Of a stretch of DNA of 64,000 nt, positions 1 through 64,000 are shown one piece after another. The stretch spans positions 250,501 through 314,500 of the forward strand of contig NZ_CP110848.1 in NCBI RefSeq assembly GCF_026240635.1. The letters run 5' to 3'. A model generated the notes under the pieces. That model was not told the DNA's origin, made no database searches, and saw only the letters and a program-made list of their open reading frames with translations. Position 1 is the stretch's first letter; every line of letters begins with the position of its first letter. The translations under genes were made by a program, and so were the position numbers. The stretch comes from Trichothermofontia sichuanensis B231 (GTDB taxonomy: Bacteria > Cyanobacteriota > Cyanobacteriia > B231).

Positions 1-1
1 T

Positions 2-301
2 TCCTTACTGATCTCTAGCTACGGTTGTTGCCTGCTGAATCTACCGACGATCGCGCCGGCGATCGCACCGTTAACGTTACCACCGCCGGAAGAGGTGCCA
101 GAGGAAGTCCTACGCACGGAAATGATTACCGATGTGCGATCGCCGCTTACCGGAGAACCCATGAGCGCCGCCGATTATGCCGAATTCGAGGCCCAACAGC
201 AGGAAAATCCCCATCCCGAACTCAGTCTCCCCTCGCAAGCCCGACATATTATCTTCCTCCTCCAACTACGGCAGGCCCTGCGATCGATCTTGCCTTTTTA
301 G
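2..301 (+). CDS. C-terminal part of an unidentified protein (cut by window edge)
   Basis: The frame beginning at base 2 is open from the window edge to the stop at 299-301, so this is the last 99 codons of a gene that starts outside. It begins with a hydrophobic stretch containing a Cys-Cys pair, then a Pro/Glu-rich linker, then an acidic segment (EVLRTEMITDVRSPLTGEP) and a basic-hydrophobic tail ending in ILPF. The hydrophobic Cys-containing start could be part of a signal or lipoprotein segment, but the true N-terminus is not visible. I do not recognise the family. It converges with the hydrolase gene that ends at 371. A shorter start (GTG near 95) is possible, but the open frame to the edge favours a truncated longer gene. 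Confidence 0.55.
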   Translation, partial: SLLISSYGCCLLNLPTIAPAIAPLTLPPPEEVPEEVLRTEMITDVRSPLTGEPMSAADYAEFEAQQQENPHPELSLPSQARHIIFLLQLRQALRSILPF

Positions 302-370
302 CACTTTTAGGAGGGATTTGGAATCCTATCAGTTGGCTCATGTCTATCTTTCAATGGAATCTTTCCCTAC

Positions 371-1297
371 TTACGCCTGTGCAAACCAGTCGATGAGGGC
401 TTGATTCACGGCATCGGGACATTCGTCATATAAACAATGCCCCACCGCCCCAAAGGTTTGTAGGGTTAACTGGGGAGACAGGGGCAACCACTGACGGGCT
501 AACTTCAGGGGCACCACCCGATCGTGCTCTCCCCACAACAGCAAGGTAGGGCGGCTGAGTTGGGGCAACAGGGTTTGCAAACGAGGACTATAGTCCGATT
601 GCGTGCTGGAACGGACGAGCCAACAAAATGCACGGGCAACACCCCGATCGCGCAGGGGGGTGGTATAAATGTCCAACACGGTGGCATCCACACGACTGGG
701 GTCATGGTAGGCCATCTGGAGGCCAGACCGGATAAAACTAGGACGGCGGATCATCTGGAAGAGGGGTTTGAGCAACACCGGTGAGGCAAATATCCCTTCG
801 ATCGCCCCCACCAGCGGGACTGCCCAGGGGGGCAGGGCCTCCTGACGGGCTGCCGGCAGGGTGAACAGGGCCAGCGATCGCACCATTTCCGGCTGGGTAA
901 CCGCTGTCGCCACTGCCACCAGGGCACCGAGGGAATGCCCCACCAGGAATACGGGCTGGCCGATCCAAGTTTGCCAGAACTCATAGACCTGCGTCGCCCA
1001 CAGATCCACACCATAGGCGGTTGCAGCTTTGCTGGAAGCCCCAAACCCCAAAAAATCCAGAGCATAGACCGGATGGGTTTGGGCGATCGCGGGCAGGTTA
1101 GAGCGCCATTGACCGATCGCCGCACCAAAGCCATGTAAAAACAGGACCGGTACCGCATTCGCCGTCGGTCTGGCTGGACGCAGAAACGTATACCGAACTC
1201 GCCACCCGCGCCAGAGCCAATCCCGTTGGTAGCCGAGGGGCGGGGGAGTCAGACCAACGCCTCCAGAGAAAGAGGTTTCGCATGCTGTCATCGTCAT
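371..1297 (-). CDS. Alpha/beta-hydrolase fold protein
   Basis: A 308-residue protein of the alpha/beta-hydrolase superfamily. The oxyanion-hole segment FLHGFG lies near residue 53. The nucleophile elbow G-H-S-L-G places Ser122 as nucleophile. Asp259 (in GEHDRVVP) and His287 (in VGHCLYDE) complete the triad, all at the usual spacing, so the enzyme looks active. The layout, with a cap region between about 140 and 230, resembles cyanobacterial and plant hydrolases annotated as pheophytinase-like or epoxide-hydrolase-like, but the substrate cannot be deduced. No signal peptide is seen, so it is probably cytoplasmic. The ATG at 1297 is the first in frame. The gene is monocistronic, with a 500-bp repeat-rich gap upstream. 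Confidence 0.85.
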   Translation of the reverse strand: MTMTACETSFSGGVGLTPPPLGYQRDWLWRGWRVRYTFLRPARPTANAVPVLFLHGFGAAIGQWRSNLPAIAQTHPVYALDFLGFGASSKAATAYGVDLWATQVYEFWQTWIGQPVFLVGHSLGALVAVATAVTQPEMVRSLALFTLPAARQEALPPWAVPLVGAIEGIFASPVLLKPLFQMIRRPSFIRSGLQMAYHDPSRVDATVLDIYTTPLRDRGVARAFCWLVRSSTQSDYSPRLQTLLPQLSRPTLLLWGEHDRVVPLKLARQWLPLSPQLTLQTFGAVGHCLYDECPDAVNQALIDWFAQA

Positions 1298-1476
1298 ACT
1301 ATCAATGCTATATCAATGCTCACTAATCCCGGTTATGCCGAAATCTCAGCTATGCCGATGTTGTGCAGCTACGGGGCAGAGCATTGCGATTTGACCATTG
1401 CCCCCTGGTTGACTGACAAAGCTTTTCGCCTTTTACGAGGGGAGAGGAGAGAGAATAGAGGAGAGAGAATAGAGAT

Positions 1477-1652
1477 ACAGCCTTGACCTAATTTACTCAG
1501 TACACCGTTAAGGTTTGGATCTGGATCCGACCAGCAGCCCTCATCCCCCAACCCCTTCTCCCAAGTGGGGAGAAGGGGAGCCGGATTTGCCAGTCCCTCT
1601 CCCGCTCTGGGAGAGGGATTTAGGGTGAGGGCCGCACCCGCGGGTTGCACCC
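1477..1652. repeat. Family A MITE-like repeat, copy with variant left end
   Basis: This occupies most of the 1298-1794 gap. The core is two stem-loops: a CCCTTCTCCC / GGGAGAAGGGG pair, then CCCTCTCCC / GGGAGAGGG followed by TTTAGGGTGAGGGCCGCAC. The same core recurs at 2906-3057, 4541-4709 and 32511-32654. The left 60 bp (ACAGCCTT.ACCTAATTTA then CAGTACACC.TTAAGGTTT) is shared only with the copy at 4541. The gap also holds a purine-rich tandem repeat of AGAGAATAGAGG type at about 1440-1475 and a decayed repeat end near 1750-1785. No gene is visible in the gap. Confidence 0.7.
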
Positions 1653-1794
1653 ATTCTACCCGGGTAAAACTGTACTTTATGATTGAGGTAAAGGCTGGAG
1701 TCACTCAGTTGCCCTCACTTCTCACTGCTCTATCCTCACTTCTAAATTAAGGGTGAGGACTGCAAAAGTGGGGCTGCATCTGCTATCGGGTGCC

Positions 1795-2571
1795 TTATGC
1801 CTCTAGTTCTAGCAGGTGAGGGGGAACCGTGACCAGGGATTCAAAGGCAGGCTTGGCGAAATAGAAGCCTTGGAAAAGGTGAATCCCCATTGCCCGTAGG
1901 GTCTGCAATTCGGCCTGACTCTCAACGCCCTCGGCAATGACATCACAGGCAATTTCTCGGCAAACGTGCATAATCCCAAGGACGATCGCTCGTCGCACCT
2001 GATCTTCATCAATATTCCGAATAATCGCCATATCTAGCTTGATAATATCTGGCTGAAATTCGGCCAGTAGGTTAAGACCCGAATAGCCTGCACCAAAATC
2101 ATCGATCGCAGTCTTAAAACCTAGCTTTTTATAGGCGGAAAAAATGCGATTGAGGTGTTCACGATCGCTAACCTTTTCGCCCTCTGTGACCTCAAAAATG
2201 ATGCGATTGGCCGGAAAGCCGTATTCCTGAGATGCTTTGATCGTTGTGCGAATACAGGTTTCGGCTTGATACACAGCATTGGGCAGAAAATTAATCGATA
2301 GATAGGTATCCATCCCCAACTGGGCTGCCAGTTGAATCGCCTTCACCCGACAGGCTTGATCAAAGCGATAGCGGTTTTCCTCATTGATCTGGGTCAGAAT
2401 AGAACTCGCCGGTTCGTTTGCTATCCCCCGGACTAACGCCTCATAGGCGAAAATTTGCCTGGTCTGCACATCCACGATCGGCTGGAAGGCCATGCTGAAG
2501 TCAAAACCTAAATCAAGCTGATGACTACACCCCTGACAATCAGGAGTTAAAGACTGTGTATGCGTGACCAT
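1795..2571 (-). CDS. Stand-alone EAL-domain protein, probable c-di-GMP phosphodiesterase
   Basis: A 258-residue protein that is almost entirely one EAL domain, the family that hydrolyses cyclic di-GMP to pGpG. The catalytic and metal-binding set is present: E44-A45-L46, N94 in INFLPN, E127 in EVTE, D157-D158 in the DDFGAG loop, K178 in KLD, and E214 in EGVE. It is therefore expected to be active and not merely a c-di-GMP sensor. The N-terminal 20 residues carry a CxxC pair (C12, C15) ahead of the domain. This could bind a metal or sense redox state; that is inference. No GGDEF, receiver or membrane segment is present. c-di-GMP controls motility and exopolysaccharide in many bacteria, which fits the hps genes that begin 2.7 kb away. 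Confidence 0.88.
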   Translation of the reverse strand: MVTHTQSLTPDCQGCSHQLDLGFDFSMAFQPIVDVQTRQIFAYEALVRGIANEPASSILTQINEENRYRFDQACRVKAIQLAAQLGMDTYLSINFLPNAVYQAETCIRTTIKASQEYGFPANRIIFEVTEGEKVSDREHLNRIFSAYKKLGFKTAIDDFGAGYSGLNLLAEFQPDIIKLDMAIIRNIDEDQVRRAIVLGIMHVCREIACDVIAEGVESQAELQTLRAMGIHLFQGFYFAKPAFESLVTVPPHLLELEA

Positions 2572-2619
2572 AGTGAAATTTCCTATACATCCCCAAAATA
2601 CCCTGAAAATAATCTGTTC

Positions 2620-2675
2620 TGGTACAGTAAACCTAAATGTTGCAACGTTGGTAGTAACGACTTGAGTTATTGTCG
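2620..2675. repeat. Family D dispersed repeat (GGTACAGTAAAC ... GTAGTNACGACTT)
   Basis: A segment with GGTACAGTAAAC, then GCAACGTTGGTAGTAACGAC, then GAGTTATTGTCG. It is matched by 38602-38695, where the GTAGTGACGACTTTAG unit occurs twice in slightly different forms. It lies 50 bp upstream of the EAL gene start. The function is unknown. It resembles short interspersed repeats common in filamentous cyanobacteria. Confidence 0.5.
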
Positions 2676-2905
2676 GCTAATGCCTGCCCTACAAGCCGTT
2701 CAGAATTTACTTTCTGGGCTACGAGGGTATCTCCCAGCAAGAACCGTGTAGATCACGATCGTACCCTCAGTGAGCGTATGCCAGGACGGTACAAACGAGA
2801 GCCGAAATTATACCCAGAGATTATCCGTCAATATCCCGCCAACCTTCCGTAAAAATTCCGGGCCACAGTATGCGCGTGCAGATAGAGCAGGGATAGGTCT
2901 AGGCT

Positions 2906-3057
2906 GGGAGCATCTCAGTTGGGCAAGATGCAACCCTCATCCTCTAACCCCTTCTTCCAAGTGGGGAGAAGGGGAGCCAGATTTTCAAGTCCCTCTCCTG
3001 TTCTGGGAGAGGAATTTAGGGTGAGGGCCGCACAAGTGAGATCAAGTGAGATGCACC
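2906..3057. repeat. Family A MITE-like repeat with terminal inverted repeats
   Basis: The left end GGGAGCATCTCAGTTG is inverted at the right end as CAAGTGAGATGCACC. Between them is the double stem-loop core of family A. The right end carries an extra tandem copy of CAAGTGAGAT (3033-3052). The rest of the 2572-3267 gap holds no recognisable gene. Its last 80 bp are AT-rich and lead into the glycosyltransferase gene, so they probably contain its promoter. Confidence 0.7.
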
Positions 3058-3267
3058 TTCTGGGCCAACGTTAAGATAATGGCGAGATCATGAATGCCCC
3101 AAGCAGTGCTAGGAAGTCTGAAGGATAGCAGCGGCTGTCGCGATCGTGGCTCCCCCTGTTCAGAACCCAGTCCGTCCTCTATTATGGGATACGCCGGACA
3201 AAAGGTTACGTTTTTTATCCTTTATTTAAGGTGTTTATCTCCCTGACGTTTATCTTCCTCAGGTTCT

Positions 3268-4086
3268 ATGTCAAGTTTTACCGCTGTTGCTATTCCCCCT
3301 GAGCCGCTGGCAGTGGCCTCTGTGCTCGGCTTGCCGGTTCATCTTGCGGCTGACTATGGACGATGGCTGGGGGCCTGTCTCAAGGCGGGCCAAGGGGCGC
3401 ATGTGGTCACGCTCAATGCTGAGATGACGATGCAGGCGGCCCAAGATCCCCAACTGGCTGCTATTATTCGTCGGGCGGATCTGGTGGTTCCCGATGGGGC
3501 TGGGGTGGTTTTCCATTTGCGCCTGCGTGGGCAACGGATACAGCGTACCCCTGGCATTGAACTGGCAGCGAATTTCCTTCGGCAGGTGGGCCACTGGCAA
3601 CGCGAGACCCCCGCTCGCCGGGATGGCCACAGTGCCTATCCGATCGTATTCTATGGCGGGAAACCGGGGACAGCGGCAGCGGCAGCGGCTTACTGGGAAC
3701 GTCGCGTGCCGGGGCTGACGATCGCCCTGACCCAACATGGATATCTGACTGCCGCCGAACAGGCAGCCTTTCACCAACAACTGGCCGACCTGCAACCCCG
3801 CGTGATTCTGGTGGGTTTGGGGGTACCGCGCCAAGAAGTCTGGATTGCCCAACAGCGATCGCTGTGTCCGGATGCGATCTGGATTGGCGTAGGGGGGAGC
3901 TTTGATATCTGGGCAGGGGTGAAGGCGCGGGCACCCCTGTGGTTTCGTCGCTATCATTTGGAATGGCTCTATCGCCTGTACCAGGAACCGTGGCGTTGGC
4001 GGCGGATGTTGGCCCTGCCCCAGTTTGCCCTACAATCCCTGGGGGATTATCTGGCGACTGCCGTAGCGGCGATCGTCGGGGGGTAG
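3268..4086 (+). CDS. WecG/TagA/CpsF family glycosyltransferase
   Basis: A 272-residue protein of glycosyltransferase family 26, which transfers N-acetylmannosamine or a similar sugar to a lipid-linked acceptor in capsule, teichoic acid or exopolysaccharide synthesis. Family landmarks are visible. TLNAEM (48-53) is followed by VVPDGAGVV (73-81), with Asp76 the likely catalytic residue. RTPGIEL lies near 93-99. The C-terminal half has LVGLGVPRQEVW and VGGSFDIWAG. There is no signal peptide; these enzymes act at the cytoplasmic membrane face. The gene ends 70 bp before rpmB. It lies 1.1 kb upstream of hpsA, so a role in making the secreted polysaccharide is attractive but unproven. Confidence 0.85.
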   Translation: MSSFTAVAIPPEPLAVASVLGLPVHLAADYGRWLGACLKAGQGAHVVTLNAEMTMQAAQDPQLAAIIRRADLVVPDGAGVVFHLRLRGQRIQRTPGIELAANFLRQVGHWQRETPARRDGHSAYPIVFYGGKPGTAAAAAAYWERRVPGLTIALTQHGYLTAAEQAAFHQQLADLQPRVILVGLGVPRQEVWIAQQRSLCPDAIWIGVGGSFDIWAGVKARAPLWFRRYHLEWLYRLYQEPWRWRRMLALPQFALQSLGDYLATAVAAIVGG

Positions 4087-4156
4087 GGCTGCGCAAGCAC
4101 TCCCATCTGCTGTAAAATGTTAGTTTTGCAGTCAATACGAGATTAGGATCGAACTC

Positions 4157-4393
4157 ATGGGACGCCAATGCCAGCTGACCGGGAAAAAAGCCAATAATGC
4201 CTATGCTGTTTCCCACTCGCACCGACGCACCAAGAAGCTTCAGGAAGTTAATTTGCAGTGGAAGCGGGTCTGGTGGCCGGAAGGAAAGCGCTGGGTGAAG
4301 CTCCGGATTTCTACGAAGGCGATTAAAACCCTCAACCAAAAGGGGATCACTGCCTTTGCGAAGGAGGCAGGGATTGATTTAAATCACTGTTGA
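4157..4393 (+). CDS. rpmB: 50S ribosomal protein L28
   Basis: A 78-residue basic protein with the standard L28 start [11 protein letters not shown] and the conserved HRRTKK and [15 protein letters not shown] segments. Its length is normal for cyanobacterial L28. It binds 23S rRNA in the large ribosomal subunit. The C-terminus reads GIDLNHC. An AGGA ribosome-binding sequence lies just upstream of the ATG. A 15-bp piece of its 3' end is repeated 45 bp downstream, outside the gene. Confidence 0.95.
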
Positions 4394-4432
4394 TCGTTCA
4401 AAGGAAAGCTAACCGGCATTGATTTAAATCAC
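4373..4432. repeat. Duplicated tail of rpmB
   Basis: ATTGATTTAAATCAC occurs at 4373-4387, inside the last codons of rpmB, and again at 4418-4432, beyond the stop codon. Each copy contains the palindrome GATTTAAATC. Confidence 0.6.
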
Positions 4433-4540
4433 GGCTGCGCGATCGCCGCGATAACTACAATTGCATACAGAGTCTGGGCAGGAAACCGCTGTAAGGATCC
4501 ACAAGGGGAAGTGGGAGTCTGCCTTGTTGTGTGTTTAGGT

Positions 4541-4709
4541 ACAGCCTTTACCTAATTTACCCAGTACACCATTAAGGTTTAGCTCTGAATCCGACGGGCG
4601 GCCCTCATCCCCTTCTCCCAAAAAGGGCAAAGGGGAGCCGAATTTTTAAGTCCCTCTCCCGTCCTGGGAGAGGGATTTAGGGTGAGGGCCGCACAAGTCA
4701 GGTGCACCC
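4541..4709. repeat. Family A MITE-like repeat, long-left-end variant
   Basis: It shares its left 60 bp with the copy at 1477 and its right end (GCACAAGTCAGGTGCACCCG) with the copies at 2906 and 32511, which links the two sub-types. The internal stem-loops are partly degenerate. The 4394-5256 gap contains this element and, at 4740-4840, a second region with an ACCCAAC/GTTGGGT inverted repeat. No convincing gene was seen in the gap. Confidence 0.65.
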
Positions 4710-4810
4710 GATTGGGTTTTCATTTGGGTCGGATTAGATCAAACGTCGTGTAACCCAACCAGGGTAGTGAACGTGTTGGGTGTCGCAGGGCGACGACATC
4801 AACGTACAAA

Positions 4811-4838
4811 AACGTGTGATTGGGAACGTGTGATTGGG
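4811..4838. repeat. 14-bp tandem duplication
   Basis: AACGTGTGATTGGG occurs twice in perfect tandem at 4811-4824 and 4825-4838 in the non-coding DNA upstream of hpsA. Confidence 0.6.
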
Positions 4839-5256
4839 GTGGGGGAAGCGCTCTGTTTTTTGGTGGAGCACGATCGCTTAACAAACGATTGGGGGTATCC
4901 TCTAGCCAAGATGCTCTCTTCATCAAAACTTCATTAGTGTGGGGAGTAAGCGATGGAGGGAAGCGAGATCTTATTGATGTATTTACCTTAAGGGAGAGTC
5001 GTTCCGCCAAATTTTCCGTTAACTTACGGAAAGGGGTTTGCATTTTAACGATGGCAATGTCGTATTCCTACGGGTGAAGCTCCCAGAAAGCAAATGTTAC
5101 CACTAGGGTGGTGTCCCTGGGAGGGGCTGTTGCGAGTCACCTTTTGTGAAAATTGGGTGAACTTCTGCCGAGACACCGATTCAGGTTGGAGTACCTATTG
5201 AGCTTGACTTTTTGTTAATTACTATCATTACCGCTAGCATCCGGGAAGATCGTATT

Positions 5257-8200
5257 ATGTCGAACCGCAACTCCAGGAAATCCCTATCCCCCGCCCAACC
5301 ACAGGAAATCCGGCAGCAACACTGGCTGCTACGGTTCTGGCTAATTCACTATCGTGCTTCTACTGCGTCTTCCCGATCGCCAGTGGCCACGAGCAGTGGT
5401 TTTGTGTTGCCGACGATGATTTTTGTGCTGTTGGCGACGGTAATGGTGATGGGGGCGATGATCTTCCGGTCCTATAACCGCACGACCCAGGTTTCAGGGG
5501 CACGACAACAGGCCACGATCGCCAACGCCGCAACCCCCGCGATCGAACGGGCCAAGGCCAAACTGGAGTATATGTTTACCAAGGATGCGCGGTTACCGTC
5601 AGGGCGGATTCGGGACGATCAAATTGCGGGAATTCTCCTGAATAATGGCCAGGGGGGAACGGCTATAGATCCAGTGGATCTCTACAAGCTGCCGGATGAA
5701 ACGTGGGTAACGGAGCAGCAACTTAACCTGGATTTTAATCAAGATGGCACGATCAACAATGACCAGAGAGTGCCGCTGTGGCGGTTTAATGACCCAGCGA
5801 CGAATAGCACGATCGTCTACGGTATTTTCTTTAATGTGGCTCGTCGCAATGGGACGACGTTGGTAACCAGTGTTTATGCGGATGAGACGAGCAATACCCC
5901 GGCGGGTATCGCTAAGCCCAACAGTTTGATTGTGCGTAATGGCCCGATCGCGGCGGCTCCGGCCTGCGGGGCGAGTGCCGGTGGCAGTGGTGGAGACATT
6001 CTGCCCTCAGATGGTTGGTTTAACGTTGGTTCGACCGGGAATAGCAAGCGGGCGTTTCAGGTGATGGCGATCGCGGTGCCACAAACGCTGACCGATAATA
6101 ATCCCAACAATAATCCGCCTAATCCCGCGATCGCGACGTTGCAATATCAACAGGATCGGGAAATCAAACCGGGGAATACCTACGGGGCCTGGTTCCGCTA
6201 CGACCTCGAAATTTTCCCTGGCCCGAATTTTAACTGGAATGGCCGCACCTACTCCGCGGGGAGTACCTTCATCACCTCCAATAGTGGTTTTACCTCGTAC
6301 CTCATCAGTTCTCCCCGTTCCTGCTACTATATGCCGGTGGAGAACTCGGAAATAGCCTCTGGGGGGTTGTTTGCCATTGGCTCAATGCGGGATAACAACT
6401 GGAATGCCAACACAGTGACGATTCACCTGCATCCGGGGTCGCCGGTCGATCCGGTTAATGCTGCTAATAATGGCTATGTTGTGGTCACAAATGCCAATGA
6501 TGCGGTGAACCAAACGGGCATTACGCCGATCGTCCTAGCGGCAGATCCGGTGCAAATGGTCACCCGTGATAAAACTCTGCCGCGGGGATTGGCGGATTAC
6601 GCCAGTAAGCTGGCTGGGAATTGGTCAACAAATATCCTCTCGCAGAGACAGCGGGTGGTTGTGAATAAGACGATCTGTCCGCCCTATGTGGACGATCTCT
6701 ATCGGGCGGACAACCGCTATGGGCCGAAACCGACCTATAACCGATCGGTTCAGGTCGACGGTCAATGTCAAGCCGAACCCTTTACCGAGGAACAGGGGAG
6801 TATTGCCACCGATCCGGAATTAGTTCGGGAGCAGCCGGAACCCGCTCCGAACGGTGAGCCGGGGGATCCGGCGAAGGTAGGGTTGGATGGCTACTGGGAA
6901 CGGCGGGCCATGAATGAGGGCCTGCGGATTGTGGTAGGTCAGCGGCTGGAGTTGGGGAATATGCATGGCTGGCAGTCAGCCGCCAATGCGGATGATCCTA
7001 ATGCCGATCCCCTGAATCCCCCCCCTGCCAATGCAGCTACGGGTAGCTCTATGGCGGGTCGTGAGCATGAGCAACGCCAGTGGCGCACCCTGCGGGATAA
7101 CTTGGCAGCAGTCCAGGCAATGGCGGTGTACCACACGGCTAGCAATACTCCCCAGTTCCCGATCGCCTGTGTGGCGGCAACCTCCCATCCGGGTACGCAA
7201 CAAACCATTATCAACAGCACCACGTTTACGCGTCCCCAATTCCCCGATGGTACCTTTATGGCGGCTACCACCAGTACAGGGGTTCCCAATGTGTATACGG
7301 GCTTTTTGAACGGCAATGGTACAAATGGTTGGGAGTTTAACCCCCCAGGGCCAGATGGTACGGAGGCGGGCTTCCGCACTGCGATCGACAATCCCAGTAG
7401 TCCGTTGAATAAGGCGCTGACCAACCTGGCCTATATGGCGGGCGATCCCTATGGTGCTTTCCCACCACGGCAGGATTCCTATGCCACACCGGCGACGGCG
7501 GCTGTGCCTAACCTGCCGGTTACGCATCCCTTCCCAACCCTAACAATGTGGGGGGATTTCTCGAACCTGCGTCGGATCATGAACCGGCTGAATGGGTTAC
7601 AGGGTGAGACCAATATTAACTATAACGACCTCAGCCCTGCCGACAAAACCACGCTCCATACGGCAGCCTGCACGATCCAGATGTTGGCCCATAACCTGCG
7701 GATTGAACAGGATATCTTTACTGCTGCTGGGAATATCTCCGGTGGGGAATGGACGAGCAGCTTCAACTCCGATATCAAACAGAAGCTCATAAACTTTACG
7801 CCTTCTGGGGGCAGTGCGGGGTATGGTTCGATCATAGGGAAGCGACCCAGTGATGGCACCGTCATCATCTGCAAAGATAGCAATACGGGCAACGCCCAGT
7901 GGCCAGCACCTAACAGCAGTTCGACGGATCTCTTTTTCCTTGCGGGTGATCCGGGCTGTCCATTAAAGGCTAATTTCCTCAATCCCAGTCACCCTGATTA
8001 CTTCGGTAATTACTTCAGTAAGTTCAAACTGGAGGATTGGATTGATGCCCTTGAAATTATGAAAACCTATGGGAATGCGACCCAAGCTGCTACCTATACC
8101 AAGATTATTAATGGTCTGAAGCAATCGATTGTCGGTTTGGCGGTTATTCGCGATCGTCGCCTGGGATTTAATACCACTGGCTCGATCACAGGCAATATCA

Positions 8201-10320
8201 GTGGTGCCTACAACCCGACGACGGGGATCTTTACCGTACCAGGGACTAACTGGGGTAATTTCCCGCAGGGTACTCAAATTAAACTCGCCTGTGATCCGGC
8301 GACGTTGGGGGGGAACACCACGATTACTGTTGATGATCCCTTTGCCCCGAATCTGAACCAAGAGGCGGGTCAGTTGGGTTGGGCGTTTATTTATTGTGGG
8401 GCTGCTAACCCCCCGCGCTATCCGGCCCTATATTATCTCTTCCCGCTGCAGGGGTTGGATCATGACCATGATGGTTTAGGGGCCAATGATGCCCAACCCG
8501 CCACTGAACCCTACATTGGGTCAAGCTATATCCAACATGAGGCCATTAACGGCAACAGCACCAATATTTATCAAGCCGTTGACCCAGCCAGCATTGCCCT
8601 CTCGCCGCGGCTCCCGGCGAATTGGCTCCTGCCCAACACGACCACGGCTACTGGGCGGATCAACACTATTGTGGATGCCTACACCGCAACGGGGACGAAC
8701 ACCAATCGCTATCTGGCTTTCCTGGATAAGGGGATGTTTAATGGTCGCGAAATGATGGGGGTGCGGGTTCTGGATCTTGACCTTGACCTGCTGCGACGCA
8801 CGACGACGACAGGTGCTCCCTTTAATGCCTCCCTCGCTCAAAGCTGGCTCTCGAATACGGGGATTGTCTATGCTTTCCGTGAAGACGCCGTGCGTGAAGA
8901 TGCGATCGCCCGTCCCCGGGCCACTGGCATTACAGAGTTTGGTGCTTGCAATCAGGTTTACACTGCTACGGGTACTCCAGAACTATTGACGGACTCCTGT
9001 CGGATGAATGCCGTGGGAGCATCCCCCCAAGATCCCCCAATTTTTGTCGGGACTACCTCCCTGCCCAATGTTGAACCGCCGACCTACCCGCTCTATAGCA
9101 CGCTTGCCAGTGACCGCCGGGGAATTAGTATTAAACCCGTTGACTTCTTTGCCGATCCCGATCGCCGCCCCCACGGCTTCCGCCTGCGCAACGGGGCAGA
9201 TCTGCGCCGTATCCCGGATCCGCCGACGGATTTCCAAATGCGGGGCTTGTCCTTCGTCTCCGACAATCCGGTCTACATTATGACCGACAACAACGAATTC
9301 AATGCCCATAAGTCGGGGAATACCTTGATCGAAGAATTTACTCAACCGCTCCCCGATACCTGGGGGTTCACCCAGTTCTATAACAACCGTACCACCCTCA
9401 ACTCGCCGCCCTTCGCCTCCGTCAATGACCAATGGCGACCCACCGAAATTCTCGCTGATGGCATTACGATTCTTTCCCGCACCTTCGCTGATGGCTGGAT
9501 TGCCCAGGGTATCCGGGGTATGGGGACCAGTTCCTACCGTTCCCTCAACAGCCCCATCAATACTGGGCAACCTACTACGGCGACACCGCCAGCCTACGGT
9601 AATACGGCTGAGTTGCCTTGGCTGCGGGAAAATGGTCTATTCTCGCGGGATGTGAATATGGCATCACCAATCAAGATCTCGCGGCGCGGCTTCCCCCTGT
9701 ATTGCAAGCGCGATATGAATGGCGACGGCGATACGATTGATAATGTGGATGTGCCCCCCTCTAGCCAAGACAACACGAAGTCGTGTGTTGAATTAGGGGG
9801 GCAACCTCAGGAATATGGCCGGGAAGTGCCGGACAATGGTCCGCGCCCTGCTAACAATACCAACCGCACGTTCATTACTTTTGCCACTGACAAGAGCCTA
9901 CAATCCGCAGCGGCGAACCAACGCGTCAACGCCATGTTGATCAGCGGTATCACGCCTTCCCGTGTCTGGAGTGCCTATGGAGGGATGCACAACTTCCCCC
10001 GTTTCCTTGAAACCTGGGGCAACCTGTTTATCAGTGGTACCCTGATGCAACTGAGTTTCAGCAACTATGCCACCGCGCCATTCGACCAGGATAGCTGGGA
10101 ACCCGGTAGCGACCCCCTGTCGGCTGAATACATTAAATACTACGGTGCACCTCAGCGCCGCTGGGGGTATGATGTCGCGTTGCAGTATGCGCCCGCAACG
10201 CCGGTATCCCTACGGATGGCTGAGTTAACGCGATCGCGGGATGAGTTCTATCGGGAGCTATCGGCGACTGACCCCTATGTGTGTGTGCTGCGACGTGCCA
10301 TTAACTTCCCCTGTAATTAA
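5257..10320 (+). CDS. hpsA: Hormogonium polysaccharide secretion protein HpsA-like giant pseudopilin
   Basis: A protein of 1,687 residues from the ATG at 5257, preceded by GGGAAG about 10 bp upstream. An upstream TTG at 5212 lacks such a site. After about 45 basic residues comes a type IV pilin-like segment, GFVLPTMIFVLLATVMVMG, then a long hydrophilic region rich in Asn, Thr, Pro and Gly. The predicted prepilin cleavage G|F is followed by Thr, not Glu, at +5. This architecture matches cyanobacterial HpsA, described in Nostoc punctiforme as needed for polysaccharide secretion and gliding. It heads a run with hpsB, hpsC and two further pseudopilins at 12-50 bp spacing, followed by a 500-bp gap before the last. 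The huge exported domain has no motif I recognise. It probably forms a surface or sheath component. Confidence 0.8.
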   Translation: MSNRNSRKSLSPAQPQEIRQQHWLLRFWLIHYRASTASSRSPVATSSGFVLPTMIFVLLATVMVMGAMIFRSYNRTTQVSGARQQATIANAATPAIERAKAKLEYMFTKDARLPSGRIRDDQIAGILLNNGQGGTAIDPVDLYKLPDETWVTEQQLNLDFNQDGTINNDQRVPLWRFNDPATNSTIVYGIFFNVARRNGTTLVTSVYADETSNTPAGIAKPNSLIVRNGPIAAAPACGASAGGSGGDILPSDGWFNVGSTGNSKRAFQVMAIAVPQTLTDNNPNNNPPNPAIATLQYQQDREIKPGNTYGAWFRYDLEIFPGPNFNWNGRTYSAGSTFITSNSGFTSYLISSPRSCYYMPVENSEIASGGLFAIGSMRDNNWNANTVTIHLHPGSPVDPVNAANNGYVVVTNANDAVNQTGITPIVLAADPVQMVTRDKTLPRGLADYASKLAGNWSTNILSQRQRVVVNKTICPPYVDDLYRADNRYGPKPTYNRSVQVDGQCQAEPFTEEQGSIATDPELVREQPEPAPNGEPGDPAKVGLDGYWERRAMNEGLRIVVGQRLELGNMHGWQSAANADDPNADPLNPPPANAATGSSMAGREHEQRQWRTLRDNLAAVQAMAVYHTASNTPQFPIACVAATSHPGTQQTIINSTTFTRPQFPDGTFMAATTSTGVPNVYTGFLNGNGTNGWEFNPPGPDGTEAGFRTAIDNPSSPLNKALTNLAYMAGDPYGAFPPRQDSYATPATAAVPNLPVTHPFPTLTMWGDFSNLRRIMNRLNGLQGETNINYNDLSPADKTTLHTAACTIQMLAHNLRIEQDIFTAAGNISGGEWTSSFNSDIKQKLINFTPSGGSAGYGSIIGKRPSDGTVIICKDSNTGNAQWPAPNSSSTDLFFLAGDPGCPLKANFLNPSHPDYFGNYFSKFKLEDWIDALEIMKTYGNATQAATYTKIINGLKQSIVGLAVIRDRRLGFNTTGSITGNISGAYNPTTGIFTVPGTNWGNFPQGTQIKLACDPATLGGNTTITVDDPFAPNLNQEAGQLGWAFIYCGAANPPRYPALYYLFPLQGLDHDHDGLGANDAQPATEPYIGSSYIQHEAINGNSTNIYQAVDPASIALSPRLPANWLLPNTTTATGRINTIVDAYTATGTNTNRYLAFLDKGMFNGREMMGVRVLDLDLDLLRRTTTTGAPFNASLAQSWLSNTGIVYAFREDAVREDAIARPRATGITEFGACNQVYTATGTPELLTDSCRMNAVGASPQDPPIFVGTTSLPNVEPPTYPLYSTLASDRRGISIKPVDFFADPDRRPHGFRLRNGADLRRIPDPPTDFQMRGLSFVSDNPVYIMTDNNEFNAHKSGNTLIEEFTQPLPDTWGFTQFYNNRTTLNSPPFASVNDQWRPTEILADGITILSRTFADGWIAQGIRGMGTSSYRSLNSPINTGQPTTATPPAYGNTAELPWLRENGLFSRDVNMASPIKISRRGFPLYCKRDMNGDGDTIDNVDVPPSSQDNTKSCVELGGQPQEYGREVPDNGPRPANNTNRTFITFATDKSLQSAAANQRVNAMLISGITPSRVWSAYGGMHNFPRFLETWGNLFISGTLMQLSFSNYATAPFDQDSWEPGSDPLSAEYIKYYGAPQRRWGYDVALQYAPATPVSLRMAELTRSRDEFYRELSATDPYVCVLRRAINFPCN

Positions 10321-10347
10321 GATGAGCGGTCTACCTGGAGGTCGATC

Positions 10348-11049
10348 ATGAAACACGCAGTCCAACCCCAATCTACCGAGTCGGGCTTTAGCCTTCTGGA
10401 ACCGCTTGTGGCGATCCTGATCCTGGCAACCGTTATGGCTGCTTTGACTCCGCCAATGGTGCTGGCGATCGCCACACGGGTAAAAACTTTCCGGGTGGAG
10501 CAGGCGATCAAGGTAGCCCAGTCTGAGGTCGATCGTAACCGACGCTTGATTGATCGTGAAACCACAGCATCTACCCTTAACCCCAAGTTGCCCCCTGCCG
10601 CCACCCCTAATACGGCTAATCCCCAAGACATCGGTGCCCCTACCAGCAGCACGCCGAGTTGCACGAATGGTATACCCACCACGCCCCAAAGTTGGTGTGC
10701 AATCCCCAACCCTGCAGGTGGTGCGTCTGTGCTTGGGATGCAAGTGTTTCGGACTCAGATATTTAACCTGGATGGCACGACTGGGTTTACTGCCAGTAAA
10801 CTACCGGTGGCCTATCGACTAGGGGTACGTATCTACCCGATCCAGGCCCTCCAACAGAATGCCGGTAGTCTCCAGACGCAAGCCAGCACCCTCACCCTGA
10901 GTCCTGGCGCCCAATCCCTACGGGCACCCCTTGCTGTTCTGTATGCGCCGATCGCGCGCAGTGACTTTAGCAGCACCAACCAGTCTGCCCTCCGCAGCAT
11001 TTGTAGGCTCAACAATGGTGGCAGTCTGACAAACTGTCCGCCGCCTTAA
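10348..11049 (+). CDS. hpsB: Hormogonium polysaccharide secretion pseudopilin HpsB-like
   Basis: A 233-residue type IV pilin-like protein. The prepilin motif is G13|F14-S-L-L-E18, with Glu at +5, followed by a hydrophobic helix to about residue 40. The leader is short (13 residues), as expected for processing by prepilin peptidase PilD. The rest is a Pro/Thr/Ala-rich periplasmic or surface domain with few Cys. It starts 27 bp after hpsA with GGAGG-like sequence (CTGGAGGTCG) upstream of the ATG. The resemblance to PilV/GspI-type minor pseudopilins together with position after hpsA supports HpsB. It would act with HpsA and HpsC in a pilus-like machine for polysaccharide export. Confidence 0.75.
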   Translation: MKHAVQPQSTESGFSLLEPLVAILILATVMAALTPPMVLAIATRVKTFRVEQAIKVAQSEVDRNRRLIDRETTASTLNPKLPPAATPNTANPQDIGAPTSSTPSCTNGIPTTPQSWCAIPNPAGGASVLGMQVFRTQIFNLDGTTGFTASKLPVAYRLGVRIYPIQALQQNAGSLQTQASTLTLSPGAQSLRAPLAVLYAPIARSDFSSTNQSALRSICRLNNGGSLTNCPPP

Positions 11050-11098
11050 TCAGAGTTCTCTTTGCCCTTGTCATCTTCTCCTATCCCCTGCCACAACC

Positions 11099-12163
11099 AT
11101 GACTACCCACCGCTGGTATCCGCTTCTGCGCACCCTACTGCTGACGCAGCGGCCCACTCCTCCCCAAACCGCAAAAAACCGCGCGACCCAAGGGTTTACG
11201 GTCGTTGAACTGTTGATTGGGGCCTTCATTGGTTTCATGGCGCTCTCGGGTTTGCTCTATCTGATGACTCAGGTTCTGCAAACTGAGCAACGGGATGTTG
11301 CCCGGGTCGAAACCCAACAGGAAATGTCATTGGCTCTGAACTTCATCCGTGAGGAGTTGCAGGAGGCGATCTACGTCTATCCGGGCGGTTGTCTGAACAC
11401 CTTGGTTAGCAGTGATTGTCCGGCCCGGACTACCACCCTCAATGCAGGATTGGGCCTAGCGGACAATAACGTGAACAATATTCCTGTCTTGGCCTTCTGG
11501 AAGTACGAACAACTTCCCTATACGGCTACTGATCCGCTGCCAGCCGACTGTACCACGCTTCCCACCAGTGCGCAGGGGGAATGCACGGCTGCCCGGGTTG
11601 CCCGCAATGCTATGACGCTGGTGATCTATACCCTACGTCGTAACAATGACACTACCCTCTGGCGGGGGCCGGCGCGCCTAATCCGCTACCAACTCCGCAA
11701 GTATGCTAGCCTGTCAACCCCAACGGCAATGGCTACCAACTATGCCAATGACCCCAGTGATCCCAACTTTCTCACGTGGGTCTGCCAAAATGGCACGGTG
11801 AGCAATGGGTGTAATATTGCCAACAATGGCAGTGTTTTGATTGACTATGTAGACTTCTGGCCGGCCCAAACATCTGTTACGAGTACACAACCCTGTGTAA
11901 CCAACGACTACAGCCGCTCGCCCCTCAACCCGGCGATTAATGCAAGCAATGGGAGCGACAGCTTCTATGCTTGCATTGCTCGACCGCCGATCCAGGAAAC
12001 CTCGATCGACTTTATGCAAGATGTGCAGGTTTTCCTGCGGGGGAATGCGGTTACCCGTGCGGGCCTCCCTGCCAATAGCCGCCCCCCCAGTTATCTGCCT
12101 AACCTGGACACTCGTGTCCAAGTCCGCAGCGCTTTCCGCCGTACTCCCCCTACTCTCAACTAA
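11099..12163 (+). CDS. hpsC: Hormogonium polysaccharide secretion pseudopilin HpsC-like
   Basis: A 354-residue pseudopilin. The prepilin cleavage motif is G32|F33-T-V-V-E37 with the conserved Glu at +5, then a hydrophobic helix (LLIGAFIGFMALSGLLYLM). A helical stretch rich in Gln and Glu follows (QTEQRDVARVETQQEMSLALN). This is typical of PilW/GspJ-type minor pilins. The C-terminal part has paired cysteines, probably disulfide-bonded outside the cytoplasm. It lies 49 bp after hpsB and 12 bp before the next pseudopilin gene, so co-transcription is likely. The assignment to HpsC rests on gene order and domain type. Confidence 0.75.
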   Translation: MTTHRWYPLLRTLLLTQRPTPPQTAKNRATQGFTVVELLIGAFIGFMALSGLLYLMTQVLQTEQRDVARVETQQEMSLALNFIREELQEAIYVYPGGCLNTLVSSDCPARTTTLNAGLGLADNNVNNIPVLAFWKYEQLPYTATDPLPADCTTLPTSAQGECTAARVARNAMTLVIYTLRRNNDTTLWRGPARLIRYQLRKYASLSTPTAMATNYANDPSDPNFLTWVCQNGTVSNGCNIANNGSVLIDYVDFWPAQTSVTSTQPCVTNDYSRSPLNPAINASNGSDSFYACIARPPIQETSIDFMQDVQVFLRGNAVTRAGLPANSRPPSYLPNLDTRVQVRSAFRRTPPTLN

Positions 12164-12175
12164 GGCGCACTGATC

Positions 12176-12763
12176 ATGTTATCTACCCAGAAGCGACCTG
12201 TCCCTGCCTCTGCTACGGCAGGCTTTACCTTAATCGAACTCGTCGTTGTGGTGGTGATGTTAGGGGTACTTGCCACGCTGGCTGCCCCAGCTTGGCAAAC
12301 GGTGATGAATCGCCAACGGGTGGCTGTGGCCCAGCGGGATGCCTTGGCCGCAATCCGGGAAGCCCAAGCCAATACCCAACGGGATATTCGCCCCTGGCAA
12401 ACTTGCTTCCGCACCAACAATAACCGGGTTGAAGTGCTGGTCCATCCGATCGCGCCGCCCAATAACCCACTGAACTGTCCTACCAACAATCCCGGCTGGC
12501 GTTACCTAGGGGGTGAAACTTCTAAAGACGTTCAAATCTTAGCGAGCAACACTAATCTGCCTCTACGCAATGGAATGCCGAGTGTCCGCTTCGACTTTAA
12601 CGGTCGCTTAAGCGCTGAGGGGGCGGCTACGGGCACGATCGTGGGTAACAGTGAACGAATTACGTTTGCACCCAGAGGCCAGTCAGGACCTCGCCGGTGT
12701 GTGATCTTGCCCAGTATTCTGGGGGCGGCGCGATCGGCACGCGATGCTGCCTGTAATCCGTAA
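12176..12763 (+). CDS. GspH/FimT-like pseudopilin, paralog 1
   Basis: A 195-residue pseudopilin with a perfect class III prepilin motif, G16|F17-T-L-I-E21, followed by a hydrophobic helix. The globular part has four cysteines, C77, C101, C175 and C193, at positions matched in the paralog at 13265. The two proteins also share the segments RxxxxCFRT, GCPTN/NCPTN, RNGxPSxRFxFNGR and RCVxxxxILG. It is the fourth gene of the hps-type run, 12 bp after hpsC. GspH-like proteins are minor subunits that prime pseudopilus assembly. The role of this one in polysaccharide export is inferred from context. Confidence 0.75.
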   Translation: MLSTQKRPVPASATAGFTLIELVVVVVMLGVLATLAAPAWQTVMNRQRVAVAQRDALAAIREAQANTQRDIRPWQTCFRTNNNRVEVLVHPIAPPNNPLNCPTNNPGWRYLGGETSKDVQILASNTNLPLRNGMPSVRFDFNGRLSAEGAATGTIVGNSERITFAPRGQSGPRRCVILPSILGAARSARDAACNP

Positions 12764-13264
12764 TATCTCCTTTTTTCCCCTTACGTGAGAAGTGAGGAGG
12801 GAGAAATGAGAAGTAAGGTAAGAAGGAAGGCTCTCTTCTCCGGGTTGACTGACCAATCTTTGCCCCTTATTCCTAAATGCCTTCTCCCACCAGGGGAGAA
12901 GGGACTTTAACCCTAAACTATGGGGACATCATCTAACCAGGCAAAATCGTCGCCCGGTTCTTCCATAAGGGGAGAAGGGACTTTAACTCTAAACCCTGGC
13001 TCGATAAGCAGCTTGCCCATCGATTGAGGGGTTGGGGTGAGGGCAGTTCGAGTTTTGTCAGTTAATCAGCATCAACAACCAGTAACACTTAAAGTTTTGA
13101 TGAAGTAATGCCGTCAGGGTCAGGAGATTTTGATAAAGTCAGGGTCGGGTAGCCGCTATCGATCCTGATCAACCGATCGGGATGATTTCGATAGATCGGG
13201 AAGTATCCTGATCCTAAAAAGGCTTATTAACTTCAGTATTGACGACTGCATCTACCCCACCTGA
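12764..13264. other. 500-bp non-coding gap with direct repeats
   Basis: No gene was seen. A 27-bp unit (AGGGGAGAAGGGACTTTAAC plus 7 bp) occurs at 12892-12918 and again at 12968-12994. A purine-rich stretch fills about 12785-12832. Nearer the next gene, TATCGA ... TCGATA encloses inverted ATCC/GGAT segments (about 13157-13195). The next pseudopilin probably has its own promoter here. Confidence 0.5.
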
Positions 13265-13852
13265 ATGACCCTAATCCTACCACGGCAGCAACTGTGCCAA
13301 CTGCCCTCTTCCAAGCTGTCTACTACCGGGTTTACCCTCATCGAAAGCTTAACAGTTGTTGTGATCTTGGGTATCCTAGCTGCGATCGTGGCCCCGACCT
13401 GGAAAACTCTTCTCGATCGTCAGCATGTCAACGCGGCGCAGCGGGAAATCCTAGCCAGTTTTCGTGAAGCCCAGTTTAATGCCCAACGAGATCTGCGGGA
13501 CTGGCAGGTTTGCTTCCGTACCCAAAACGGACGGGTGGAAACCCTGGTTCATGCCCAAACCCAAAGCGATCCTATCGGTTGCCCCACCAATGATCCCCGC
13601 TGGCGTCCCCTCGCTGGTGAAATCTCACGAAACCTCCAAATTACCAACGCAACCCTGCCGATTCGCAATGGTTATCCTAGTTCCCGCTTCCTCTTCAATG
13701 GCCGCGTTACAGGAGCTGGTGCAACTGGAAGCAGCTTGGGAACCGGCAGAATTGTGATTACCCCCAAAGGCCAAGTGGCCCCCAAACGCTGTGTTTTTAT
13801 CTCAACGATTTTGGGAACCATCCGATCAGCGAAGGGAGAACAGTGCAATTAA
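13265..13852 (+). CDS. GspH/FimT-like pseudopilin, paralog 2
   Basis: A 195-residue pseudopilin that is clearly a duplicate of the 12176 gene. It has prepilin motif G22|F23-T-L-I-E27, a hydrophobic helix (VVVILGILAAIVAPTW) and four conserved cysteines, C83, C106, C176 and C194. The length is identical, but the sequences have diverged considerably, so the duplication is not recent. The ATG at 13265 directly follows a TGA with no clear ribosome-binding site, so the start is less certain. It is separated from its paralog by 500 bp of repeats and may be transcribed on its own. Retention of both copies suggests distinct positions in the pseudopilus tip, which is inference. Confidence 0.72.
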   Translation: MTLILPRQQLCQLPSSKLSTTGFTLIESLTVVVILGILAAIVAPTWKTLLDRQHVNAAQREILASFREAQFNAQRDLRDWQVCFRTQNGRVETLVHAQTQSDPIGCPTNDPRWRPLAGEISRNLQITNATLPIRNGYPSSRFLFNGRVTGAGATGSSLGTGRIVITPKGQVAPKRCVFISTILGTIRSAKGEQCN

Positions 13853-14137
13853 TGCGATCGACTCTCCGGCAAGGAGAGGGGAGACATAGCCACCAATTCC
13901 CCTTCTGTCGGCTTGGGCAAAGGGGTGAGAGGATGAGGGTCCTTACCAAAGCATCACCCTCACCCCCGGCTCCTTCTACCCTTACTCCCGGAGAGCTTTG
14001 TCCTTCAATATCCTTGGCTCCGCCGGAGAATTGCCCTCACCCCCGGCCCCTCTCCCCCACTGGGAGAGGGGAGAAATAGCCGCTGATCCCTCTGTGAGGA
14101 GATGAGGATCGTTGGCGGTATAAATCCGGAAACACTG
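13853..14137. repeat. Degenerate GC-rich repeats between pseudopilin and ho1
   Basis: Several copies of CCCTCACCCCCGGC and CTCTCCC..GGGAGAGGGG type elements are related to the cores of families A and B, in decayed form. No coding sequence was seen. Confidence 0.45.
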
Positions 14138-14180
14138 AAGGGCAGGTCGATTGCCTGCCCTTACTAAAGCCTCAAGCTTT
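14138..14180 (-). terminator. Probable transcription terminator of ho1
   Basis: A perfect inverted repeat AAGGGCAGG (14138-14146) / CCTGCCCTT (14154-14162) lies next to a smaller AAAGC/GCTTT hairpin, just beyond the ho1 stop on the minus strand. The following T-run is weak, so termination efficiency is uncertain. Confidence 0.45.
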
Positions 14181-14191
14181 CTAGTTAGCAA

Positions 14192-14917
14192 CTATTCCGC
14201 TTCCGCCGTTGCCAGGGTTTCCGTACTGCCCCGATTGCGACGATAGGTCAGCGAGTTGAACAACACCTGACCAATCGCCTTGATCAGATTACCTTCCAAC
14301 TCCTGGAACATCTTCATATTCAGACCAAAAGCATCATTCGCCTCCCGCACAATGCGATCGGCAGTCGCTTGATCAATATCCAGTTCGTCCAGACGTTGGC
14401 GGTAGAGTTGCTTAAAGGCCTTCTCATCGGGAATCGCCGTGAACTCATAGAAGGCTGTCCCTTCCCCTTCCGGCAGATTCATCGCCCGTTGAGCAATCCC
14501 CTTCAGAATTTGCCCCCCCGACAGATCACCCAAATAGCGGGTATAGGAATGGGCAACCAAGAGTTCCGGAGCCGTTGCCGATACTTCGCGAATCCGGGCC
14601 ACATAGGCTTGTGCGGCTTCTGAAGGGGCGACCTCCTCCCGCCAGTTCGGCCCAAAGTAGTAGTGGAGGTCTTGTTCCAAACTCTGCTTGCGGTTCAGTT
14701 GCGGGAAATAAATTTTCGAGACGATCGGGTGCTGGCTGTGGCGCTCCATTTCCTCTTCCATTGCGGTGTAGACGAAGTAGAGATTCGCCGTCAACTTCCG
14801 ATAGGAGGACTTTTCCACCGTTCCCTTAAGGAAACACTTGACAAAGCCCACATTCTCCGCCATCGTGTGGGACTTCTTGGTACCTTCACGCAACTGTGTT
14901 GCTAGATTAATGCTCAT
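14192..14917 (-). CDS. ho1: Heme oxygenase (biliverdin-producing) HO1
   Basis: A 241-residue heme oxygenase. It opens heme to biliverdin IXalpha, CO and iron using ferredoxin, supplying phycobilin synthesis for phycobilisomes and bilin photoreceptors. The proximal heme ligand is His17 in KKSHTMAE. The distal-helix signature YLGDLSGGQ lies at 128-136, and the conserved N-terminal helix and FNSLTYRR C-terminus are present. Length matches cyanobacterial HO1. It is a soluble cytoplasmic enzyme. It is divergent from pncB across a 357-bp region with a 22-bp palindrome. Confidence 0.97.
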   Translation of the reverse strand: MSINLATQLREGTKKSHTMAENVGFVKCFLKGTVEKSSYRKLTANLYFVYTAMEEEMERHSQHPIVSKIYFPQLNRKQSLEQDLHYYFGPNWREEVAPSEAAQAYVARIREVSATAPELLVAHSYTRYLGDLSGGQILKGIAQRAMNLPEGEGTAFYEFTAIPDEKAFKQLYRQRLDELDIDQATADRIVREANDAFGLNMKMFQELEGNLIKAIGQVLFNSLTYRRNRGSTETLATAEAE

Positions 14918-15037
14918 GCTAACGTTCCAACCCTAGTAAGCCAATAATAAGCCAATCATGTGGTCCGGTGGGGATACCCCCAACCTTCTGATAGTTCACC
15001 TAAACTGCTAGCGTAGACGCTTATGCTGAGACTTTTT

Positions 15038-15059
15038 GTTAAGTTTTCTAAAACTTAAC
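15038..15059. promoter_or_regulatory. Perfect 10-bp inverted repeat between ho1 and pncB
   Basis: Arms GTTAAGTTTT and AAAACTTAAC are separated by CT, giving a 22-bp perfect palindrome. It lies 120 bp upstream of ho1 and 215 bp upstream of pncB. Size and symmetry are those of a dimeric repressor or activator operator; no U-run follows, so a terminator is less likely. A pair of GTTACC direct repeats 12 bp apart lies at 15098-15115. The rest of the 14918-15274 gap shows no gene. Confidence 0.5.
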
Positions 15060-15274
15060 CCGATCGTCCTCAGTGAAGGGTCAAGTGGGCACTAGTGGTT
15101 ACCAGTTCTGTTACCAAATCTGCCCTCACGGCTTCGGTTTCAGCAAGGAAAAAGGTGCTTAATGTAAAGATATATCAATAAATTCTGAGTGTCAGGGAAT
15201 AGGTCCCACTGCTTAACCCTCACTGCTTGCTGCCTAGTGAAGCCAGTTTTGTTAACCCCTGTGGGAGTTCAGCT

Positions 15275-16630
15275 ATGCACGATCGTACCCTCAGCCTCCA
15301 GGCCGACGATCTCAGCCTGTTAACCGACCTCTATGAGCTAACAATGGCTGCTTGCTATGTGGGTGAAGGGATCGATCAGCGGCCTGCGAGTTTTGAACTC
15401 TTTACCCGCGACCTTCCCCCCCACTGGGGCTACTTGATTGCGATGGGCTTGGCCCAGGTCCTCGCCTACCTGGAGCAACTGCACTTCACCCCGACGCAGA
15501 TCGCGGCGCTTCAGGCTAGCGGGGTATTTACCCATGTTCCCGATCGCTTCTGGTCCTTGCTAGCTGAAGCCCGGTTTACTGGGGATGTGTGGGCCGTTCC
15601 TGAAGGCACGGCGATCTTTGCCAATGAACCCCTCCTGCGGATTGAGGCTCCCCTCTGGCAGGCCCAACTGGTGGAAACCTACCTGCTCAATATCGTTAAC
15701 TATCAGACCCTGGTGGCCACTCGCACTGCCCGGATTCGTGATGTGGCTGGTCCTACGGCCACCCTTCTGGAATTTGGTACCCGGCGGGCTTTTGGCCCCC
15801 AAGCCTCTCTACTAGCTGCCCTGGCTGCCCTGGCTGCGGGGATGAATGGCACCTCCAATGTCTTAGCTGCCCTTAAATTAGAGGAACGTCCCCAAGGCAC
15901 AATGGCCCACGCCTTGGTCATGGCGATCGCGACCCTAGCGGGGGGCGAAGATGACGCCTTTGCCGCTTTCCATCGCTACTTTCCCCAGGCTACCCTCTTA
16001 ATCGACACTTATGATCCGATCGCTGCGGCCCAACGTCTTGCTGCCCAGCTTGCCGCGGGCAATCCCAACCTAAAAGGGGTACGTTTGGATTCTGGGGATC
16101 TGGCTAGTCTCTCCCGCCAGGTGCGTGCTCTGTTGCCTGGGGTACGCATCCTCGCCAGTGGTGACCTGGACGAATGGGAGATTGAAAAATTGCTGACCGC
16201 CGGGGCCTGCATTGACGGCTACGGCATTGGCACTCGCCTTGTCACGGGCTATCCAGTGAATGGGGTGTATAAGTTAGTCGAGATTGATGGCATTCCTGTC
16301 ATGAAGGAATCTAACCAAAAAATGACCTATCCTGGTCGTAAGCAGATCTTCCGTTGCCTTGACCCCTACCGCGATCGTCTCGGCCTTGCGACAGAATCTC
16401 CCCTGGCCGGAGAAACTCCCCTGCTCCAACCGGTCATGTGCCAAGGCCAGCGTCTGGCTGAGTTTGAGCACCGATTTCCGGGCACGATCGCCGCCATTCA
16501 GGAGCGGACAGCTACCAGTGTGGCCCAGCTTCCCGCTGCCATCCGTCGGCTCAGCCATCCTGCGACTGCCCCCGTCACCCTCTCTGCTGCTCTGGATGCC
16601 CTTATCCAAAAGACCCAGCACTCCCCGTAA
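15275..16630 (+). CDS. pncB: Nicotinate phosphoribosyltransferase
   Basis: A 451-residue enzyme that joins nicotinate and PRPP to give nicotinate mononucleotide in the Preiss-Handler NAD salvage route. Visible landmarks are LTDLYELTMA at the N-terminus, LEFGTRRAFGPQASL in the middle (the conserved GTRR phosphate-binding region), KGVRLDSGDL, and ASGDLDEWEI followed by IDGYGIGTRL. All are typical of the family. The ATG at 15275 has GTGGGAG 5-10 bp upstream. The longer frame from 15227 adds 16 poorly conserved residues. nadK lies 4 kb away on the other strand and prs, which makes PRPP, at 25969; these are related in pathway but not linked. Confidence 0.93.
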   Translation: MHDRTLSLQADDLSLLTDLYELTMAACYVGEGIDQRPASFELFTRDLPPHWGYLIAMGLAQVLAYLEQLHFTPTQIAALQASGVFTHVPDRFWSLLAEARFTGDVWAVPEGTAIFANEPLLRIEAPLWQAQLVETYLLNIVNYQTLVATRTARIRDVAGPTATLLEFGTRRAFGPQASLLAALAALAAGMNGTSNVLAALKLEERPQGTMAHALVMAIATLAGGEDDAFAAFHRYFPQATLLIDTYDPIAAAQRLAAQLAAGNPNLKGVRLDSGDLASLSRQVRALLPGVRILASGDLDEWEIEKLLTAGACIDGYGIGTRLVTGYPVNGVYKLVEIDGIPVMKESNQKMTYPGRKQIFRCLDPYRDRLGLATESPLAGETPLLQPVMCQGQRLAEFEHRFPGTIAAIQERTATSVAQLPAAIRRLSHPATAPVTLSAALDALIQKTQHSP

Positions 16631-16699
16631 ATCTGTTGGGTGTCATTCAACCAAAATCCTGCCTCCCCCAGAGCTTTTGCCCAAGCCGGGACAAAGGCG

Positions 16700-16791
16700 A
16701 CCGATGGCTATTTCTCCCCTCTCCCCCCTTGGGAGCGGGGCCGGGGGTGAGGGCAAGACGACTGTTGAGAGGACTATGTTGAGAGGACTAT
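16700..16791. repeat. GC-rich repeat and 14-bp tandem duplication
   Basis: The 16631-16818 gap contains a CCCCTCTCCC ... GGGGCCGGGGGTGAGGG element of the general repeat type. Directly after it, GTTGAGAGGACTAT is duplicated in tandem (16764-16777, 16778-16791). Confidence 0.5.
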
Positions 16792-16818
16792 ATGGATGTG
16801 TCCACCCCTCTAACCGTC

Positions 16819-17517
16819 TTAGACCGCCAGGAATTTTTGGATCACCTCTTGACTCAAGCCATCAGTAGGGCCAGAGGCAACGATACCGCCCTTTTGCATG
16901 GCGTAGTACCAATCCGCCTGTCGGACAAAGTGTAGATGTTGCTCCACCAGCAGCACCGAGATGCCCGTGGTTTCAATAATGCGCCGCACTGCCGCTTCAA
17001 TTTCCAAAATAATCGAGGGTTGAATTCCCTCCGTTGGTTCATCTAGGACTAGGAGGCGGGGATTCCCCATCAGCGCACGGGCGATCGCCAACTGCTGCTG
17101 CTGGCCACCACTGAGGTCGCCTCCCATCCGACCCAGCATGGTTTCCAGCACAGGGAAAAGTTGGAAAATTTCTGGTGGAATCGTTTGCTGACGGGCACGC
17201 TGTGGGCGAGCCTCCAAACCCAGCAATAAATTTTCCTTCACCGTCAATCGGGGAATAATTTCGCGGCCTTGGGGGACATAGCCAATGCCTAGCCGCGCCC
17301 GCTGATCCGGAGATTTAGCTGTAATCAGTTCTTGGTCAAAGAGGATCCGGCCCGATCGGGGTTTGAGTAACCCGATCACCGACTTGAGCAGGGTCGTCTT
17401 GCCGACCCCATTACGGCCAATCAGGCAAACCATTTTTCCCTGGGGCACTGTGAGATCGACATCGCGCAGAATATGGCTTTCGCCGTAATAAACATTGAGA
17501 CCCGTAATTTGCAGCAT
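16819..17517 (-). CDS. urtE: Urea/branched-chain amino acid ABC transporter ATPase, UrtE-like
   Basis: A 232-residue ATPase of the HAAT (LivF) class from the ATG at 17517. Walker A GRNGVGKTT is at 34-42, the ABC signature LSGGQ at 135-139, Walker B LLVLDE at 155-160, with E160 catalytic and the H-loop His194. DEPTEGIQPSII and the start MLQITGLNVYYGESHIL are characteristic of UrtE, which with UrtD drives urea import. The frame stays open to 17667, adding 50 residues of low-complexity Ala/Thr/Ser; neither start has a clear ribosome-binding site. The other urt genes are not nearby, so this is an isolated subunit gene. A LivF role cannot be excluded. Confidence 0.85.
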   Translation of the reverse strand: MLQITGLNVYYGESHILRDVDLTVPQGKMVCLIGRNGVGKTTLLKSVIGLLKPRSGRILFDQELITAKSPDQRARLGIGYVPQGREIIPRLTVKENLLLGLEARPQRARQQTIPPEIFQLFPVLETMLGRMGGDLSGGQQQQLAIARALMGNPRLLVLDEPTEGIQPSIILEIEAAVRRIIETTGISVLLVEQHLHFVRQADWYYAMQKGGIVASGPTDGLSQEVIQKFLAV

Positions 17518-17807
17518 GGCATGGGTCGTGGGATCAGCAGGGGGAGCGGGGAGGGTTGGGGTCATGGCAGAAGAAACTACAGCAGAAGATAAGGCAGAAG
17601 CAAAGGGCACGTCGAAAAATAGCCCACGGAATGTCGGTGTCAGATCATGACCAAATGATGGCCTCAACCTGAACCTGCGTATGAGGATAGCATCAAGGAC
17701 TAGTCAGGACGGACGAGTTAGGGATCTAGGCAGTTACCCCCTGCCAATAGATGCTGGGACACAAACATTGCCCCAACGCTCCAGCCGCAGTGATGCGGAG
17801 TGATCAT

Positions 17808-17912
17808 AATAATTATTGCAATTTAGGCTGAAACACCACCCTCACCCCCACCCCCTCTCCCGCTGCGGGAGAGGGGCTTAGACATCTCTTTCTAATCTGA
17901 AATAACTATATC
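17808..17912. repeat. Family B MITE-like repeat, diverged copy
   Basis: The left end AATTATTGCAATTTAGGCTG is mirrored, imperfectly, by the right end (reverse complement ATAGTTATTTCAGATTAG). The centre is CCCCCTCTCCC GCTGC GGGAGAGGGG. Compared with the copies at 24211, 39971 and 62241 the right arm is different. The remainder of the 17518-18015 gap has no gene apart from the possible N-terminal extension of urtE. Confidence 0.6.
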
Positions 17913-18015
17913 AAGCTCAAGCTAATGCCCCGTACCGGGATAGCCCCTCCCCAGTCATCGGGAAATTCGTTAGGATTAAGCTCAACTCAATTGATCGTTT
18001 CCCCCGAAATCGGTG

Positions 18016-18504
18016 ATGACTATCCCACGCAAACTCTTGGCTCCCCTCATCCTGCTGGCGATCGTTGGTCTAGCGCCGCGATCGCTGGCCCACATGGTTG
18101 AAAGTAACTATATCCTCACGGATCAGTTGGAATTCACCTCTACCTTTAGCACTGGTGAACCCTTTGCCTCGGCGCCGGTGAAAGTCTATGCCCCCAATAA
18201 TCGGGAAAAGCCCTGGCTAGAAGCCAAGACCGATGCCAATGGCAAGTTTGCCTTCAAACCCGATCCCAACATCCCCGGTAACTGGGAAGTCCAGATTGGG
18301 GAAGGGGGCCATTTTGATAGCTATACAGTCCCTGTGGCAGCCCAAGGGGTTCAACTCGATCAGATTGTTGATGCGGGCAGGCAAGATCTACACTACGCTA
18401 GCTCACCGCTCTTGCTGGCAGGCACAGCGCTGGTCGTGGTCGGTAGCCTCGGGACAGCCTACGTCACGCGTCGTCGCTCTGGGGCTAGGTCTTCGCTTCC
18501 GTAG
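18016..18504 (+). CDS. Exported, membrane-anchored protein with DUF4198/carboxypeptidase-regulatory-like domain
   Basis: A 162-residue protein. The N-terminus is a signal peptide (LLAPLILLAIVGLAPRSLA), with likely cleavage just before HMVESNY. The middle is a small beta-sandwich domain with SAPVKVYAP, KTDANGKFAFKPD and GNWEVQIGEGGH, typical of transthyretin-like or DUF4198 domains. A C-terminal membrane helix (LLLAGTALVVVGSLGTAYV) is followed by basic residues. It is therefore a periplasmic domain with a C-terminal anchor. Related domains accompany nickel/cobalt uptake systems. A mature N-terminal His could bind metal, but no transporter gene is adjacent, so the function is unknown. The GTG at 18013 immediately precedes the ATG chosen. 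Confidence 0.75.
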   Translation: MTIPRKLLAPLILLAIVGLAPRSLAHMVESNYILTDQLEFTSTFSTGEPFASAPVKVYAPNNREKPWLEAKTDANGKFAFKPDPNIPGNWEVQIGEGGHFDSYTVPVAAQGVQLDQIVDAGRQDLHYASSPLLLAGTALVVVGSLGTAYVTRRRSGARSSLP

Positions 18505-18534
18505 AAACAGTTAGGGCCGTATCCCAGGGTCCTA

Positions 18535-20006
18535 TCAAAGGCGGGTCAAGGTTTCTAATGCTTGTTGGAGATCGGCAGTGAGGGTGGCAACAGCCGCTTT
18601 GGCCGCAGACCGGCTGGCGCTGTAGCTGGACCATCGCTGGCTCACATCGATCGGGGTTCCGATCGTAATTACGGCTTGGCGCCGCCCTAATTGGGGTCGC
18701 CGGGGAACCGCTACCCCCTTCACCCGCTCCACCAGATCAAACAGAATTAGAGCGGTTTCGGCTAAGCGCTCAAAGCGGGGCTGCTGCTGAACATATTCCG
18801 CCGTAACGGCAACAAAGCTTTCCACAAGGCGCATGTGGCGCAGGTGTAGGCTGGCAACGGCAGCACTCCAGTCTGCTAATCCCCGCTCCAAGGAACACAG
18901 ACGGAATAGGGACGGGAGATCCTCCCGATAGATCTGCATCCACCCGGCTTCTTCCAAACGACGGCAACGGCGGCCCAGGCTACCCGTATGGGGTAAACCG
19001 AAGTAGTCTTTGCCAATGCTCAGGGCAGTGTGCAAGAGGTGGGCAAGGCGCTGGTCGATCAGAGCCGCCTTACCCACTTCCCCTGGGCTGACTGCTGTTG
19101 GGACAGCGTTTCCCCTGGAAAACGCCGAGGCATGGGGATAAAACCGTTGGTAAAACTGCTCCAGGCGCGTGAGCAAATGTTCCCCGATGGCACACAGACG
19201 GCGGGCATAGGCCTCAGGGGGAGTAGTTTGTGGCTGGTTAAAGGACGCAAGGGGCAATCCAGTATCTTTTTCCAGGCGGCTGAGGAGGCGATCGAGGGCA
19301 GACCAGTTGGGGTGGGGGTAAAGATAGCGCAGCCCGATCGGCACAATCAGTAAGGGCTGTGACTGACCGGCCTTGCGCAAGTCCTCCACACCCCAAAAGG
19401 CCAGTTGGGTAGTTCCCGGTTCCAGGGGGCTGAGGAGCTCACTGTGGCCATTGGTGGCCCCTTCGGGGGCGATCGTGATCGGAAACTCCCCCTCCTGGAG
19501 ATAAGCCCGAATCGTCTTCAATGCCTTCAGATCCATTGCCCGCCCCCGCCGCACCGGCACCCCCCCAAGCGAGCAAAGAACCAGCCTAACCAACGGCCTG
19601 CCCACAAGGTCATGCCGCGATCGTACATAAAAGCAGTATGAACGGGGCGTTGCAATTTCAATCCCTGCCGTCGCGCTGCCTGGGGCAGGATACGCGAGAA
19701 CAAATAGGCCATTGGCAGGGGATCATCCACCTGGCTGTGGCGAAAGGCAAGCAGCAGCCGGATTTCCCCGCTTTGAAACTGCTGGAAGCATTCCACCAAC
19801 GGTTCGGGGTGGGCACACACGACCGGCCAGATGCCCGCCGGTAACCACCGACACAAACGCACCCGTAACAGCAGGGGCAGGACAGCATACGCCAGCCACA
19901 GGACCCAACGGTTGAGCCGGGGTGGGATAAACTCAAGCGGGGGTTGGGCACATTGCTGGGCTACATCGCTGTTTCGGCACCCCCCTTTAGCTTTCCCGCA
20001 GGACAT
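18535..20006 (-). pseudogene. PlsC-like acyltransferase gene split by a one-base frameshift
   Basis: Two overlapping minus-strand frames together make one acyltransferase of about 490 residues. The upstream frame holds the catalytic H-x4-D motif (HSQVDD) and runs to YDRGMTLWAGRWLGWFFARLGG. It then goes out of frame at a run of seven G (19560-19566). The downstream frame continues correctly as VPVRRGRAMDLKALK and carries EGATNGHSE, the glycerol-phosphate acyltransferase motif III. Eight G instead of seven would restore the frame, so this is a real lesion, a phase-variable tract or a sequencing error. The start at 20006 or 20018 overlaps the end of the regulator gene, implying translational coupling. 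The likely role is phospholipid or other acyl transfer. Confidence 0.8.
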
Positions 20007-20682
20007 AGCCCACCCCACGCACCGTTTGAATCAGGCGTTTTTCCCCTTCCTGTTCAATCTTGAGCCGCAAATAGCGAATATAGACCTCAATCACGTTGGA
20101 TTCTCCCATGAAGTCATAGCCCCAAACATTCTCCAGGATCTGCTCACGGGTAAGAACTTCACGGGGGTTTTCCATCAAGTACTTCAGCAGTTCAAACTCC
20201 TTCATGGTCAGATCGATCGTGCGGCCATTGCGAAAAGCCCGTCGTGTGGCTAGATCCAGCAGGAGATCTCCAAACCGCAGCTGCTCTGTTGTGCTGACTT
20301 CTGGCTGAAGGTAAATCTGTAATAGTTGCAGGAAGTGCTCGGATTGATAGGGTTTGAGGCAGTAGTCATCGGCACCAACTTCCAGACAGGCAATCCGATC
20401 CTCCACCGTATCCCGCGCCATGAGCAGCAACACCGGTGCATGGATACCCCGTTCCCGGAGTCGGCTGCAAACCTTAAGGCCAGACTCACTGCCTAAACTG
20501 CGATCGACCACAATCAACGCCGGTTGAAGGCTCTGGGCCTGGAGCAACCCCTCGGCGCCATTCGGGGCAATGACTGCCTGATAGCCGGCTTCCTGGAGAT
20601 CCAGGCTCATCTGTTGGGCTAGGGTGTCATCCGCTTCGATCAACAATACACAGGGAATGGGACTGGCAGGTAATCCATTCAT
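19987..20682 (-). CDS. OmpR-family response regulator, NblR-like
   Basis: A 231-residue two-component regulator. The receiver domain (about 10-125) has the acidic pocket E16-D18/D19, phospho-acceptor D60 in VVDRSL, and the conserved Lys in LKPY. The C-terminal winged-helix domain (about 135-230) has KEFELLKYLMENP and the end VRGVGYVLRES, standard for OmpR/PhoB proteins. The receiver's switch Thr/Ser position is Met (LLLMARD), which is unusual. Sequence style and its place between nadK and an acyltransferase resemble NblR, the non-bleaching regulator of phycobilisome breakdown, but RpaA/RpaB relatives cannot be excluded by eye. It overlaps the downstream acyltransferase gene. Confidence 0.85.
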   Translation of the reverse strand: MNGLPASPIPCVLLIEADDTLAQQMSLDLQEAGYQAVIAPNGAEGLLQAQSLQPALIVVDRSLGSESGLKVCSRLRERGIHAPVLLLMARDTVEDRIACLEVGADDYCLKPYQSEHFLQLLQIYLQPEVSTTEQLRFGDLLLDLATRRAFRNGRTIDLTMKEFELLKYLMENPREVLTREQILENVWGYDFMGESNVIEVYIRYLRLKIEQEGEKRLIQTVRGVGYVLRES

Positions 20683-20728
20683 CGGGTTAGACAGACCTTA
20701 CAGCAGGAGGGCTGTGCTCCATTGTGCC

Positions 20729-21652
20729 TTACGGCAGTTCCACTGAGGAGGGTTTAGCCGTATGGGGCAACCCCCACCCCAACTTTTCGCGCAGAATGCG
20801 GAAAAACTCCGGCGGCTGGAGCCGGATAAACTTCGCGTCGTAACACGATCGCTGCGAGCGCACACGATCTTCCGGCAACACATAACACCCCGCGTTGCCA
20901 TCCACCACCATCACTAAACGGTTAGGGTTGGCCGGGAAAATCGTCACGGGTTCAGTATCCGCAAATACGAGGGCACGAGAAGCCAGGGAGTGGGGGCAGA
21001 TCGGCACCAGTTGCAGAACCGGCACCCCCGGCGTGATCACCGGTCCCCCTGAACTCAGCGAGTAGGCGGTTGACCCTGTGGGCGTGGAGATAATGATGCC
21101 ATCTGCAGCAATATCCACAGGGGCATGGCGGCCAATTTCAATTTCAAAGTGGCACATGCTAGTCAGGGGTTCCCGATGCAGCACCATTTCATTCAGGCAG
21201 AGGGCTTCCCAGAGGAGCACTTCCTCCCGTAAAACCTGGACCGTAAGCATACTCCGGGCTTCGATTTCGTAGTTGCCCGCCATCACTTGCGCTAGCATGG
21301 GGGGTAGGTTGCCTAAATACGCTTCGGTGAGAAAGCCCATGTGCCCGGTATTAATGGTCAGCAGAGGAATACCCCAGGGGGCAACCTGACGAAAAGCCGA
21401 GAGGACCGTCCCATCGCCACCGAGGACCACTGCAAAACTCATTTTTTCGTCAAAACCAGGGGGATTGAGGCGATCGATCGGGGTATGACACACAGGGCTA
21501 TTAGGTTGGGAATAGCCGAGGATACCCCCCACGCCCGTTGCTAGATGGACTTCCCAGCCATGTTCCTGGAGATAGGCTTCGACTTCCCTAGCCACCCGAT
21601 AGGCAATGGGTTTTGCGTCGTTATAAATAACGCCAGCTTTAGGCACGGTCAA
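20729..21652 (-). CDS. nadK: NAD(+) kinase
   Basis: A 307-residue enzyme phosphorylating NAD to NADP. The GGDGT motif (78-82) and [10 protein letters not shown] follow in the right order. The second diagnostic stretch is [11 protein letters not shown] through [21 protein letters not shown] and the [14 protein letters not shown] segment. Length is typical of the cyanobacterial long form (NadK2-like). It starts at an ATG at 21652 and precedes the response-regulator gene by 46 bp on the same strand, so nadK, the regulator and the acyltransferase probably form one operon. The 500 bp upstream contains a diverged family A repeat (21910-22105). Confidence 0.95.
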
Positions 21653-21909
21653 CTCTGCAATCTTAAAGTAGGGTTCAACAGGATAGGGGGCAATTAAGGC
21701 AACGGGCAGGATAACCTCAGGGATAGCCGTAATCTTGACAGGTTTTATCCCTGGATGACTGTCAAGGTATTGACTACGCGAGGGATACCTGATTGTCGGT
21801 CACACCAGCCATTGCAAGCTGCCTACCCCAGAACAAAATCGTTAAGCCATTGACGCATGAATTGGACTATTTGGCAATCGAGATCAGGATACCGCGATGC
21901 CAACCCCCA

Positions 21910-22105
21910 GGGAGCATCCCAATCGGGCAACCGGTAGCCCTCATCCCCCGCCCTTCCCTTCTCCCTACACCCCTGCCTGCTGCCAACAGCGGATTTCCCT
22001 CCCTCTCCCCGTGCATGGGGATTGGGCGAAGGGAGCAGGATTTTCAATGCGCTCCCCTCTGTGCTCAAGATACAAGGGTGAAGGCAACAAAAGTGGGATG
22101 CCTCC
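21910..22105. repeat. Family A MITE-like repeat, diverged long copy
   Basis: The left end GGGAGCATCCCAATCGGGCA corresponds to the left ends at 2906 and 32511. The right end is AAAGTGGGATGCCTCC, its imperfect inverse. The interior keeps CCCTCATCCCC and CCCTCTCCCC but is longer and decayed. It fills much of the 21653-22160 gap, in which no gene is seen. Confidence 0.6.
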
Positions 22106-22160
22106 AGTCTAATGCTGTCTTCGATCGGGATTTATGGCATAGCTGGCCGATACCGCTTGT

Positions 22161-23144
22161 CTATACAAAGGGAGCCTGTTTTTTGGCCGCGCTTTTCTTC
22201 TGTCGTGCCTTTGCTTGCTGGTAATCCAACTCTTTGAGCTTTTTCATGATGCGGCTGAAATAATCTTGCAAATATACCTCCAGGGTGGTGGTGTCCTTGG
22301 GGTCCAAGCCAAAGACAGCATAAGTATCGGTCATCGGGGCGATCATCGGCTTACCCGTTGCCAGCACTTCCACAAATGCCAGCCGATCACTCAGGTTCCA
22401 CCCCCACTCGAAGAAACGGGCGACTTTCCGGACGGCGCGTAACCAACTGAGGGGCATCCGCATGATCTTGGCTTCGCGATCACTGAGCCGTTCACATAAA
22501 CGAATAATTTCGTACCCACTCCAAGCCCGTGTACCCACCACGGGGAAGGTACGGTTCACGGTTTCTGGCACACTCAGGGCACGCAGAGCAAACTTGGCAA
22601 TGTCCTGGGTATCCATGTAAGCCATTGGGGCGATATCACTGGTAATCCAGACCGCCTGCTGCTCCAGGATAGGGATGGCATACTGGCCAATTAACCCTTG
22701 CAGGAAACCGGACAGGCGCAGGACCGTGTAGTTCAAGCCCGACTCAGCCAAAAATAACTCAGTGCAGTGCTTAATCGCCATTAACGGCACCTGGGGATAC
22801 TGTTCCGCATCCAGAATTGAGAAGAAAATATAGCGATCGACCTGGGCTGCATGGGCCGCCTGGATCAAGGCCACCTTACCCTCCCAATCGACCGCCTTCA
22901 CACTCAGAGAGTCAGTGGCCCGCGCAGTGGCAGCATCAATTACTACCTCGATCCCTGCCAGGGCAGGTGGTAGCGTCTCTGGCAGGGTCAGATCGCCGCT
23001 GACCAGTTCCGCCCCCCATTCCTTAAGGAAGGCCGCCCGCCGTTGACTGCGAACCAGACACCGCACCTGATGCCCTTCATCTAAGGCCCGCCGTGCTACC
23101 TGCCGCCCCAAAGTTCCCGTCGCCCCAACCACCAGAATCTTCAT
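22161..23144 (-). CDS. ycf39: Ycf39/HCF244-type photosystem II assembly protein (atypical SDR)
   Basis: A 327-residue NAD(P)-binding protein of the atypical short-chain dehydrogenase type. The N-terminal GATGTLG (7-13) is the nucleotide-binding loop; LVRSQRRAAFLKEWGAELVSGDL and VDRYIFFSIL follow as in Ycf39. Ycf39 binds high-light-inducible proteins and helps insert chlorophyll into newly made D1 during photosystem II assembly and repair. The C-terminus is Lys/Ala-rich. The ATG at 23144 lies 21 bp from a 16-bp palindrome. psbA is elsewhere in the window, not linked. Confidence 0.88.
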   Translation of the reverse strand: MKILVVGATGTLGRQVARRALDEGHQVRCLVRSQRRAAFLKEWGAELVSGDLTLPETLPPALAGIEVVIDAATARATDSLSVKAVDWEGKVALIQAAHAAQVDRYIFFSILDAEQYPQVPLMAIKHCTELFLAESGLNYTVLRLSGFLQGLIGQYAIPILEQQAVWITSDIAPMAYMDTQDIAKFALRALSVPETVNRTFPVVGTRAWSGYEIIRLCERLSDREAKIMRMPLSWLRAVRKVARFFEWGWNLSDRLAFVEVLATGKPMIAPMTDTYAVFGLDPKDTTTLEVYLQDYFSRIMKKLKELDYQQAKARQKKSAAKKQAPFV

Positions 23145-23165
23145 GAAGAACTCTATTAAAACGTT

Positions 23166-23181
23166 AACTTTTATAAAAGTT
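23166..23181 (-). promoter_or_regulatory. 16-bp palindrome in the ycf39 promoter region
   Basis: AACTTTTATAAAAGTT is a perfect palindrome 21 bp upstream of the ycf39 start codon; its TATAAA centre could overlap a -10 box. It may be an operator or simply an AT-rich promoter element. The rest of 23145-23596 has no gene. Confidence 0.4.
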
Positions 23182-23596
23182 TATCAGAAAAGTGTACGGG
23201 ATCCCCAGAGGGTGATCTCGTTCTCGCCATCGTCAAGTTGAGTCATCACATCAATCTTTGCCAACTTGAAGGCGGTGTGGGGCCATTGGGGTTAGTCAGA
23301 TGCCTGAGGATTATTTATGAAGATTTGCAAAGTAAGGGCCTGCGATCGAGCTTGCCCTAGGGAGCCATGTCGGGATGCCGCCCCCCTAGTCAATACCCCA
23401 CGAGAGGTGGGTCGTCACTCCGTATTTTTGGGGTATTTAGGTATTCCTGCCCAGTATTGTTACGCAAATCTCTAGTGGGCATTGTCGCTGATTGGTGAGT
23501 AGGCTAGAAAAGCCTGGGAAGGTAAGGGTGTATGGTTGACAGGATGAACGGGGTTTTGTTGACTGGGGCATTACCAGCTTGGCAGGAGTACGCAAA

Positions 23597-24181
23597 ATGG
23601 GGGTATTTAGCGATCTTAATCAGGCGTTCAAGGTCGGCAAACTAACGAACAAACCAGGTCTGAAGGCCTTTACTTCGGCTACCTCAAAGGCTACTCAGGG
23701 ATTTAGACAGACCCAGATTTATCCCTGGAGCAAAGTTACGCCGAAAAATAATCAAGTGGTGGCTTGGTCGGGTCAATTACCCCATTTGCCCCCGCGTTGG
23801 TACCACTGGTTCTACCTGTGTGCGCTGGACCGGCCCACTGCTGATGGTCGCTATAGTCCGCGCCTCCAGCCGGACTATACCCATGAACTGTACCTGGGTG
23901 TCCTCAGCCTGGATACTCAGGAACGCCGCATTTTATTTCACAGTCAGTTTCAGGTTCCTCTCCCCTCGTCCGGCGCAACGGCTGTCTCGGCAGAGGCCGC
24001 ATCCTTAAGGGATAAGGTGGCTGAAAAGATTGGCGATCTGTTTGCGCAAATGGTGGGGGCAACCAAGGGGGTGGACTACCTGCTCTATCCCCATGCAGAC
24101 TGGTGGATACCGATCCTCCAAGCGTGTTATCGCCGGATTACACAACAGATGGCGGCGGAAATGGACTATACGGCAGGGTAG
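23597..24181 (+). CDS. Conserved-looking hypothetical protein, 194 residues
   Basis: I do not recognise the family. The ATG at 23597 is chosen because AGGAG lies at 23584-23588, an ideal ribosome-binding site; the longer frame from 23579 would run through it. The protein starts MGVFSDLNQAFKVGKLTN and has a tryptophan-rich middle (LPPRWYHWFYLCALDRP). It has an acidic beta-rich segment and ends with a helical region containing TKGVDYLLYPHADWWIPILQACYRRI. There is no signal peptide and no clear membrane segment. Codon use matches the neighbours. It stands alone between ycf39 (divergent) and a family B repeat. Confidence 0.7.
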   Translation: MGVFSDLNQAFKVGKLTNKPGLKAFTSATSKATQGFRQTQIYPWSKVTPKNNQVVAWSGQLPHLPPRWYHWFYLCALDRPTADGRYSPRLQPDYTHELYLGVLSLDTQERRILFHSQFQVPLPSSGATAVSAEAASLRDKVAEKIGDLFAQMVGATKGVDYLLYPHADWWIPILQACYRRITQQMAAEMDYTAG

Positions 24182-24210
24182 GGGTGAGAAGGGAGAAGGG
24201 AGGGAAGAGA

Positions 24211-24317
24211 TATAGTCATTGCAATTTAGGCTGAAACAACACCCTCATCCCCAGCCCCTCTCCCAGAGCGGGAGAGGGGAGCGAAGAACTGTATCGTTCT
24301 TATTTGGATTGACCATA
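24211..24317. repeat. Family B MITE-like repeat, 107 bp
   Basis: The left end TATAGTCATTGCAATTTAGG and the reverse complement of the right end, TATGGTCAATCCAAATAAGA, are imperfect terminal inverted repeats extending over about 28 bp. The core is CCCCTCTCCC AGAGC GGGAGAGGGG. Both outer ends are TA, as expected of a TA target site. Near-identical copies lie at 39971 and, inverted, at 62241. Confidence 0.75.
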
Positions 24318-24395
24318 GCTTGGTTTTGGGGTCACCACCTGGGTGGTTGCGGTGTGTCGATGCACGGGCCTTCCCACTTCCCGCTCTCTAGGCTT

Positions 24396-24411
24396 GCCTA
24401 GAAGTGATGGC

Positions 24412-24422
<11 letters not shown>
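24396..24422. repeat. 13-bp direct repeat spanning the icd stop codon
   Basis: GCCTAGAAGTGAT occurs at 24396-24408 and 24410-24422. The second copy contains the icd stop codon, so the last codons of icd are duplicated just beyond the gene. Confidence 0.6.
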
Positions 24423-25833
<1,411 letters not shown>

Positions 25834-25924
25834 AGCCGACAGCCATTGTCATCAAAGGTAACCCGTGAATCCTAACACCTCTCCCCAACCCCGCCATTGC
25901 ATTAAACTTTACCAAACCTAAATT

Positions 25925-25957
25925 GGGCTGTTCACGCGATGTCTCCAGGAACAGCCC
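25925..25957 (-). terminator. Probable terminator downstream of prs
   Basis: A perfect 9-bp inverted repeat GGGCTGTTC (25925-25933) / GAACAGCCC (25949-25957) with a 15-nt loop lies 11 bp past the prs stop on the minus strand. The T-run beyond it is interrupted. Confidence 0.5.
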
Positions 25958-25968
25958 CGGTGGATGAG

Positions 25969-26970
25969 CTAGCGGAACATACTGCTGACCGAGCTATCTT
26001 CATGAATCCGCCAGATCGTTTCTCCAATCAAATTGGCTACGCTGAGGACCGTGAGTTGGGGAAATCGCTTCTCGGCCCCGATCGGGATCGTGTTGGTGAC
26101 AATCACTTCTTCAAACAGGCCACTGGCCAAACGCTCCACCGCTGGCCCGGAAAACACCGCATGGGTGGCACAGGCGTATACTTGACGGGCACCCTCGCGC
26201 CGCAACAACCGGGCACCTTCGGCAATGGTCCCGGCTGTATCAATCATGTCATCCACCAGCACAGCCGTTTTGTCGCGCACATCCCCAATGACATTCATCA
26301 CCTCAGCAACATTATGGGTCTGACGGCGTTTGTCAATAATGGCCAGGGGGGCATCGTTGAGCCGCTTGGCAAAGGCCCGCGCCCGTGCAACCCCGCCCAC
26401 ATCCGGCGATACCACCACCAGATCCGGTAGCTGTTTACTGGCAATGTAATCCACAATCACGGGCGAGCCGTAGACATGATCCACGGGCAGATCAAAGTAG
26501 CCCTGAATCTGGGCTGAGTGCAGATCCATAGCCACCACCCGACTGGCACCCGCTTGGGTGAGGAGGTTGGCCACCAACTTAGCGGTAATCGATTCCCGTC
26601 CGGCAGTTTTGCGATCGGCGCGGGCATAGCCATAGTAGGGAATCACTGCCGTAATCTGGCGAGCGGAAGCCCGGCGACAGGCGTCGATCATAATCAACAA
26701 CTCCATCAGGTGGGTGTTGACGGGATGGCAGGTGGGCTGGATCAGGTGTACGTCACACCCCCGCACCGATTCCTGAATCTGAATGTAGAGTTCGCCATCC
26801 GCAAATTCCTTACGGATCATTGGACCCAGGTCGATCCCTAAGTAATGGGCAATTTCACGGGCGAGGGGTAAGTTGGCTGAACCTGCCAGTAGCCGCAAAC
26901 GATTGTGCTCCGAGGGAGTGGAGACGGAAGGAGCCAGAGCTTGGTGCGTCAACGGAAGGGTGCGAATCAC
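25969..26970 (-). CDS. prs: Ribose-phosphate pyrophosphokinase
   Basis: A 333-residue PRPP synthase, feeding nucleotide, His, Trp and NAD synthesis. Recognisable segments are RLLAGSANLPLAREIA near the N-terminus, the ATP-loop KEFADGELYIQIQESVRG, the PRPP-synthase signature in DLHSAQIQGYFDLPVDH, and the PRPP-binding loop VLVDDMIDTAGT. An extra N-terminal stretch of about 20 residues precedes the conserved core, as often in cyanobacteria. It is cytoplasmic. A hairpin after the stop probably ends the transcript before icd. It is divergent from avtA. Confidence 0.96.
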   Translation of the reverse strand: MIRTLPLTHQALAPSVSTPSEHNRLRLLAGSANLPLAREIAHYLGIDLGPMIRKEFADGELYIQIQESVRGCDVHLIQPTCHPVNTHLMELLIMIDACRRASARQITAVIPYYGYARADRKTAGRESITAKLVANLLTQAGASRVVAMDLHSAQIQGYFDLPVDHVYGSPVIVDYIASKQLPDLVVVSPDVGGVARARAFAKRLNDAPLAIIDKRRQTHNVAEVMNVIGDVRDKTAVLVDDMIDTAGTIAEGARLLRREGARQVYACATHAVFSGPAVERLASGLFEEVIVTNTIPIGAEKRFPQLTVLSVANLIGETIWRIHEDSSVSSMFR

Positions 26971-27406
26971 GGCAGATCCTCAACTCAGATTCAGATAAAA
27001 AAAGGGATTTATCGCAATCTTAGCACCCAGAAAATCGGCTTCGAGGAGAGTTTTTACGGAAATATTTAGATTGGTCTTAGACTAGCGCTATTTTGTTAGA
27101 CAAGGTTTAGAGGGCCGGGACTGCCCTTTTCTTGCCCGTCCTGACTCTCTTTGTATTGTTTGTATTGAGTGACTTCCTCGCAGTGACCTCGGTCCCTATC
27201 AGTCCCTATCTACGATGTTGTATAAGCTGGTGACACCAAGAGTGTGGCCTGATTGTGGCCCTAAATTAGGGACGGTCTTGGGTATAGACACTGCCACCTT
27301 AAATCTAGAATTTCTCTAAATGACTGACGGAAGAAACGGCAAACAGGTGTTACAGTAATCGATCAAGCTGCGCTTGGCTAGCAACCCCGGCAATGCTCAG
27401 GTTCCG

Positions 27407-27454
27407 ATCGCGTCGCGTCTCCTGGGGAGAATCGCGTCGCGTCTCCTGGGGAGA
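27407..27454. repeat. Perfect 24-bp tandem duplication between prs and avtA
   Basis: A 24-bp unit containing GCGTCGCGTCTCCTGGGGAG is repeated exactly at 27407-27430 and 27431-27454. It lies in the 580-bp prs-avtA gap, which otherwise shows no gene. The unit resembles GTCTCC/GGAGAC-type short palindromic repeats seen elsewhere in the window (about 41250-41300). Confidence 0.7.
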
Positions 27455-27550
27455 ATGGCCCCGATCTGGAGTCGGCCACATTTGGCCAGCTTGGCTTACC
27501 ATTGGGAAGACTAACCCTCATCATTCGAGCTATCAAACGTGTAAGTGCTT

Positions 27551-28834
27551 ATGGACCCCGCCCTGACCCACTTTGGTGAACAAATGTCCCACCTGACGGG
27601 GGTGCGGGCAATCATGAAAGATATCATCGAGACGCTACAAGCGGGACATGGGCACGAGTTTATTAACTTGAGTGCGGGTAACCCGGTGATTCTGCCGGAG
27701 GTGGAGCAACTCTGGCGTGACTGCACCGCCGATCTGTTGGCCAGTTCAGAGTATGGCGAAGTGGTCTGTCGCTATGGCTCTAGCCAGGGCTATCAACCCC
27801 TGATTGATGCGATCGTTGAGGATTTTAACCAACGCTATGGGTTATCCCTGACATCACGAAATGTCCTGATTACCCCTGGTTCCCAATCCCTTTACTTTTT
27901 TGCGGCGAATGCGTTTGGGGGCTATACCGAAGCGGGGGAACTGAAACATATTGTGCTGCCCCATTGTCCTGACTACACGGGCTATGGCGGTGTTAGCCTG
28001 ATTCCCGAAGCCTTGATTGCCCACCGACCCGCGATCGATCTAATTGGTGAGCACCGGTTCAAATATCGCCCTGATTTTAACCACTTGGAGATTGGCCCCC
28101 AAACGGGGATGGTGCTTTTCTCGCGCCCTTGCAACCCGACGGGCAATGTGATGACGGACGCGGAGGTGCAGCGCATCGCGGCCTTGGCCGATCCCTACGA
28201 TATTCCGGTCTTTATTGATTCCGCCTATGGTCCGCCTTTTCCAGCCTTGAACTTTACAGAAATGACGCCCCTCTTTGGCCGGAATATCGTCCACTGCCTG
28301 AGCCTCTCGAAGGCGGGGTTACCTGGAGAGCGCATCGGCATTGCCATTGGTCATGAGCGGGTGATTCAGGTTTTGGAAGGGTTCCAGACCAATAGCTGTA
28401 TTCATTCATCCCGGTATGGACAGGCGATCGCGGCACGGGCGATCGCGTCTGGTGCCCTAGCTGAGATTGCCCTCAAGGTGATTCGGCCCCACTATCAGCA
28501 GAAGTTTGCGGTTCTAGAGGCCAGCTTGGATGAAGCCATGCCTCGCCATGTCCCCTGGTTCCTGCACAAAGGGGAGGGCGCCATCTTTGCGTGGTTGTGG
28601 TTGGAAGACTTGCCCATCACAGACTGGCAATTCTATCAGGAGTTGAAGCAACTGGGTGTGATCGTCGTTCCCGGTAGTCCCTTCTTCCCCGGTCTCCAGG
28701 AACCCTGGTCCCACAGGCACCAGTGTTTGCGCATTAGCCTGACGGCCTCTGAGGCCGATCTGGTCACGGGAATGCGACGGTTAGCCAAGGTCGCCGAGCA
28801 AACCTATCAGCAAGCCTCCTTGATCGCGGGTTAG
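27551..28834 (+). CDS. avtA: Valine-pyruvate aminotransferase AvtA-like
   Basis: A 427-residue fold-type I PLP enzyme. NLSAGNPVILPEVEQLWRD, VCRYGSSQGY and NVLITPGSQSLYFFAANAF are typical of AvtA, which swaps amino groups between valine (or alanine) and 2-oxo acids. The cofactor pocket is visible: FSRPCNPTGNV, FIDSAYGPPFP, and SLSKAGLPGERIG with the Schiff-base lysine. The start is taken as ATG 27551; a GTG two codons earlier is possible. Its stop TAG shares a base with a GTG start of the hemW frame, so the two genes are probably co-transcribed. Confidence 0.9.
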   Translation: MDPALTHFGEQMSHLTGVRAIMKDIIETLQAGHGHEFINLSAGNPVILPEVEQLWRDCTADLLASSEYGEVVCRYGSSQGYQPLIDAIVEDFNQRYGLSLTSRNVLITPGSQSLYFFAANAFGGYTEAGELKHIVLPHCPDYTGYGGVSLIPEALIAHRPAIDLIGEHRFKYRPDFNHLEIGPQTGMVLFSRPCNPTGNVMTDAEVQRIAALADPYDIPVFIDSAYGPPFPALNFTEMTPLFGRNIVHCLSLSKAGLPGERIGIAIGHERVIQVLEGFQTNSCIHSSRYGQAIAARAIASGALAEIALKVIRPHYQQKFAVLEASLDEAMPRHVPWFLHKGEGAIFAWLWLEDLPITDWQFYQELKQLGVIVVPGSPFFPGLQEPWSHRHQCLRISLTASEADLVTGMRRLAKVAEQTYQQASLIAG

Positions 28835-28851
28835 TGCTCCCGGCATTGGCT

Positions 28852-30204
28852 ATGACCAGTGAGGCATTGACAAGTGAGACATTCCTGATCGGGGCAATGG
28901 CTGGTTGCCAAGGCAGTGAACCCGTGACGGCGGCCTATGTGCATATTCCTTTTTGTCGGCGGCGGTGCTATTACTGCGACTTTGCGATCACGGTCCTCGG
29001 CGATCGCCTGCGGGGGGAGGCGTCGGGTACAGTCCGCCAATACCTCACCGTCCTGGCGCAGGAAATTAGCCTGACGCCGAATCGCGGTCAAGCTTTAGAC
29101 ACTGTGTTTCTGGGGGGCGGGACGCCCTCCCTGTTAAGTGTGGCGCAGGTTGAGGCGATTTTGACTGCTCTCGATCGCCAGTTTGGGATCGCGGCAACGG
29201 CAGAAATTTCGATGGAAATTGATCCGGGTACCTTTGACTTAGCCCAACTGAGGGGCTATCGATCGCTGGGGGTCAATCGGTTTAGTCTGGGGGTCCAGGC
29301 TTTTCAAGATGAATTATTAGCCGCCTGTGGCCGAACCCATCGCGTGGTGGACGTGAGGCAGGCGATCGCGGACCTAGAGCGGGCGGGGATTGAGAATTTC
29401 AGCCTGGATTTAATTTCGGGTCTACCGGGCCAGACCCGCGAGCATTGGCAGGCATCGTTAGCACAGGCGATCGCCTGTCGCCCTGCCCATCTGTCTACCT
29501 ATGATTTGACCTTGGAAGCGGGTACGGTCTTTGGGCGTCGCTATCAACCGGGAGAGGCCCCCCTCCCCAGCGATACCCTCACCGCAGACCTCTATCGCCT
29601 CGCCCAACGCACCCTGACAGCAGCGGGCTATGAGCACTATGAAATTTCTAACTATGCGCGATCGGGATATCAGTGCCGCCACAACCGCGTCTATTGGGAA
29701 AATCGCCCGTTTTATGGCTTTGGGATGGGGGCTGCCAGTTATTTGGATGGGGATCGGGTGACCCGACCCCGCACGACAACGGCCTATTATGCCTGGGTCA
29801 ACGCCTTAACCGCGCCGCCACCTACCTCGCTGAAGGCGTCAGCGCAGCCTGGATCGACACAGCCTGGATTGACATGGCTCCCTGATGACTCACGAGCAAC
29901 CGCTCGGTTGCGCGATCGCCCCCTAGCGGCTCAGCCCTTAACCGATCGCCTGCTGGACACCTTAATGTTGGGTCTCCGGTTGCGCGAGGGCCTGCACGTG
30001 GAGACCCTACGACAACACTATGGAACCCTGGCTGTGACGAAGATCCTGGAGGGATTACAAGCTTTCCAAGCCAGGGGGTGGGTGGAGTTGGCCCCGATCG
30101 CGTCTGAGCCTCAAACAATCCGTCTGACAGATCCGGAAGGCTTTCTCTTTTCCAATGTGATTCTGACCCATTTATTCCATCAACTGGACACGGAGGCTGC
30201 CTGA
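28852..30204 (+). CDS. hemW: Radical SAM heme chaperone HemW
   Basis: A radical SAM protein of about 450 residues. The cluster motif C-RRR-C-YY-C-D-F is CxxxCxxCxF, the HemW form; true coproporphyrinogen dehydrogenase HemN has a fourth Cys. The HNRVYW motif in CRHNRVYWENRPF is also HemW-specific. HemW inserts heme into target proteins, for example in respiratory chains. Other radical SAM signatures are GGGTPSL and SMEIDPGTF. The start is uncertain: GTG 28834 overlaps the avtA stop, ATG 28852 is used here, and ATG 28897 would also keep the whole domain. The last 25 bp overlap moaE on the opposite strand. Confidence 0.9.
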   Translation: MTSEALTSETFLIGAMAGCQGSEPVTAAYVHIPFCRRRCYYCDFAITVLGDRLRGEASGTVRQYLTVLAQEISLTPNRGQALDTVFLGGGTPSLLSVAQVEAILTALDRQFGIAATAEISMEIDPGTFDLAQLRGYRSLGVNRFSLGVQAFQDELLAACGRTHRVVDVRQAIADLERAGIENFSLDLISGLPGQTREHWQASLAQAIACRPAHLSTYDLTLEAGTVFGRRYQPGEAPLPSDTLTADLYRLAQRTLTAAGYEHYEISNYARSGYQCRHNRVYWENRPFYGFGMGAASYLDGDRVTRPRTTTAYYAWVNALTAPPPTSLKASAQPGSTQPGLTWLPDDSRATARLRDRPLAAQPLTDRLLDTLMLGLRLREGLHVETLRQHYGTLAVTKILEGLQAFQARGWVELAPIASEPQTIRLTDPEGFLFSNVILTHLFHQLDTEAA

Positions 30205-30674
30205 AGCCCGGCGGGTTCATGGGGTTCGCAGGCGCCGATACTGACCCAGCTGCTGGACCCATCGGCCCAGTGTTCCTTTTTCCAGATAGGGGCGTTGTGT
30301 TTGAGGGTGTCGATCGCATACTGACAGGCAGCGAAGGCTTCCGCACGATGGGGGCAACTCACTGCCACTAGAACACTGATTTCACCAATTGTGAGGTGTC
30401 CCGTGCGATGGTAGATCACCACCCGCTTCACCATCGGCCATTGGCGGCGCAAGTCCGCGGCAATTTGGGCAAATATCCGCAGGGCCATCGGTTCATAGGC
30501 TTGGTATTCCAGGCTGACAACTGCCTTGCCATCGGTCTGGTCGCGCACTGTTCCGCTCATGACCACCACGGCCCCACTCGCCGGGTCAGCAGCGAGGTCG
30601 TAGACCTCAGCCAGTACGAGGGGGGCGAAGGTGAGGACGAAGCGATCGCGGGGATCAGGGGTACCCTCACTCAT
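30180..30674 (-). CDS. moaE: Molybdopterin synthase catalytic subunit MoaE
   Basis: A 164-residue large subunit of molybdopterin synthase, which with the thiocarboxylated MoaD adds sulfur to precursor Z. Typical segments are [40 protein letters not shown] and the active-site end [14 protein letters not shown] with K125 and K132. The C-terminus (about 20 residues after the core) overlaps hemW convergently. Its ATG overlaps the ureB stop as ATGA, so ureB and moaE are translationally coupled. No moaD or other moa gene is adjacent. Confidence 0.93.
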
Positions 30675-31036
30675 TTTTGCTTTTTGCTGCCTTTAGCTAC
30701 GGTTTTCTTCTTCCTCGCTTTAGGTGCAGCGTCGAGGGCGCCATTGATCAGGGCATTAAACCCATACACCCGCCGTTGACCAGCGAGGGACACCAGGGTC
30801 ACCGATCGCGTATCTCCAGGCTCAAACCGAATCGCTGTGCCTGCTGGAATATCCAACCGCATCCCGCGTGCCTGCTCCCGCTCAAAACTCAGCGCCGAGT
30901 TGACTTCATAGAAATGGAAATGCGAGCCAACCTGGATCGGGCGATCGCCCTGATTGGCCACGGTCAGCGTCACGGTTGGCCGATCTCCATTTAGTGCGAT
31001 CGTGCCGGGTTCGACCAGCAATTCACCAGGAATCAT
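30671..31036 (-). CDS. ureB: Urease subunit beta
   Basis: A 121-residue urease beta subunit. The start [16 protein letters not shown] and the core [27 protein letters not shown] and [12 protein letters not shown] are diagnostic. It is a structural subunit of the nickel urease (UreABC) that hydrolyses urea to ammonia and carbamate. The family core ends near residue 102. Here a Lys-rich tail follows ([16 protein letters not shown]), an unusual extension. Urease alpha, gamma and accessory genes are absent nearby, consistent with scattered urease genes in some cyanobacteria. It shares a 4-bp overlap with moaE. The 31037-31277 upstream gap holds a small tandem repeat GTAAACGGG. Confidence 0.93.
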
Positions 31037-31277
31037 GGGGGGATCTCTCCTACGGGGAAATTGGCACTCACTTCAGGAATACCCGCTCAGCCATCATTGT
31101 AAACGGGGTAAACGGGGAATCAAGCCGCGCTACGGCCCTTGCATAACCTGTCCCCTCAGCGATCAGCCTCATGGCCACGGCTCCCGTTCGCCAGGTTGCC
31201 TTCCCCAGCCCAACGCCTGCCCCCAAGGGTGATATCTTGGTGGGGAATCAAAGGCGTTGACGGCAACGAGATTTCCC

Positions 31278-32111
31278 ATGCAAGCAGACTGGCAAATCGC
31301 CAAATCCTACACCGATATCCTGTACCACAAGTGGGAGGGGATCGCCAAGGTAACGATTAATCGACCCCATAAGCGTAACGCCTTCCGCCCAGAAACGATC
31401 ATCGAAATGTACGATGCGTTTTGGGATGCGCGGGAAGATCCCCAAATTGGGGTCGTTCTACTCACGGGTGCGGGTCCCCATACGGATGGGAAGTATGCCT
31501 TCTGTGCGGGCGGTGATCAGAGTGTGCGCGGACAGGCGGGTTATCTGGGGCAGGATGGGGTGCCGCGTCTGAATGTGCTGGATCTCCAACGGCTGATTCG
31601 CTCCATGCCCAAGGTGGTCATTGCCCTGGTGGCCGGGTATGCGATCGGCGGTGGCCATGTTTTACACATTGTCTGTGATTTAACGATCGCGGCGGACAAT
31701 GCCATTTTTGGCCAAACTGGGCCAAAGGTTGGCAGCTTTGACGGGGGCTTTGGGGCCAGCTATCTCGCCCGTATTGTGGGTCAGAAAAAAGCACGGGAGA
31801 TCTGGTATCTGTGTCGCCAATACACCGCTCAGCAAGCCCTAGAAATGGGCCTTGTTAACCACGTAGTCCCGGTGGCAGACCTGGAAGCAGAAGGAATTCA
31901 ATGGGCCAAGGAAATTTTGGCGAAAAGCCCGATCGCGATCCGCTGTCTCAAGTCTGCCTTCAACGCCGACTGTGACGGACAAGCTGGACTTCAGGAATTA
32001 GCGGGGAATGCAACCTTGCTTTACTACATGACGGAAGAAGGCAACGAGGGCAAACAAGCCTTCCTGGAAAAACGCCCCCCCAATTTCCGCCAATATCCTT
32101 GGCTTCCCTAA
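31278..32111 (+). CDS. menB: 1,4-dihydroxy-2-naphthoyl-CoA synthase
   Basis: A 277-residue crotonase-fold enzyme that closes the second ring in phylloquinone (menaquinone-pathway) synthesis; phylloquinone is the photosystem I A1 acceptor. It has [18 protein letters not shown], the oxyanion segment [28 protein letters not shown], and the MenB-specific [18 protein letters not shown]. The C-terminus [16 protein letters not shown] is also typical. ATG 31278 is chosen; the frame extends 7 codons upstream to a TTG. No other men gene is adjacent. Confidence 0.95.
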
Positions 32112-32205
32112 TCTTTGGGTTTTTCTCGGCTTTCTGGATGTCTTCGTGTCTTGGGGGGGGTGTCGTGTTGTGAGATCTCCGTGTCCTCAGGGTGTGGTCA
32201 TTCCT

Positions 32206-32475
32206 TCACAAGCGCTCCCCCACCGATCGCTGTTCGCGCAGAGGCTTCTCAGGCGAGTCACAACCGTGGGCGCGGCACAGGTGGGATGACCAGATAAATC
32301 CTGCCACCAGCAACAGCAGTTGGATCAAACCGGGCGCTAGCCAAAAGCTAGCCACCAACCCAAACAGACTAATCGTCAGAAAAAACAAAGAGAGGACCTC
32401 CTGACTGCGGCTACTAAGGTAAGCAGTCGCGATCGTTACCACCACGGTGACCCAAAAAGAACTGTGCATCTCCAT
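32206..32475 (-). CDS. Small predicted membrane protein, 89 residues
   Basis: I do not recognise the family. From the ATG at 32475 the protein has two or three hydrophobic segments: SSFWVTVVVTIATAYL, then LSLFFLTISLFGLVASFWLAPG, then LIQLLLLVAGFIW. A short Cys-containing basic C-terminal tail follows. GGAAGGA lies 9 bp upstream of this ATG. The frame is open further upstream to 32679, but that part is encoded by the family A repeat and is not a real N-terminus. The gene converges with menB. A second ATG at 32469 is equally possible. Confidence 0.6.
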   Translation of the reverse strand: MEMHSSFWVTVVVTIATAYLSSRSQEVLSLFFLTISLFGLVASFWLAPGLIQLLLLVAGFIWSSHLCRAHGCDSPEKPLREQRSVGERL

Positions 32476-32510
32476 AGGACCAATCCTTCCGCACAACACA
32501 GCGAATGGCT

Positions 32511-32654
32511 GGGAGCATCTCACGTTGGGCAAGATGCAGCCCTCATCCCCCACCCCCTTCTCCCCACTTGGGAGAAGGGGAGCCGGATTTTCAAGTCCCT
32601 CTCCCGCTCTGGGAGAGGGATTTAGGGTGAGGGCCGCACAAGTGAGATGCACCC
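32511..32654. repeat. Family A MITE-like repeat, best-preserved copy
   Basis: It is 144 bp long. The left end GGGAGCATCTCACGTTG is inverted at the right end CAAGTGAGATGCACCC, with one base inserted. Inside are two perfect stem-loops, CCCCCTTCTCCCC..GGGAGAAGGGG and CCCTCTCCC GCTCT GGGAGAGGG, then GGTGAGGGCCGCAC. It sits immediately upstream of the small membrane protein gene and probably contributes a spurious open frame. Confidence 0.75.
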
Positions 32655-32937
32655 GAATGGCTCTCTGGCAAACCCCCACGATTCAGCCCCGATCGGGCCG
32701 ATACCTTGACCTTATCCTCGATCGCCCGTTTTTCATCGCCCCTAGCATCGTCAATAATCAATTATATAATCAAACGGTTATAGATTGCCTAGGGAATTGA
32801 ACCGAAGATCTCCACGGGGTACACTTGCGATCCCTGTTTTCTCATGACCTCTAGCCTAGCACTGGGGCAGCCTGTCTGAGTTTCCTAGTCCGTGGTGGCC
32901 TTGGCAAAATGGCAGCTACTCAATGGGGACTGTCCTC

Positions 32938-32967
32938 GTTACAATCACCGTTACAATTTGTTACGGA
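32938..32967 (+). promoter_or_regulatory. HLR1-like GTTACA direct repeats (possible RpaB site)
   Basis: GTTACA occurs at 32938 and 32950, and GTTACG at 32960. The latter two form GTTACAATTTGTTACGGA, close to the HLR1 consensus of two (G/T)TTACA(T/A)(T/A) units 2 nt apart, which binds the response regulator RpaB. The site ends 24 bp before the DUF2214 start. Confidence 0.45.
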
Positions 32968-32990
32968 AACACCACTCATCCCAAAGAACT

Positions 32991-33446
32991 ATGTGGGCCA
33001 GTACGATTACGGCATATTTGCACTATCTCAGTTTTATGGTGGCGTTCGGAGCGCTGATTTTTGAAGTCTCGCATCTTAAGAAAGACCTCACCCTCCAGGA
33101 AGCTTGGCGCATCGTGATTGCTGACAGCCTCTATGGCGTTGCGGCCTTGGGGGTTCTGATTACGGGGATTCTCCGGGTTCTTTACTTCGGACAGGGAACT
33201 CACTACTACCTGGATAACCCCGTGTTTTACACCAAGGTGGCGATTTTCCTGATCGTTGGCACCTTCTCCCTGTATCCCACCCTTTCCTTCATCCTCTGGA
33301 TACCGACCCTGCGGCAGGGCCAGATCCCCACTTTGGAACTGCCCAAGGTCGATCGCCTACTCGGTATCATTCGCCTGGAACTGGTCGGTTTTACCCTGAT
33401 TCCCCTCTTGGCAGCCATGATGGCACGGGGGATTGGTCTGAGTTAG
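32991..33446 (+). CDS. DUF2214 family membrane protein
   Basis: A 151-residue protein with four hydrophobic segments: TAYLHYLSFMVAFGALIFEV, LYGVAALGVLITGILRVLYF, TKVAIFLIVGTFSLYPTLSFI and a C-terminal IRLELVGFTLIPLLAAMMA. The order and motifs (ADSLYGVAA, RVLYFGQGTHYYLDNPVFYTKVAIF) match DUF2214, a family of unknown function that is probably in the cytoplasmic membrane. The ATG at 32991 is chosen. The frame runs upstream to 32892, but those residues are hydrophilic and unlike the family. A possible RpaB site lies just upstream and a good terminator follows. Confidence 0.85.
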   Translation: MWASTITAYLHYLSFMVAFGALIFEVSHLKKDLTLQEAWRIVIADSLYGVAALGVLITGILRVLYFGQGTHYYLDNPVFYTKVAIFLIVGTFSLYPTLSFILWIPTLRQGQIPTLELPKVDRLLGIIRLELVGFTLIPLLAAMMARGIGLS

Positions 33447-33484
33447 GACCTAGTGGTAGCGATGGGGTCGATCGCGACCCCAGG

Positions 33485-33512
33485 GGCGTAGTAGCAAGGC
33501 TGCGCCTTTTTT
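33485..33512 (+). terminator. Intrinsic terminator after the DUF2214 gene
   Basis: The stem GGCGTAG / CTGCGCC (one G-T pair) with an 8-nt loop is followed directly by six T. It is preceded by another perfect hairpin, GGGGTCG ATCG CGACCCC, at 33464-33481. Confidence 0.7.
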
Positions 33513-33720
33513 CATGGGGGGTATGGGTGAGGATCGTATGAATGCCTGGAATTGTGATCTATGGCTCCCCCGGCTGGTCGCCAGACAACTGGAATGTAAA
33601 ACTTTATGACAAACTCCGCGATCGTAATGCTGGATACAGACGAATTCACCTGCGCTTGCGAAATAAAACTTCAAATTTAATGTCCCAACGATCGTCTTCC
33701 GTAAGTTTTTTTGCTTATTG

Positions 33721-33745
33721 AAAAGCCTAGAAATGCTAAGCTTTT
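33721..33745. other. Hairpin in the 33447-34058 gap
   Basis: AAAAGCCTAG / CTAAGCTTTT (9 of 10 pairs) with a 5-nt loop is followed by ATACTTATTTTTG, which could be a terminator or part of a small RNA. The gap also carries a GCGATCAAGG direct repeat near 33812-33831. The gap is clearly more AT-rich than the flanks. No gene of normal length is visible except the short one at 34059. Confidence 0.4.
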
Positions 33746-34058
33746 ATACTTATTTTTGCTGACTTTATGTGCTGAAGTCCTTGTTTTTTCGTGGTATTTT
33801 CGATTTTTTAGGCGATCAAGGGCGATCAAGGAATATAGAGAAATCACTTTAGAAAACTTTTCTTTTGGTGCATAGGATCACGGGAAACATCTGATATCAT
33901 GTCCTCAAATGAGGAAGATTACATTGTTAATCGTTCCGATTTCAGCTTTGAAGTTCTTTTTATCACCGAATCTACCTGCCAGCCTAAGTGTGCGTGAGGA
34001 GAAGCCATCACCGATCGCTGGTCAGGGGAGCTTGTTATCACTATTTGAGGAAAGAATC

Positions 34059-34220
34059 ATGCAAAATATCCATCCAATGAACCACACCCGTCAACGCCGT
34101 GTGATCAATCGTCCCCTATCGAATGCAGAAGCCTTCGCCCTTTTTATTATGGGAGTTGGGTTTATTAGCAGTTTGGCATTAGTTATGCTTTATACCCTGT
34201 GGGGAAGCAGTGTTGCCTAG
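34059..34220 (+). CDS. Small single-span membrane protein, 53 residues
   Basis: The ATG at 34059 is preceded by GAGGAAAG, a strong ribosome-binding site. The frame continues upstream to 33909, but that would bury this site. The product has a basic N-terminus (NHTRQRRVINRPLS) and one membrane helix (FALFIMGVGFISSLALVML), ending YTLWGSSVA. It lacks the chlorophyll-binding ExxNxR motif of high-light-inducible proteins. Size and topology are like small photosynthetic or NDH subunits, but I cannot name it. It has 600 bp of AT-rich upstream DNA that could hold an elaborate promoter. Confidence 0.6.
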   Translation: MQNIHPMNHTRQRRVINRPLSNAEAFALFIMGVGFISSLALVMLYTLWGSSVA

Positions 34221-34310
34221 CGTTGATTATCTGCAACAATTGCCATGAAGACTGCGAGAGAGGGGAGTGTGGCCAGAGACCGATCTTGGCCAGATTCCCC
34301 CATCTTTTTA

Positions 34311-34336
34311 TCCAAGTTAGCCGGTTGTCCAAGTTA
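34311..34336. repeat. Direct repeat spanning the ackA stop codon
   Basis: TCCAAGTTA occurs at 34311-34319 and 34328-34336; the second copy includes the ackA stop codon (minus-strand TAA at 34336-34334). Confidence 0.45.
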
Positions 34337-35578
34337 ACTAGCGTGGGCCAGTTGCCAGCAGGCTTGCGCGATCGCCCAATCCTCTTCGGTATGAATGGCT
34401 AGCACGTCTACTGTCGAATCGGGCGTGGCCAGGGAAACATCCTTGAGGTTTTGGGCATTGCGATCGTGGTCTAAGCGTAAGCCTAAAAAGGCTAAGCCAG
34501 CACAAACATCTGCCCGCACTTCTACCGAATTCTCACCAACGCCAGCGGTAAAGACGAGGGCATCGAGGCCCCCTAAGGCAGGTAACAGGGCACTAATTTC
34601 TGTTCGTAATCGATAGATATACAGGTCGTAGGCCAATTGGGCACGTTCATGGCCCGTGGCGATCGCGGCTCGGATTTGGCGCAAATCATTGCTTAACCCT
34701 GAAACTCCCTTTAAACCCGACTCCTGGTTGAGCAGGCGATCAAGGTCATCAACGGTGTAGCCGTGGTGGCGCAGTAAGTGCAGCAGGATACCGGGATCGA
34801 TATCGCCCGATCGTGCCCCCATCATCAACCCCGCCAAGGGGGTAAAGCCCATTGTGGTATCGACGCAACGACCGTGGGCGATCGCAGCAAGGGAGCAACC
34901 ATTCCCCAGGTGACAGGTGATCAGGCGTAGATCTGCCAGGTCCCGTCCTAAGCAGTGGGCAGCCCGTTCAGCAACCGATTGGTGACTAATGCCATGAAAG
35001 CCATACTTACGAATCCCTTGTTGGTAAAGTTCGTAGGGAATGGCGTAGGTCGCGGCGGTGGGTGGAATATCGGCATGGAAGGCGGTATCAAACACAGCTA
35101 CCTGGGGAACCGAGGGACCTAAAATTTGCTCGATCGCTACTATGCCCTGAAAATTGGCGGGATTATGGACCGGCGCAAATTCGGCAAAGTCAGCGATCGC
35201 CTGTTTCACCTCATCAGTAATCCAGGTACTTGCCCGATACCGTTGTCCCCCATGCACCACCCGATGGCCCACAATCGCGATCGCGCTGGGGTCAGCGATC
35301 ACTTGGGTCTCACCCTGCCAGAGGGTATTGAGCAATTGCTGGAGAACTTTGGGTTGGTCGCGATCGTGTATAGTTTGTTGCCAACCAGTTCCTTTAGCAG
35401 TTTTCACTTTGATTGTTGCGGCTCCTGCTGGGTAGGTCCAATCGATAGACCCTTCCCAAAGCGGCGGGATTGGCTCAGCCGGGAGGCGAGACGCCTTCGG
35501 CGTTGCGAAGCTATCGTCTAGCCCATATAAACAACTCTTCTGGCTACTCGACCCTGCATTTAACACCAAAATATTCAT
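34334..35578 (-). CDS. ackA: Acetate kinase
   Basis: A 414-residue enzyme interconverting acetyl phosphate and acetate with ATP. Family signatures are the start MNILVLNAGSSSQK, IVGHRVVHGG, KYGFHGISHQSV, LITCHLGNGCSLAAI and DTTMGFTPLAGLMMGARSGD. The C-terminal VFTAGVGENSVEVRADVC is also diagnostic. An insertion of about 30 residues near the N-terminus relative to E. coli is common in cyanobacteria. It is cytoplasmic. No pta or xfp gene is adjacent. The 415 bp upstream is repeat-rich and should contain the promoter. Confidence 0.96.
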   Translation of the reverse strand: MNILVLNAGSSSQKSCLYGLDDSFATPKASRLPAEPIPPLWEGSIDWTYPAGAATIKVKTAKGTGWQQTIHDRDQPKVLQQLLNTLWQGETQVIADPSAIAIVGHRVVHGGQRYRASTWITDEVKQAIADFAEFAPVHNPANFQGIVAIEQILGPSVPQVAVFDTAFHADIPPTAATYAIPYELYQQGIRKYGFHGISHQSVAERAAHCLGRDLADLRLITCHLGNGCSLAAIAHGRCVDTTMGFTPLAGLMMGARSGDIDPGILLHLLRHHGYTVDDLDRLLNQESGLKGVSGLSNDLRQIRAAIATGHERAQLAYDLYIYRLRTEISALLPALGGLDALVFTAGVGENSVEVRADVCAGLAFLGLRLDHDRNAQNLKDVSLATPDSTVDVLAIHTEEDWAIAQACWQLAHAS

Positions 35579-35759
35579 AATTTCTGCTTCCTCCCGGCAG
35601 TCCTCCCTACCCTACCAGAAGCTTATTTTTATCTGTCAAGTTTGCTGCTTAACGTCAATAGGACTCAAGGGCTTATCGGTTGTAACAGTTTAGCTACTGC
35701 GCTCCCGAATTAACCTGAGATGATCTGAGATCGCGAATTGCGGCAGCCCTGCAACGAAG

Positions 35760-35900
35760 TGACCCACCCTGCCCTGCGGGCACCCCTCCCAGGAGGGGAG
35801 GAGTTAGGGGAATTGGTGATATTTTCCTAAGACATCCCTCCAGGGAGGGGCAGGGGTGGGTCTGCATCCCTCCAGGGAGGGGCAGGGGCAGGGGAGTTGC
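35760..35900. repeat. CCCTCC(C/A)GGGAGGGG palindrome cluster
   Basis: Three short palindromes, CCCCTCCCAGGAGGGG near 35783 and CCCTCCAGGGAGGGG twice (about 35837 and 35870), are separated by near-repeats of GATATT...CCTAAGACAT. A related CCCCTCCTAGGAGGGG lies at about 36373, just inside the end of the DUF559 gene. No gene lies in 35579-35993. Confidence 0.6.
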
Positions 35901-35993
35901 TGATATTTGCAACCTAAGACATCTATCACCTATGGGTTGCTTCCCAGGATGGGATGATATTGGAAAGGATGAGCATGGATAAGGAGTGAAATA

Positions 35994-36392
35994 ATGAATA
36001 CGAACTTTTTGCCCTACAACCCTCGGTTAAAGGAAATCGCTCGGAAGCTGCGAAAAACAATGACAAAATCAGAGGTAATTCTTTGGCAGCATCTCAAGGG
36101 TAAGCAGATGGGTGGCTATGATTTTGATCGACAACGGCCTATTGATGAGTATATTGTTGATTTCTACTGCAAAAAGCTAATGCTGGCGATCGAAATTGAT
36201 GGCTCATCCCACGACAGCGAAGAAGCTCAGGAGCGAGACCGCTATCGTCAGCAAAGGCTTGAAGCGTTAGGGGTTCGATTCTTGCGTTTTCGAGATGAGG
36301 ACGTTCGCCAGAATGTAGCATCAGTTCTTCAAGCGATCGCAATCTGGATTAGGGACAATGCCCCAGTAACTTCCCCTCCTAGGAGGGGTTAG
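35994..36392 (+). CDS. DUF559 endonuclease-like domain protein
   Basis: A 132-residue protein of the DUF559 / very-short-patch-repair-like nuclease fold. The PD-(D/E)xK-type core is visible: QRPIDEYIVDFYCKKLMLAIEIDG, with D, E and the following SSH, then RLEALGVRFLRFRDEDV. Family members are usually stand-alone single-domain proteins of about 120 residues with no known substrate. AAGGAG lies 8 bp before the ATG. The last codons (SPPRRG) are encoded by a CCCCTCCTAGGAGGGG palindrome, and similar palindromes lie upstream, so the gene is bracketed by repeats. It may travel with them. Confidence 0.85.
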   Translation: MNTNFLPYNPRLKEIARKLRKTMTKSEVILWQHLKGKQMGGYDFDRQRPIDEYIVDFYCKKLMLAIEIDGSSHDSEEAQERDRYRQQRLEALGVRFLRFRDEDVRQNVASVLQAIAIWIRDNAPVTSPPRRG

Positions 36393-36456
36393 GGGTGAGT
36401 CCCACTGAATGGTAGCCAAGACTGACTCTGGATTTAAAATGGGAACCTGCTACAGA

Positions 36457-36497
36457 AAGAGCGCTCCCCGCTTAGGAAGCGCTCTTCTTGATTTTTT
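36457..36497. terminator. Terminator between the DUF559 gene and psbA
   Basis: A perfect 9-bp stem AAGAGCGCT / AGCGCTCTT (36457-36465, 36478-36486) is followed by CTTGATTTTTT on the plus strand. On the minus strand a short T-run (TTTCTG) follows, so it may serve both convergent genes, including psbA. Confidence 0.7.
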
Positions 36498-36531
36498 AAT
36501 TGCTAGGCGTGACTAGCTAGTTTGGTTAGCC

Positions 36532-37614
36532 TTAGCCATTGATGCTCGGAGCCATCAGCGCCACCGGAGCCGACTCCACACTCGCCAAATCCAGCGGGAA
36601 GTTGTGCGCATTCCGCTCGTGCATCACCTCAAAACCCAGGTTCGCACGGTTCAGCACGTCCGCCCACGTGTTGATCACTCGACCCTGCGAATCCAACACA
36701 CTCTGGTTGAAGTTGAACCCGTTCAGGTTGAACGCCATCGTGCTAATCCCCAACGCCGTAAACCAAATGCACACCACCGGCCACAACGCCAGGAAAAAGT
36801 GCAACGAGCGGCTGTTGTTGAAGCTCGCATATTGGAAGATCAACCGACCAAAGTAACCGTGCGCCGCCACAATGTTGTAGGTCTCTTCCTCTTGTCCAAA
36901 CTTGTATCCGTAGTTCAACGATTCGGTTTCCGTCGTCTCACGCACCAAGCTCGAAGTCACCAAGGAACCGTGCATGGCGCAGAACAGCGAACCGCCAAAC
37001 ACACCCGCCACACCCAACATGTGGAACGGATGCATCAGAATATTGTGCTCCGCTTGGAACACGAACATGAAGTTGAAGGTGCCGCTGATCCCCAAGGGCA
37101 TCCCATCGGAGAAGGAACCTTGACCCAGCGGGTAGATTAGGAACACGGCGGTGGCAGACGCCAACGGAGCCGAGTAGGCTACGCAAATCCAGGGACGCAT
37201 CCCCAGCCGGTAGCTCAGTTCCCACTGACGGCCCATGTAGCAGAAGCAACCGATCAGGAAGTGGAAGATGATCAGTTGGTACGGACCACCGTTGTAGAGC
37301 CACTCATCCAGAGAGGCAGCTTCCCAAATCGGGTAGAAGTGCAGGCCGATCGCGTTCGAGGACGGAACCACCGCACCGGAGATGATGTTGTTGCCATAGA
37401 GCAAGGAACCGGCAACGGGTTCACGGATACCGTCGATATCGACGGGGGGAGCAGCAATGAAGGCGATGATGAAACAGGTCGTCGCCGTCAGCAGCGTCGG
37501 GATCATCAGCACGCCAAACCAGCCAATATAGAGGCGGTTGTCGGTGCTCGTTACCCATTCGCAAAAACGCTCCCACGCGCTGGCGCTCTCGCGCCGTTGG
37601 AGGGTTGTAGTCAT
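36532..37614 (-). CDS. psbA: Photosystem II D1 protein
   Basis: The full 360-residue D1, reaction-centre subunit of photosystem II in the thylakoid membrane. Functional residues are all in place: TyrZ Y161, D170, H190, H198, H215 and H272-region iron ligands, F255 and S264 of the QB pocket, and E333, H332, H337, D342 and A344 of the Mn cluster. The 16-residue extension after A344 is removed by CtpA. Residue 130 is Gln, as in the D1:1 or low-light form, not the Glu of high-light isoforms. S264 predicts sensitivity to triazine-type inhibitors. It is monocistronic, with a terminator downstream. Other psbA copies are expected elsewhere. Confidence 0.99.
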
Positions 37615-37736
37615 AGTGCCAATGATTGCTTAAGGTAAATGAACAATTGAGAGAATGTATACAGAAGGCAAGGGGTTACCTTCATGTTTCTCAGCATACA
37701 CAACCTTATTACCTTTTGTGAAGGGTTCTGGCAAAA

Positions 37737-38540
37737 TTGGCACAAAGTCGACGGCTGATCGTAGATCCTACCCAGGTTCAAGGCAACCACCTAGCGCTGA
37801 CAGCGGAGCAGCATCATTACCTGTGCGATATTTTGCGGTTGCGATCGGGCGATCGCTTCATTGCCTTGGATGGGCAAGGTCAGGCATGGCAGGCGGTCCT
37901 CAAGGCAGGGACAGCGGTTGAGTCTAGCCGATCGCCGTATACTGCCACGTTGCTGGCGCCACTCACCCTCCCCTCAGAGCCATTGTCACCCATAACTTTG
38001 ATGACAGCTTTGCCCAAGGGGAACGCCTTTGATGAGGTCGTGCGTCAGGCTACGGAATTGGGGGTGATGCGCATTGTACCTGTGTTGAGCGATCGCACCC
38101 TATTGCGACCCAGTGTCCAAAAGCTAGAGCGCTGGCGGCGGATTGCCCTAGAGGCGACGGAACAATCGGAACGGGCGATCGCGCCAACCATTCTAGACCC
38201 CTGCCCTTTCCCAGTGGCGGTGGAACAATGGCAGGCTGAATCCCCCCGTCCTATGGCCGCGATGTGCGTGGCCCGTCGGGAAGCGATCCATCTTTTGAAC
38301 TGGTTGCCAGGGATGACGAAGTCTCCACTAGCGGCGGGGGTGTGGGTTGCCGTTGGGCCGGAGGGGGGGTGGACCGAGGCGGAGGTGGCGCAGGCGATCG
38401 CAGCGGGGTTTGATCCCGTTTCCCTGGGGGGGCCAATTTTGCGGGCCGTCACAGCAGCGATCGCAGCTGTCTGCCTGGTGAGTGCGGCATACCAGGCACA
38501 GCAGCCAGACATCCCAGACATCCATCGACCCACTGATTAG
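37737..38540 (+). CDS. rsmE: 16S rRNA (uracil-1498-N3)-methyltransferase
   Basis: A 267-residue SPOUT-fold methyltransferase modifying U1498 near the ribosomal decoding site. An N-terminal PUA-like part (QRHYLCDILRLRSGDRF-like: EQHHYLCDILRLRSGD) is followed by MTALPKGNAFDEVVRQATELGV and the knot signature AVGPEGGWTEAEV and LGGPILRAVTAAIAA. The usual RAETA is RAVTA here. The frame requires a TTG start at 37737, with AAGGG 11 bp upstream; no ATG is available before the conserved N-terminus. It is divergent from psbA across 120 bp. Confidence 0.92.
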   Translation: MAQSRRLIVDPTQVQGNHLALTAEQHHYLCDILRLRSGDRFIALDGQGQAWQAVLKAGTAVESSRSPYTATLLAPLTLPSEPLSPITLMTALPKGNAFDEVVRQATELGVMRIVPVLSDRTLLRPSVQKLERWRRIALEATEQSERAIAPTILDPCPFPVAVEQWQAESPRPMAAMCVARREAIHLLNWLPGMTKSPLAAGVWVAVGPEGGWTEAEVAQAIAAGFDPVSLGGPILRAVTAAIAAVCLVSAAYQAQQPDIPDIHRPTD

Positions 38541-38601
38541 GTACTCAGAGTCTTGCCGCCAGCGGTGAGCAACCCATTAGAATTTAAGAAGTTTAGGGAA
38601 C

Positions 38602-38695
38602 GGGTACAGTAAACGTAAGGCTTTGCAACGTGCGTAGTCACGACTTTAGGCGTTGCCATCACGTTGGTAGTGACGACTTTAGTTGTCGTAGTCTC
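38602..38695. repeat. Family D dispersed repeat, two units
   Basis: GGTACAGTAAAC(G)TAA followed by two related units, TGCGTAGTCACGACTTTAGG and CGTTGGTAGTGACGACTTTA. It matches 2620-2675. The 38541-38831 gap contains this and no gene. Confidence 0.5.
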
Positions 38696-38831
38696 CAGTC
38701 TGCACTACAGACGTTGCAGAAGTACGTTGCAGACGTAAATGTCCTGTACCAGGAAGCAACCCAGTTGCGTTAAACCTACGTTGATTGGGAGCTTCTCTGT
38801 TCAGTTGGCAGAATTCACGGGAACGAAACCC

Positions 38832-39953
38832 ATGCCTAACCCAGACTGGTTACCCCAGGTAGCTGCTGCCTTCGAGCGCCAGGATTATACTCAGGCCGCC
38901 AAACTCGTCAAGCAACGGCTGACGATCGCACCGGATGACCTATGGGGGCAGTTTTATTTGGGCCGATTGCATGAGGTGGCAGGGCGGCGGGAGGCGGCGG
39001 AGGCGGTCTATCGGCAACTGTTGCGTAAGGCCAATAATCCCAAAATGGTCAACCAAGTCCGCCAAGGGGTGGAGCGGCTAACGGCGTACAAGCAGGCCCG
39101 ACGCAAAGCGGCGATCGCGGCGGCGACGGCGAAACCGGAGGATGCGCAGCTGGGGGTGCTGGTATTGGAGCCGATCGCCTCAGAAGCACGGGCAGAGGTG
39201 GCCAAAGGGTTGGCGTCGGTGATGCAGTTGGATGTGCGCAATGCCCAGCTGATCCTGCCCCGGCGGGGGTGGCGGGTCTATCGCACCGGCGCGATCGGCG
39301 AGTTGCGTTTTTATCAAGATGCGCTCATCCAGGCGGGAGTCCCAGCGTTTTGTCTAGCGTTGGCAACCTTGGCGGAAATTCGGATTTTCCGGGTGGATTA
39401 TTTTCAAAGCCTTGCGCCCCAGCCAACGGTGGTGTGTCGCGACGAAAGCGATAGTTCTGGTTCGTTGACCTTTGATTGGTCAGAAATTAGCCAGCGAGTC
39501 GAGGGGCGTCTGCCGATTTTTGAGCAGGTTGTGGATCTGGGTCCCTGGGGCAAGCTGGTGCATAAGGAGCAGACATTGGATTATGTCCAGATCTGTGATC
39601 TGCACTTGCCCAGTCGCCAATGTATTTTGCGGTTATGTGACAGTAGCTATCAATTTTTGCAGGGAGCCATGATTCAAGCTAGTCAGGCCAATGCGATCGC
39701 GCCAACCCAAATGACGACTCGGATTAACTGGAACAATCTGATGCAAAGGCTTAAGCTCTACACCAATCAGGCAACCATTGTGAATGGGGATGCTTTTAAG
39801 GCATTTGCGCCAATGGTGCTAGATGAAAAGGCACTCATTGCCCAAATCGAACCCTACATCGACGTGTTTCGCAAAAAAGAAACCGCTTGGGATGCTGCTT
39901 TTCAGCTTTACAGTACCCTGCATTTTGCTCGCTACCCCCAAACTCAGAACTGA
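38832..39953 (+). CDS. TPR-containing protein of unknown function
   Basis: A 373-residue protein from the ATG at 38832 (MPNPDWLPQ); the frame extends to 38739, but the extra residues come from repeat-like DNA. The N-terminal 80 residues form two TPR-like helical pairs (FERQDYTQAAKLVKQRLTIAP and LHEVAGRREAAEAVYRQLL). The remainder, about 290 residues, is an alpha/beta region with LGVLVLEPIASE, GWRVYRTGAIGELRFYQ and DLHLPSRQCILRLCDSSYQF that I cannot place in a named family. There is no signal peptide. The gene is isolated between rsmE and a family B repeat. Confidence 0.75.
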   Translation: MPNPDWLPQVAAAFERQDYTQAAKLVKQRLTIAPDDLWGQFYLGRLHEVAGRREAAEAVYRQLLRKANNPKMVNQVRQGVERLTAYKQARRKAAIAAATAKPEDAQLGVLVLEPIASEARAEVAKGLASVMQLDVRNAQLILPRRGWRVYRTGAIGELRFYQDALIQAGVPAFCLALATLAEIRIFRVDYFQSLAPQPTVVCRDESDSSGSLTFDWSEISQRVEGRLPIFEQVVDLGPWGKLVHKEQTLDYVQICDLHLPSRQCILRLCDSSYQFLQGAMIQASQANAIAPTQMTTRINWNNLMQRLKLYTNQATIVNGDAFKAFAPMVLDEKALIAQIEPYIDVFRKKETAWDAAFQLYSTLHFARYPQTQN

Positions 39954-39970
39954 TCCTGCCTTTACCTAAT

Positions 39971-40075
39971 TAAAGTCATTCAATTTAGGCTGAAACAGCC
40001 CCTCACCCCCAACCCCTCTCCCAGAGAAGGAGAGCAGAATGAAAAACTGTATCGTTCTTATTTAGATTGACCATA
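39971..40075. repeat. Family B MITE-like repeat, 105 bp
   Basis: Left end AAGTCATTCAATTTAGGCTG; right end (reverse complement) TATGGTCAATCTAAATAAGA. The core is CCCCTCACCCCCAACCCCTC then a decayed stem. The right 40 bp are nearly identical to the copy at 24211. Confidence 0.72.
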
Positions 40076-40076
40076 A

Positions 40077-40170
40077 AGTTCCTTCACCCCTGGTGGGACA
40101 AGGGATTGAGGGATGAGGGGTAAAGCCAAGTTCCTTCGCCCCTGGTGGGAGAGGGGCTTGAGGAGTGAGG
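40077..40170. repeat. Two direct copies of a 44-bp GC-rich unit
   Basis: AGTTCCTTC(A/G)CCCCTGGTGGGA followed by a GGG...TTGAGG.(A/G)TGAGG tail occurs at about 40077 and 40129, period 52. Nothing coding was seen in 39954-40255. Confidence 0.6.
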
Positions 40171-40255
40171 ATAGCGCCGTGACAAATGAGGGAAACCGAG
40201 CGACTCTCTCCGTTCTCTTTTCTCTCTCCTCACCTGAGGAGCCAAGATTTATCCG

Positions 40256-41176
40256 TCAACCCGGGAATGAAAGCGTACCCGTATCCCCGTTGAGGGTAGC
40301 AGGCATACCGACGGGGAGAGCAGCATTAGGGCCATCGTGACCAAAGGGTAAGTCGGCGACAATCGGAATCCCTAAATCCCCTAAGCGATCGCGCAACACC
40401 GTCACTATCTCCAGACTAGGGATCTCAGGGGGGGTATCACATTGACTAAACCGACCGAGAGCGATACCCTTCACCCACTGGAGACAGCCACTTAAACGCC
40501 ATTGGGTCAGGAGACGATCGATGCGATAGGGCACTTCTCCCACATCTTCGATCGCCAGGATCACTTGGTGGAGATCGGGCAAGAGGGGGGTCTGGAGTAA
40601 ATGGGTTGCCACGGTCAGATTCCCCGGCAGCAGGTAGCCGGTGACCTCACCACCTCCCCAACCCTTGCCCTGCAAAGGAGCCAGATGCGTCGGGTTGCGT
40701 AGCCAGTGCCACAGACGATCGCGGCTCCAGTCCGGTTCGGCGGCCAGCGTGGTTAATACAGGACCATGTACCCCCGCAATACCCTGCTGCGCGAGATACC
40801 AAAGCAGGGCCGTCACATCGGAAAACCCAATCACCCATTTCGGAGGACAGTCAGGAGACGGATGCCATCCTTGTTGACGAAGTCGTTCGACTAACCGCAT
40901 ACTGCCATAGCCCCCCCGCACGCAGAGAATACCCTGATAACATCTATCCCCATAAGCATCAAGCCACTGCTGGACGCGATCATCATCGCTGCCCGCTAAG
41001 TAGCCCCACTGATGGCGGTGGTGCGGGTGTACATCCACTTGATAGCCCTGCGATCGCCACAACCCTAGTCCTTGTTCAAAAGCAGCCACCTCCCGTTGTC
41101 GCAGCGTACCACTGGGGGCAATCACCAGCAGGCGGTCACCCGGTTGGAGTGGTGGTGGCAATTGACAGGGATTCAT
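40256..41176 (-). CDS. ldcA: LD-carboxypeptidase (S66 family, LdcA/MccF-like)
   Basis: A 306-residue serine peptidase. The family's triad regions are visible: the nucleophile Ser in VIGFSDVTALLWYL, Glu in ILAIEDVGEVPY and His in DLPFGHDGPNAALPVG. The N-terminal LLVIAPSG and CVRGGYGSMRL are also conserved. LdcA removes the terminal D-Ala from tetrapeptides in murein recycling in the cytoplasm; MccF-type relatives cleave microcin-like adducts. The ATG at 41176 has GGAAAG just upstream; a TTG at 41188 is the longer option. It is divergent from the transglutaminase-like gene across 140 bp containing a GCGGAGACGCTGCGC repeat. Confidence 0.9.
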   Translation of the reverse strand: MNPCQLPPPLQPGDRLLVIAPSGTLRQREVAAFEQGLGLWRSQGYQVDVHPHHRHQWGYLAGSDDDRVQQWLDAYGDRCYQGILCVRGGYGSMRLVERLRQQGWHPSPDCPPKWVIGFSDVTALLWYLAQQGIAGVHGPVLTTLAAEPDWSRDRLWHWLRNPTHLAPLQGKGWGGGEVTGYLLPGNLTVATHLLQTPLLPDLHQVILAIEDVGEVPYRIDRLLTQWRLSGCLQWVKGIALGRFSQCDTPPEIPSLEIVTVLRDRLGDLGIPIVADLPFGHDGPNAALPVGMPATLNGDTGTLSFPG

Positions 41177-41316
41177 GGGGCTTTCCAACCCCCGATCGGG
41201 ATTCTCACAGTTTCAACGTTAGTATCATTTAGTATCGTCTTTTAGCCCCGCGAGTCTTCTGCGGAGACGCTGCGCAAATGCAAGGCCAACCGCTTCGCTC
41301 AATTCGCTAGACTATT

Positions 41317-43131
41317 ATGCCGCGTAAGTCCCCTGCTCCCCAATCTACCCCTGCTTCCCAAGCCGTCGCTGCTGCTTCGCCCGGTACCGCAACGGGCAAC
41401 GCTCGCCCCTTCCCCCGGACTATCCGCCCGATCGGCACCTATAGCCTTCAGGATCTCATCGGCGTGGCAGGCCATGTCGTGGTTCTGGACACCGTGCGGG
41501 GGTATTTACTAGAAGTGAACTTAACCAACGACAACGCGATCGTCCTCAATCCCCATCAAATTGATCTGCTGCGCGACGCCACCAGTATTGCCTGCTGGGA
41601 GTCAGATTTGTGGTTTACGCGGGATGATTCCGTGTATGTGTGCCGGGGCGCCATTCAGGTTAATTCCACCCCTTCAGCCAACGAATCAGGGTTCGCGCAG
41701 GGTGCCCAAGGGGAAATTATCCTGAATAGCCTGAAGCCAGAGCGGTTTGTGACCCTCAATTATCTGGCGGATGGTGTAGCCGTTTGGGACACCACCGTCT
41801 ATGTCACCTGTCAGAAAGCGGGCGCTATCCTGGTATTTGCCGCAGATACAGGCGAAATAATTACTAAACATCCTGCCCCCGGCATTGGGGTTGAGAATCT
41901 AACCGTGCGGGGGGAGGAATTGTGGGTTTGTGACACGCTCGAACAAACGGTTTATTGTCTCGATCGGGCCACGGGGGAGGTGCAATTCAGCATCCTCACC
42001 CCCTTTGAAGGTCCTACAGGCTTAGCCTTTTTGCCCCCGGTCGAGGGGGCAGGCCCCATCCTGTACGTGAGCTACGCGGGGGAAGAAGCCTACGTGCGTG
42101 ATGACCCCAATACAGATCCGCCCCACCAATTGGCCTGGCGCGATCGCACTTTCCTGCATCCCCTCTTCTTTGCCCACTATCCGGCAGAGCATTACACCCT
42201 CTCCAATGGCTATTTAATCGAAATTGCTTACGTGGAGGAACTTTCCTCCCTAGAAAGTATTAGCCTGCGGGACGTGGAGTGGCGTATAGCCCTCCCTTCT
42301 GAGACGCCGCGCCAAAAAGTCCGCTGGGTGCAACCGGTGGGGATGCCCTTTACTGAGGAATTACAAGAGGGGCAACGGGTAGCCGTCTTCCGCTTCGACT
42401 CTCTGCATCCCGATGAGGGACGCCTATTTGGCTGGCGGGCACAACTAGAGGTCTATGGCATTAAGTACAACCTGACGCCCCCCGATGTAGAAGGCCATCC
42501 CCCCCTGCCGCCAGAATTGCAGGTGCGCTATCTCATCGATGACGATGATCTGGCAATGGGCAGTTCAATTGTCCAGGATGCTGCCCGGGTCGCGATCGGG
42601 CGGGAAACCAATACCCTACGCCAGATGATCAGCATTCGGAATTATGTGTACGATCGCCTCTCCTACGCCCTAACGGTACGCATCGAACCGCCGGATGTGG
42701 TTCTGCGGCGGGGGACCGGCTCCTGCGGCGAATACGTGGGCGTGTTGTTAGCGCTGGCTCGCCTGAATGGCATTGCCTGTCGCACGGTGGGTCGCTATAA
42801 GTGTCCCAACCATCCCGAAATTCGGGGAGTTCCCCTGCAACCAGACTTTAACCATGTGTGGTTGGAGTTCTTGATCCCAGGGATCGGCTGGTTGCCAATG
42901 GAGTCAAACCCGGATGACATCCAGGAACGTGGCCCCTATCCCACCCGCTTTTTTATGGGCTTAGCCTGGTATCACACGGAACTGGGGCGCGGGATCACCT
43001 TTGAAGTCGTGAAAACAGAAGGGGTTCCCCTGGCGGACACAGATTTGGATATTTCGATCGGGGACTTGGCCCTCAACCATATCCAGTTCACGATCCTGGA
43101 TGAGTTGATTCCACCCCAGCCGGGGAATTAA
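41317..43131 (+). CDS. Beta-propeller / transglutaminase-like fusion protein
   Basis: A 604-residue protein with two parts. Residues of about 40-260 are a repeat region with the rhythm of propeller blades (VVVLDTVRGYLLEVNL, LADGVAVWDTTVYVTCQ, LTVRGEELWVCDTLEQTVYCLDRATG). The segment from about 290 to 400 resembles the Ig-like N-terminal part of transglutaminase-like proteins. The C-terminus is a transglutaminase core with the triad C470 (GTGSCGEYVG), H513 (FNHVWLEF) and D533 (SNPDD). No signal peptide is seen; the N-terminus is a Pro/Ala/Ser-rich tail. Transglutaminase-like domains in bacteria mostly act as proteases or amidases. The substrate is unknown. Confidence 0.82.
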   Translation: MPRKSPAPQSTPASQAVAAASPGTATGNARPFPRTIRPIGTYSLQDLIGVAGHVVVLDTVRGYLLEVNLTNDNAIVLNPHQIDLLRDATSIACWESDLWFTRDDSVYVCRGAIQVNSTPSANESGFAQGAQGEIILNSLKPERFVTLNYLADGVAVWDTTVYVTCQKAGAILVFAADTGEIITKHPAPGIGVENLTVRGEELWVCDTLEQTVYCLDRATGEVQFSILTPFEGPTGLAFLPPVEGAGPILYVSYAGEEAYVRDDPNTDPPHQLAWRDRTFLHPLFFAHYPAEHYTLSNGYLIEIAYVEELSSLESISLRDVEWRIALPSETPRQKVRWVQPVGMPFTEELQEGQRVAVFRFDSLHPDEGRLFGWRAQLEVYGIKYNLTPPDVEGHPPLPPELQVRYLIDDDDLAMGSSIVQDAARVAIGRETNTLRQMISIRNYVYDRLSYALTVRIEPPDVVLRRGTGSCGEYVGVLLALARLNGIACRTVGRYKCPNHPEIRGVPLQPDFNHVWLEFLIPGIGWLPMESNPDDIQERGPYPTRFFMGLAWYHTELGRGITFEVVKTEGVPLADTDLDISIGDLALNHIQFTILDELIPPQPGN

Positions 43132-43189
43132 GGCTGTAGGGCGTTTTCAATGCAAGACTGACGACTTAGAATTGACGACTCAAAATTCC

Positions 43190-43279
43190 CCTCACCCTCT
43201 GTCCCTCTCCCCCGCTGGGAGAGGGAAGCTAGATTGAGTTCCCCTGCGATTGAGAGAAGGGTTTAGGGGATGAGGGTAA
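43190..43279. repeat. GC-rich repeat overlapping the 3' end of argF
   Basis: CCCCTCACCC ... CCCTCTCCC CCGCT GGGAGAGGG ... AAGGGTTTAGGGGATGAGGG. The right arm supplies the last codons of argF (FTLIP and stop). Confidence 0.55.
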
Positions 43280-44237
43280 ACCCCAGCAGACAAGCCAGAA
43301 GAGCTTTCTGGGCGTGCATCCGATTTTCAGCTTGATCCCAAATGCGGGACTGTTGCCCCTCCATCACGCCTTCAGTAATCTCTTCGCCCCGGTGGGCGGG
43401 GAGACAATGCAACACGATCGCCTCGGGATCAGCCACCGCGAGGAGGGTCTCATTCACCTGGTAAGGCTGGAAAATGGGAATGCGATCGTCCGCTTCGCCC
43501 TCTTGCCCCATACTGGCCCAGACATCGGTATAGAGAATCTGGCTCCCTTCAACGGCAGCCAGCGCATCATGGGTAACGACAATCTCTGTGGGGGTTCCCG
43601 TACCCGCACGCAGCGCAGCCAATTGTTGGGCCTGGGCAACAATCTCGGGATGGGGTTCATAATCGGGAGGAGTGGCCACCCGCACGTGCATCCCGGCTAA
43701 GGCACAGCCCAACAGTAACGAATGGGCGACATTATTCCCATCCCCCAGATACGCTAATGTCAGGCCCGCCAATTCACCAAAGGCTTCCTGAACCGTCAGG
43801 AGATCCGCTAACGTTTGACAGGGGTGTTCCCAATCAGTGAGGGCATTGATCACCGGGATTTGGGCGTAGTCAGCATAGGTTTGCAGTTCATCCTGACCAT
43901 AGGTGCGAATGGCCAAAATATCCAGATAGCGATCGAGCACCCGAGCCGTATCCGCGATCGGTTCCCCCCGACCAACCTGGGTTACCGTGGGGTTGAGGTC
44001 TAGGACCTGTCCCCCCAGTTGGTACATGGCCACCGAAAAGCTCACACGGGTACGGGTAGAGGCTTTGGAAAAGAGCAAACCGAGAATGGGGGAGCGCTGC
44101 TGAGGGCCAACACGACACTGGGCATGAAGGGTCCCCGCCTTCATCTGGGTTGCCAGTTGCAACAGCCCTTGCATTTCCGCCAGACTCAGGTCGGCAAAGC
44201 TGAGAAAATCCCGTCCTTTTAGCTGTGCAACACTCAT
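43263..44237 (-). CDS. argF: Ornithine carbamoyltransferase
   Basis: A 324-residue enzyme forming citrulline from ornithine and carbamoyl phosphate. The carbamoyl-phosphate loop S60-T-R-T-R64 lies in SKASTRTRVSF. The WEHPCQTLADLLT segment and the ornithine/Cys motif VLHCLPAHRGEEI are all intact. It is a cytoplasmic trimer subunit. Its ATG is at 44237. The last five codons are encoded in a GC-rich repeat, so the C-terminus (LLGFTLIP) may differ from relatives. It is monocistronic. Confidence 0.96.
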   Translation of the reverse strand: MSVAQLKGRDFLSFADLSLAEMQGLLQLATQMKAGTLHAQCRVGPQQRSPILGLLFSKASTRTRVSFSVAMYQLGGQVLDLNPTVTQVGRGEPIADTARVLDRYLDILAIRTYGQDELQTYADYAQIPVINALTDWEHPCQTLADLLTVQEAFGELAGLTLAYLGDGNNVAHSLLLGCALAGMHVRVATPPDYEPHPEIVAQAQQLAALRAGTGTPTEIVVTHDALAAVEGSQILYTDVWASMGQEGEADDRIPIFQPYQVNETLLAVADPEAIVLHCLPAHRGEEITEGVMEGQQSRIWDQAENRMHAQKALLACLLGFTLIP

Positions 44238-44443
44238 GAAGGTTTCCCAAAAATTTCAGACAATGACTGCGAGGTAGGTGGGAGACACGGCCATTCTCCG
44301 CCCCAAAGTCCCCTCAAGATATCACGCCCGCGAATCCCTGTCTTGGGCTGGACCTTGGGCTGGACGGTGAAGGTAATCTGCCCCTGACATCATCCCACCC
44401 CCTACCACTTAGCCCAGCCCCTACAGAACCGCAAACCCCTGCT

Positions 44444-44713
44444 TCAAAAAGCTTGGGTCCACTCATAAACTTGATACTCGGTCCAGATCCCATGTTGCCA
44501 ATAGGGATCATTTTCAATTAAACGCCGCACCACAATCTCATCATCAGCCTCGTAGATCCCGAAAACCTTGGTTAAATCAGTTGTGGGTCCCAAGGTGACC
44601 AGGGTACCTGCGGCTTTTTGGGCTGCAAGACCATCCAGGTGAGCTTGGCGGTAGGGTGCCCGCCGTTCTAAAACATTTTCGCAGTAGCTTCCCCACATGA
44701 CGTATTTCGGCAT
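44444..44713 (-). CDS. YciI-like domain protein
   Basis: An 89-residue protein of the YciI family (ferredoxin-like alpha/beta fold). Features are MPKYVMWGSYCENVLERRAP, the HLDGLAAQKAAGTLVTLGP middle with the conserved His, and the ending ENDPYWQHGIWTEYQVYEW. Family members are small cytoplasmic proteins, some with dehydrochlorinase-like or ligand-binding roles; the function here is unknown. It lies on the same strand as argF but 200 bp upstream of it. The 44714-45012 gap holds no gene. Confidence 0.85.
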   Translation of the reverse strand: MPKYVMWGSYCENVLERRAPYRQAHLDGLAAQKAAGTLVTLGPTTDLTKVFGIYEADDEIVVRRLIENDPYWQHGIWTEYQVYEWTQAF

Positions 44714-45012
44714 AACTCAGTCCTATCCCTCAGTAATGTCGGTAAAGATGTGTGTCAAGCTGCTGACACAACCTCTATCGTATACCCCCCCAGGGTATGG
44801 GTGGGGCGATTCCCCTGGAGAGATGCGACGCAACCCCAGACACAGGCCGGGAACCGTAGAAAATCGGTAGCGTCTGAAAGGGTCGATGCGCGTGCGTTAC
44901 CATCGGCAGTGGGTTACCCTTTCTGCTAGCCTGCTAGTGACACCCTTCGGTCACGTTGCAAACGGCATTCTGTAGATTGAGCAATGGCAATCTCTAGTTA
45001 AGAGGCAAACCA

Positions 45013-45729
45013 ATGGCACTGACTCCAGATACTCGCAATAGCCGTCTCCTTGCTACGAATGGGGATGACAATGAGACCCTGACTCCCAATCAGTTGAATC
45101 CCTATCCCAGGGGGGTCTGGATGCTCAGCGGTAATGACACGTTGCGGGGATCAGCTAGTAGTGAATTGATCTTGGGCAATCAGGGTCGGGATGAATTACG
45201 CGCTGGGGATGGGGACGATCGCCTCCTAGGGGGTAAAGATAACGATTTTGTCCTAGGGGACGGGGGCAATGACATCCTGCGTGGGGACTTGGGGGACGAT
45301 TCCCTCGAAGGGGGACCAGGCAGCGATACGATGCGGGGAGGTAAGGGAAACGACAATCTGTTTGGAGGAGATGGCAACGATATTCTGGTGGGGGATATCG
45401 GTGTCGATACCCTCAATGGTGGTTTGGGTAACGATACGTTGGTGATTCAGGAGCGTGAGGCGAGCTTCGATCTAGCCCAGGCCGATCGCTTCTTTTTTGT
45501 GCCAGGTGAGGATGTGTTGGCCTTGACGGGGGATGTGATCTATCAAGATCTGCGCTTTGAAGGGGGTGTGAATTTAGGCGGGGGCAGTGCAAACGATACG
45601 ATTATTCGGGATTTCGACGGCAGTGTGCTGGCGATCGTCTTCGATATCAATCCTAATAATTTCATTGCCGCTGACTTCATCCGGTTATCGGATGCAGATC
45701 TCAATGCCCTGGGACGGTTTACAATTTGA
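45013..45729 (+). CDS. RTX-type calcium-binding repeat protein
   Basis: A 238-residue protein dominated by about ten glycine/aspartate nonapeptides of the GGxGxDxLxG type (residues about 40-145, for example GGDGNDILVGD and GGLGNDTLV). These fold as a calcium-binding beta-roll. The C-terminal about 90 residues (FVPGEDVLALTGD... FIAADFIRL) are typical of cyanobacterial secreted RTX proteins. There is no classical signal peptide, in keeping with type I secretion by a C-terminal signal. AAGAGG precedes the ATG by 8-12 bp. Role: surface or secreted protein, possibly S-layer-like; no T1SS genes are adjacent. Confidence 0.88.
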   Translation: MALTPDTRNSRLLATNGDDNETLTPNQLNPYPRGVWMLSGNDTLRGSASSELILGNQGRDELRAGDGDDRLLGGKDNDFVLGDGGNDILRGDLGDDSLEGGPGSDTMRGGKGNDNLFGGDGNDILVGDIGVDTLNGGLGNDTLVIQEREASFDLAQADRFFFVPGEDVLALTGDVIYQDLRFEGGVNLGGGSANDTIIRDFDGSVLAIVFDINPNNFIAADFIRLSDADLNALGRFTI

Positions 45730-45742
45730 GCTTACAATTTGA
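45719..45742. repeat. 11-bp direct repeat spanning the RTX gene stop codon
   Basis: TTACAATTTGA occurs at 45719-45729, containing the TGA stop, and again at 45732-45742. Confidence 0.55.
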
Positions 45743-45795
45743 ACCTTGCGGTTTGACCCCCCATTAGGGGAATCGTTTCAAAACTGGCTGTGAAT

Positions 45796-46725
45796 ATGCG
45801 TCACCGTCTTGACCGGACACTTCTTCAGTGGCTTGCCCTCGGAAAACGATTCGCCCACGGAGACACGGTGCGAATGCGCCTGGGCAGGGGTCACTTGATC
45901 CCGTTCTTCGTGCTGTGGGGCGTCCTGCTTACGGTGTTTACCGGATGGATGAGTGTGCCGGTTTGGGCGGCTGAGGTTATGCCGCCTAGGGTGGCACTGT
46001 CTGAACCACAGGTTACTCGCCCGGTGGATGGGGAAACCCTGTTTCGGCAAGCGTTTATGGCCCTGCAAACGGGTGATTTTGCCAGTGCCGATCGTTATTG
46101 GACTGAGGCGATTGAACAGTTCCCTGATAATCCTGCGGCCTGGAGTAACCGGGGGAATATCCGAGTGGCCCAAAACCAACTCACGGAGGCGATCGCCGAC
46201 TATAACCGGGCGATCGAACTGGCCCCGGATGAACCAGCCCCCTATCTGAATCGGGGGATTGCTTTGGCCGGATTGGGACAATGGCAAGCGGCGATCGCCA
46301 ACTATAACCAGGTGTTGACCCTCAATGCCCAGGATGCGGATGCCTACAATAATCGCGGAAATGCCTATGCCGGATTAGGGGATTGGCCCGCCGCGATCGC
46401 TGACTATCAACAGGCCATCAGCCTCCGACCCACAGATGCAACGGCCCAGACGAATTACGCCCTTGCCCTTTACCAAACTGAGCAGGCAGCAGAAGCGCTG
46501 CAACGCCTGCGCCAGATTGTGCGTAAATATCCCAACTTTGCAGATGCCCGTGCAGCCTTAACCGCCATCCTGTGGCAACAGGGCCAACGGGGGGAAGCCG
46601 AAAGTAATTGGGTTGCCGTAGTGGGGTTAGACTCCCGGTATCAGGATCTCCAATGGGTCCGCACGATTCGCCGCTGGCCCCCGGCCCTGGTAGCGGCGCT
46701 CAAGCAGTTTTTGCAGGTGCAGTAA
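45796..46725 (+). CDS. Exported tetratricopeptide repeat protein
   Basis: A protein of about 309 residues. A hydrophobic segment IPFFVLWGVLLTVFTGWMSVPVWAA near residues 35-60 is a signal peptide or anchor. A start at 45874 would place it at the true N-terminus, with GGAG 11 bp upstream. Then come four or five TPR units: LFRQAFMALQTGDFASADRYW, NPAAWSNRGNIRVAQNQLTEAI, PAPYLNRGIALAGLGQWQAAI, DADAYNNRGNAYAGLGDWPAAI and a weaker one. TPRs mediate protein-protein contacts, here probably in the periplasm or thylakoid lumen. The function is unknown. It follows the RTX gene by 66 bp on the same strand. Confidence 0.83.
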   Translation: MRHRLDRTLLQWLALGKRFAHGDTVRMRLGRGHLIPFFVLWGVLLTVFTGWMSVPVWAAEVMPPRVALSEPQVTRPVDGETLFRQAFMALQTGDFASADRYWTEAIEQFPDNPAAWSNRGNIRVAQNQLTEAIADYNRAIELAPDEPAPYLNRGIALAGLGQWQAAIANYNQVLTLNAQDADAYNNRGNAYAGLGDWPAAIADYQQAISLRPTDATAQTNYALALYQTEQAAEALQRLRQIVRKYPNFADARAALTAILWQQGQRGEAESNWVAVVGLDSRYQDLQWVRTIRRWPPALVAALKQFLQVQ

Positions 46726-46738
46726 GCTGATCAGAGGA

Positions 46739-47121
46739 CTAAGGGATTAGCCAATCTTCGATCTGAAGGTGGGGAATATTTTCAAAGTGCCTGCGGTTGT
46801 GGGTGACGACGATCGCGCCTAAATTGCGGGCAATGGCAGCAATCATGGCATCCTGTTTGCCCGTTGGTTTGCCTAGTCGCTTGAGTTCCCCCTCAATCAG
46901 TCCAAATTCCTTGGCGGCTGAGAGATTAAAAGGCACGATCGGCACCAACGCTAGGAAGCGCTCTAATTTAGCCAGATTTGCGGCGATCCGTTGCGATCGC
47001 CTAACCCCAGCGTACAACTCGGCAACCGCAATCGTCGGAACGTAGGCTGATTGGCCCTTATCGTCAAAATTGGCAAGCGCGATCGGGTCCTCGTTGATAA
47101 TCGCGATACATATAGATACAT
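46739..47121 (-). pseudogene. vapC: VapC-like PIN-domain toxin gene lacking its 5' catalytic segment
   Basis: The open frame reads ICIAIINEDPIALANF, AYVPTIAVAELYAGVRRS with the second acidic residue Glu, GKPTGKQDAMIAAIAR with the third acidic residue Asp, and VVTHNRRHFENIPHLQIEDW. This is a VapC endoribonuclease toxin. Relatives begin M-Y/x-L-L-D-T-N-I-C-I. Here the D-T-N segment with the first catalytic Asp is gone. An ATG-TAT-CTA (M-Y-L) survives at 47121 but in another frame, so about 13-14 bp seem deleted. A 17-bp tandem repeat occupies this point. No antitoxin gene was seen upstream. It is probably inactive. Confidence 0.7.
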
Positions 47122-47147
47122 ATGAAAAATAGATACATATGAAAAAT
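47105..47147. repeat. 17-bp tandem repeat at the decayed vapC start
   Basis: AGATACATATGAAAAAT is repeated exactly at 47114-47130 and 47131-47147, with a partial unit GATACATAT at 47105-47113. Confidence 0.8.
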
Positions 47148-47254
47148 GATCGCCCGGAACGGCTGGCCCTAACCCAAACGATCTTGACAACCCCGCAGGC
47201 AGCAATCAAACCAAGGCCACGGTGCGGCAAGCCTGGTAAGGTGCCCCCATGACC

Positions 47255-48088
47255 TCATTCAGCGGGCTGGGGAACTGGCGGTAATTGGCTGGCAAATTGA
47301 CGGAGGGCCTCATCGTAGCGATCGCCCGCGACCCAATCCAAATCATTATGGCCAGCCCCTTCGACCCACAGGGCTTGCTTGGGTTCCGCAGCCGCATTGA
47401 AGAGCGCTTGGCCATGCCAAAGGGGAATTACCTCGTCCTGGGTGCCATGCAGAATTAAGATCGGCACCCGTACCCGCCGCAAACGGGCTAGATTCGGGAA
47501 TTTATCAAAGGGGAAAATCGGGATACGCGTCACAACCCGAAAGATTGAGACAAACGTACTTTCTAAGATCACGCCGCCAACTGAATGCTGGCTAGCCAAG
47601 TACAGACTGGGTCCTCCCCCCACGGAACGCCCATAGACAATAATCTGCTGGGGCGGCACCTGAGCCACTTGGGTAAGGTAGTCATAGGCCGCAACGATCG
47701 CCCGCTCTGCATTGCCCACGGTTGCCCTACCCTGACTGAGGCCATAGCCGGGATAATCATAGGCAAAAACGGCAAACCCCAGACGATACCAGCGATTGAG
47801 GATAGGCTCAACTTCGCCCAAGTCCTCAGCGTTGCCGTGGCTGTAGAGAAGCGTATAGGCTGCATCGGGATGGGGGAGATAGCGGGCTGCGAGTCGGATG
47901 TCCTCGGTCAGGGGCACCCAAACCAGTTGCCCCTGATCCTGATAAGTCGCTGGGGGGGGCAGGAAAATTTGGCGATCGGTAAAAAACCAGGCCCAAGTCC
48001 CCAACGCCCCATAGATCAACAGGGCCGAACTAATGAGCCGCGACCAGGAGAAGTCACCGATTAACAGTTGTTTCCAGGCGATCGCCAT
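47255..48088 (-). CDS. Alpha/beta hydrolase, Bem46/ABHD-like
   Basis: A 277-residue protein. An N-terminal hydrophobic segment (LISSALLIYGALGTWAWFF) likely anchors it in the membrane. The hydrolase core shows TLLYSHGNAEDLGE (oxyanion region), the nucleophile G-R-S-V-G in IIVYGRSVGGGPS, the acidic residue in ILHGTQDEVIPLWHG and the His in VEGAGHNDLDWV. This order and the GNAEDLG signature match Bem46/ABHD13-like hydrolases. The substrate is unknown. It is the third gene of a minus-strand run (LapA-like, scpA, hydrolase) with gaps of 39 and 47 bp. Confidence 0.86.
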   Translation of the reverse strand: MAIAWKQLLIGDFSWSRLISSALLIYGALGTWAWFFTDRQIFLPPPATYQDQGQLVWVPLTEDIRLAARYLPHPDAAYTLLYSHGNAEDLGEVEPILNRWYRLGFAVFAYDYPGYGLSQGRATVGNAERAIVAAYDYLTQVAQVPPQQIIVYGRSVGGGPSLYLASQHSVGGVILESTFVSIFRVVTRIPIFPFDKFPNLARLRRVRVPILILHGTQDEVIPLWHGQALFNAAAEPKQALWVEGAGHNDLDWVAGDRYDEALRQFASQLPPVPQPAE

Positions 48089-48135
48089 TGACTCAGGGGG
48101 TTAGGAGGCTGAGGACACTCAAATTTTAGGCAGAA

Positions 48136-48969
48136 CTAGGACAAACTGGAGACCTGGGGAATTCCCTGCTCATCAGCAGTGCGGCAAGGATAAACCCACA
48201 AATCCCCGTAAAACTCTTCCTGAGAGAGTTCCACCCGTGACTGGGCCGACAGTAACAGTAAGGCCCAAAAAGCGCCCACCCGATCATGGCCATTATGGGG
48301 TGGGGCTGGGGTTGGGGCTGGCAGGGCGCTAGCAAAGGCCGTCCAGTGTTCGACTAACTGTTCAAACGCCAACCCTTCCTCACTGGCGGCCAAGTTGGAC
48401 CAACAGTAATCCAAAAATTGCTCCAACGCGATCGCCACCTCAGCCAGATTTTCCTGGTGGGCCAGTTGGCTAATTGCTCGCAGGGCCTGCCGTCGGGACT
48501 GGGGTTTAGGACGGGGCGATCGCACCGGCGCCGGACGGGCTTCCATCGCTGCTGCCATCAGGTTAAGTTGGTCGATCAACTCCTGCAGGGTCACGCGCCG
48601 ACGGGCCGGTGGGGGGGCACTGGCTCGCCGCCGGAGGTACGTTTCTAGGTTGGTCAGACGCTCAACGCCACTGAAGGAATTAGAATCAAAGCATTCTAGG
48701 ACTTCTGGTTCATCCACATCGGCCTGGGATTCCAGGGCTGCCAGCCGTTCCGCCTTGAGCAAAATCAACATTGAGGCGTAGAGAAAGACTTGCCCCGACT
48801 GGGACAAATTGGCCTCGTAGCCACTGGGATCAGGCGTAATGCGACTGGCCAGTTCGGCCAAGACACGATCAATCACCTCAATCACCTGTACATCCCAGGG
48901 ATCAATTTCGCCCCGTTCCGCTAGGTCGATCAGAACCGCGATCGCACTTTGGGCTAGGGATGTGGACAT
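48136..48969 (-). CDS. scpA: Segregation and condensation protein A
   Basis: A 277-residue kleisin subunit of the SMC-ScpAB condensin that organises and segregates the chromosome. The N-terminal domain has AVLIDLAERGEIDPWDVQVIEVIDRVL and the SMC-binding helix with SQSGQVFLYASMLILLKAERL. The central linker holds Pro/Arg-rich sequence. The C-terminal winged helix ends VGAFWALLLLSAQSRVELSQEEFYGDLWV. All are standard in cyanobacterial ScpA. ScpB is not nearby. The ATG at 48969 is clear. Confidence 0.93.
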   Translation of the reverse strand: MSTSLAQSAIAVLIDLAERGEIDPWDVQVIEVIDRVLAELASRITPDPSGYEANLSQSGQVFLYASMLILLKAERLAALESQADVDEPEVLECFDSNSFSGVERLTNLETYLRRRASAPPPARRRVTLQELIDQLNLMAAAMEARPAPVRSPRPKPQSRRQALRAISQLAHQENLAEVAIALEQFLDYCWSNLAASEEGLAFEQLVEHWTAFASALPAPTPAPPHNGHDRVGAFWALLLLSAQSRVELSQEEFYGDLWVYPCRTADEQGIPQVSSLS

Positions 48970-49008
48970 GTTGTCAGGCTCTTGTCAGGGGGAGTCAGAG
49001 CATTCTGA

Positions 49009-49395
49009 TCATGAGGATTCCGAGGGCGTGGCCAGCTCCGCCACATCAGGAGTTAAACCGGGGGCAACCCCAACCGGCGGGAGGCGCCGGCGGTCTTCGA
49101 GTTGCCGTTGATACACCTGAAGTTGCTGTTGCAACTCACGGATCTGGGCTTCCTGGCGGCGACAGAGCTGCCGCTCCTGGCGTTGGCTCAGCAGCCGTTG
49201 CAGGCTGGCTAGGGTGCTAAATACCCAGGCCAGGAATGCACCAACCCCCATGCTAACAATGAGGACTATACACAGGGGGGCACTCACCACCCGATCCGCG
49301 GTCAAAGCCACGGCAACGGGATCAGGATTCTGCAGGCTAAAGAAAACGAGGCCCAAAACAACAGCAAAGATCAGCAAAAAATTCAGGGGTTGCAT
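49009..49395 (-). CDS. LapA/DUF1049-like membrane protein
   Basis: A 128-residue protein with two N-terminal membrane helices (NFLLIFAVVLGLVFFSLQNP and APLCIVLIVSMGVGAFLAWVF) separated by a short loop. The FSLQNPDPV motif is typical of LapA/DUF1049 proteins. A basic coiled-coil-like helix follows (LLSQRQERQLCRRQEAQIRELQQQLQ). The tail is Pro/Ser-rich. In E. coli, LapA helps assemble lipopolysaccharide; in cyanobacteria the function is unknown. ATG 49395 is taken, with GGAAA upstream; a GTG five codons earlier is an alternative. It is the first gene of the run with scpA. Confidence 0.8.
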   Translation of the reverse strand: MQPLNFLLIFAVVLGLVFFSLQNPDPVAVALTADRVVSAPLCIVLIVSMGVGAFLAWVFSTLASLQRLLSQRQERQLCRRQEAQIRELQQQLQVYQRQLEDRRRLPPVGVAPGLTPDVAELATPSESS

Positions 49396-49669
49396 GGTTT
49401 CCAAAGGCACGCTACGCTTTCAGGATTGAACCGCGATCGCGTCGTGTTCAGTCTAACAACCCGCCTCATTAAACCGCAATGGCGATTGCTGCGGCGATCG
49501 TTTCAATTCGCAACGCATCCAATTCGCAACGTTGCAACAAATTGATAGGCTAGCCCCCCATCACCTGCGTGTATAGTGGGGGCGTTTAACGCGATGTGCA
49601 ACTGGGAGCAATCCTGGGTTGGCAGTTGACACATCCCTGCGGGAACCCATAGGAAACACAAATAGGATT

Positions 49670-50560
49670 ATGGCCTCTAGCGCGCAGCTTCTTGATGGGA
49701 AACAGCTTGCCCAAACGCTCCAGACGCAACTTGCCGAGCGGATTCAAACCCTGCAAACCCAACACGCTGGGATACGCCCTCCCGGCTTAGCCGTGTTGAT
49801 GGTGGGCGACAATCCCGCCAGTGCCGCCTATGTGCGCGGGAAAGAGCGGGCCTGTGCCAAGGTAGGGATTGCCTCCTTTGGCCAGCATTTTCCTGGGACA
49901 ACCTCCCAGGCCGAACTAGAAGCCACAATTGAGGCTCTCAATCAAGACGATCGCGTCGATGGCATTCTGGTCCAGTTGCCCCTGCCGGACCATCTAGATG
50001 CTGTCCGCCTGCTCCATCTCATCGATCCAGACAAGGATGTGGATGGTCTCCATGCGCTCAACCTGGGGCGACTGGTGCGGGGCGAACCCAGTCTGCGCAG
50101 TTGTACCCCGGCGGGCGTCATGCGGCTATTGGCCGCCTATGATATCCCAGTGGCTGGGAAGTCTGCCGTTGTGATTGGGCGCAGTATCCTGGTGGGGAAA
50201 CCGCTAGCCCTCATGCTGTTACAGGAAAATGCTACCGTGACGATCGCCCATTCCCGCACCCCCGACTTGGCAGCCGTTGCCCGCAGGGCTGATATTTTGA
50301 TCGTAGCCGCGGGACGACCGGGATTAGTCGATGCGTCAATGGTTAAGCCCGGAGCCGTGGTGATCGATGTGGGGATTAACCGGGTAACGGATACAACGGG
50401 AGTAAGCCGCTTAGTGGGCGATGTCGACTTTGATGGGGTAGCCCCGATTGCCCAGTATTTAACCCCCGTCCCCGGTGGCGTAGGTCCCATGACGATCGCC
50501 CTCCTGCTCGAAAACACAGTGCAGAGCTATTGTCAGCGCCACGCCTTGCCTTGGGGGTAA
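49670..50560 (+). CDS. folD: Bifunctional methylenetetrahydrofolate dehydrogenase/cyclohydrolase
   Basis: A 296-residue enzyme of one-carbon metabolism interconverting 5,10-methylene- and 10-formyl-tetrahydrofolate. Signature sequences are [20 protein letters not shown] (the catalytic Tyr and Lys), [37 protein letters not shown], the NADP-binding [16 protein letters not shown] and [18 protein letters not shown]. The ATG at 49670 begins the conserved protein; the frame opens 17 codons upstream. It is monocistronic. Confidence 0.96.
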
Positions 50561-50814
50561 GCGCCTAGGGGTTGGCCACATCCGGGTGAGGCACCTTCCG
50601 TCAGCTCAGCCAGCGGCAAAGGTTCGGCGGCAAAAGGGAACTCCCGGTGGTCTCAAAATCACTCTCAAAATCAAAAATATAAAATTTGTGTCACAATCAA
50701 AGGTAACCGAGAGAGAAGTTGCCCCAAACCCTAGTATCCTCAACGCTAAGGAGCGGCTATCCCCCAGCTACCCTCCGGGGTAAAATCTCGCTAGACAGAT
50801 CCCGACCGACTGGG

Positions 50815-50841
50815 TTTACATTAGAAATTAAAGACTATACT
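50815..50841 (+). promoter_or_regulatory. Candidate promoter of the chemosensory operon
   Basis: TTTACA (50815-50820) and TATACT (50836-50841) lie 80 bp upstream of the first gene; the 15-bp spacer is shorter than the ideal 17. The rest of 50561-50921 is non-coding, with an AT-rich tract at 50660-50700. Confidence 0.35.
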
Positions 50842-50921
50842 AACAGAGAAGCAGCGCATCCTGCGGCTGCGATGGTTTTCGCCATGGGCAATGAGCACGG
50901 TGACTGGGAAGGGCGATCGGA

Positions 50922-51287
50922 ATGAGTCTAGTGCTGGTAGTAGAAGATAGCGTGCCGCAACGCGAGATGATCACTGAGTTATTAAAGAATAGTGGTCTCA
51001 AAGTCTATGTTGCCAGTGATGGCGTTGAAGCCCTAGAGCAGATCCAAGCACAGCGTCCTGATCTGGTCGTTTTGGACATTGTGATGCCCCGGATGAATGG
51101 GTACGAGGTCTGTCGGCGGCTGAAGGCAGATACGAAAACCCAGGATATTCCCGTTGTCATGTGTTCTTCCAAGGGCGAAGAGTTCGATCGCTATTGGGGG
51201 ATGCGTCAGGGTGCGGATGCATACATTGCCAAACCCTTTCAGCCAACCGAGTTGGTAGGGACCGTCAAACAGCTTTTGCGCGGATAG
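50922..51287 (+). CDS. CheY-like single-domain response regulator (PilH/HmpB-like)
   Basis: A 121-residue receiver domain alone. The pocket is E8-D9, the phospho-acceptor is D52 (VVLDIVMP), the switch Ser is in VVMCSSKG (residue 82), and the conserved Lys is K104 in AKPF. It has no output domain and so acts by protein contact, passing the signal of the CheA to the motor or type IV pilus. It is first of four genes, CheY-CheW-MCP-CheA, the order of the cyanobacterial pil/hmp chemosensory loci, but the PatA-type regulator that often precedes it is absent. It ends 21 bp before the CheW gene. Confidence 0.93.
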   Translation: MSLVLVVEDSVPQREMITELLKNSGLKVYVASDGVEALEQIQAQRPDLVVLDIVMPRMNGYEVCRRLKADTKTQDIPVVMCSSKGEEFDRYWGMRQGADAYIAKPFQPTELVGTVKQLLRG

Positions 51288-51308
51288 TGGGAGAAGAGGG
51301 AGAGGGCT

Positions 51309-51851
51309 ATGGTTGCCAGTTCAGACTTTCTCAAAGGGAGGGGACCCGGACAGGTTCCGGCCTTCCAGGGAAGCGATGAGGGCATGGGTAATCCCGAAGG
51401 GGAGTTACACCTGCGGTTTTATGTCCCCTCTGGAACTGAGTTTGCCCTCCATGCGGTTGGCATCAAAGAGGTGATTTCTCTTGCCCCCGATCGCATTACC
51501 CCGATTCCCAACGTCTCCCCCCTGCTGCTGGGAACCCTGAATTTACGGGGGCAGGTGATCTGGGTGGCTGATCTAGGGCAATTTTTAGGAGATACCACCG
51601 TTCTCAATACCGATCGCAACGAAATCCCGGTGGTTGCGGTTCAGGACCAGGACATTATCCTGGGACTGGCGGTAGACCGAATTGTAGGTATGCATTGGCT
51701 AGATCTGGACGAGTTACAAATTGCGACCAATGTACCCGATAACATTCTTCCCTTTCTGCGGGGAGAGTGGGTGCTGAATGCAGAAACGGGCGAGCATTTA
51801 CGGTTGCTGGATCAGGCAGCCATTATTCGATCGGCACGGTGGGCAGCCTAG
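51309..51851 (+). CDS. CheW-like adaptor (PilI/HmpC-like)
   Basis: A 180-residue protein whose C-terminal about 140 residues are a CheW domain: RFYVPSGTEFALHAVGIKEVISL, ITPIPNVSPLLLGTLNLRGQVIWVADLGQFLG and VDRIVGM. It links the methyl-accepting protein to the CheA kinase in the signalling array. The first about 25 residues (SSDFLKGRGPGQVPAF) are a non-conserved tail; a start at the later Met (MGNPEGELHL) is possible. It lies 21 bp after the CheY gene and 64 bp before the receptor gene. Confidence 0.9.
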   Translation: MVASSDFLKGRGPGQVPAFQGSDEGMGNPEGELHLRFYVPSGTEFALHAVGIKEVISLAPDRITPIPNVSPLLLGTLNLRGQVIWVADLGQFLGDTTVLNTDRNEIPVVAVQDQDIILGLAVDRIVGMHWLDLDELQIATNVPDNILPFLRGEWVLNAETGEHLRLLDQAAIIRSARWAA

Positions 51852-51915
51852 ACTGCCGATTTTTCCAGGACACTTACAACCCAGGACCCTATAAAAGCGG
51901 CAGGAGAAGTTATCG

Positions 51916-54882
51916 ATGGCGTCAAGCACAGGATACTCGCAACTTTATCAGAAAGCCCAAGCAGCGTATATGGAGCAACGGTACGAAGACGCTGCAAGCT
52001 TTATTGATGAACTGGTTGCGCATCAACCCGATGATTTTAGTGCCCACCTCCTGCGCGGCCACATCTATTGCTATGGGTTGCAACAATACGAGACGGCCCG
52101 CCAAGAATACCAAACCGTACTGAGTCTGACGACTGATCCCGACTACGTCACCCTGGCTAACCAGGGGTTGGGCGATGTGGAGGAATTTGGTGGCAGTGCA
52201 GCAGCCAGCCCGTCTGCGGATACCCACTCCCCCTTGGCGGGAACCGAGAATGGGGTCGGCGTGGGGGCGAAATCGGCCTCGACGTATGGTACCGAAACCA
52301 CCGCCAGTGGGGCCACTGAAGTGTTGCCGGATCAGGACGAGACCCCCTTTGGCCATCAAGACGATTTCAGTTTTGACAACTTTTCTCTCGACGATAATCA
52401 TTTTGCCACCGACGATTTCACGGATACCGCTAATCCCTTTGAGAACCCCTTTGCCGTCGGGAGTATTGATGAACCGGCAACGACCGGCACGTCGGTAACC
52501 ACTGATTTTGCCCGTAATCCCTTTAGCAGTGACGAATTTGACACCGACTTTTCGGGAACTGAAGCGGGGGCCTCTGCCTCTCCTTTCGACTTTGCGGCGG
52601 CGGGGGATGACTTTGCGGCGGATGACTTTAGCGAGAATCACTTCGCGGGGGATCTGTCGCCTACTGTTGCCTATACGGCAGATGCCAGAACTGGGGAGAG
52701 GGACACATCCGATTTTGACTTTGATGATGCCCTTGATCGGGAGATTGGCACAGCGTCATCTGGTTATGGTGCCAGTGCTGACGATCGGGCTGAAGACAAC
52801 GCCACGATGTTCCTACCCGACCTAGATGCCAGTGCTTTTGAGCCAGCAGATAACACGGGGGCCACTGTGCCAGCAGCGGGGCCAGACGCCCCAAGGGTTG
52901 ATGCCAATCAGACCTTGGTCCACCCACCAGCCTTGGATGACTTTAGCTTTGAAGACGATTTCGGCCTCAATCAGTTTGGGAAGGGGTCAGGGAGTCCTTT
53001 CGGAGATAACCCCTTTGCTGCCGATGCGGGTACGGATGACGGTTTTGAAACCAGTCTCTTTGACGATCAGACTGTTGGTCATCAAGATACCCTGGAGAGT
53101 CGCACGCTGGGGATGCCACCAGAGACGCCTTCAGAGGGCAGTGGCAGCCAGAGCAATGTCGGTTTCCTGGATGACTTTGAAGACTTCGATGATGTGGGCA
53201 ATCTCCCCGATTTTGATCTCTCGGATACCTCAGGGGAATTGACGGGTGAATTTACCACTGGCTCGGACTTTTCCTTAGGGAGTGAAGCGGGCAGCCCACG
53301 TTCTGGCCGGACCTCTGGCTTCCGCCCAACGCCTACGCCTTTGCCTAGTCGAGATATTGACTTCAGCTTTGATGCCGCCGAGGGGGGGTATCCCTTTAGC
53401 AAGGGGACAAATAGCGTGGAAGAGGTCGGGGCGGTGGAGCAGGGCTGGCTTGCGCCTTTCCTGAATGCCCCAATGGCATCTAAACGCTGGATTATCGCGG
53501 GGGCAGCGGGGATTGTTTCATTGCTCTCGGTGGCGGTGGTCAGTTACGTGGCGGCGAATCAGGCGGCTGATAAAAATCCAGCGATGGTGGGTCAACTGCA
53601 ACGGACGGGTTTACTCATGGCGGTCGTGGCGGGGGTGACGGGGGGAGGGACCACGCTCCTCCTCAATGGGGTGGCCAACCAGCAAATTCAGCGATCGGTT
53701 AGTGAACTCCAATCTCGCTTTGATGCGGTGATTCAGGGCAATTTGAATGCACGGGCCGTCCCCCATACGGAGGATGAACTAGGGCAGCTCGCGATCGCCT
53801 TCAACCGCATGATGCAATCGATGACGGCAGTGACTGCTGAAGCCCAACGCAAGGCCGACGAAATGGAGCGGGCCAAGGAAGATCTCCAACGCCAGGTGAT
53901 CAAACTCCTGGATGACGTCGAGGGGGCAGCGCGGGGGGACCTTACGGTGCAGGCAGAGGTCACAGCGGATGTGCTGGGCGCGGTGGCTGACTCGTTCAAC
54001 TTGACGATCCAAAACCTGCGGGAGATTGTGGTCCAGGTCAAGCAAGCCACCCGGCAGGTGGCTAAAGGGGCGTCGGATAATGAGCAGTTTGCTCGGAGTC
54101 TCTCGGCGGATGCCTTGCGGCAGGCAGAAGAGTTGGCCGTCACCCTCAACTCGGTGCAGGTGATGACCGACTCGATTCAACGGGTGGCGGAAAGCGCCCG
54201 TGAGGCTGAAGATGTGGCACGATCGGCCTCTGCCAGTGCCTGGAAGGGTGGGGAAGCGGTGGAACGCACGGTGGCTGGGATTTTGCGGATTCGGGAAACG
54301 GTGGCGGAAACCACGCGGAAGGTGAAGCGGCTGGCGGAATCCTCCCAGGAAATTTCCAAGATTGTGGCTTTGATTTCCCAAATTGCTTCGCGGACCAACC
54401 TGCTGGCCTTGAACGCCAGTATTGAAGCGGCGCGTGCGGGTGAAGCGGGACGAGGGTTTGCGATCGTGGCGGATGAAGTGCGCCAGTTGGCCGATCGCGC
54501 CGCCAAGGCCTCTAAGGAAATTGAACAAATCGTGTTGCAGATTCAGGGGGAAACCAGCTCCGTCATGACCGCAATGGAAGAAGGGACCCAGCAGGTTATT
54601 GAGGGGACAAGGCTAGCGGAGCAGGCCAAGCGATCGCTCGATGACATTATTCAAGTGTCTAACCGTATTGATACGTTGGTGCGATCGATCACGGCGGACA
54701 CGGTGGAGCAAACCGAAACCTCACGGGCGGTGTCCCAGGTCATGCAATCGGTGGAACTGACGGCCCAGGAAACCTCCCAGGAAGCGCAGCGGGTATCGGC
54801 CTCGCTGCAAAGTCTGGTGGGGGTTGCCCGTGACTTGCTCAACTCCGTGGAGCGGTTCCGCGTCGAAGCCACCGAACGTTAG
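51916..54882 (+). CDS. Methyl-accepting chemotaxis protein (PilJ/HmpD-like) with TPR N-terminus and long disordered region
   Basis: A 988-residue receptor with no periplasmic ligand domain between its helices. Residues 1-90 are TPR-like ([21 protein letters not shown]). Residues of about 100-510 are an acidic, disordered stretch full of Phe/Asp motifs such as DDFS, NPF and DDFAADDF. Two membrane helices follow (about 521-545 and 563-585), joined by only about 18 residues. Then come HAMP segments ([20 protein letters not shown] and [16 protein letters not shown]) and the signalling domain with its hairpin tip around 828-862 ([20 protein letters not shown]). The input is therefore probably cytoplasmic or in-membrane. 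It is the core of the array with CheW and CheA. Confidence 0.92.
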
Positions 54883-55073
54883 GTCGGAGGCTGCTGATTC
54901 GGCTGGGATCGGCTACATTAGAGCCAGATCGGTTTGCACTCCCTCCGGTAGAGTGCAGCACCTGCCAGCGCTCCAATGGGCAAGCGCCCGCCTAGCTGCC
55001 CATCCCCCTGGTTGTCGCCAACTGTCAGGGATGCCACTACTTGCGGCCTCTATTAATTACTAGGGATACTGCC

Positions 55074-58000
55074 ATGCAGTCGGATCAGCAACAACGGATC
55101 ATGGGCTATTTCATCGAAGAGGCGAAGGAACACCTCAGCACGATCGAACATGGCCTCCTCACCCTCCAAAGCACGATCGACGACCCGGAAGGCATTCAGG
55201 AACTCTTTCGAGCCGCCCACTCGGTCAAAGGGGGCGCAGCCATGCTGGGGCTGGACAGTATCCAGAAAATTGCCCACCGTCTGGAGGATTACTTTAAGGT
55301 TCTCCAGGAACATCCGATCCAGGCAGACCAAACCCTGGAATCGCTGTTTCTAAAAGGCTTTGATGCCCTCAGTGACCTGCTGGAGGAACTCGAAAGCCCC
55401 CTGGGGTTGACGGAGGAGCAGGCCCAGCGGATTATCGCGAACGTCGAGCCGGTGCTGAGCGCACTGGGGCAGCATCTCGATCAACTGGTAGTGGAGGGTA
55501 CGACGGGACTCCATCGGCCCGCTGCCCCAGCCCCCAGCCGTCCGCCAACCACCACGCCTGCGGTTGTTGAGCGACCGGCCAGTCCCCCCGAAGACAGCGC
55601 TTTGCAATTGATTTTCCGCAGTGATGTGCCCACTCGCCTGCGGGAAATGTTGCAATTGTTCAAACAGCCCGAACATTCGGCTCCAGCCCGTCAACAGCTC
55701 AATGACATTTGCCGCAGTTTAGAACAGGCAGGGGAACAGTTTGGCCTGCGGGCTTGGTGTGACTTGATCCGCGCAGTATCGGCGGCGATCGCTAACCCCA
55801 GCAACTCCCACCGTGCCCTAGCCTCGATTGTCATTCGGGAAGTGAAGCAAGCCCAAGAACTGGTTCTGGCTGGACGAGCGGATGCGATCGTCATTAGTCC
55901 GGCGTTAGAGGAACTCCTGCCATCTGAAAGGGACCACGTTGCCCCCAGTGAAGATGACCTGCGCACTTGGCTGGCAACGGCTGAGGCTGATCAATCCGTG
56001 CTGACGTCTCTGGGCCTTGATACCCTGCCAGAGATGGATAGTCAACCCCTGACGGCGGCCACCCCTGCTCCCGTCCTGGATGAACCCCTGACAGCGACCA
56101 ATGGTAGCGGGGCCAAAGCAGGGCCAGAGGTCGGTATGGCTGAATTGAATTCCCTTGCCGATCTCTTTGAGGGGGAAGTTCCCGACTTGGATCTCAGTTG
56201 GGAGGAAGAAGTGTTGGGATTCCAGGACGAGGCCGCTGTTGATCTGGCAGAGGGTGAGCTACCCGGTGATCTCTCCGATCTGCTGGCCAACGTGACGGAT
56301 ACCCAACCGCCACGTAAGCTGGTGACCGAGGATTTGGACTTTCTGGACTTCTTTGAAGAGAGCGGGGTGGGAGCGACCGGTTCACCCCCAGCCGCGGCCC
56401 CTGCCCCTACCCCAAGTTCAAGGGGAGAAGGACCAGCCGCTGGCGATCGCAGGCCAGCGGATCAGGCCGAGGTCGATAGCTTTGAGGACCTCTTGGCCAT
56501 CTACGAGGACAAGAAACAGCCGAGCACTGAGGCTGCCAGCCAGGGGCTGGCTGACGCGTCCCCACTGGATGATGAATTTGAAGGCTTGCTGGCGGCACTG
56601 GAGGCCACCCCCGACCAAACCGCTGCCCCTCCTGCTACTGATCCCGCCCTCACAGGGCTAGATGCCATTTTTGAAGACCTATCTGTTGCTGAGCCGGACC
56701 TATTGGAGGGGTTAGAATCCGTTGGCGGCGAGACTGAGACGAGGACGCGTGGGGCAACCCATGAGGCTGGGAGCGCAGCTTCTCCGATCCTGTCCGAGGA
56801 TATCGGCGATTGGGAGCTGGACCAGGAGGCAGGCTCAACCGCTGTCGGTGCTGAGGCAGCCCGCTCAGGCTCCAGCTTAACTGATGGGGCTGATTTTGCC
56901 TGGGATGAAACCGACACCGAGCTGGGGGCTTTACTGGAGGAAATGACGCTCACCGATGGGGGCATGGCGGAGCCGATCGTCGAGACCTCAGACTTGGACA
57001 TGGGGTTAGATGCGTTACTGGATGCGATCGCCACCGATACTAGCCAAGCCTCGACGGATACCAAACCAGCGGCTCCCCTGACCGATGGGCAAGGGGGCAG
57101 GGGGTCTCCGGATAAGGAGGGATCCCCTGCTACCGCAAGGCATGGAGGGACCGCCGCACCCAGTTCCTCAGCGATCGCCCCCGCAGAACAAGCTGATCTG
57201 AAACCCACCACTGTAGGTCAGTCCGAGGAGGGGCGGCCCGATCAGAGCGCCTCTACCCGCGAGGCAATCGGAGAAACGGCAGCCCCCCGTCTGACGCCGT
57301 CCGAGTTGACCACGGGGGTTGAAGCAGTGCCGCCACCCCCTGCCCCCCGCCAACTGGTCACGGATCCCTGGGAAGTGATGTTTGGCGATGAAGAAATGCT
57401 GCTGAGCGAGGGAGAAACCGGCGCAACCACCGCTGCTCGTCAGGCACCCACCACCGACACCCTCTCGGATCCCACTGAAGATACCCTAACTGACGGGGGT
57501 GAAGCCAGTGTCGCTGGAGAAACAGAAGCACCTCCTCCGACTAGCACTGAAATGCCGACGGAATGGGTCAAGGAGATTGATGACTTTTTTGCCGTTGAAC
57601 CGGTCGCGTCCCCTGAGGCCGGGACGGTTGCTCCAGCCACGATACCGAGTCCTGCTGGGCCAGCGTTGACCCCGCCGATCGCCCAGCGTCCTGAAGCGGA
57701 AAGGGCACCGATCGCACCAGTGGGTACTGAGGCAATGGCCGTAGAGACACCCGTATCGGGTCAGGAACCTGAGGAGGCTGAAGCGGGGCTGGGGCAACCG
57801 TGGCCAGAAATCGGAACTTCGGATGAATTTGAGGATGAATTTGGGGATGAACTGGATCCCTTACTGGCCGGCGAAGCAGAAATCGATTTAGATTTGCTCG
57901 GATGGGATACGACTGACGCTGCCCCAGAAGCACTTCCCACTGCTGCAGGCGAGTTGAGTGAGCTAGCCAGTCTCGATGACTTGACAGATTTAGGGACAGA

Positions 58001-60899
58001 TTTAGGGACAGATTTAGGGGAACTCGCCGCCAGCCTGGGTGAACCCGAGGTGCAGTTGAGTGAACTTGACACTCTCGCTGAGTCAGAAGCGTCTTTCGGT
58101 GAGTTAGAGAATCTTGGTGAAAGTGAAGATCTGGCTGAGTTGGAAAATCTTACCGAATTGGTGATAGGGGAGGTTGAGGCTGACGAGGCTCGACAAGGGG
58201 AAATCACCCTGGAGCCAGAAATTCCCGCCGCCACGGGGGAAACTGCCGTAACTGACGAGGACTTTCCAGAGCACCTGTTTGACGACTTGATGGAGAGCGA
58301 AGCGCTAGAGCTGGCGGAAATTGACATTGAACCCTCTGATGAGGTTGAAGAGCAGGGCGATATCGCCGCCACCCTGGGACTAGAACCGGTTGACCTCCTG
58401 GCAGGGGCCGAGGAATCTAGCGAAGCCGTGGATGTGGACTTTCCCGATTTAGATCAGGAACTGGAATCCCTGGCGCTGGATGCCCTCGACCTCGCGGCAG
58501 GGGCGGACGCATCAGCGACGGCGGCGATCGGAGCTGAGGTGACTGAGTTAGAAAGCTTAGACGAATTAGAAGCCCTGTTGGAGGCAGCAATGCCCGATGT
58601 CGGGACTACGGTAGATAGCCAGGATCTGGCTGATTTAGATCGGCTGCTGGAAACCGAGGTGACGACTCAATCCACAACGGCAGTTAGTCCCGCCGCTGAG
58701 GCGGAAGCTAGCTTTGCAGAATTGGAGTCACTGCTGGAGGCTGAAGTCTGTGAACCTCAGCCCGCGCCAACAGCTCCAACGGCCCCCCCACCCACTACCA
58801 GTACAGCGCCTGCCAGTGGCTCGAAGGCTGAAGACGATGAATTTGATGATCTGGAGAAGTTGCTGAAGGCCGCCGACGAAACCTTGGGGGGACCGGCAGT
58901 TGCGGCCAATCGGGTTCAAACCCCTATTGGACGGCGACGGGCAATGGTGGAGCAAACCATGCGGGTACCCGTCAAACAGTTGGATGGGCTAAGTAACCTG
59001 GTGGGGGAATTAGTCGTCAGCCGTAATAGTTTGGAACAGAACCAGGAACGCCTCCGCCAGTTCCTGGACAATCTGCTCTATCAGGTGCAGCAACTCAGTG
59101 ATGTTGGCCAACGGATGCGCGATCTGTATGAACGATCGCTGCTGGAAGCCTCCCTGTTATCTCACCGTCAGGGCTACTCAACCCCGGCAACTGGAACCCA
59201 CTCAGCCAATGGGAGTGGGGATTCCCACTCCACCGGCGTCAACTTTGATGCCTTGGAAATGGACCGGTTTACCGCTTTCCATACCCTCTCCCAGGAAATG
59301 ATCGAATTAATCGTCCGGGTGCGGGAGTCAGCTTCTGACATTGAGTTCACGGGCGATGAAACGGATCAAATTACGCGGCAGTTCCGCCAGATTACGACCC
59401 AACTGCAAGAGAGCCTAACGCGATCGCGCATGGTGCCCTTTGCCCAGGCTGCCGATCGTCTGCCCCGTGCGGTGCGGGATATTTCGCTCAAGTGTGGTAA
59501 ACAGGCGGATTTACAGGTTGAAGGTCGGGATACGCTCATTGACAAGATGATCCTGGAGCAGTTGTACGATCCCCTGACCCACCTGGTCAATAACGCGATT
59601 ACCCACGGGATTGAGACGCCAGAGGCACGCATCGCAGCCGGGAAACCCCCTAGGGGTCGGATCACTATTCGTGCCTTCCACACCGGTAACCAGACGGTGA
59701 TCGCGATCGCTGATGATGGGGCTGGTATTGATGCCGAGCTGGTCAAACGTAAGGCTGTTGAAAAGGGCTTAATCACCCCTCAAGAGGCGCAAACCATGTC
59801 GCGGCTGGATGCCTACGACCTACTCTTCCTGCCTGGGTTTAGTACTAAGGACAAGGCGGATGACTTTGCTGGACGGGGCGTGGGCATGGACGTGGTGCGT
59901 ACCAGCCTCAGCGAAATTCGCGGGGTGATCAACACCGACTCCACGCTGGGGAAGGGGACCACGTTTACCATTCGGTTACCCCTGACCCTGAGTATTTCTA
60001 AGGCGCTGCTGTGTCTGAGTAACCGTACCCGCATTGCCTTCCCGATGGACGGGGTGGAAGATATGCTGGATGTTCCCAGGGATCGGGTCCAAACCAACGA
60101 GGAAGGCCAGACCTGCATTCTCTGGCGAGATACCCTCCTGCCCTTCCGGCCCCTCTCGGATCTGCTCAAATACAATCGCCAAATGGGACGGGGGAGTATC
60201 TATGGCGGGGCAACCCTGGATGATGACATCATTTCGGTGGTGGTGCTGCGCAGTGCGAGCAATTTCGTGGCCTTGCAAGTAGATCAGGTCGAAGGCGAGC
60301 GGGAAATTGTGATCAAGCAGTTGGAAGGTCCGGTGCCCAAGCCGATCGGTATTGCCGGGGCGACGGTCATGGGGGATGGCCGCATTATGCCGATCGCGGA
60401 TGTGTTGGAATTGATTGACTTGGCGATGGGCCGGATGCGCGGTGGCAGCAGCAGTATGTGGGAACAACAAGCGCCCCCGCCGATGGTCGAGGAAGCCACG
60501 ACGACCGAACCGACGGTGTTGATTGTGGACGATTCGATTACGGTCCGCGAGTTGTTGTCAATGACTTTTACCAAGGCGGGCTATCGGGTCGAGCAGGCCC
60601 GCGATGGTCAGGAAGCGTGGGAAAAACTGCGATCGGGTCTTCCCTGCGATCTTGTCTTTTGCGACATCGAAATGCCCCGCATGGACGGTCTGGAGTTGCT
60701 CTCGCGGCTACAAAAGGATCCCCACCTCAGCCAGCTCCCCATTGCGATGCTCACGTCGCGGGGAGCCGATCGACACCGGCAAATGGCCATTCAACTGGGG
60801 GCCAGTGGCTACTTCACCAAGCCTTATCTCGAAGAAGCGTTGCTGGATGCGGCGTCACGGATGCTTAAGGGTGAGGTGTTAGTCGCGAGTGGGGCTTAA
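55074..60899 (+). CDS. Hybrid CheA-type histidine kinase / receiver (PilL/HmpE-like), 1,941 residues
   Basis: Domain order: Hpt at 1-120 with phosphorylated His H49 (FRAAHSVKGGAAML); a second Hpt-like helical region about 180-290 without a clear His; a very long acidic, low-complexity linker (about 290-1280, motifs LESLxELE, DLGTDLG); a CheA dimerisation domain (VPVKQLDGLSNLVGELVVSR); HATPase (N box from residue 1503, HLVNNAITHG; G boxes ADDGAGID and GRGVGMDVV); a CheW-like domain; and a C-terminal receiver with D1864 (VFCDIEMPRMDG) and Lys in TKPY. Autophosphorylation and transfer to CheY or its own receiver are expected. The ATG at 55074 has TAGGGA 7 bp upstream. The length is large even for this family. 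Confidence 0.92.
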   Translation: MQSDQQQRIMGYFIEEAKEHLSTIEHGLLTLQSTIDDPEGIQELFRAAHSVKGGAAMLGLDSIQKIAHRLEDYFKVLQEHPIQADQTLESLFLKGFDALSDLLEELESPLGLTEEQAQRIIANVEPVLSALGQHLDQLVVEGTTGLHRPAAPAPSRPPTTTPAVVERPASPPEDSALQLIFRSDVPTRLREMLQLFKQPEHSAPARQQLNDICRSLEQAGEQFGLRAWCDLIRAVSAAIANPSNSHRALASIVIREVKQAQELVLAGRADAIVISPALEELLPSERDHVAPSEDDLRTWLATAEADQSVLTSLGLDTLPEMDSQPLTAATPAPVLDEPLTATNGSGAKAGPEVGMAELNSLADLFEGEVPDLDLSWEEEVLGFQDEAAVDLAEGELPGDLSDLLANVTDTQPPRKLVTEDLDFLDFFEESGVGATGSPPAAAPAPTPSSRGEGPAAGDRRPADQAEVDSFEDLLAIYEDKKQPSTEAASQGLADASPLDDEFEGLLAALEATPDQTAAPPATDPALTGLDAIFEDLSVAEPDLLEGLESVGGETETRTRGATHEAGSAASPILSEDIGDWELDQEAGSTAVGAEAARSGSSLTDGADFAWDETDTELGALLEEMTLTDGGMAEPIVETSDLDMGLDALLDAIATDTSQASTDTKPAAPLTDGQGGRGSPDKEGSPATARHGGTAAPSSSAIAPAEQADLKPTTVGQSEEGRPDQSASTREAIGETAAPRLTPSELTTGVEAVPPPPAPRQLVTDPWEVMFGDEEMLLSEGETGATTAARQAPTTDTLSDPTEDTLTDGGEASVAGETEAPPPTSTEMPTEWVKEIDDFFAVEPVASPEAGTVAPATIPSPAGPALTPPIAQRPEAERAPIAPVGTEAMAVETPVSGQEPEEAEAGLGQPWPEIGTSDEFEDEFGDELDPLLAGEAEIDLDLLGWDTTDAAPEALPTAAGELSELASLDDLTDLGTDLGTDLGELAASLGEPEVQLSELDTLAESEASFGELENLGESEDLAELENLTELVIGEVEADEARQGEITLEPEIPAATGETAVTDEDFPEHLFDDLMESEALELAEIDIEPSDEVEEQGDIAATLGLEPVDLLAGAEESSEAVDVDFPDLDQELESLALDALDLAAGADASATAAIGAEVTELESLDELEALLEAAMPDVGTTVDSQDLADLDRLLETEVTTQSTTAVSPAAEAEASFAELESLLEAEVCEPQPAPTAPTAPPPTTSTAPASGSKAEDDEFDDLEKLLKAADETLGGPAVAANRVQTPIGRRRAMVEQTMRVPVKQLDGLSNLVGELVVSRNSLEQNQERLRQFLDNLLYQVQQLSDVGQRMRDLYERSLLEASLLSHRQGYSTPATGTHSANGSGDSHSTGVNFDALEMDRFTAFHTLSQEMIELIVRVRESASDIEFTGDETDQITRQFRQITTQLQESLTRSRMVPFAQAADRLPRAVRDISLKCGKQADLQVEGRDTLIDKMILEQLYDPLTHLVNNAITHGIETPEARIAAGKPPRGRITIRAFHTGNQTVIAIADDGAGIDAELVKRKAVEKGLITPQEAQTMSRLDAYDLLFLPGFSTKDKADDFAGRGVGMDVVRTSLSEIRGVINTDSTLGKGTTFTIRLPLTLSISKALLCLSNRTRIAFPMDGVEDMLDVPRDRVQTNEEGQTCILWRDTLLPFRPLSDLLKYNRQMGRGSIYGGATLDDDIISVVVLRSASNFVALQVDQVEGEREIVIKQLEGPVPKPIGIAGATVMGDGRIMPIADVLELIDLAMGRMRGGSSSMWEQQAPPPMVEEATTTEPTVLIVDDSITVRELLSMTFTKAGYRVEQARDGQEAWEKLRSGLPCDLVFCDIEMPRMDGLELLSRLQKDPHLSQLPIAMLTSRGADRHRQMAIQLGASGYFTKPYLEEALLDAASRMLKGEVLVASGA
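57984..58019 (+). repeat. Three perfect 12-bp repeats within the CheA linker
   Basis: ACAGATTTAGGG occurs three times in tandem, encoding the peptide TDLG three times in the acidic linker. Confidence 0.85.
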
Positions 60900-61098
60900 G
60901 GAAGTTGGGGGGGGAGCGATGGCTGGGGAACCACCAAGGCACTAAGGACACGAAGGTTGCCAGAAGTTGCCCCTTGGCGATCAGGATGTCCTGCCTACCC
61001 TGGCGATCGCATTCCCAGTGATGCCTTTTGCCCAACAAGCTGGGGAAGACCCCCTACAATGTCTAAAGAAACGTAACTAATCTGAGTGAATTCTTAAT

Positions 61099-62238
61099 AT
61101 GTCGGTTTTGGCAGTCAGTGGCGCGGCGGGGACAGGGGCAAACGGCTTGGCCTATCTGGGCGCGATCGGGGTTTTAGCCATTTTGATCGTGGTGCATGAA
61201 TTAGGGCACTTCCTGGCGGCCCGTACCCAAGGGATTCGGGTGAGTAAATTCTCGATCGGCTTTGGTCCGGTGCTGTGGCGCTACCAGGGGCCTGAAACCG
61301 AATATGCTCTCCGGGCGATTCCCCTGGGGGGTTTTGTAGGCTTTCCTGATGAAGATCCTGACAGTGAGATTCCTGCAGATGACCCCAACTTGCTGCAAAA
61401 CCGGCCCTTGTGGGATCGGGCGATCGTGATTAGTGCCGGGGTGATTGCCAACCTGGTCTTTGCCTATTTGCTACTGGTGGTGCAACTGGGGATTGTCGGT
61501 ATTCCGGATGGGATTCGCTACCAACCAGGGGTGGTGATTCCCCAGGTGATGGCGGAAACCTCGCCCGCAGCCCAGGCGGGGATTAAGGCAGGGGATGTGG
61601 TGCTCATGGTTGACGGACAACCCTTGCCTGCTGCCAAGACCGCCATCCCTACCCTCATGGGGTTGATTCAGAATCATCCGGGGCAAACCATTAACTTAAC
61701 CTTACAACGGGGGGAACAGCAGTTCTCGGTTACCGTGATCCCAGAGATGGGGAGTGACGGGAAAGGGCGCATTGGGGTCCAGCTTTTCCCCAACGGGCAG
61801 CCCATCTATCGTCGTCCCCATAGTCCGATCGAGTTGTTCACCCTGGCTGCTACTGAGTTCCAGGATATTTTTGAACAAATTATCCAGGGGTTGGGATTGT
61901 TGGTTACTCACTTCCGGGATACCGCCAGCCAAGTATCGGGGCCTGTGAAGATTGTGGAAATGGGGGCTAATATCGCCCAGGCCGATGCCTTTAGTCTCCT
62001 GCCCTTTGCCGCTTTTATTAGCATCAACCTGGCAATTATCAATATTTTGCCCCTACCGGCTCTAGATGGGGGGCAACTGCTGCTGTTGGCCGTGGAAGGG
62101 GTACGCGGCAAGCCTCTACCCACGGGACTTCAGGAAGGGGTCATGCAAACGGGTTTGGTGTTGCTGTTGGGCTTGGGGGTGTTTCTGATTGTGCGGGATA
62201 CGGCCCAGTTGGACTGGGTACAGCGGCTCTTCCAATAG
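61099..62238 (+). CDS. rseP: Site-2 metalloprotease RseP-like
   Basis: A 379-residue intramembrane zinc protease. HELGH at 33-37 (VVHELGHFLAA) binds zinc in the first helix. The second zinc-ligand motif NILPLPALDGGQLL lies near 315-330. A single PDZ domain (VIPQVMAETSPAAQAGIKAGDVV) sits between. These enzymes release membrane-bound anti-sigma factors or other membrane proteins; cyanobacteria have several. The ATG at 61099 begins the family-typical N-terminus. A family B repeat begins 3 bp after its stop. Confidence 0.93.
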   Translation: MSVLAVSGAAGTGANGLAYLGAIGVLAILIVVHELGHFLAARTQGIRVSKFSIGFGPVLWRYQGPETEYALRAIPLGGFVGFPDEDPDSEIPADDPNLLQNRPLWDRAIVISAGVIANLVFAYLLLVVQLGIVGIPDGIRYQPGVVIPQVMAETSPAAQAGIKAGDVVLMVDGQPLPAAKTAIPTLMGLIQNHPGQTINLTLQRGEQQFSVTVIPEMGSDGKGRIGVQLFPNGQPIYRRPHSPIELFTLAATEFQDIFEQIIQGLGLLVTHFRDTASQVSGPVKIVEMGANIAQADAFSLLPFAAFISINLAIINILPLPALDGGQLLLLAVEGVRGKPLPTGLQEGVMQTGLVLLLGLGVFLIVRDTAQLDWVQRLFQ

Positions 62239-62240
62239 GT

Positions 62241-62347
62241 TATCGTCAATCCAAATAAGAACGATACAGTTTTTCACTCCCCTCTCCCGCTCTGGGAGAG
62301 GTGTTGGGGGTGAGGGGGCTGTTTCAGCCTAAATTGCAATGACTATA
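62241..62347. repeat. Family B MITE-like repeat, inverted orientation, between rseP and nth
   Basis: Its 107 bp read as the reverse of the copies at 24211 and 39971. It runs from TATCGTCAATCCAAATAAGA to the end GCAATGACTATA. The core stem is CCCCTCTCCC GCTCT GGGAGAGG. It could end or shape the rseP transcript. Confidence 0.75.
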
Positions 62348-62400
62348 ATTGCCGTAGGATTGATTACTGCCCATGTCCTCATCTGCGTACCCGTATCAAA

Positions 62401-63126
62401 ATGCCCCCATCAGTGTCAGCGAACCAGAATGGACGGATGAGTATTAGTCGGAAATATGCCCACAAGGGACAGCGAGCGCTGGAAATTTTAGTCCGGCTGA
62501 ACCGCCTGTACCCGGAGGCGACCTGTACGCTCAATTACCAGACACCGGTGCAGCTTCTAGTGGCGACTATCCTGTCAGCCCAATGTACGGATGAACGGGT
62601 CAACCAGGTAACCCCGGCGCTCTTTGCCCGCTTCCCCGATGCGCCTGCCCTCGCTAATGCCGACCTCGAAGAATTGGAAACCTTAGTGCGATCGACCGGC
62701 TTTTACCGCAATAAGGCCCGCAATATTCGCGCCGCCTGTCAAATGATTGTCGATCGCTTCGATGGTCAGGTGCCCAAACTCATGGAAGATTTGCTGCAAT
62801 TACCGGGGGTGGCCCGAAAGACTGCTAATGTCGTCCTGGCGCATGGCTATGGCATTAATATGGGCGTGACGGTGGATACCCATGTCAAACGCCTAAGCCA
62901 ACGGCTGGGCCTGACGGACAAGACCGACCCCCTGCGGATTGAGCAAGAGTTGATGCACCTGTTGCCCCAGCCCGATTGGGAGAACTGGTCGATCCGGCTG
63001 ATCTACCACGGTCGTGCAGTCTGTACGGCCCGCAATCCTGCCTGCGATCGCTGTGAACTGGCTGATCTTTGTCCCTCGGCCCATGTGAGTCGGCGTCCCC
63101 CAGTACCAGGAACGGTGCAGGCGTGA
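62401..63126 (+). CDS. nth: Endonuclease III (DNA glycosylase/AP lyase)
   Basis: A 241-residue base-excision repair enzyme for oxidised pyrimidines. The helix-hairpin-helix with catalytic Lys is in LLQLPGVARKTANVVL, and the catalytic Asp is in VTVDTHVKRL. The iron-sulfur cluster ligands C-x6-C-x2-C-x5-C are in VCTARNPACDRCELADLC. The start ATG 62401 gives an N-terminal tail of a dozen residues before the core; ATG 62437 is an alternative. The following gene begins 145 bp downstream on the same strand. Confidence 0.96.
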   Translation: MPPSVSANQNGRMSISRKYAHKGQRALEILVRLNRLYPEATCTLNYQTPVQLLVATILSAQCTDERVNQVTPALFARFPDAPALANADLEELETLVRSTGFYRNKARNIRAACQMIVDRFDGQVPKLMEDLLQLPGVARKTANVVLAHGYGINMGVTVDTHVKRLSQRLGLTDKTDPLRIEQELMHLLPQPDWENWSIRLIYHGRAVCTARNPACDRCELADLCPSAHVSRRPPVPGTVQA

Positions 63127-63271
63127 AGGGGACGCTAGCAGGGTGGGGAAAAAGCTGGAGAGATTGGGGGCGATCGCCGGTGTTTGAGAGGATAAATCTT
63201 AGTTACATTGAGCTGTAGAGGGCGCGAGTACCCACCAGCGGGTGGCATTTTGGTTCTAGAGGAGGGTAACC

Positions 63272-64000
63272 ATGCAGACAGGTCTTCAGGTCCGGTTGAG
63301 TCTTTTGCACACGCTCCTGGAGCAGTTTCTCTCGCCCGCCACCTTGACCTCGATCGGTCTCCACGCCCTCCTGTTATTAGCCCTATCGTCCTGGTTAGGG
63401 AAGAGTGGCTTCTCGACAGCGATCGTGCAACAACCAGTAGGCGTGATTGAACTGACCCCAGCGGAGGCGGCCCAATTACCCAACCTTGCCCCGTCGACCC
63501 CCACCCTATCCCAGTTATTTGGTCAGGCGCCGCTTGCTACCGGAACTGCCCCACCGGCGACACCAACGGGTACCCATAACCTGTTCGCCGGTCTCCCCAC
63601 CCTGCCGGGATTGCCCCAACTGGCCCCCCTCCCTGTTCCCTTTCCTGCCGATGCCTTCAGTGGGTTACCGGCCCCCCCGCCGGTAATTCCCCTAGACTGG
63701 TACGCCCCCCCAGCTCCGGCTCGGATTGCGGTTGGCACACCCCAACCTCACGCGGATCCGGTTGAGCCGCCGTTGATTATTGAAGCGGAGGTGGCAATAC
63801 TCCCGCCGCTAGAGGGGGGAGCAGCAGCCCCTGCGCCCCCTGCTAGCCCCACCCCTGGTGATACTCCCGCGCCAGCTCAGGTCCCGACGGTTGCGGCAAC
63901 GGCTCCCGTCACGGGAGAGGCCAGTGCGTTAGGGGGACCCCTGGCCATTGCCCGTGCTGATCTCCAGGAGGCTCCCTCAGCGGACGCTTCACCGAGCGCT
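63272..64000 (+). CDS. Proline-rich membrane-anchored protein, 3' end outside the window
   Basis: The frame from the ATG at 63272 is open for 243 codons to the window edge. It starts behind a strong GGAGG (about 63260-63264). The N-terminus has a positively charged start and one hydrophobic helix (TSIGLHALLLLALSSWLG). A long Pro/Ala-rich stretch follows (for example PLPVPFPADAFSGLPAPPPV) up to the edge. This anchor-plus-proline-spacer design is found in TonB-like and other envelope-spanning proteins, but no C-terminal domain is visible to test this. It is probably co-transcribed with nth or driven from its own promoter. Confidence 0.75.
   Translation, partial: MQTGLQVRLSLLHTLLEQFLSPATLTSIGLHALLLLALSSWLGKSGFSTAIVQQPVGVIELTPAEAAQLPNLAPSTPTLSQLFGQAPLATGTAPPATPTGTHNLFAGLPTLPGLPQLAPLPVPFPADAFSGLPAPPPVIPLDWYAPPAPARIAVGTPQPHADPVEPPLIIEAEVAILPPLEGGAAAPAPPASPTPGDTPAPAQVPTVAATAPVTGEASALGGPLAIARADLQEAPSADASPSA

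Follow-up and report, generated by a model that had tools for sequence, protein, structure and literature searches.

The genome of Trichothermofontia sichuanensis B231 (4.44 Mb, one contig) encodes, in the window analysed here (the whole stretch of 64,000 nucleotides), a methyl-accepting chemoreceptor (MCP) of 988 amino acids. As listed in Table 1, genes for CheY and CheW precede the receptor gene, and a gene for a CheA of about 1940 amino acids with a receiver domain comes after it. Thus, the receptor gene shares its locus with those of CheY, CheW and CheA, arranged as in hmp. The relatives found with the receptor gene are cyanobacteria. In two of them, L147 (Scytolyngbya) and L215 (Nostoc calcicola), the order is regulator, CheY, CheW, MCP and CheA, and a coiled-coil gene lies upstream on the opposite strand. 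The regulator of L147 contains DUF4388, which we take to correspond to PATAN, and a receiver domain (Pfam). The coiled-coil protein of L147, at the HmpF position, gave only sub-threshold coiled-coil matches; the name HmpF was assigned from gene position and coiled-coil character only. Because the gene order and domains parallel the hmp loci of these relatives, the gene is identified, on sequence grounds, as encoding the receptor HmpD/PilJ, which belongs to the hmp (tax3) system of cyanobacterial pili. This receptor and its pathway are already known.

The hmp locus is split in the T. sichuanensis B231 genome. The hmpA gene (DUF4388-receiver regulator) is absent from positions 50561-50921, upstream of CheY; hmpA precedes hmpB in the relatives L139, L147, L151, L180 and L215. 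Relatives of the HmpF- and HmpA-position genes are present in this genome away from the locus: the best match to the HmpF-position protein is at 1,966,670 (48% identity), and the best match to the HmpA-position protein is at 3,967,203 (59% identity; G000:C1). The idea that the HmpA relative is broken was rejected, since the TAA is the terminal stop of an intact 418-amino-acid frame. One CheR match and one CheB match were observed elsewhere in the genome. For reference, a table in PMC10581220 gives hmpA-F as Npun_F5960-F5964 and Npun_R5959.

Table 1 Features of the receptor locus, with positions in the window and the basis of each assignment
Feature	Position	Strand	Basis
CheY-like response regulator (HmpB/PilH position)	50922..51287	+	Pfam, gene order
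CheW (HmpC/PilI position)	51309..51851	+	Pfam, gene order
HmpD/PilJ-type methyl-accepting chemoreceptor	51916..54882	+	ORF, Pfam, orthologues, gene order
TPR domain, residues 1-95, five helices	51916..52200	+	AlphaFold2, Foldseek, alignments
Acidic Phe-rich disordered tether of variable length, residues 96-411	52201..53148	+	Composition, AlphaFold2
NPF motifs, residues 173-175 and 177-179	52432..52452	+	Sequence
NPF motif, residues 201-203; F203 near-invariant (45 sequences)	52516..52524	+	Alignment
NPF motif, residues 365-367	53008..53016	+	Sequence
Conserved island, residues 417-435, about 110 residues before membrane helix 1 (TM1)	53164..53220	+	Alignments, profile, pattern
Conserved juxtamembrane stretch, residues 507-519	53434..53472	+	Alignment
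Membrane helix 1, about residues 525-546	53488..53553	+	Hydropathy, AlphaFold2
Membrane helix 2, about residues 564-585	53605..53670	+	Hydropathy, AlphaFold2
HAMP domain, residues 590-636	53683..53823	+	Pfam
MCP signalling domain, residues 766-946	54211..54753	+	Pfam
Hybrid kinase CheA at the HmpE/PilL position; contains a long acidic linker of its own	55074..60899	+	Pfam, linker comparison
Motif DEFDDLEKLL, last part of the CheA linker, preceding the dimerisation domain	58836..58865	+	Motif comparison

Relatives and domain organisation of the receptor

When residues 1-93 (the TPR region) were used as a query, 135 of 291 genomes of the phylum matched at E ≤ 1e-4, weak matches included; the weak end of these matches is probably other TPR proteins. 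The 104 loci examined stem from the stronger matches, and TPR and MCP matches were found in one open reading frame (ORF) at 103 of them (five of these were duplicates). From these, a 97-member set was made, which contains the window receptor and excludes L134-L138 (wider duplicates), L104 (no joint ORF), and L100 and L101 (described below). For a second set, the best 80 of 242 relatives in species genomes were taken; 69 had a two-domain ORF inside the contig, and 67 were kept after L141 and L208 were dropped. Six of the 67 receptors are identical to members of the 97-member set.

By Pfam, the cut-offs were passed only by the HAMP and MCPsignal models in the window receptor, and both domains were found in all 45 receptors searched (the window receptor and 44 relatives). 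Pfam TPR models matched within residues 10-81 below the cut-off, and TPR_16 was matched at E ≤ 0.001 in 16 of the 45. An AlphaFold2 model of the full-length receptor, built on 45 sequences, has a mean pLDDT of 58 as a whole. The TPR region is predicted as five helices between residues 5 and 95 with pLDDT 93-97 over residues 11-90, and the N-terminal domain modelled alone has a mean pLDDT of 90.3. Foldseek with this isolated domain gave no match at E ≤ 0.001; the matches listed (best E 0.0029, TM-score up to 0.79) were mostly TPR structures and include peptide-binding TPRs (CHIP, HOP and Sgt2) and designed TPRs. Thus, structure prediction and Foldseek indicate that the receptor starts with helix-turn-helix repeats of the TPR fold. 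The net charge of the TPR is -10. From residue 97 to residue 500, pLDDT is below 50 except at single residues and at 417-428, which is the sole multi-residue stretch not below this level. The preliminary description had placed a TPR and a disordered region of about 400 residues on the cytoplasmic side, and both are borne out by these models.

Membrane helices were found at residues 525-543 and 565-583 by hydropathy, and AlphaFold2 gave helices at 520-550 and 558-606 in this region. Alignment places 19 residues between the two helices of the window receptor, in agreement with the figure of about 18 estimated beforehand. The accompanying claim, that there is no room for an external ligand domain, held across the family: none of the 97 receptors counted, from which L100 and L101 were excluded by choice, has a gap longer than 60 residues, and Pfam found no periplasmic ligand-binding (PilJ) domain in any of the 45 receptors. 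A periplasmic ligand domain was rejected on these two results. Since there is no external domain, the input must come via the membrane hairpin or the cytoplasmic N-terminus. L100 (G282) and L101 (G193) possess an N-terminal TPR match and 291 and 284 residues, respectively, between hydrophobic helices. They are second copies, the other copy of each genome being counted among the 97, and may be TPR-headed receptors with a periplasmic domain.

The acidic Phe-rich tether and its conserved island

Residues 92-480 of the window receptor contain 36 Phe, 58 Asp, 22 Glu, 2 Lys and 11 Arg. The pattern [DE][DE]F occurs nine times in this region against 1.5 in shuffled sequences (0 of 5000 shuffles reach nine), and [ND]PF occurs four times, each time as NPF, against 0.5 (p 0.0006). 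Therefore, the DDF/NPF-type motifs that had been noticed in the acidic Phe/Asp-rich stretch are confirmed by count. In the family, NPF or DPF is present at least once in 80 of 97 members. The net charge per residue of the tether is -0.17 in the window receptor (family median -0.21, range -0.12 to -0.37), Lys and Arg are few, and the aromatic residues are mostly Phe rather than Tyr or Trp. Phe density in family tethers is 6.7% (IQR 6.0-7.5) and falls below 3% only in L099; the Phe count tracks tether length (Spearman 0.87). The exact positions of most Phe residues vary across the family, and what is kept is the density and the island.

We analysed the spacing of the aromatic residues in 95 tethers; L069 and L099 were skipped (fewer than 100 residues or fewer than eight aromatics). 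By blob asymmetry, 41 of the 95 lie at or below the 5th percentile of their shuffles, and by gap variation 38 do; none lies at or above the 95th percentile by either measure. Phe-Phe neighbours occur at 0.20 of expectation, gaps of 3-5 are favoured and there is an excess at 9; part of this gap preference and of the excess at 9 may stem from the island. The tether of the window receptor stands at the 2.3rd percentile by blob asymmetry but at the 36th by gap variation, so its even spacing is seen by one measure and not by the other. Because Phe density is kept and spacing is more even than in shuffles in many of the tethers, the outcome that the preliminary description named as speaking against it, no conservation of spacing among relatives, was not obtained.

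The preliminary description was right about the composition of the N-terminus, but it did not single out the most conserved part of the tether. This part, the island, is one strong block of column conservation. Median identity to the window receptor is 55% in the island, 47% in the TPR and 32% in the hairpin (521-590); over aligned residues it is 17% for 92-410 and 13% for 437-500. In addition, F203, T297, F483, P493-F494, Q509-G510 and N517 are near-invariant in 45 sequences. A strict island pattern, written after inspection of the 97-member-set alignment, was found in 58 of 97 members, against a mean of 1.2 and a maximum of 5 in 100 rounds of shuffling, which controls for composition and not for ancestry. 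Among the species-genome relatives it was found in 64 of 67 (shuffles: mean 0.7, maximum 4), the three exceptions being L162, L166 and L216. Several of the 39 members without the strict pattern retain a looser DDL-x-DFDL form, and these 39 must manage otherwise or by the looser form. The loose pattern (61 of 97 against 15.7 shuffled) is weak evidence alone.

The island lies at a near-fixed distance from the membrane. Its distance to TM1 has a median of 111 residues (SD 5.6, range 102-129) in the 56 of 97 members measured, and of 112 (SD 10.0, range 105-166) in 64 of the 67 species-genome relatives. In contrast, the distance from the end of the TPR to the island ranges from 95 to 689 in the 97-member set and from 193 to 674 in the species-genome set. 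The island has no helix or strand and a pLDDT near 50 in the AlphaFold2 model, which therefore offers no bound conformation. At E ≤ 0.1, a profile built from the island matched 86 of 145 genomes of the class, 73 of them below 0.001. In the own genome, the only match at E ≤ 0.1 is the receptor gene, and the idea that the island is common to other proteins was rejected. In genomes of family f27, extra ORFs of 405-428 amino acids match the profile weakly (E 0.0015-0.04); such a second ORF, for example G282:C221:16514-16546, aligns to island positions 14-24, possibly by chance.

The loop between the membrane helices is shorter in island-bearing members (median 16 against 20, p 0.005, kinship ignored). 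Fifteen members without the strict pattern (L057, L064, L067, L068, L070-L072, L074, L075, L078, L079, L087, L090, L091 and L095) have 37-60 residues between the helices, and in most of them Pro, Lys or Thr is abundant in this gap. In the shortened receptors L102 and L103 (genomes G233 and G051; 483-487 amino acids), the alignment skips from window residue 600 to 736 and ends at 929: the signalling hairpin is contracted, and an island-like stretch is retained.

The CheA linker, which is about 1000 amino acids long, acidic and Leu-rich in the window, served for comparison in 25 sequences with Hpt and kinase in one ORF. Its Phe content is 4.4% (CV 0.29, n = 25), against 8.0% (CV 0.19, n = 23, same loci) in the receptor tether. 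FxxLxxLL-type motifs are present in 19 of the 25 CheA sequences (mean 1.56; shuffles 0.00 after rounding), and [DE]F[DEA][DE][LIV] motifs in 19 of the 25 linkers (mean 1.64; shuffles 0.21). The latter motif, exemplified by DEFDDLEKLL in the window CheA, is borne by the island too. However, the strict island pattern was found in 0 of 25 CheA linkers. That the island is common to CheA was thus rejected by the strict pattern, and only a looser acidic Phe-Leu motif recurs.

Possible roles of the N-terminal region

We propose that the N-terminus of the receptor is a cytoplasmic docking tether for regulators of the pilus motor, near the array at the poles; we hold this proposal to have an even chance of being correct. 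The input side of the receptor would be turned towards the cytoplasm. Its TPR cap, together with the disordered tether, acidic and rich in Phe, would serve as a docking line. Several Phe sites on it would be weak, and the main putative docking site would be the FLDEFDEFDDLGNIPDFDL-type island, which lies about 110 residues away from the membrane. Because the island stands at a near-fixed distance from the membrane, we argue for a specific docking site, and we infer that both the island and the TPR bind proteins. Most likely, the tether would bring regulators of the type IV pilus motors together at the cell poles, next to the array of receptor, CheW and CheA, and a bound partner would in turn influence the kinase or the choice of motor. 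HmpF would be the first candidate partner, and the response regulators HmpA and HmpB or PilB and PilT would be others. HmpF leads because PilJ was recovered in a published pull-down: in PMC7002697, PilJ, McpA, PilB and Slr0161 came down with Synechocystis HmpF-YFP. This does not prove direct contact, and the over-expression of the tagged protein and the recovery of McpA as well count against it. The conservation of the island, the confidently folded TPR with peptide-binding TPRs among its structural matches, and the short gap between the membrane helices also favour docking; the 39 of 97 members that lack the strict island, the Phe-poor tether of L099, the low pLDDT of the island and the acidic character of the TPR speak against it. 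Furthermore, passages of PMC11407516 and PMC12288463 state that Hmp controls the leading-pole position of HmpF and that HmpF interacts with Hfq and PilT.

An extension of the docking proposal, which we think improbable, is that the disordered tether is itself the sensory input and reads the occupancy of the island and Phe sites by HmpF or motor proteins. If so, the receptor would sense the cell's own machine and not an outside ligand. A receptor with a conserved cytoplasmic docking island and no external sensor would widen the notion of the input end of a chemoreceptor, and the 19 residues of the island lend themselves to point mutation and pull-down.

Other explanations use parts of the same evidence. 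One is condensation, which the preliminary description had suggested: evenly spaced Phe stickers would cause the N-termini to coalesce, by themselves or together with a basic partner, and so concentrate the array at the pole. We consider this unlikely. Strong net charge, few Lys and Arg, and Phe rather than Tyr or Trp disfavour self-condensation, and the tether has all three properties; condensation with a basic partner may still occur. Phe density held within a narrow range over very different tether lengths, more even Phe in 41 of 95 tethers with none clustered, and the lower and somewhat more variable Phe content of the CheA linker, which served as an acidic control, all fit condensation; however, it leaves a single island at a near-fixed distance from the membrane unexplained. 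At the other extreme, the tether may be a passive spacer that just keeps the TPR off the membrane, its composition being drift of a low-complexity region. It is indeed mostly poorly alignable (17% identity over aligned residues), but drift would not be expected to keep the Phe density, the NPF or DPF in most members, or an island at such a regular spacing, and this explanation is highly improbable.

Two other explanations concern the membrane hairpin and the TPR. In the first, the hairpin would sense the proton motive force or the state of the membrane, leaving the N-terminus only to tune or place the receptor. The short loop in all 97 counted receptors is consistent with this, and passages of PMC9239167 and PMC12288463 suggest that Hmp responds to light, possibly via proton motive force. 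However, the hairpin is less conserved than the TPR and the island. We consider a hairpin sensor unlikely; it is compatible with docking and hence only partly a rival. In the second, the TPR might bind Phe motifs, either those of its own tether or the similar ones in the CheA linker, and so cross-link receptors and kinase in self-assembly or auto-inhibition. The [DE]F[DEA][DE][LIV] motifs shared by the island and most CheA linkers speak for this. Against it, the 25 CheA linkers compared lack the strict island, the island reaches a pLDDT of only about 50 in the full-length model, and the TPR, being itself acidic, is not a likely receptor for acidic motifs. Such binding thus seems distinctly unlikely, and docking of pilus-motor regulators remains our preferred reading.

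Comparison with known chemoreceptor systems

The closest known receptors are HmpD of Nostoc punctiforme and PilJ (tax3) of Synechocystis. The hmp gene order, with the DUF4388-receiver regulator first, is present in N. calcicola (L215), whose receptor is 51% identical to the window receptor by alignment. The T. sichuanensis genome differs in that its hmpA- and hmpF-like genes lie away from the locus. In the portions of the open-licence literature searched, outside which key hmp papers lie, neither the TPR nor the tether nor the island of HmpD is mentioned. Within that scope, the TPR-tether-island design appears undescribed, although a description may exist elsewhere.

PilJ of Pseudomonas aeruginosa (Pil-Chp) is the MCP of a chemosensory cluster that steers pili, and it has a periplasmic ligand-binding region. 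Both it and the window receptor are MCPs of pilus-steering clusters; however, the window receptor and the 44 relatives possess no periplasmic domain by Pfam. We therefore class the receptor as an HmpD and not as a Pseudomonas-type PilJ. The three other MCPs of the T. sichuanensis genome (L002-L004) have the MCP signalling domain in common with the window receptor. They are 485-490 amino acids long, their two hydrophobic stretches lie 159 residues apart, and they have no TPR or tether because the sequence starts at the first of these stretches. A flexible receptor tail that recruits an enzyme by a short motif is described (PMC7390727 and PMC10561060) for the C-terminal pentapeptide of Escherichia coli Tar and Tsr. 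The tether of the window receptor is alike in principle, but it lies at the N-terminus, spans hundreds of residues and is both acidic and rich in Phe.
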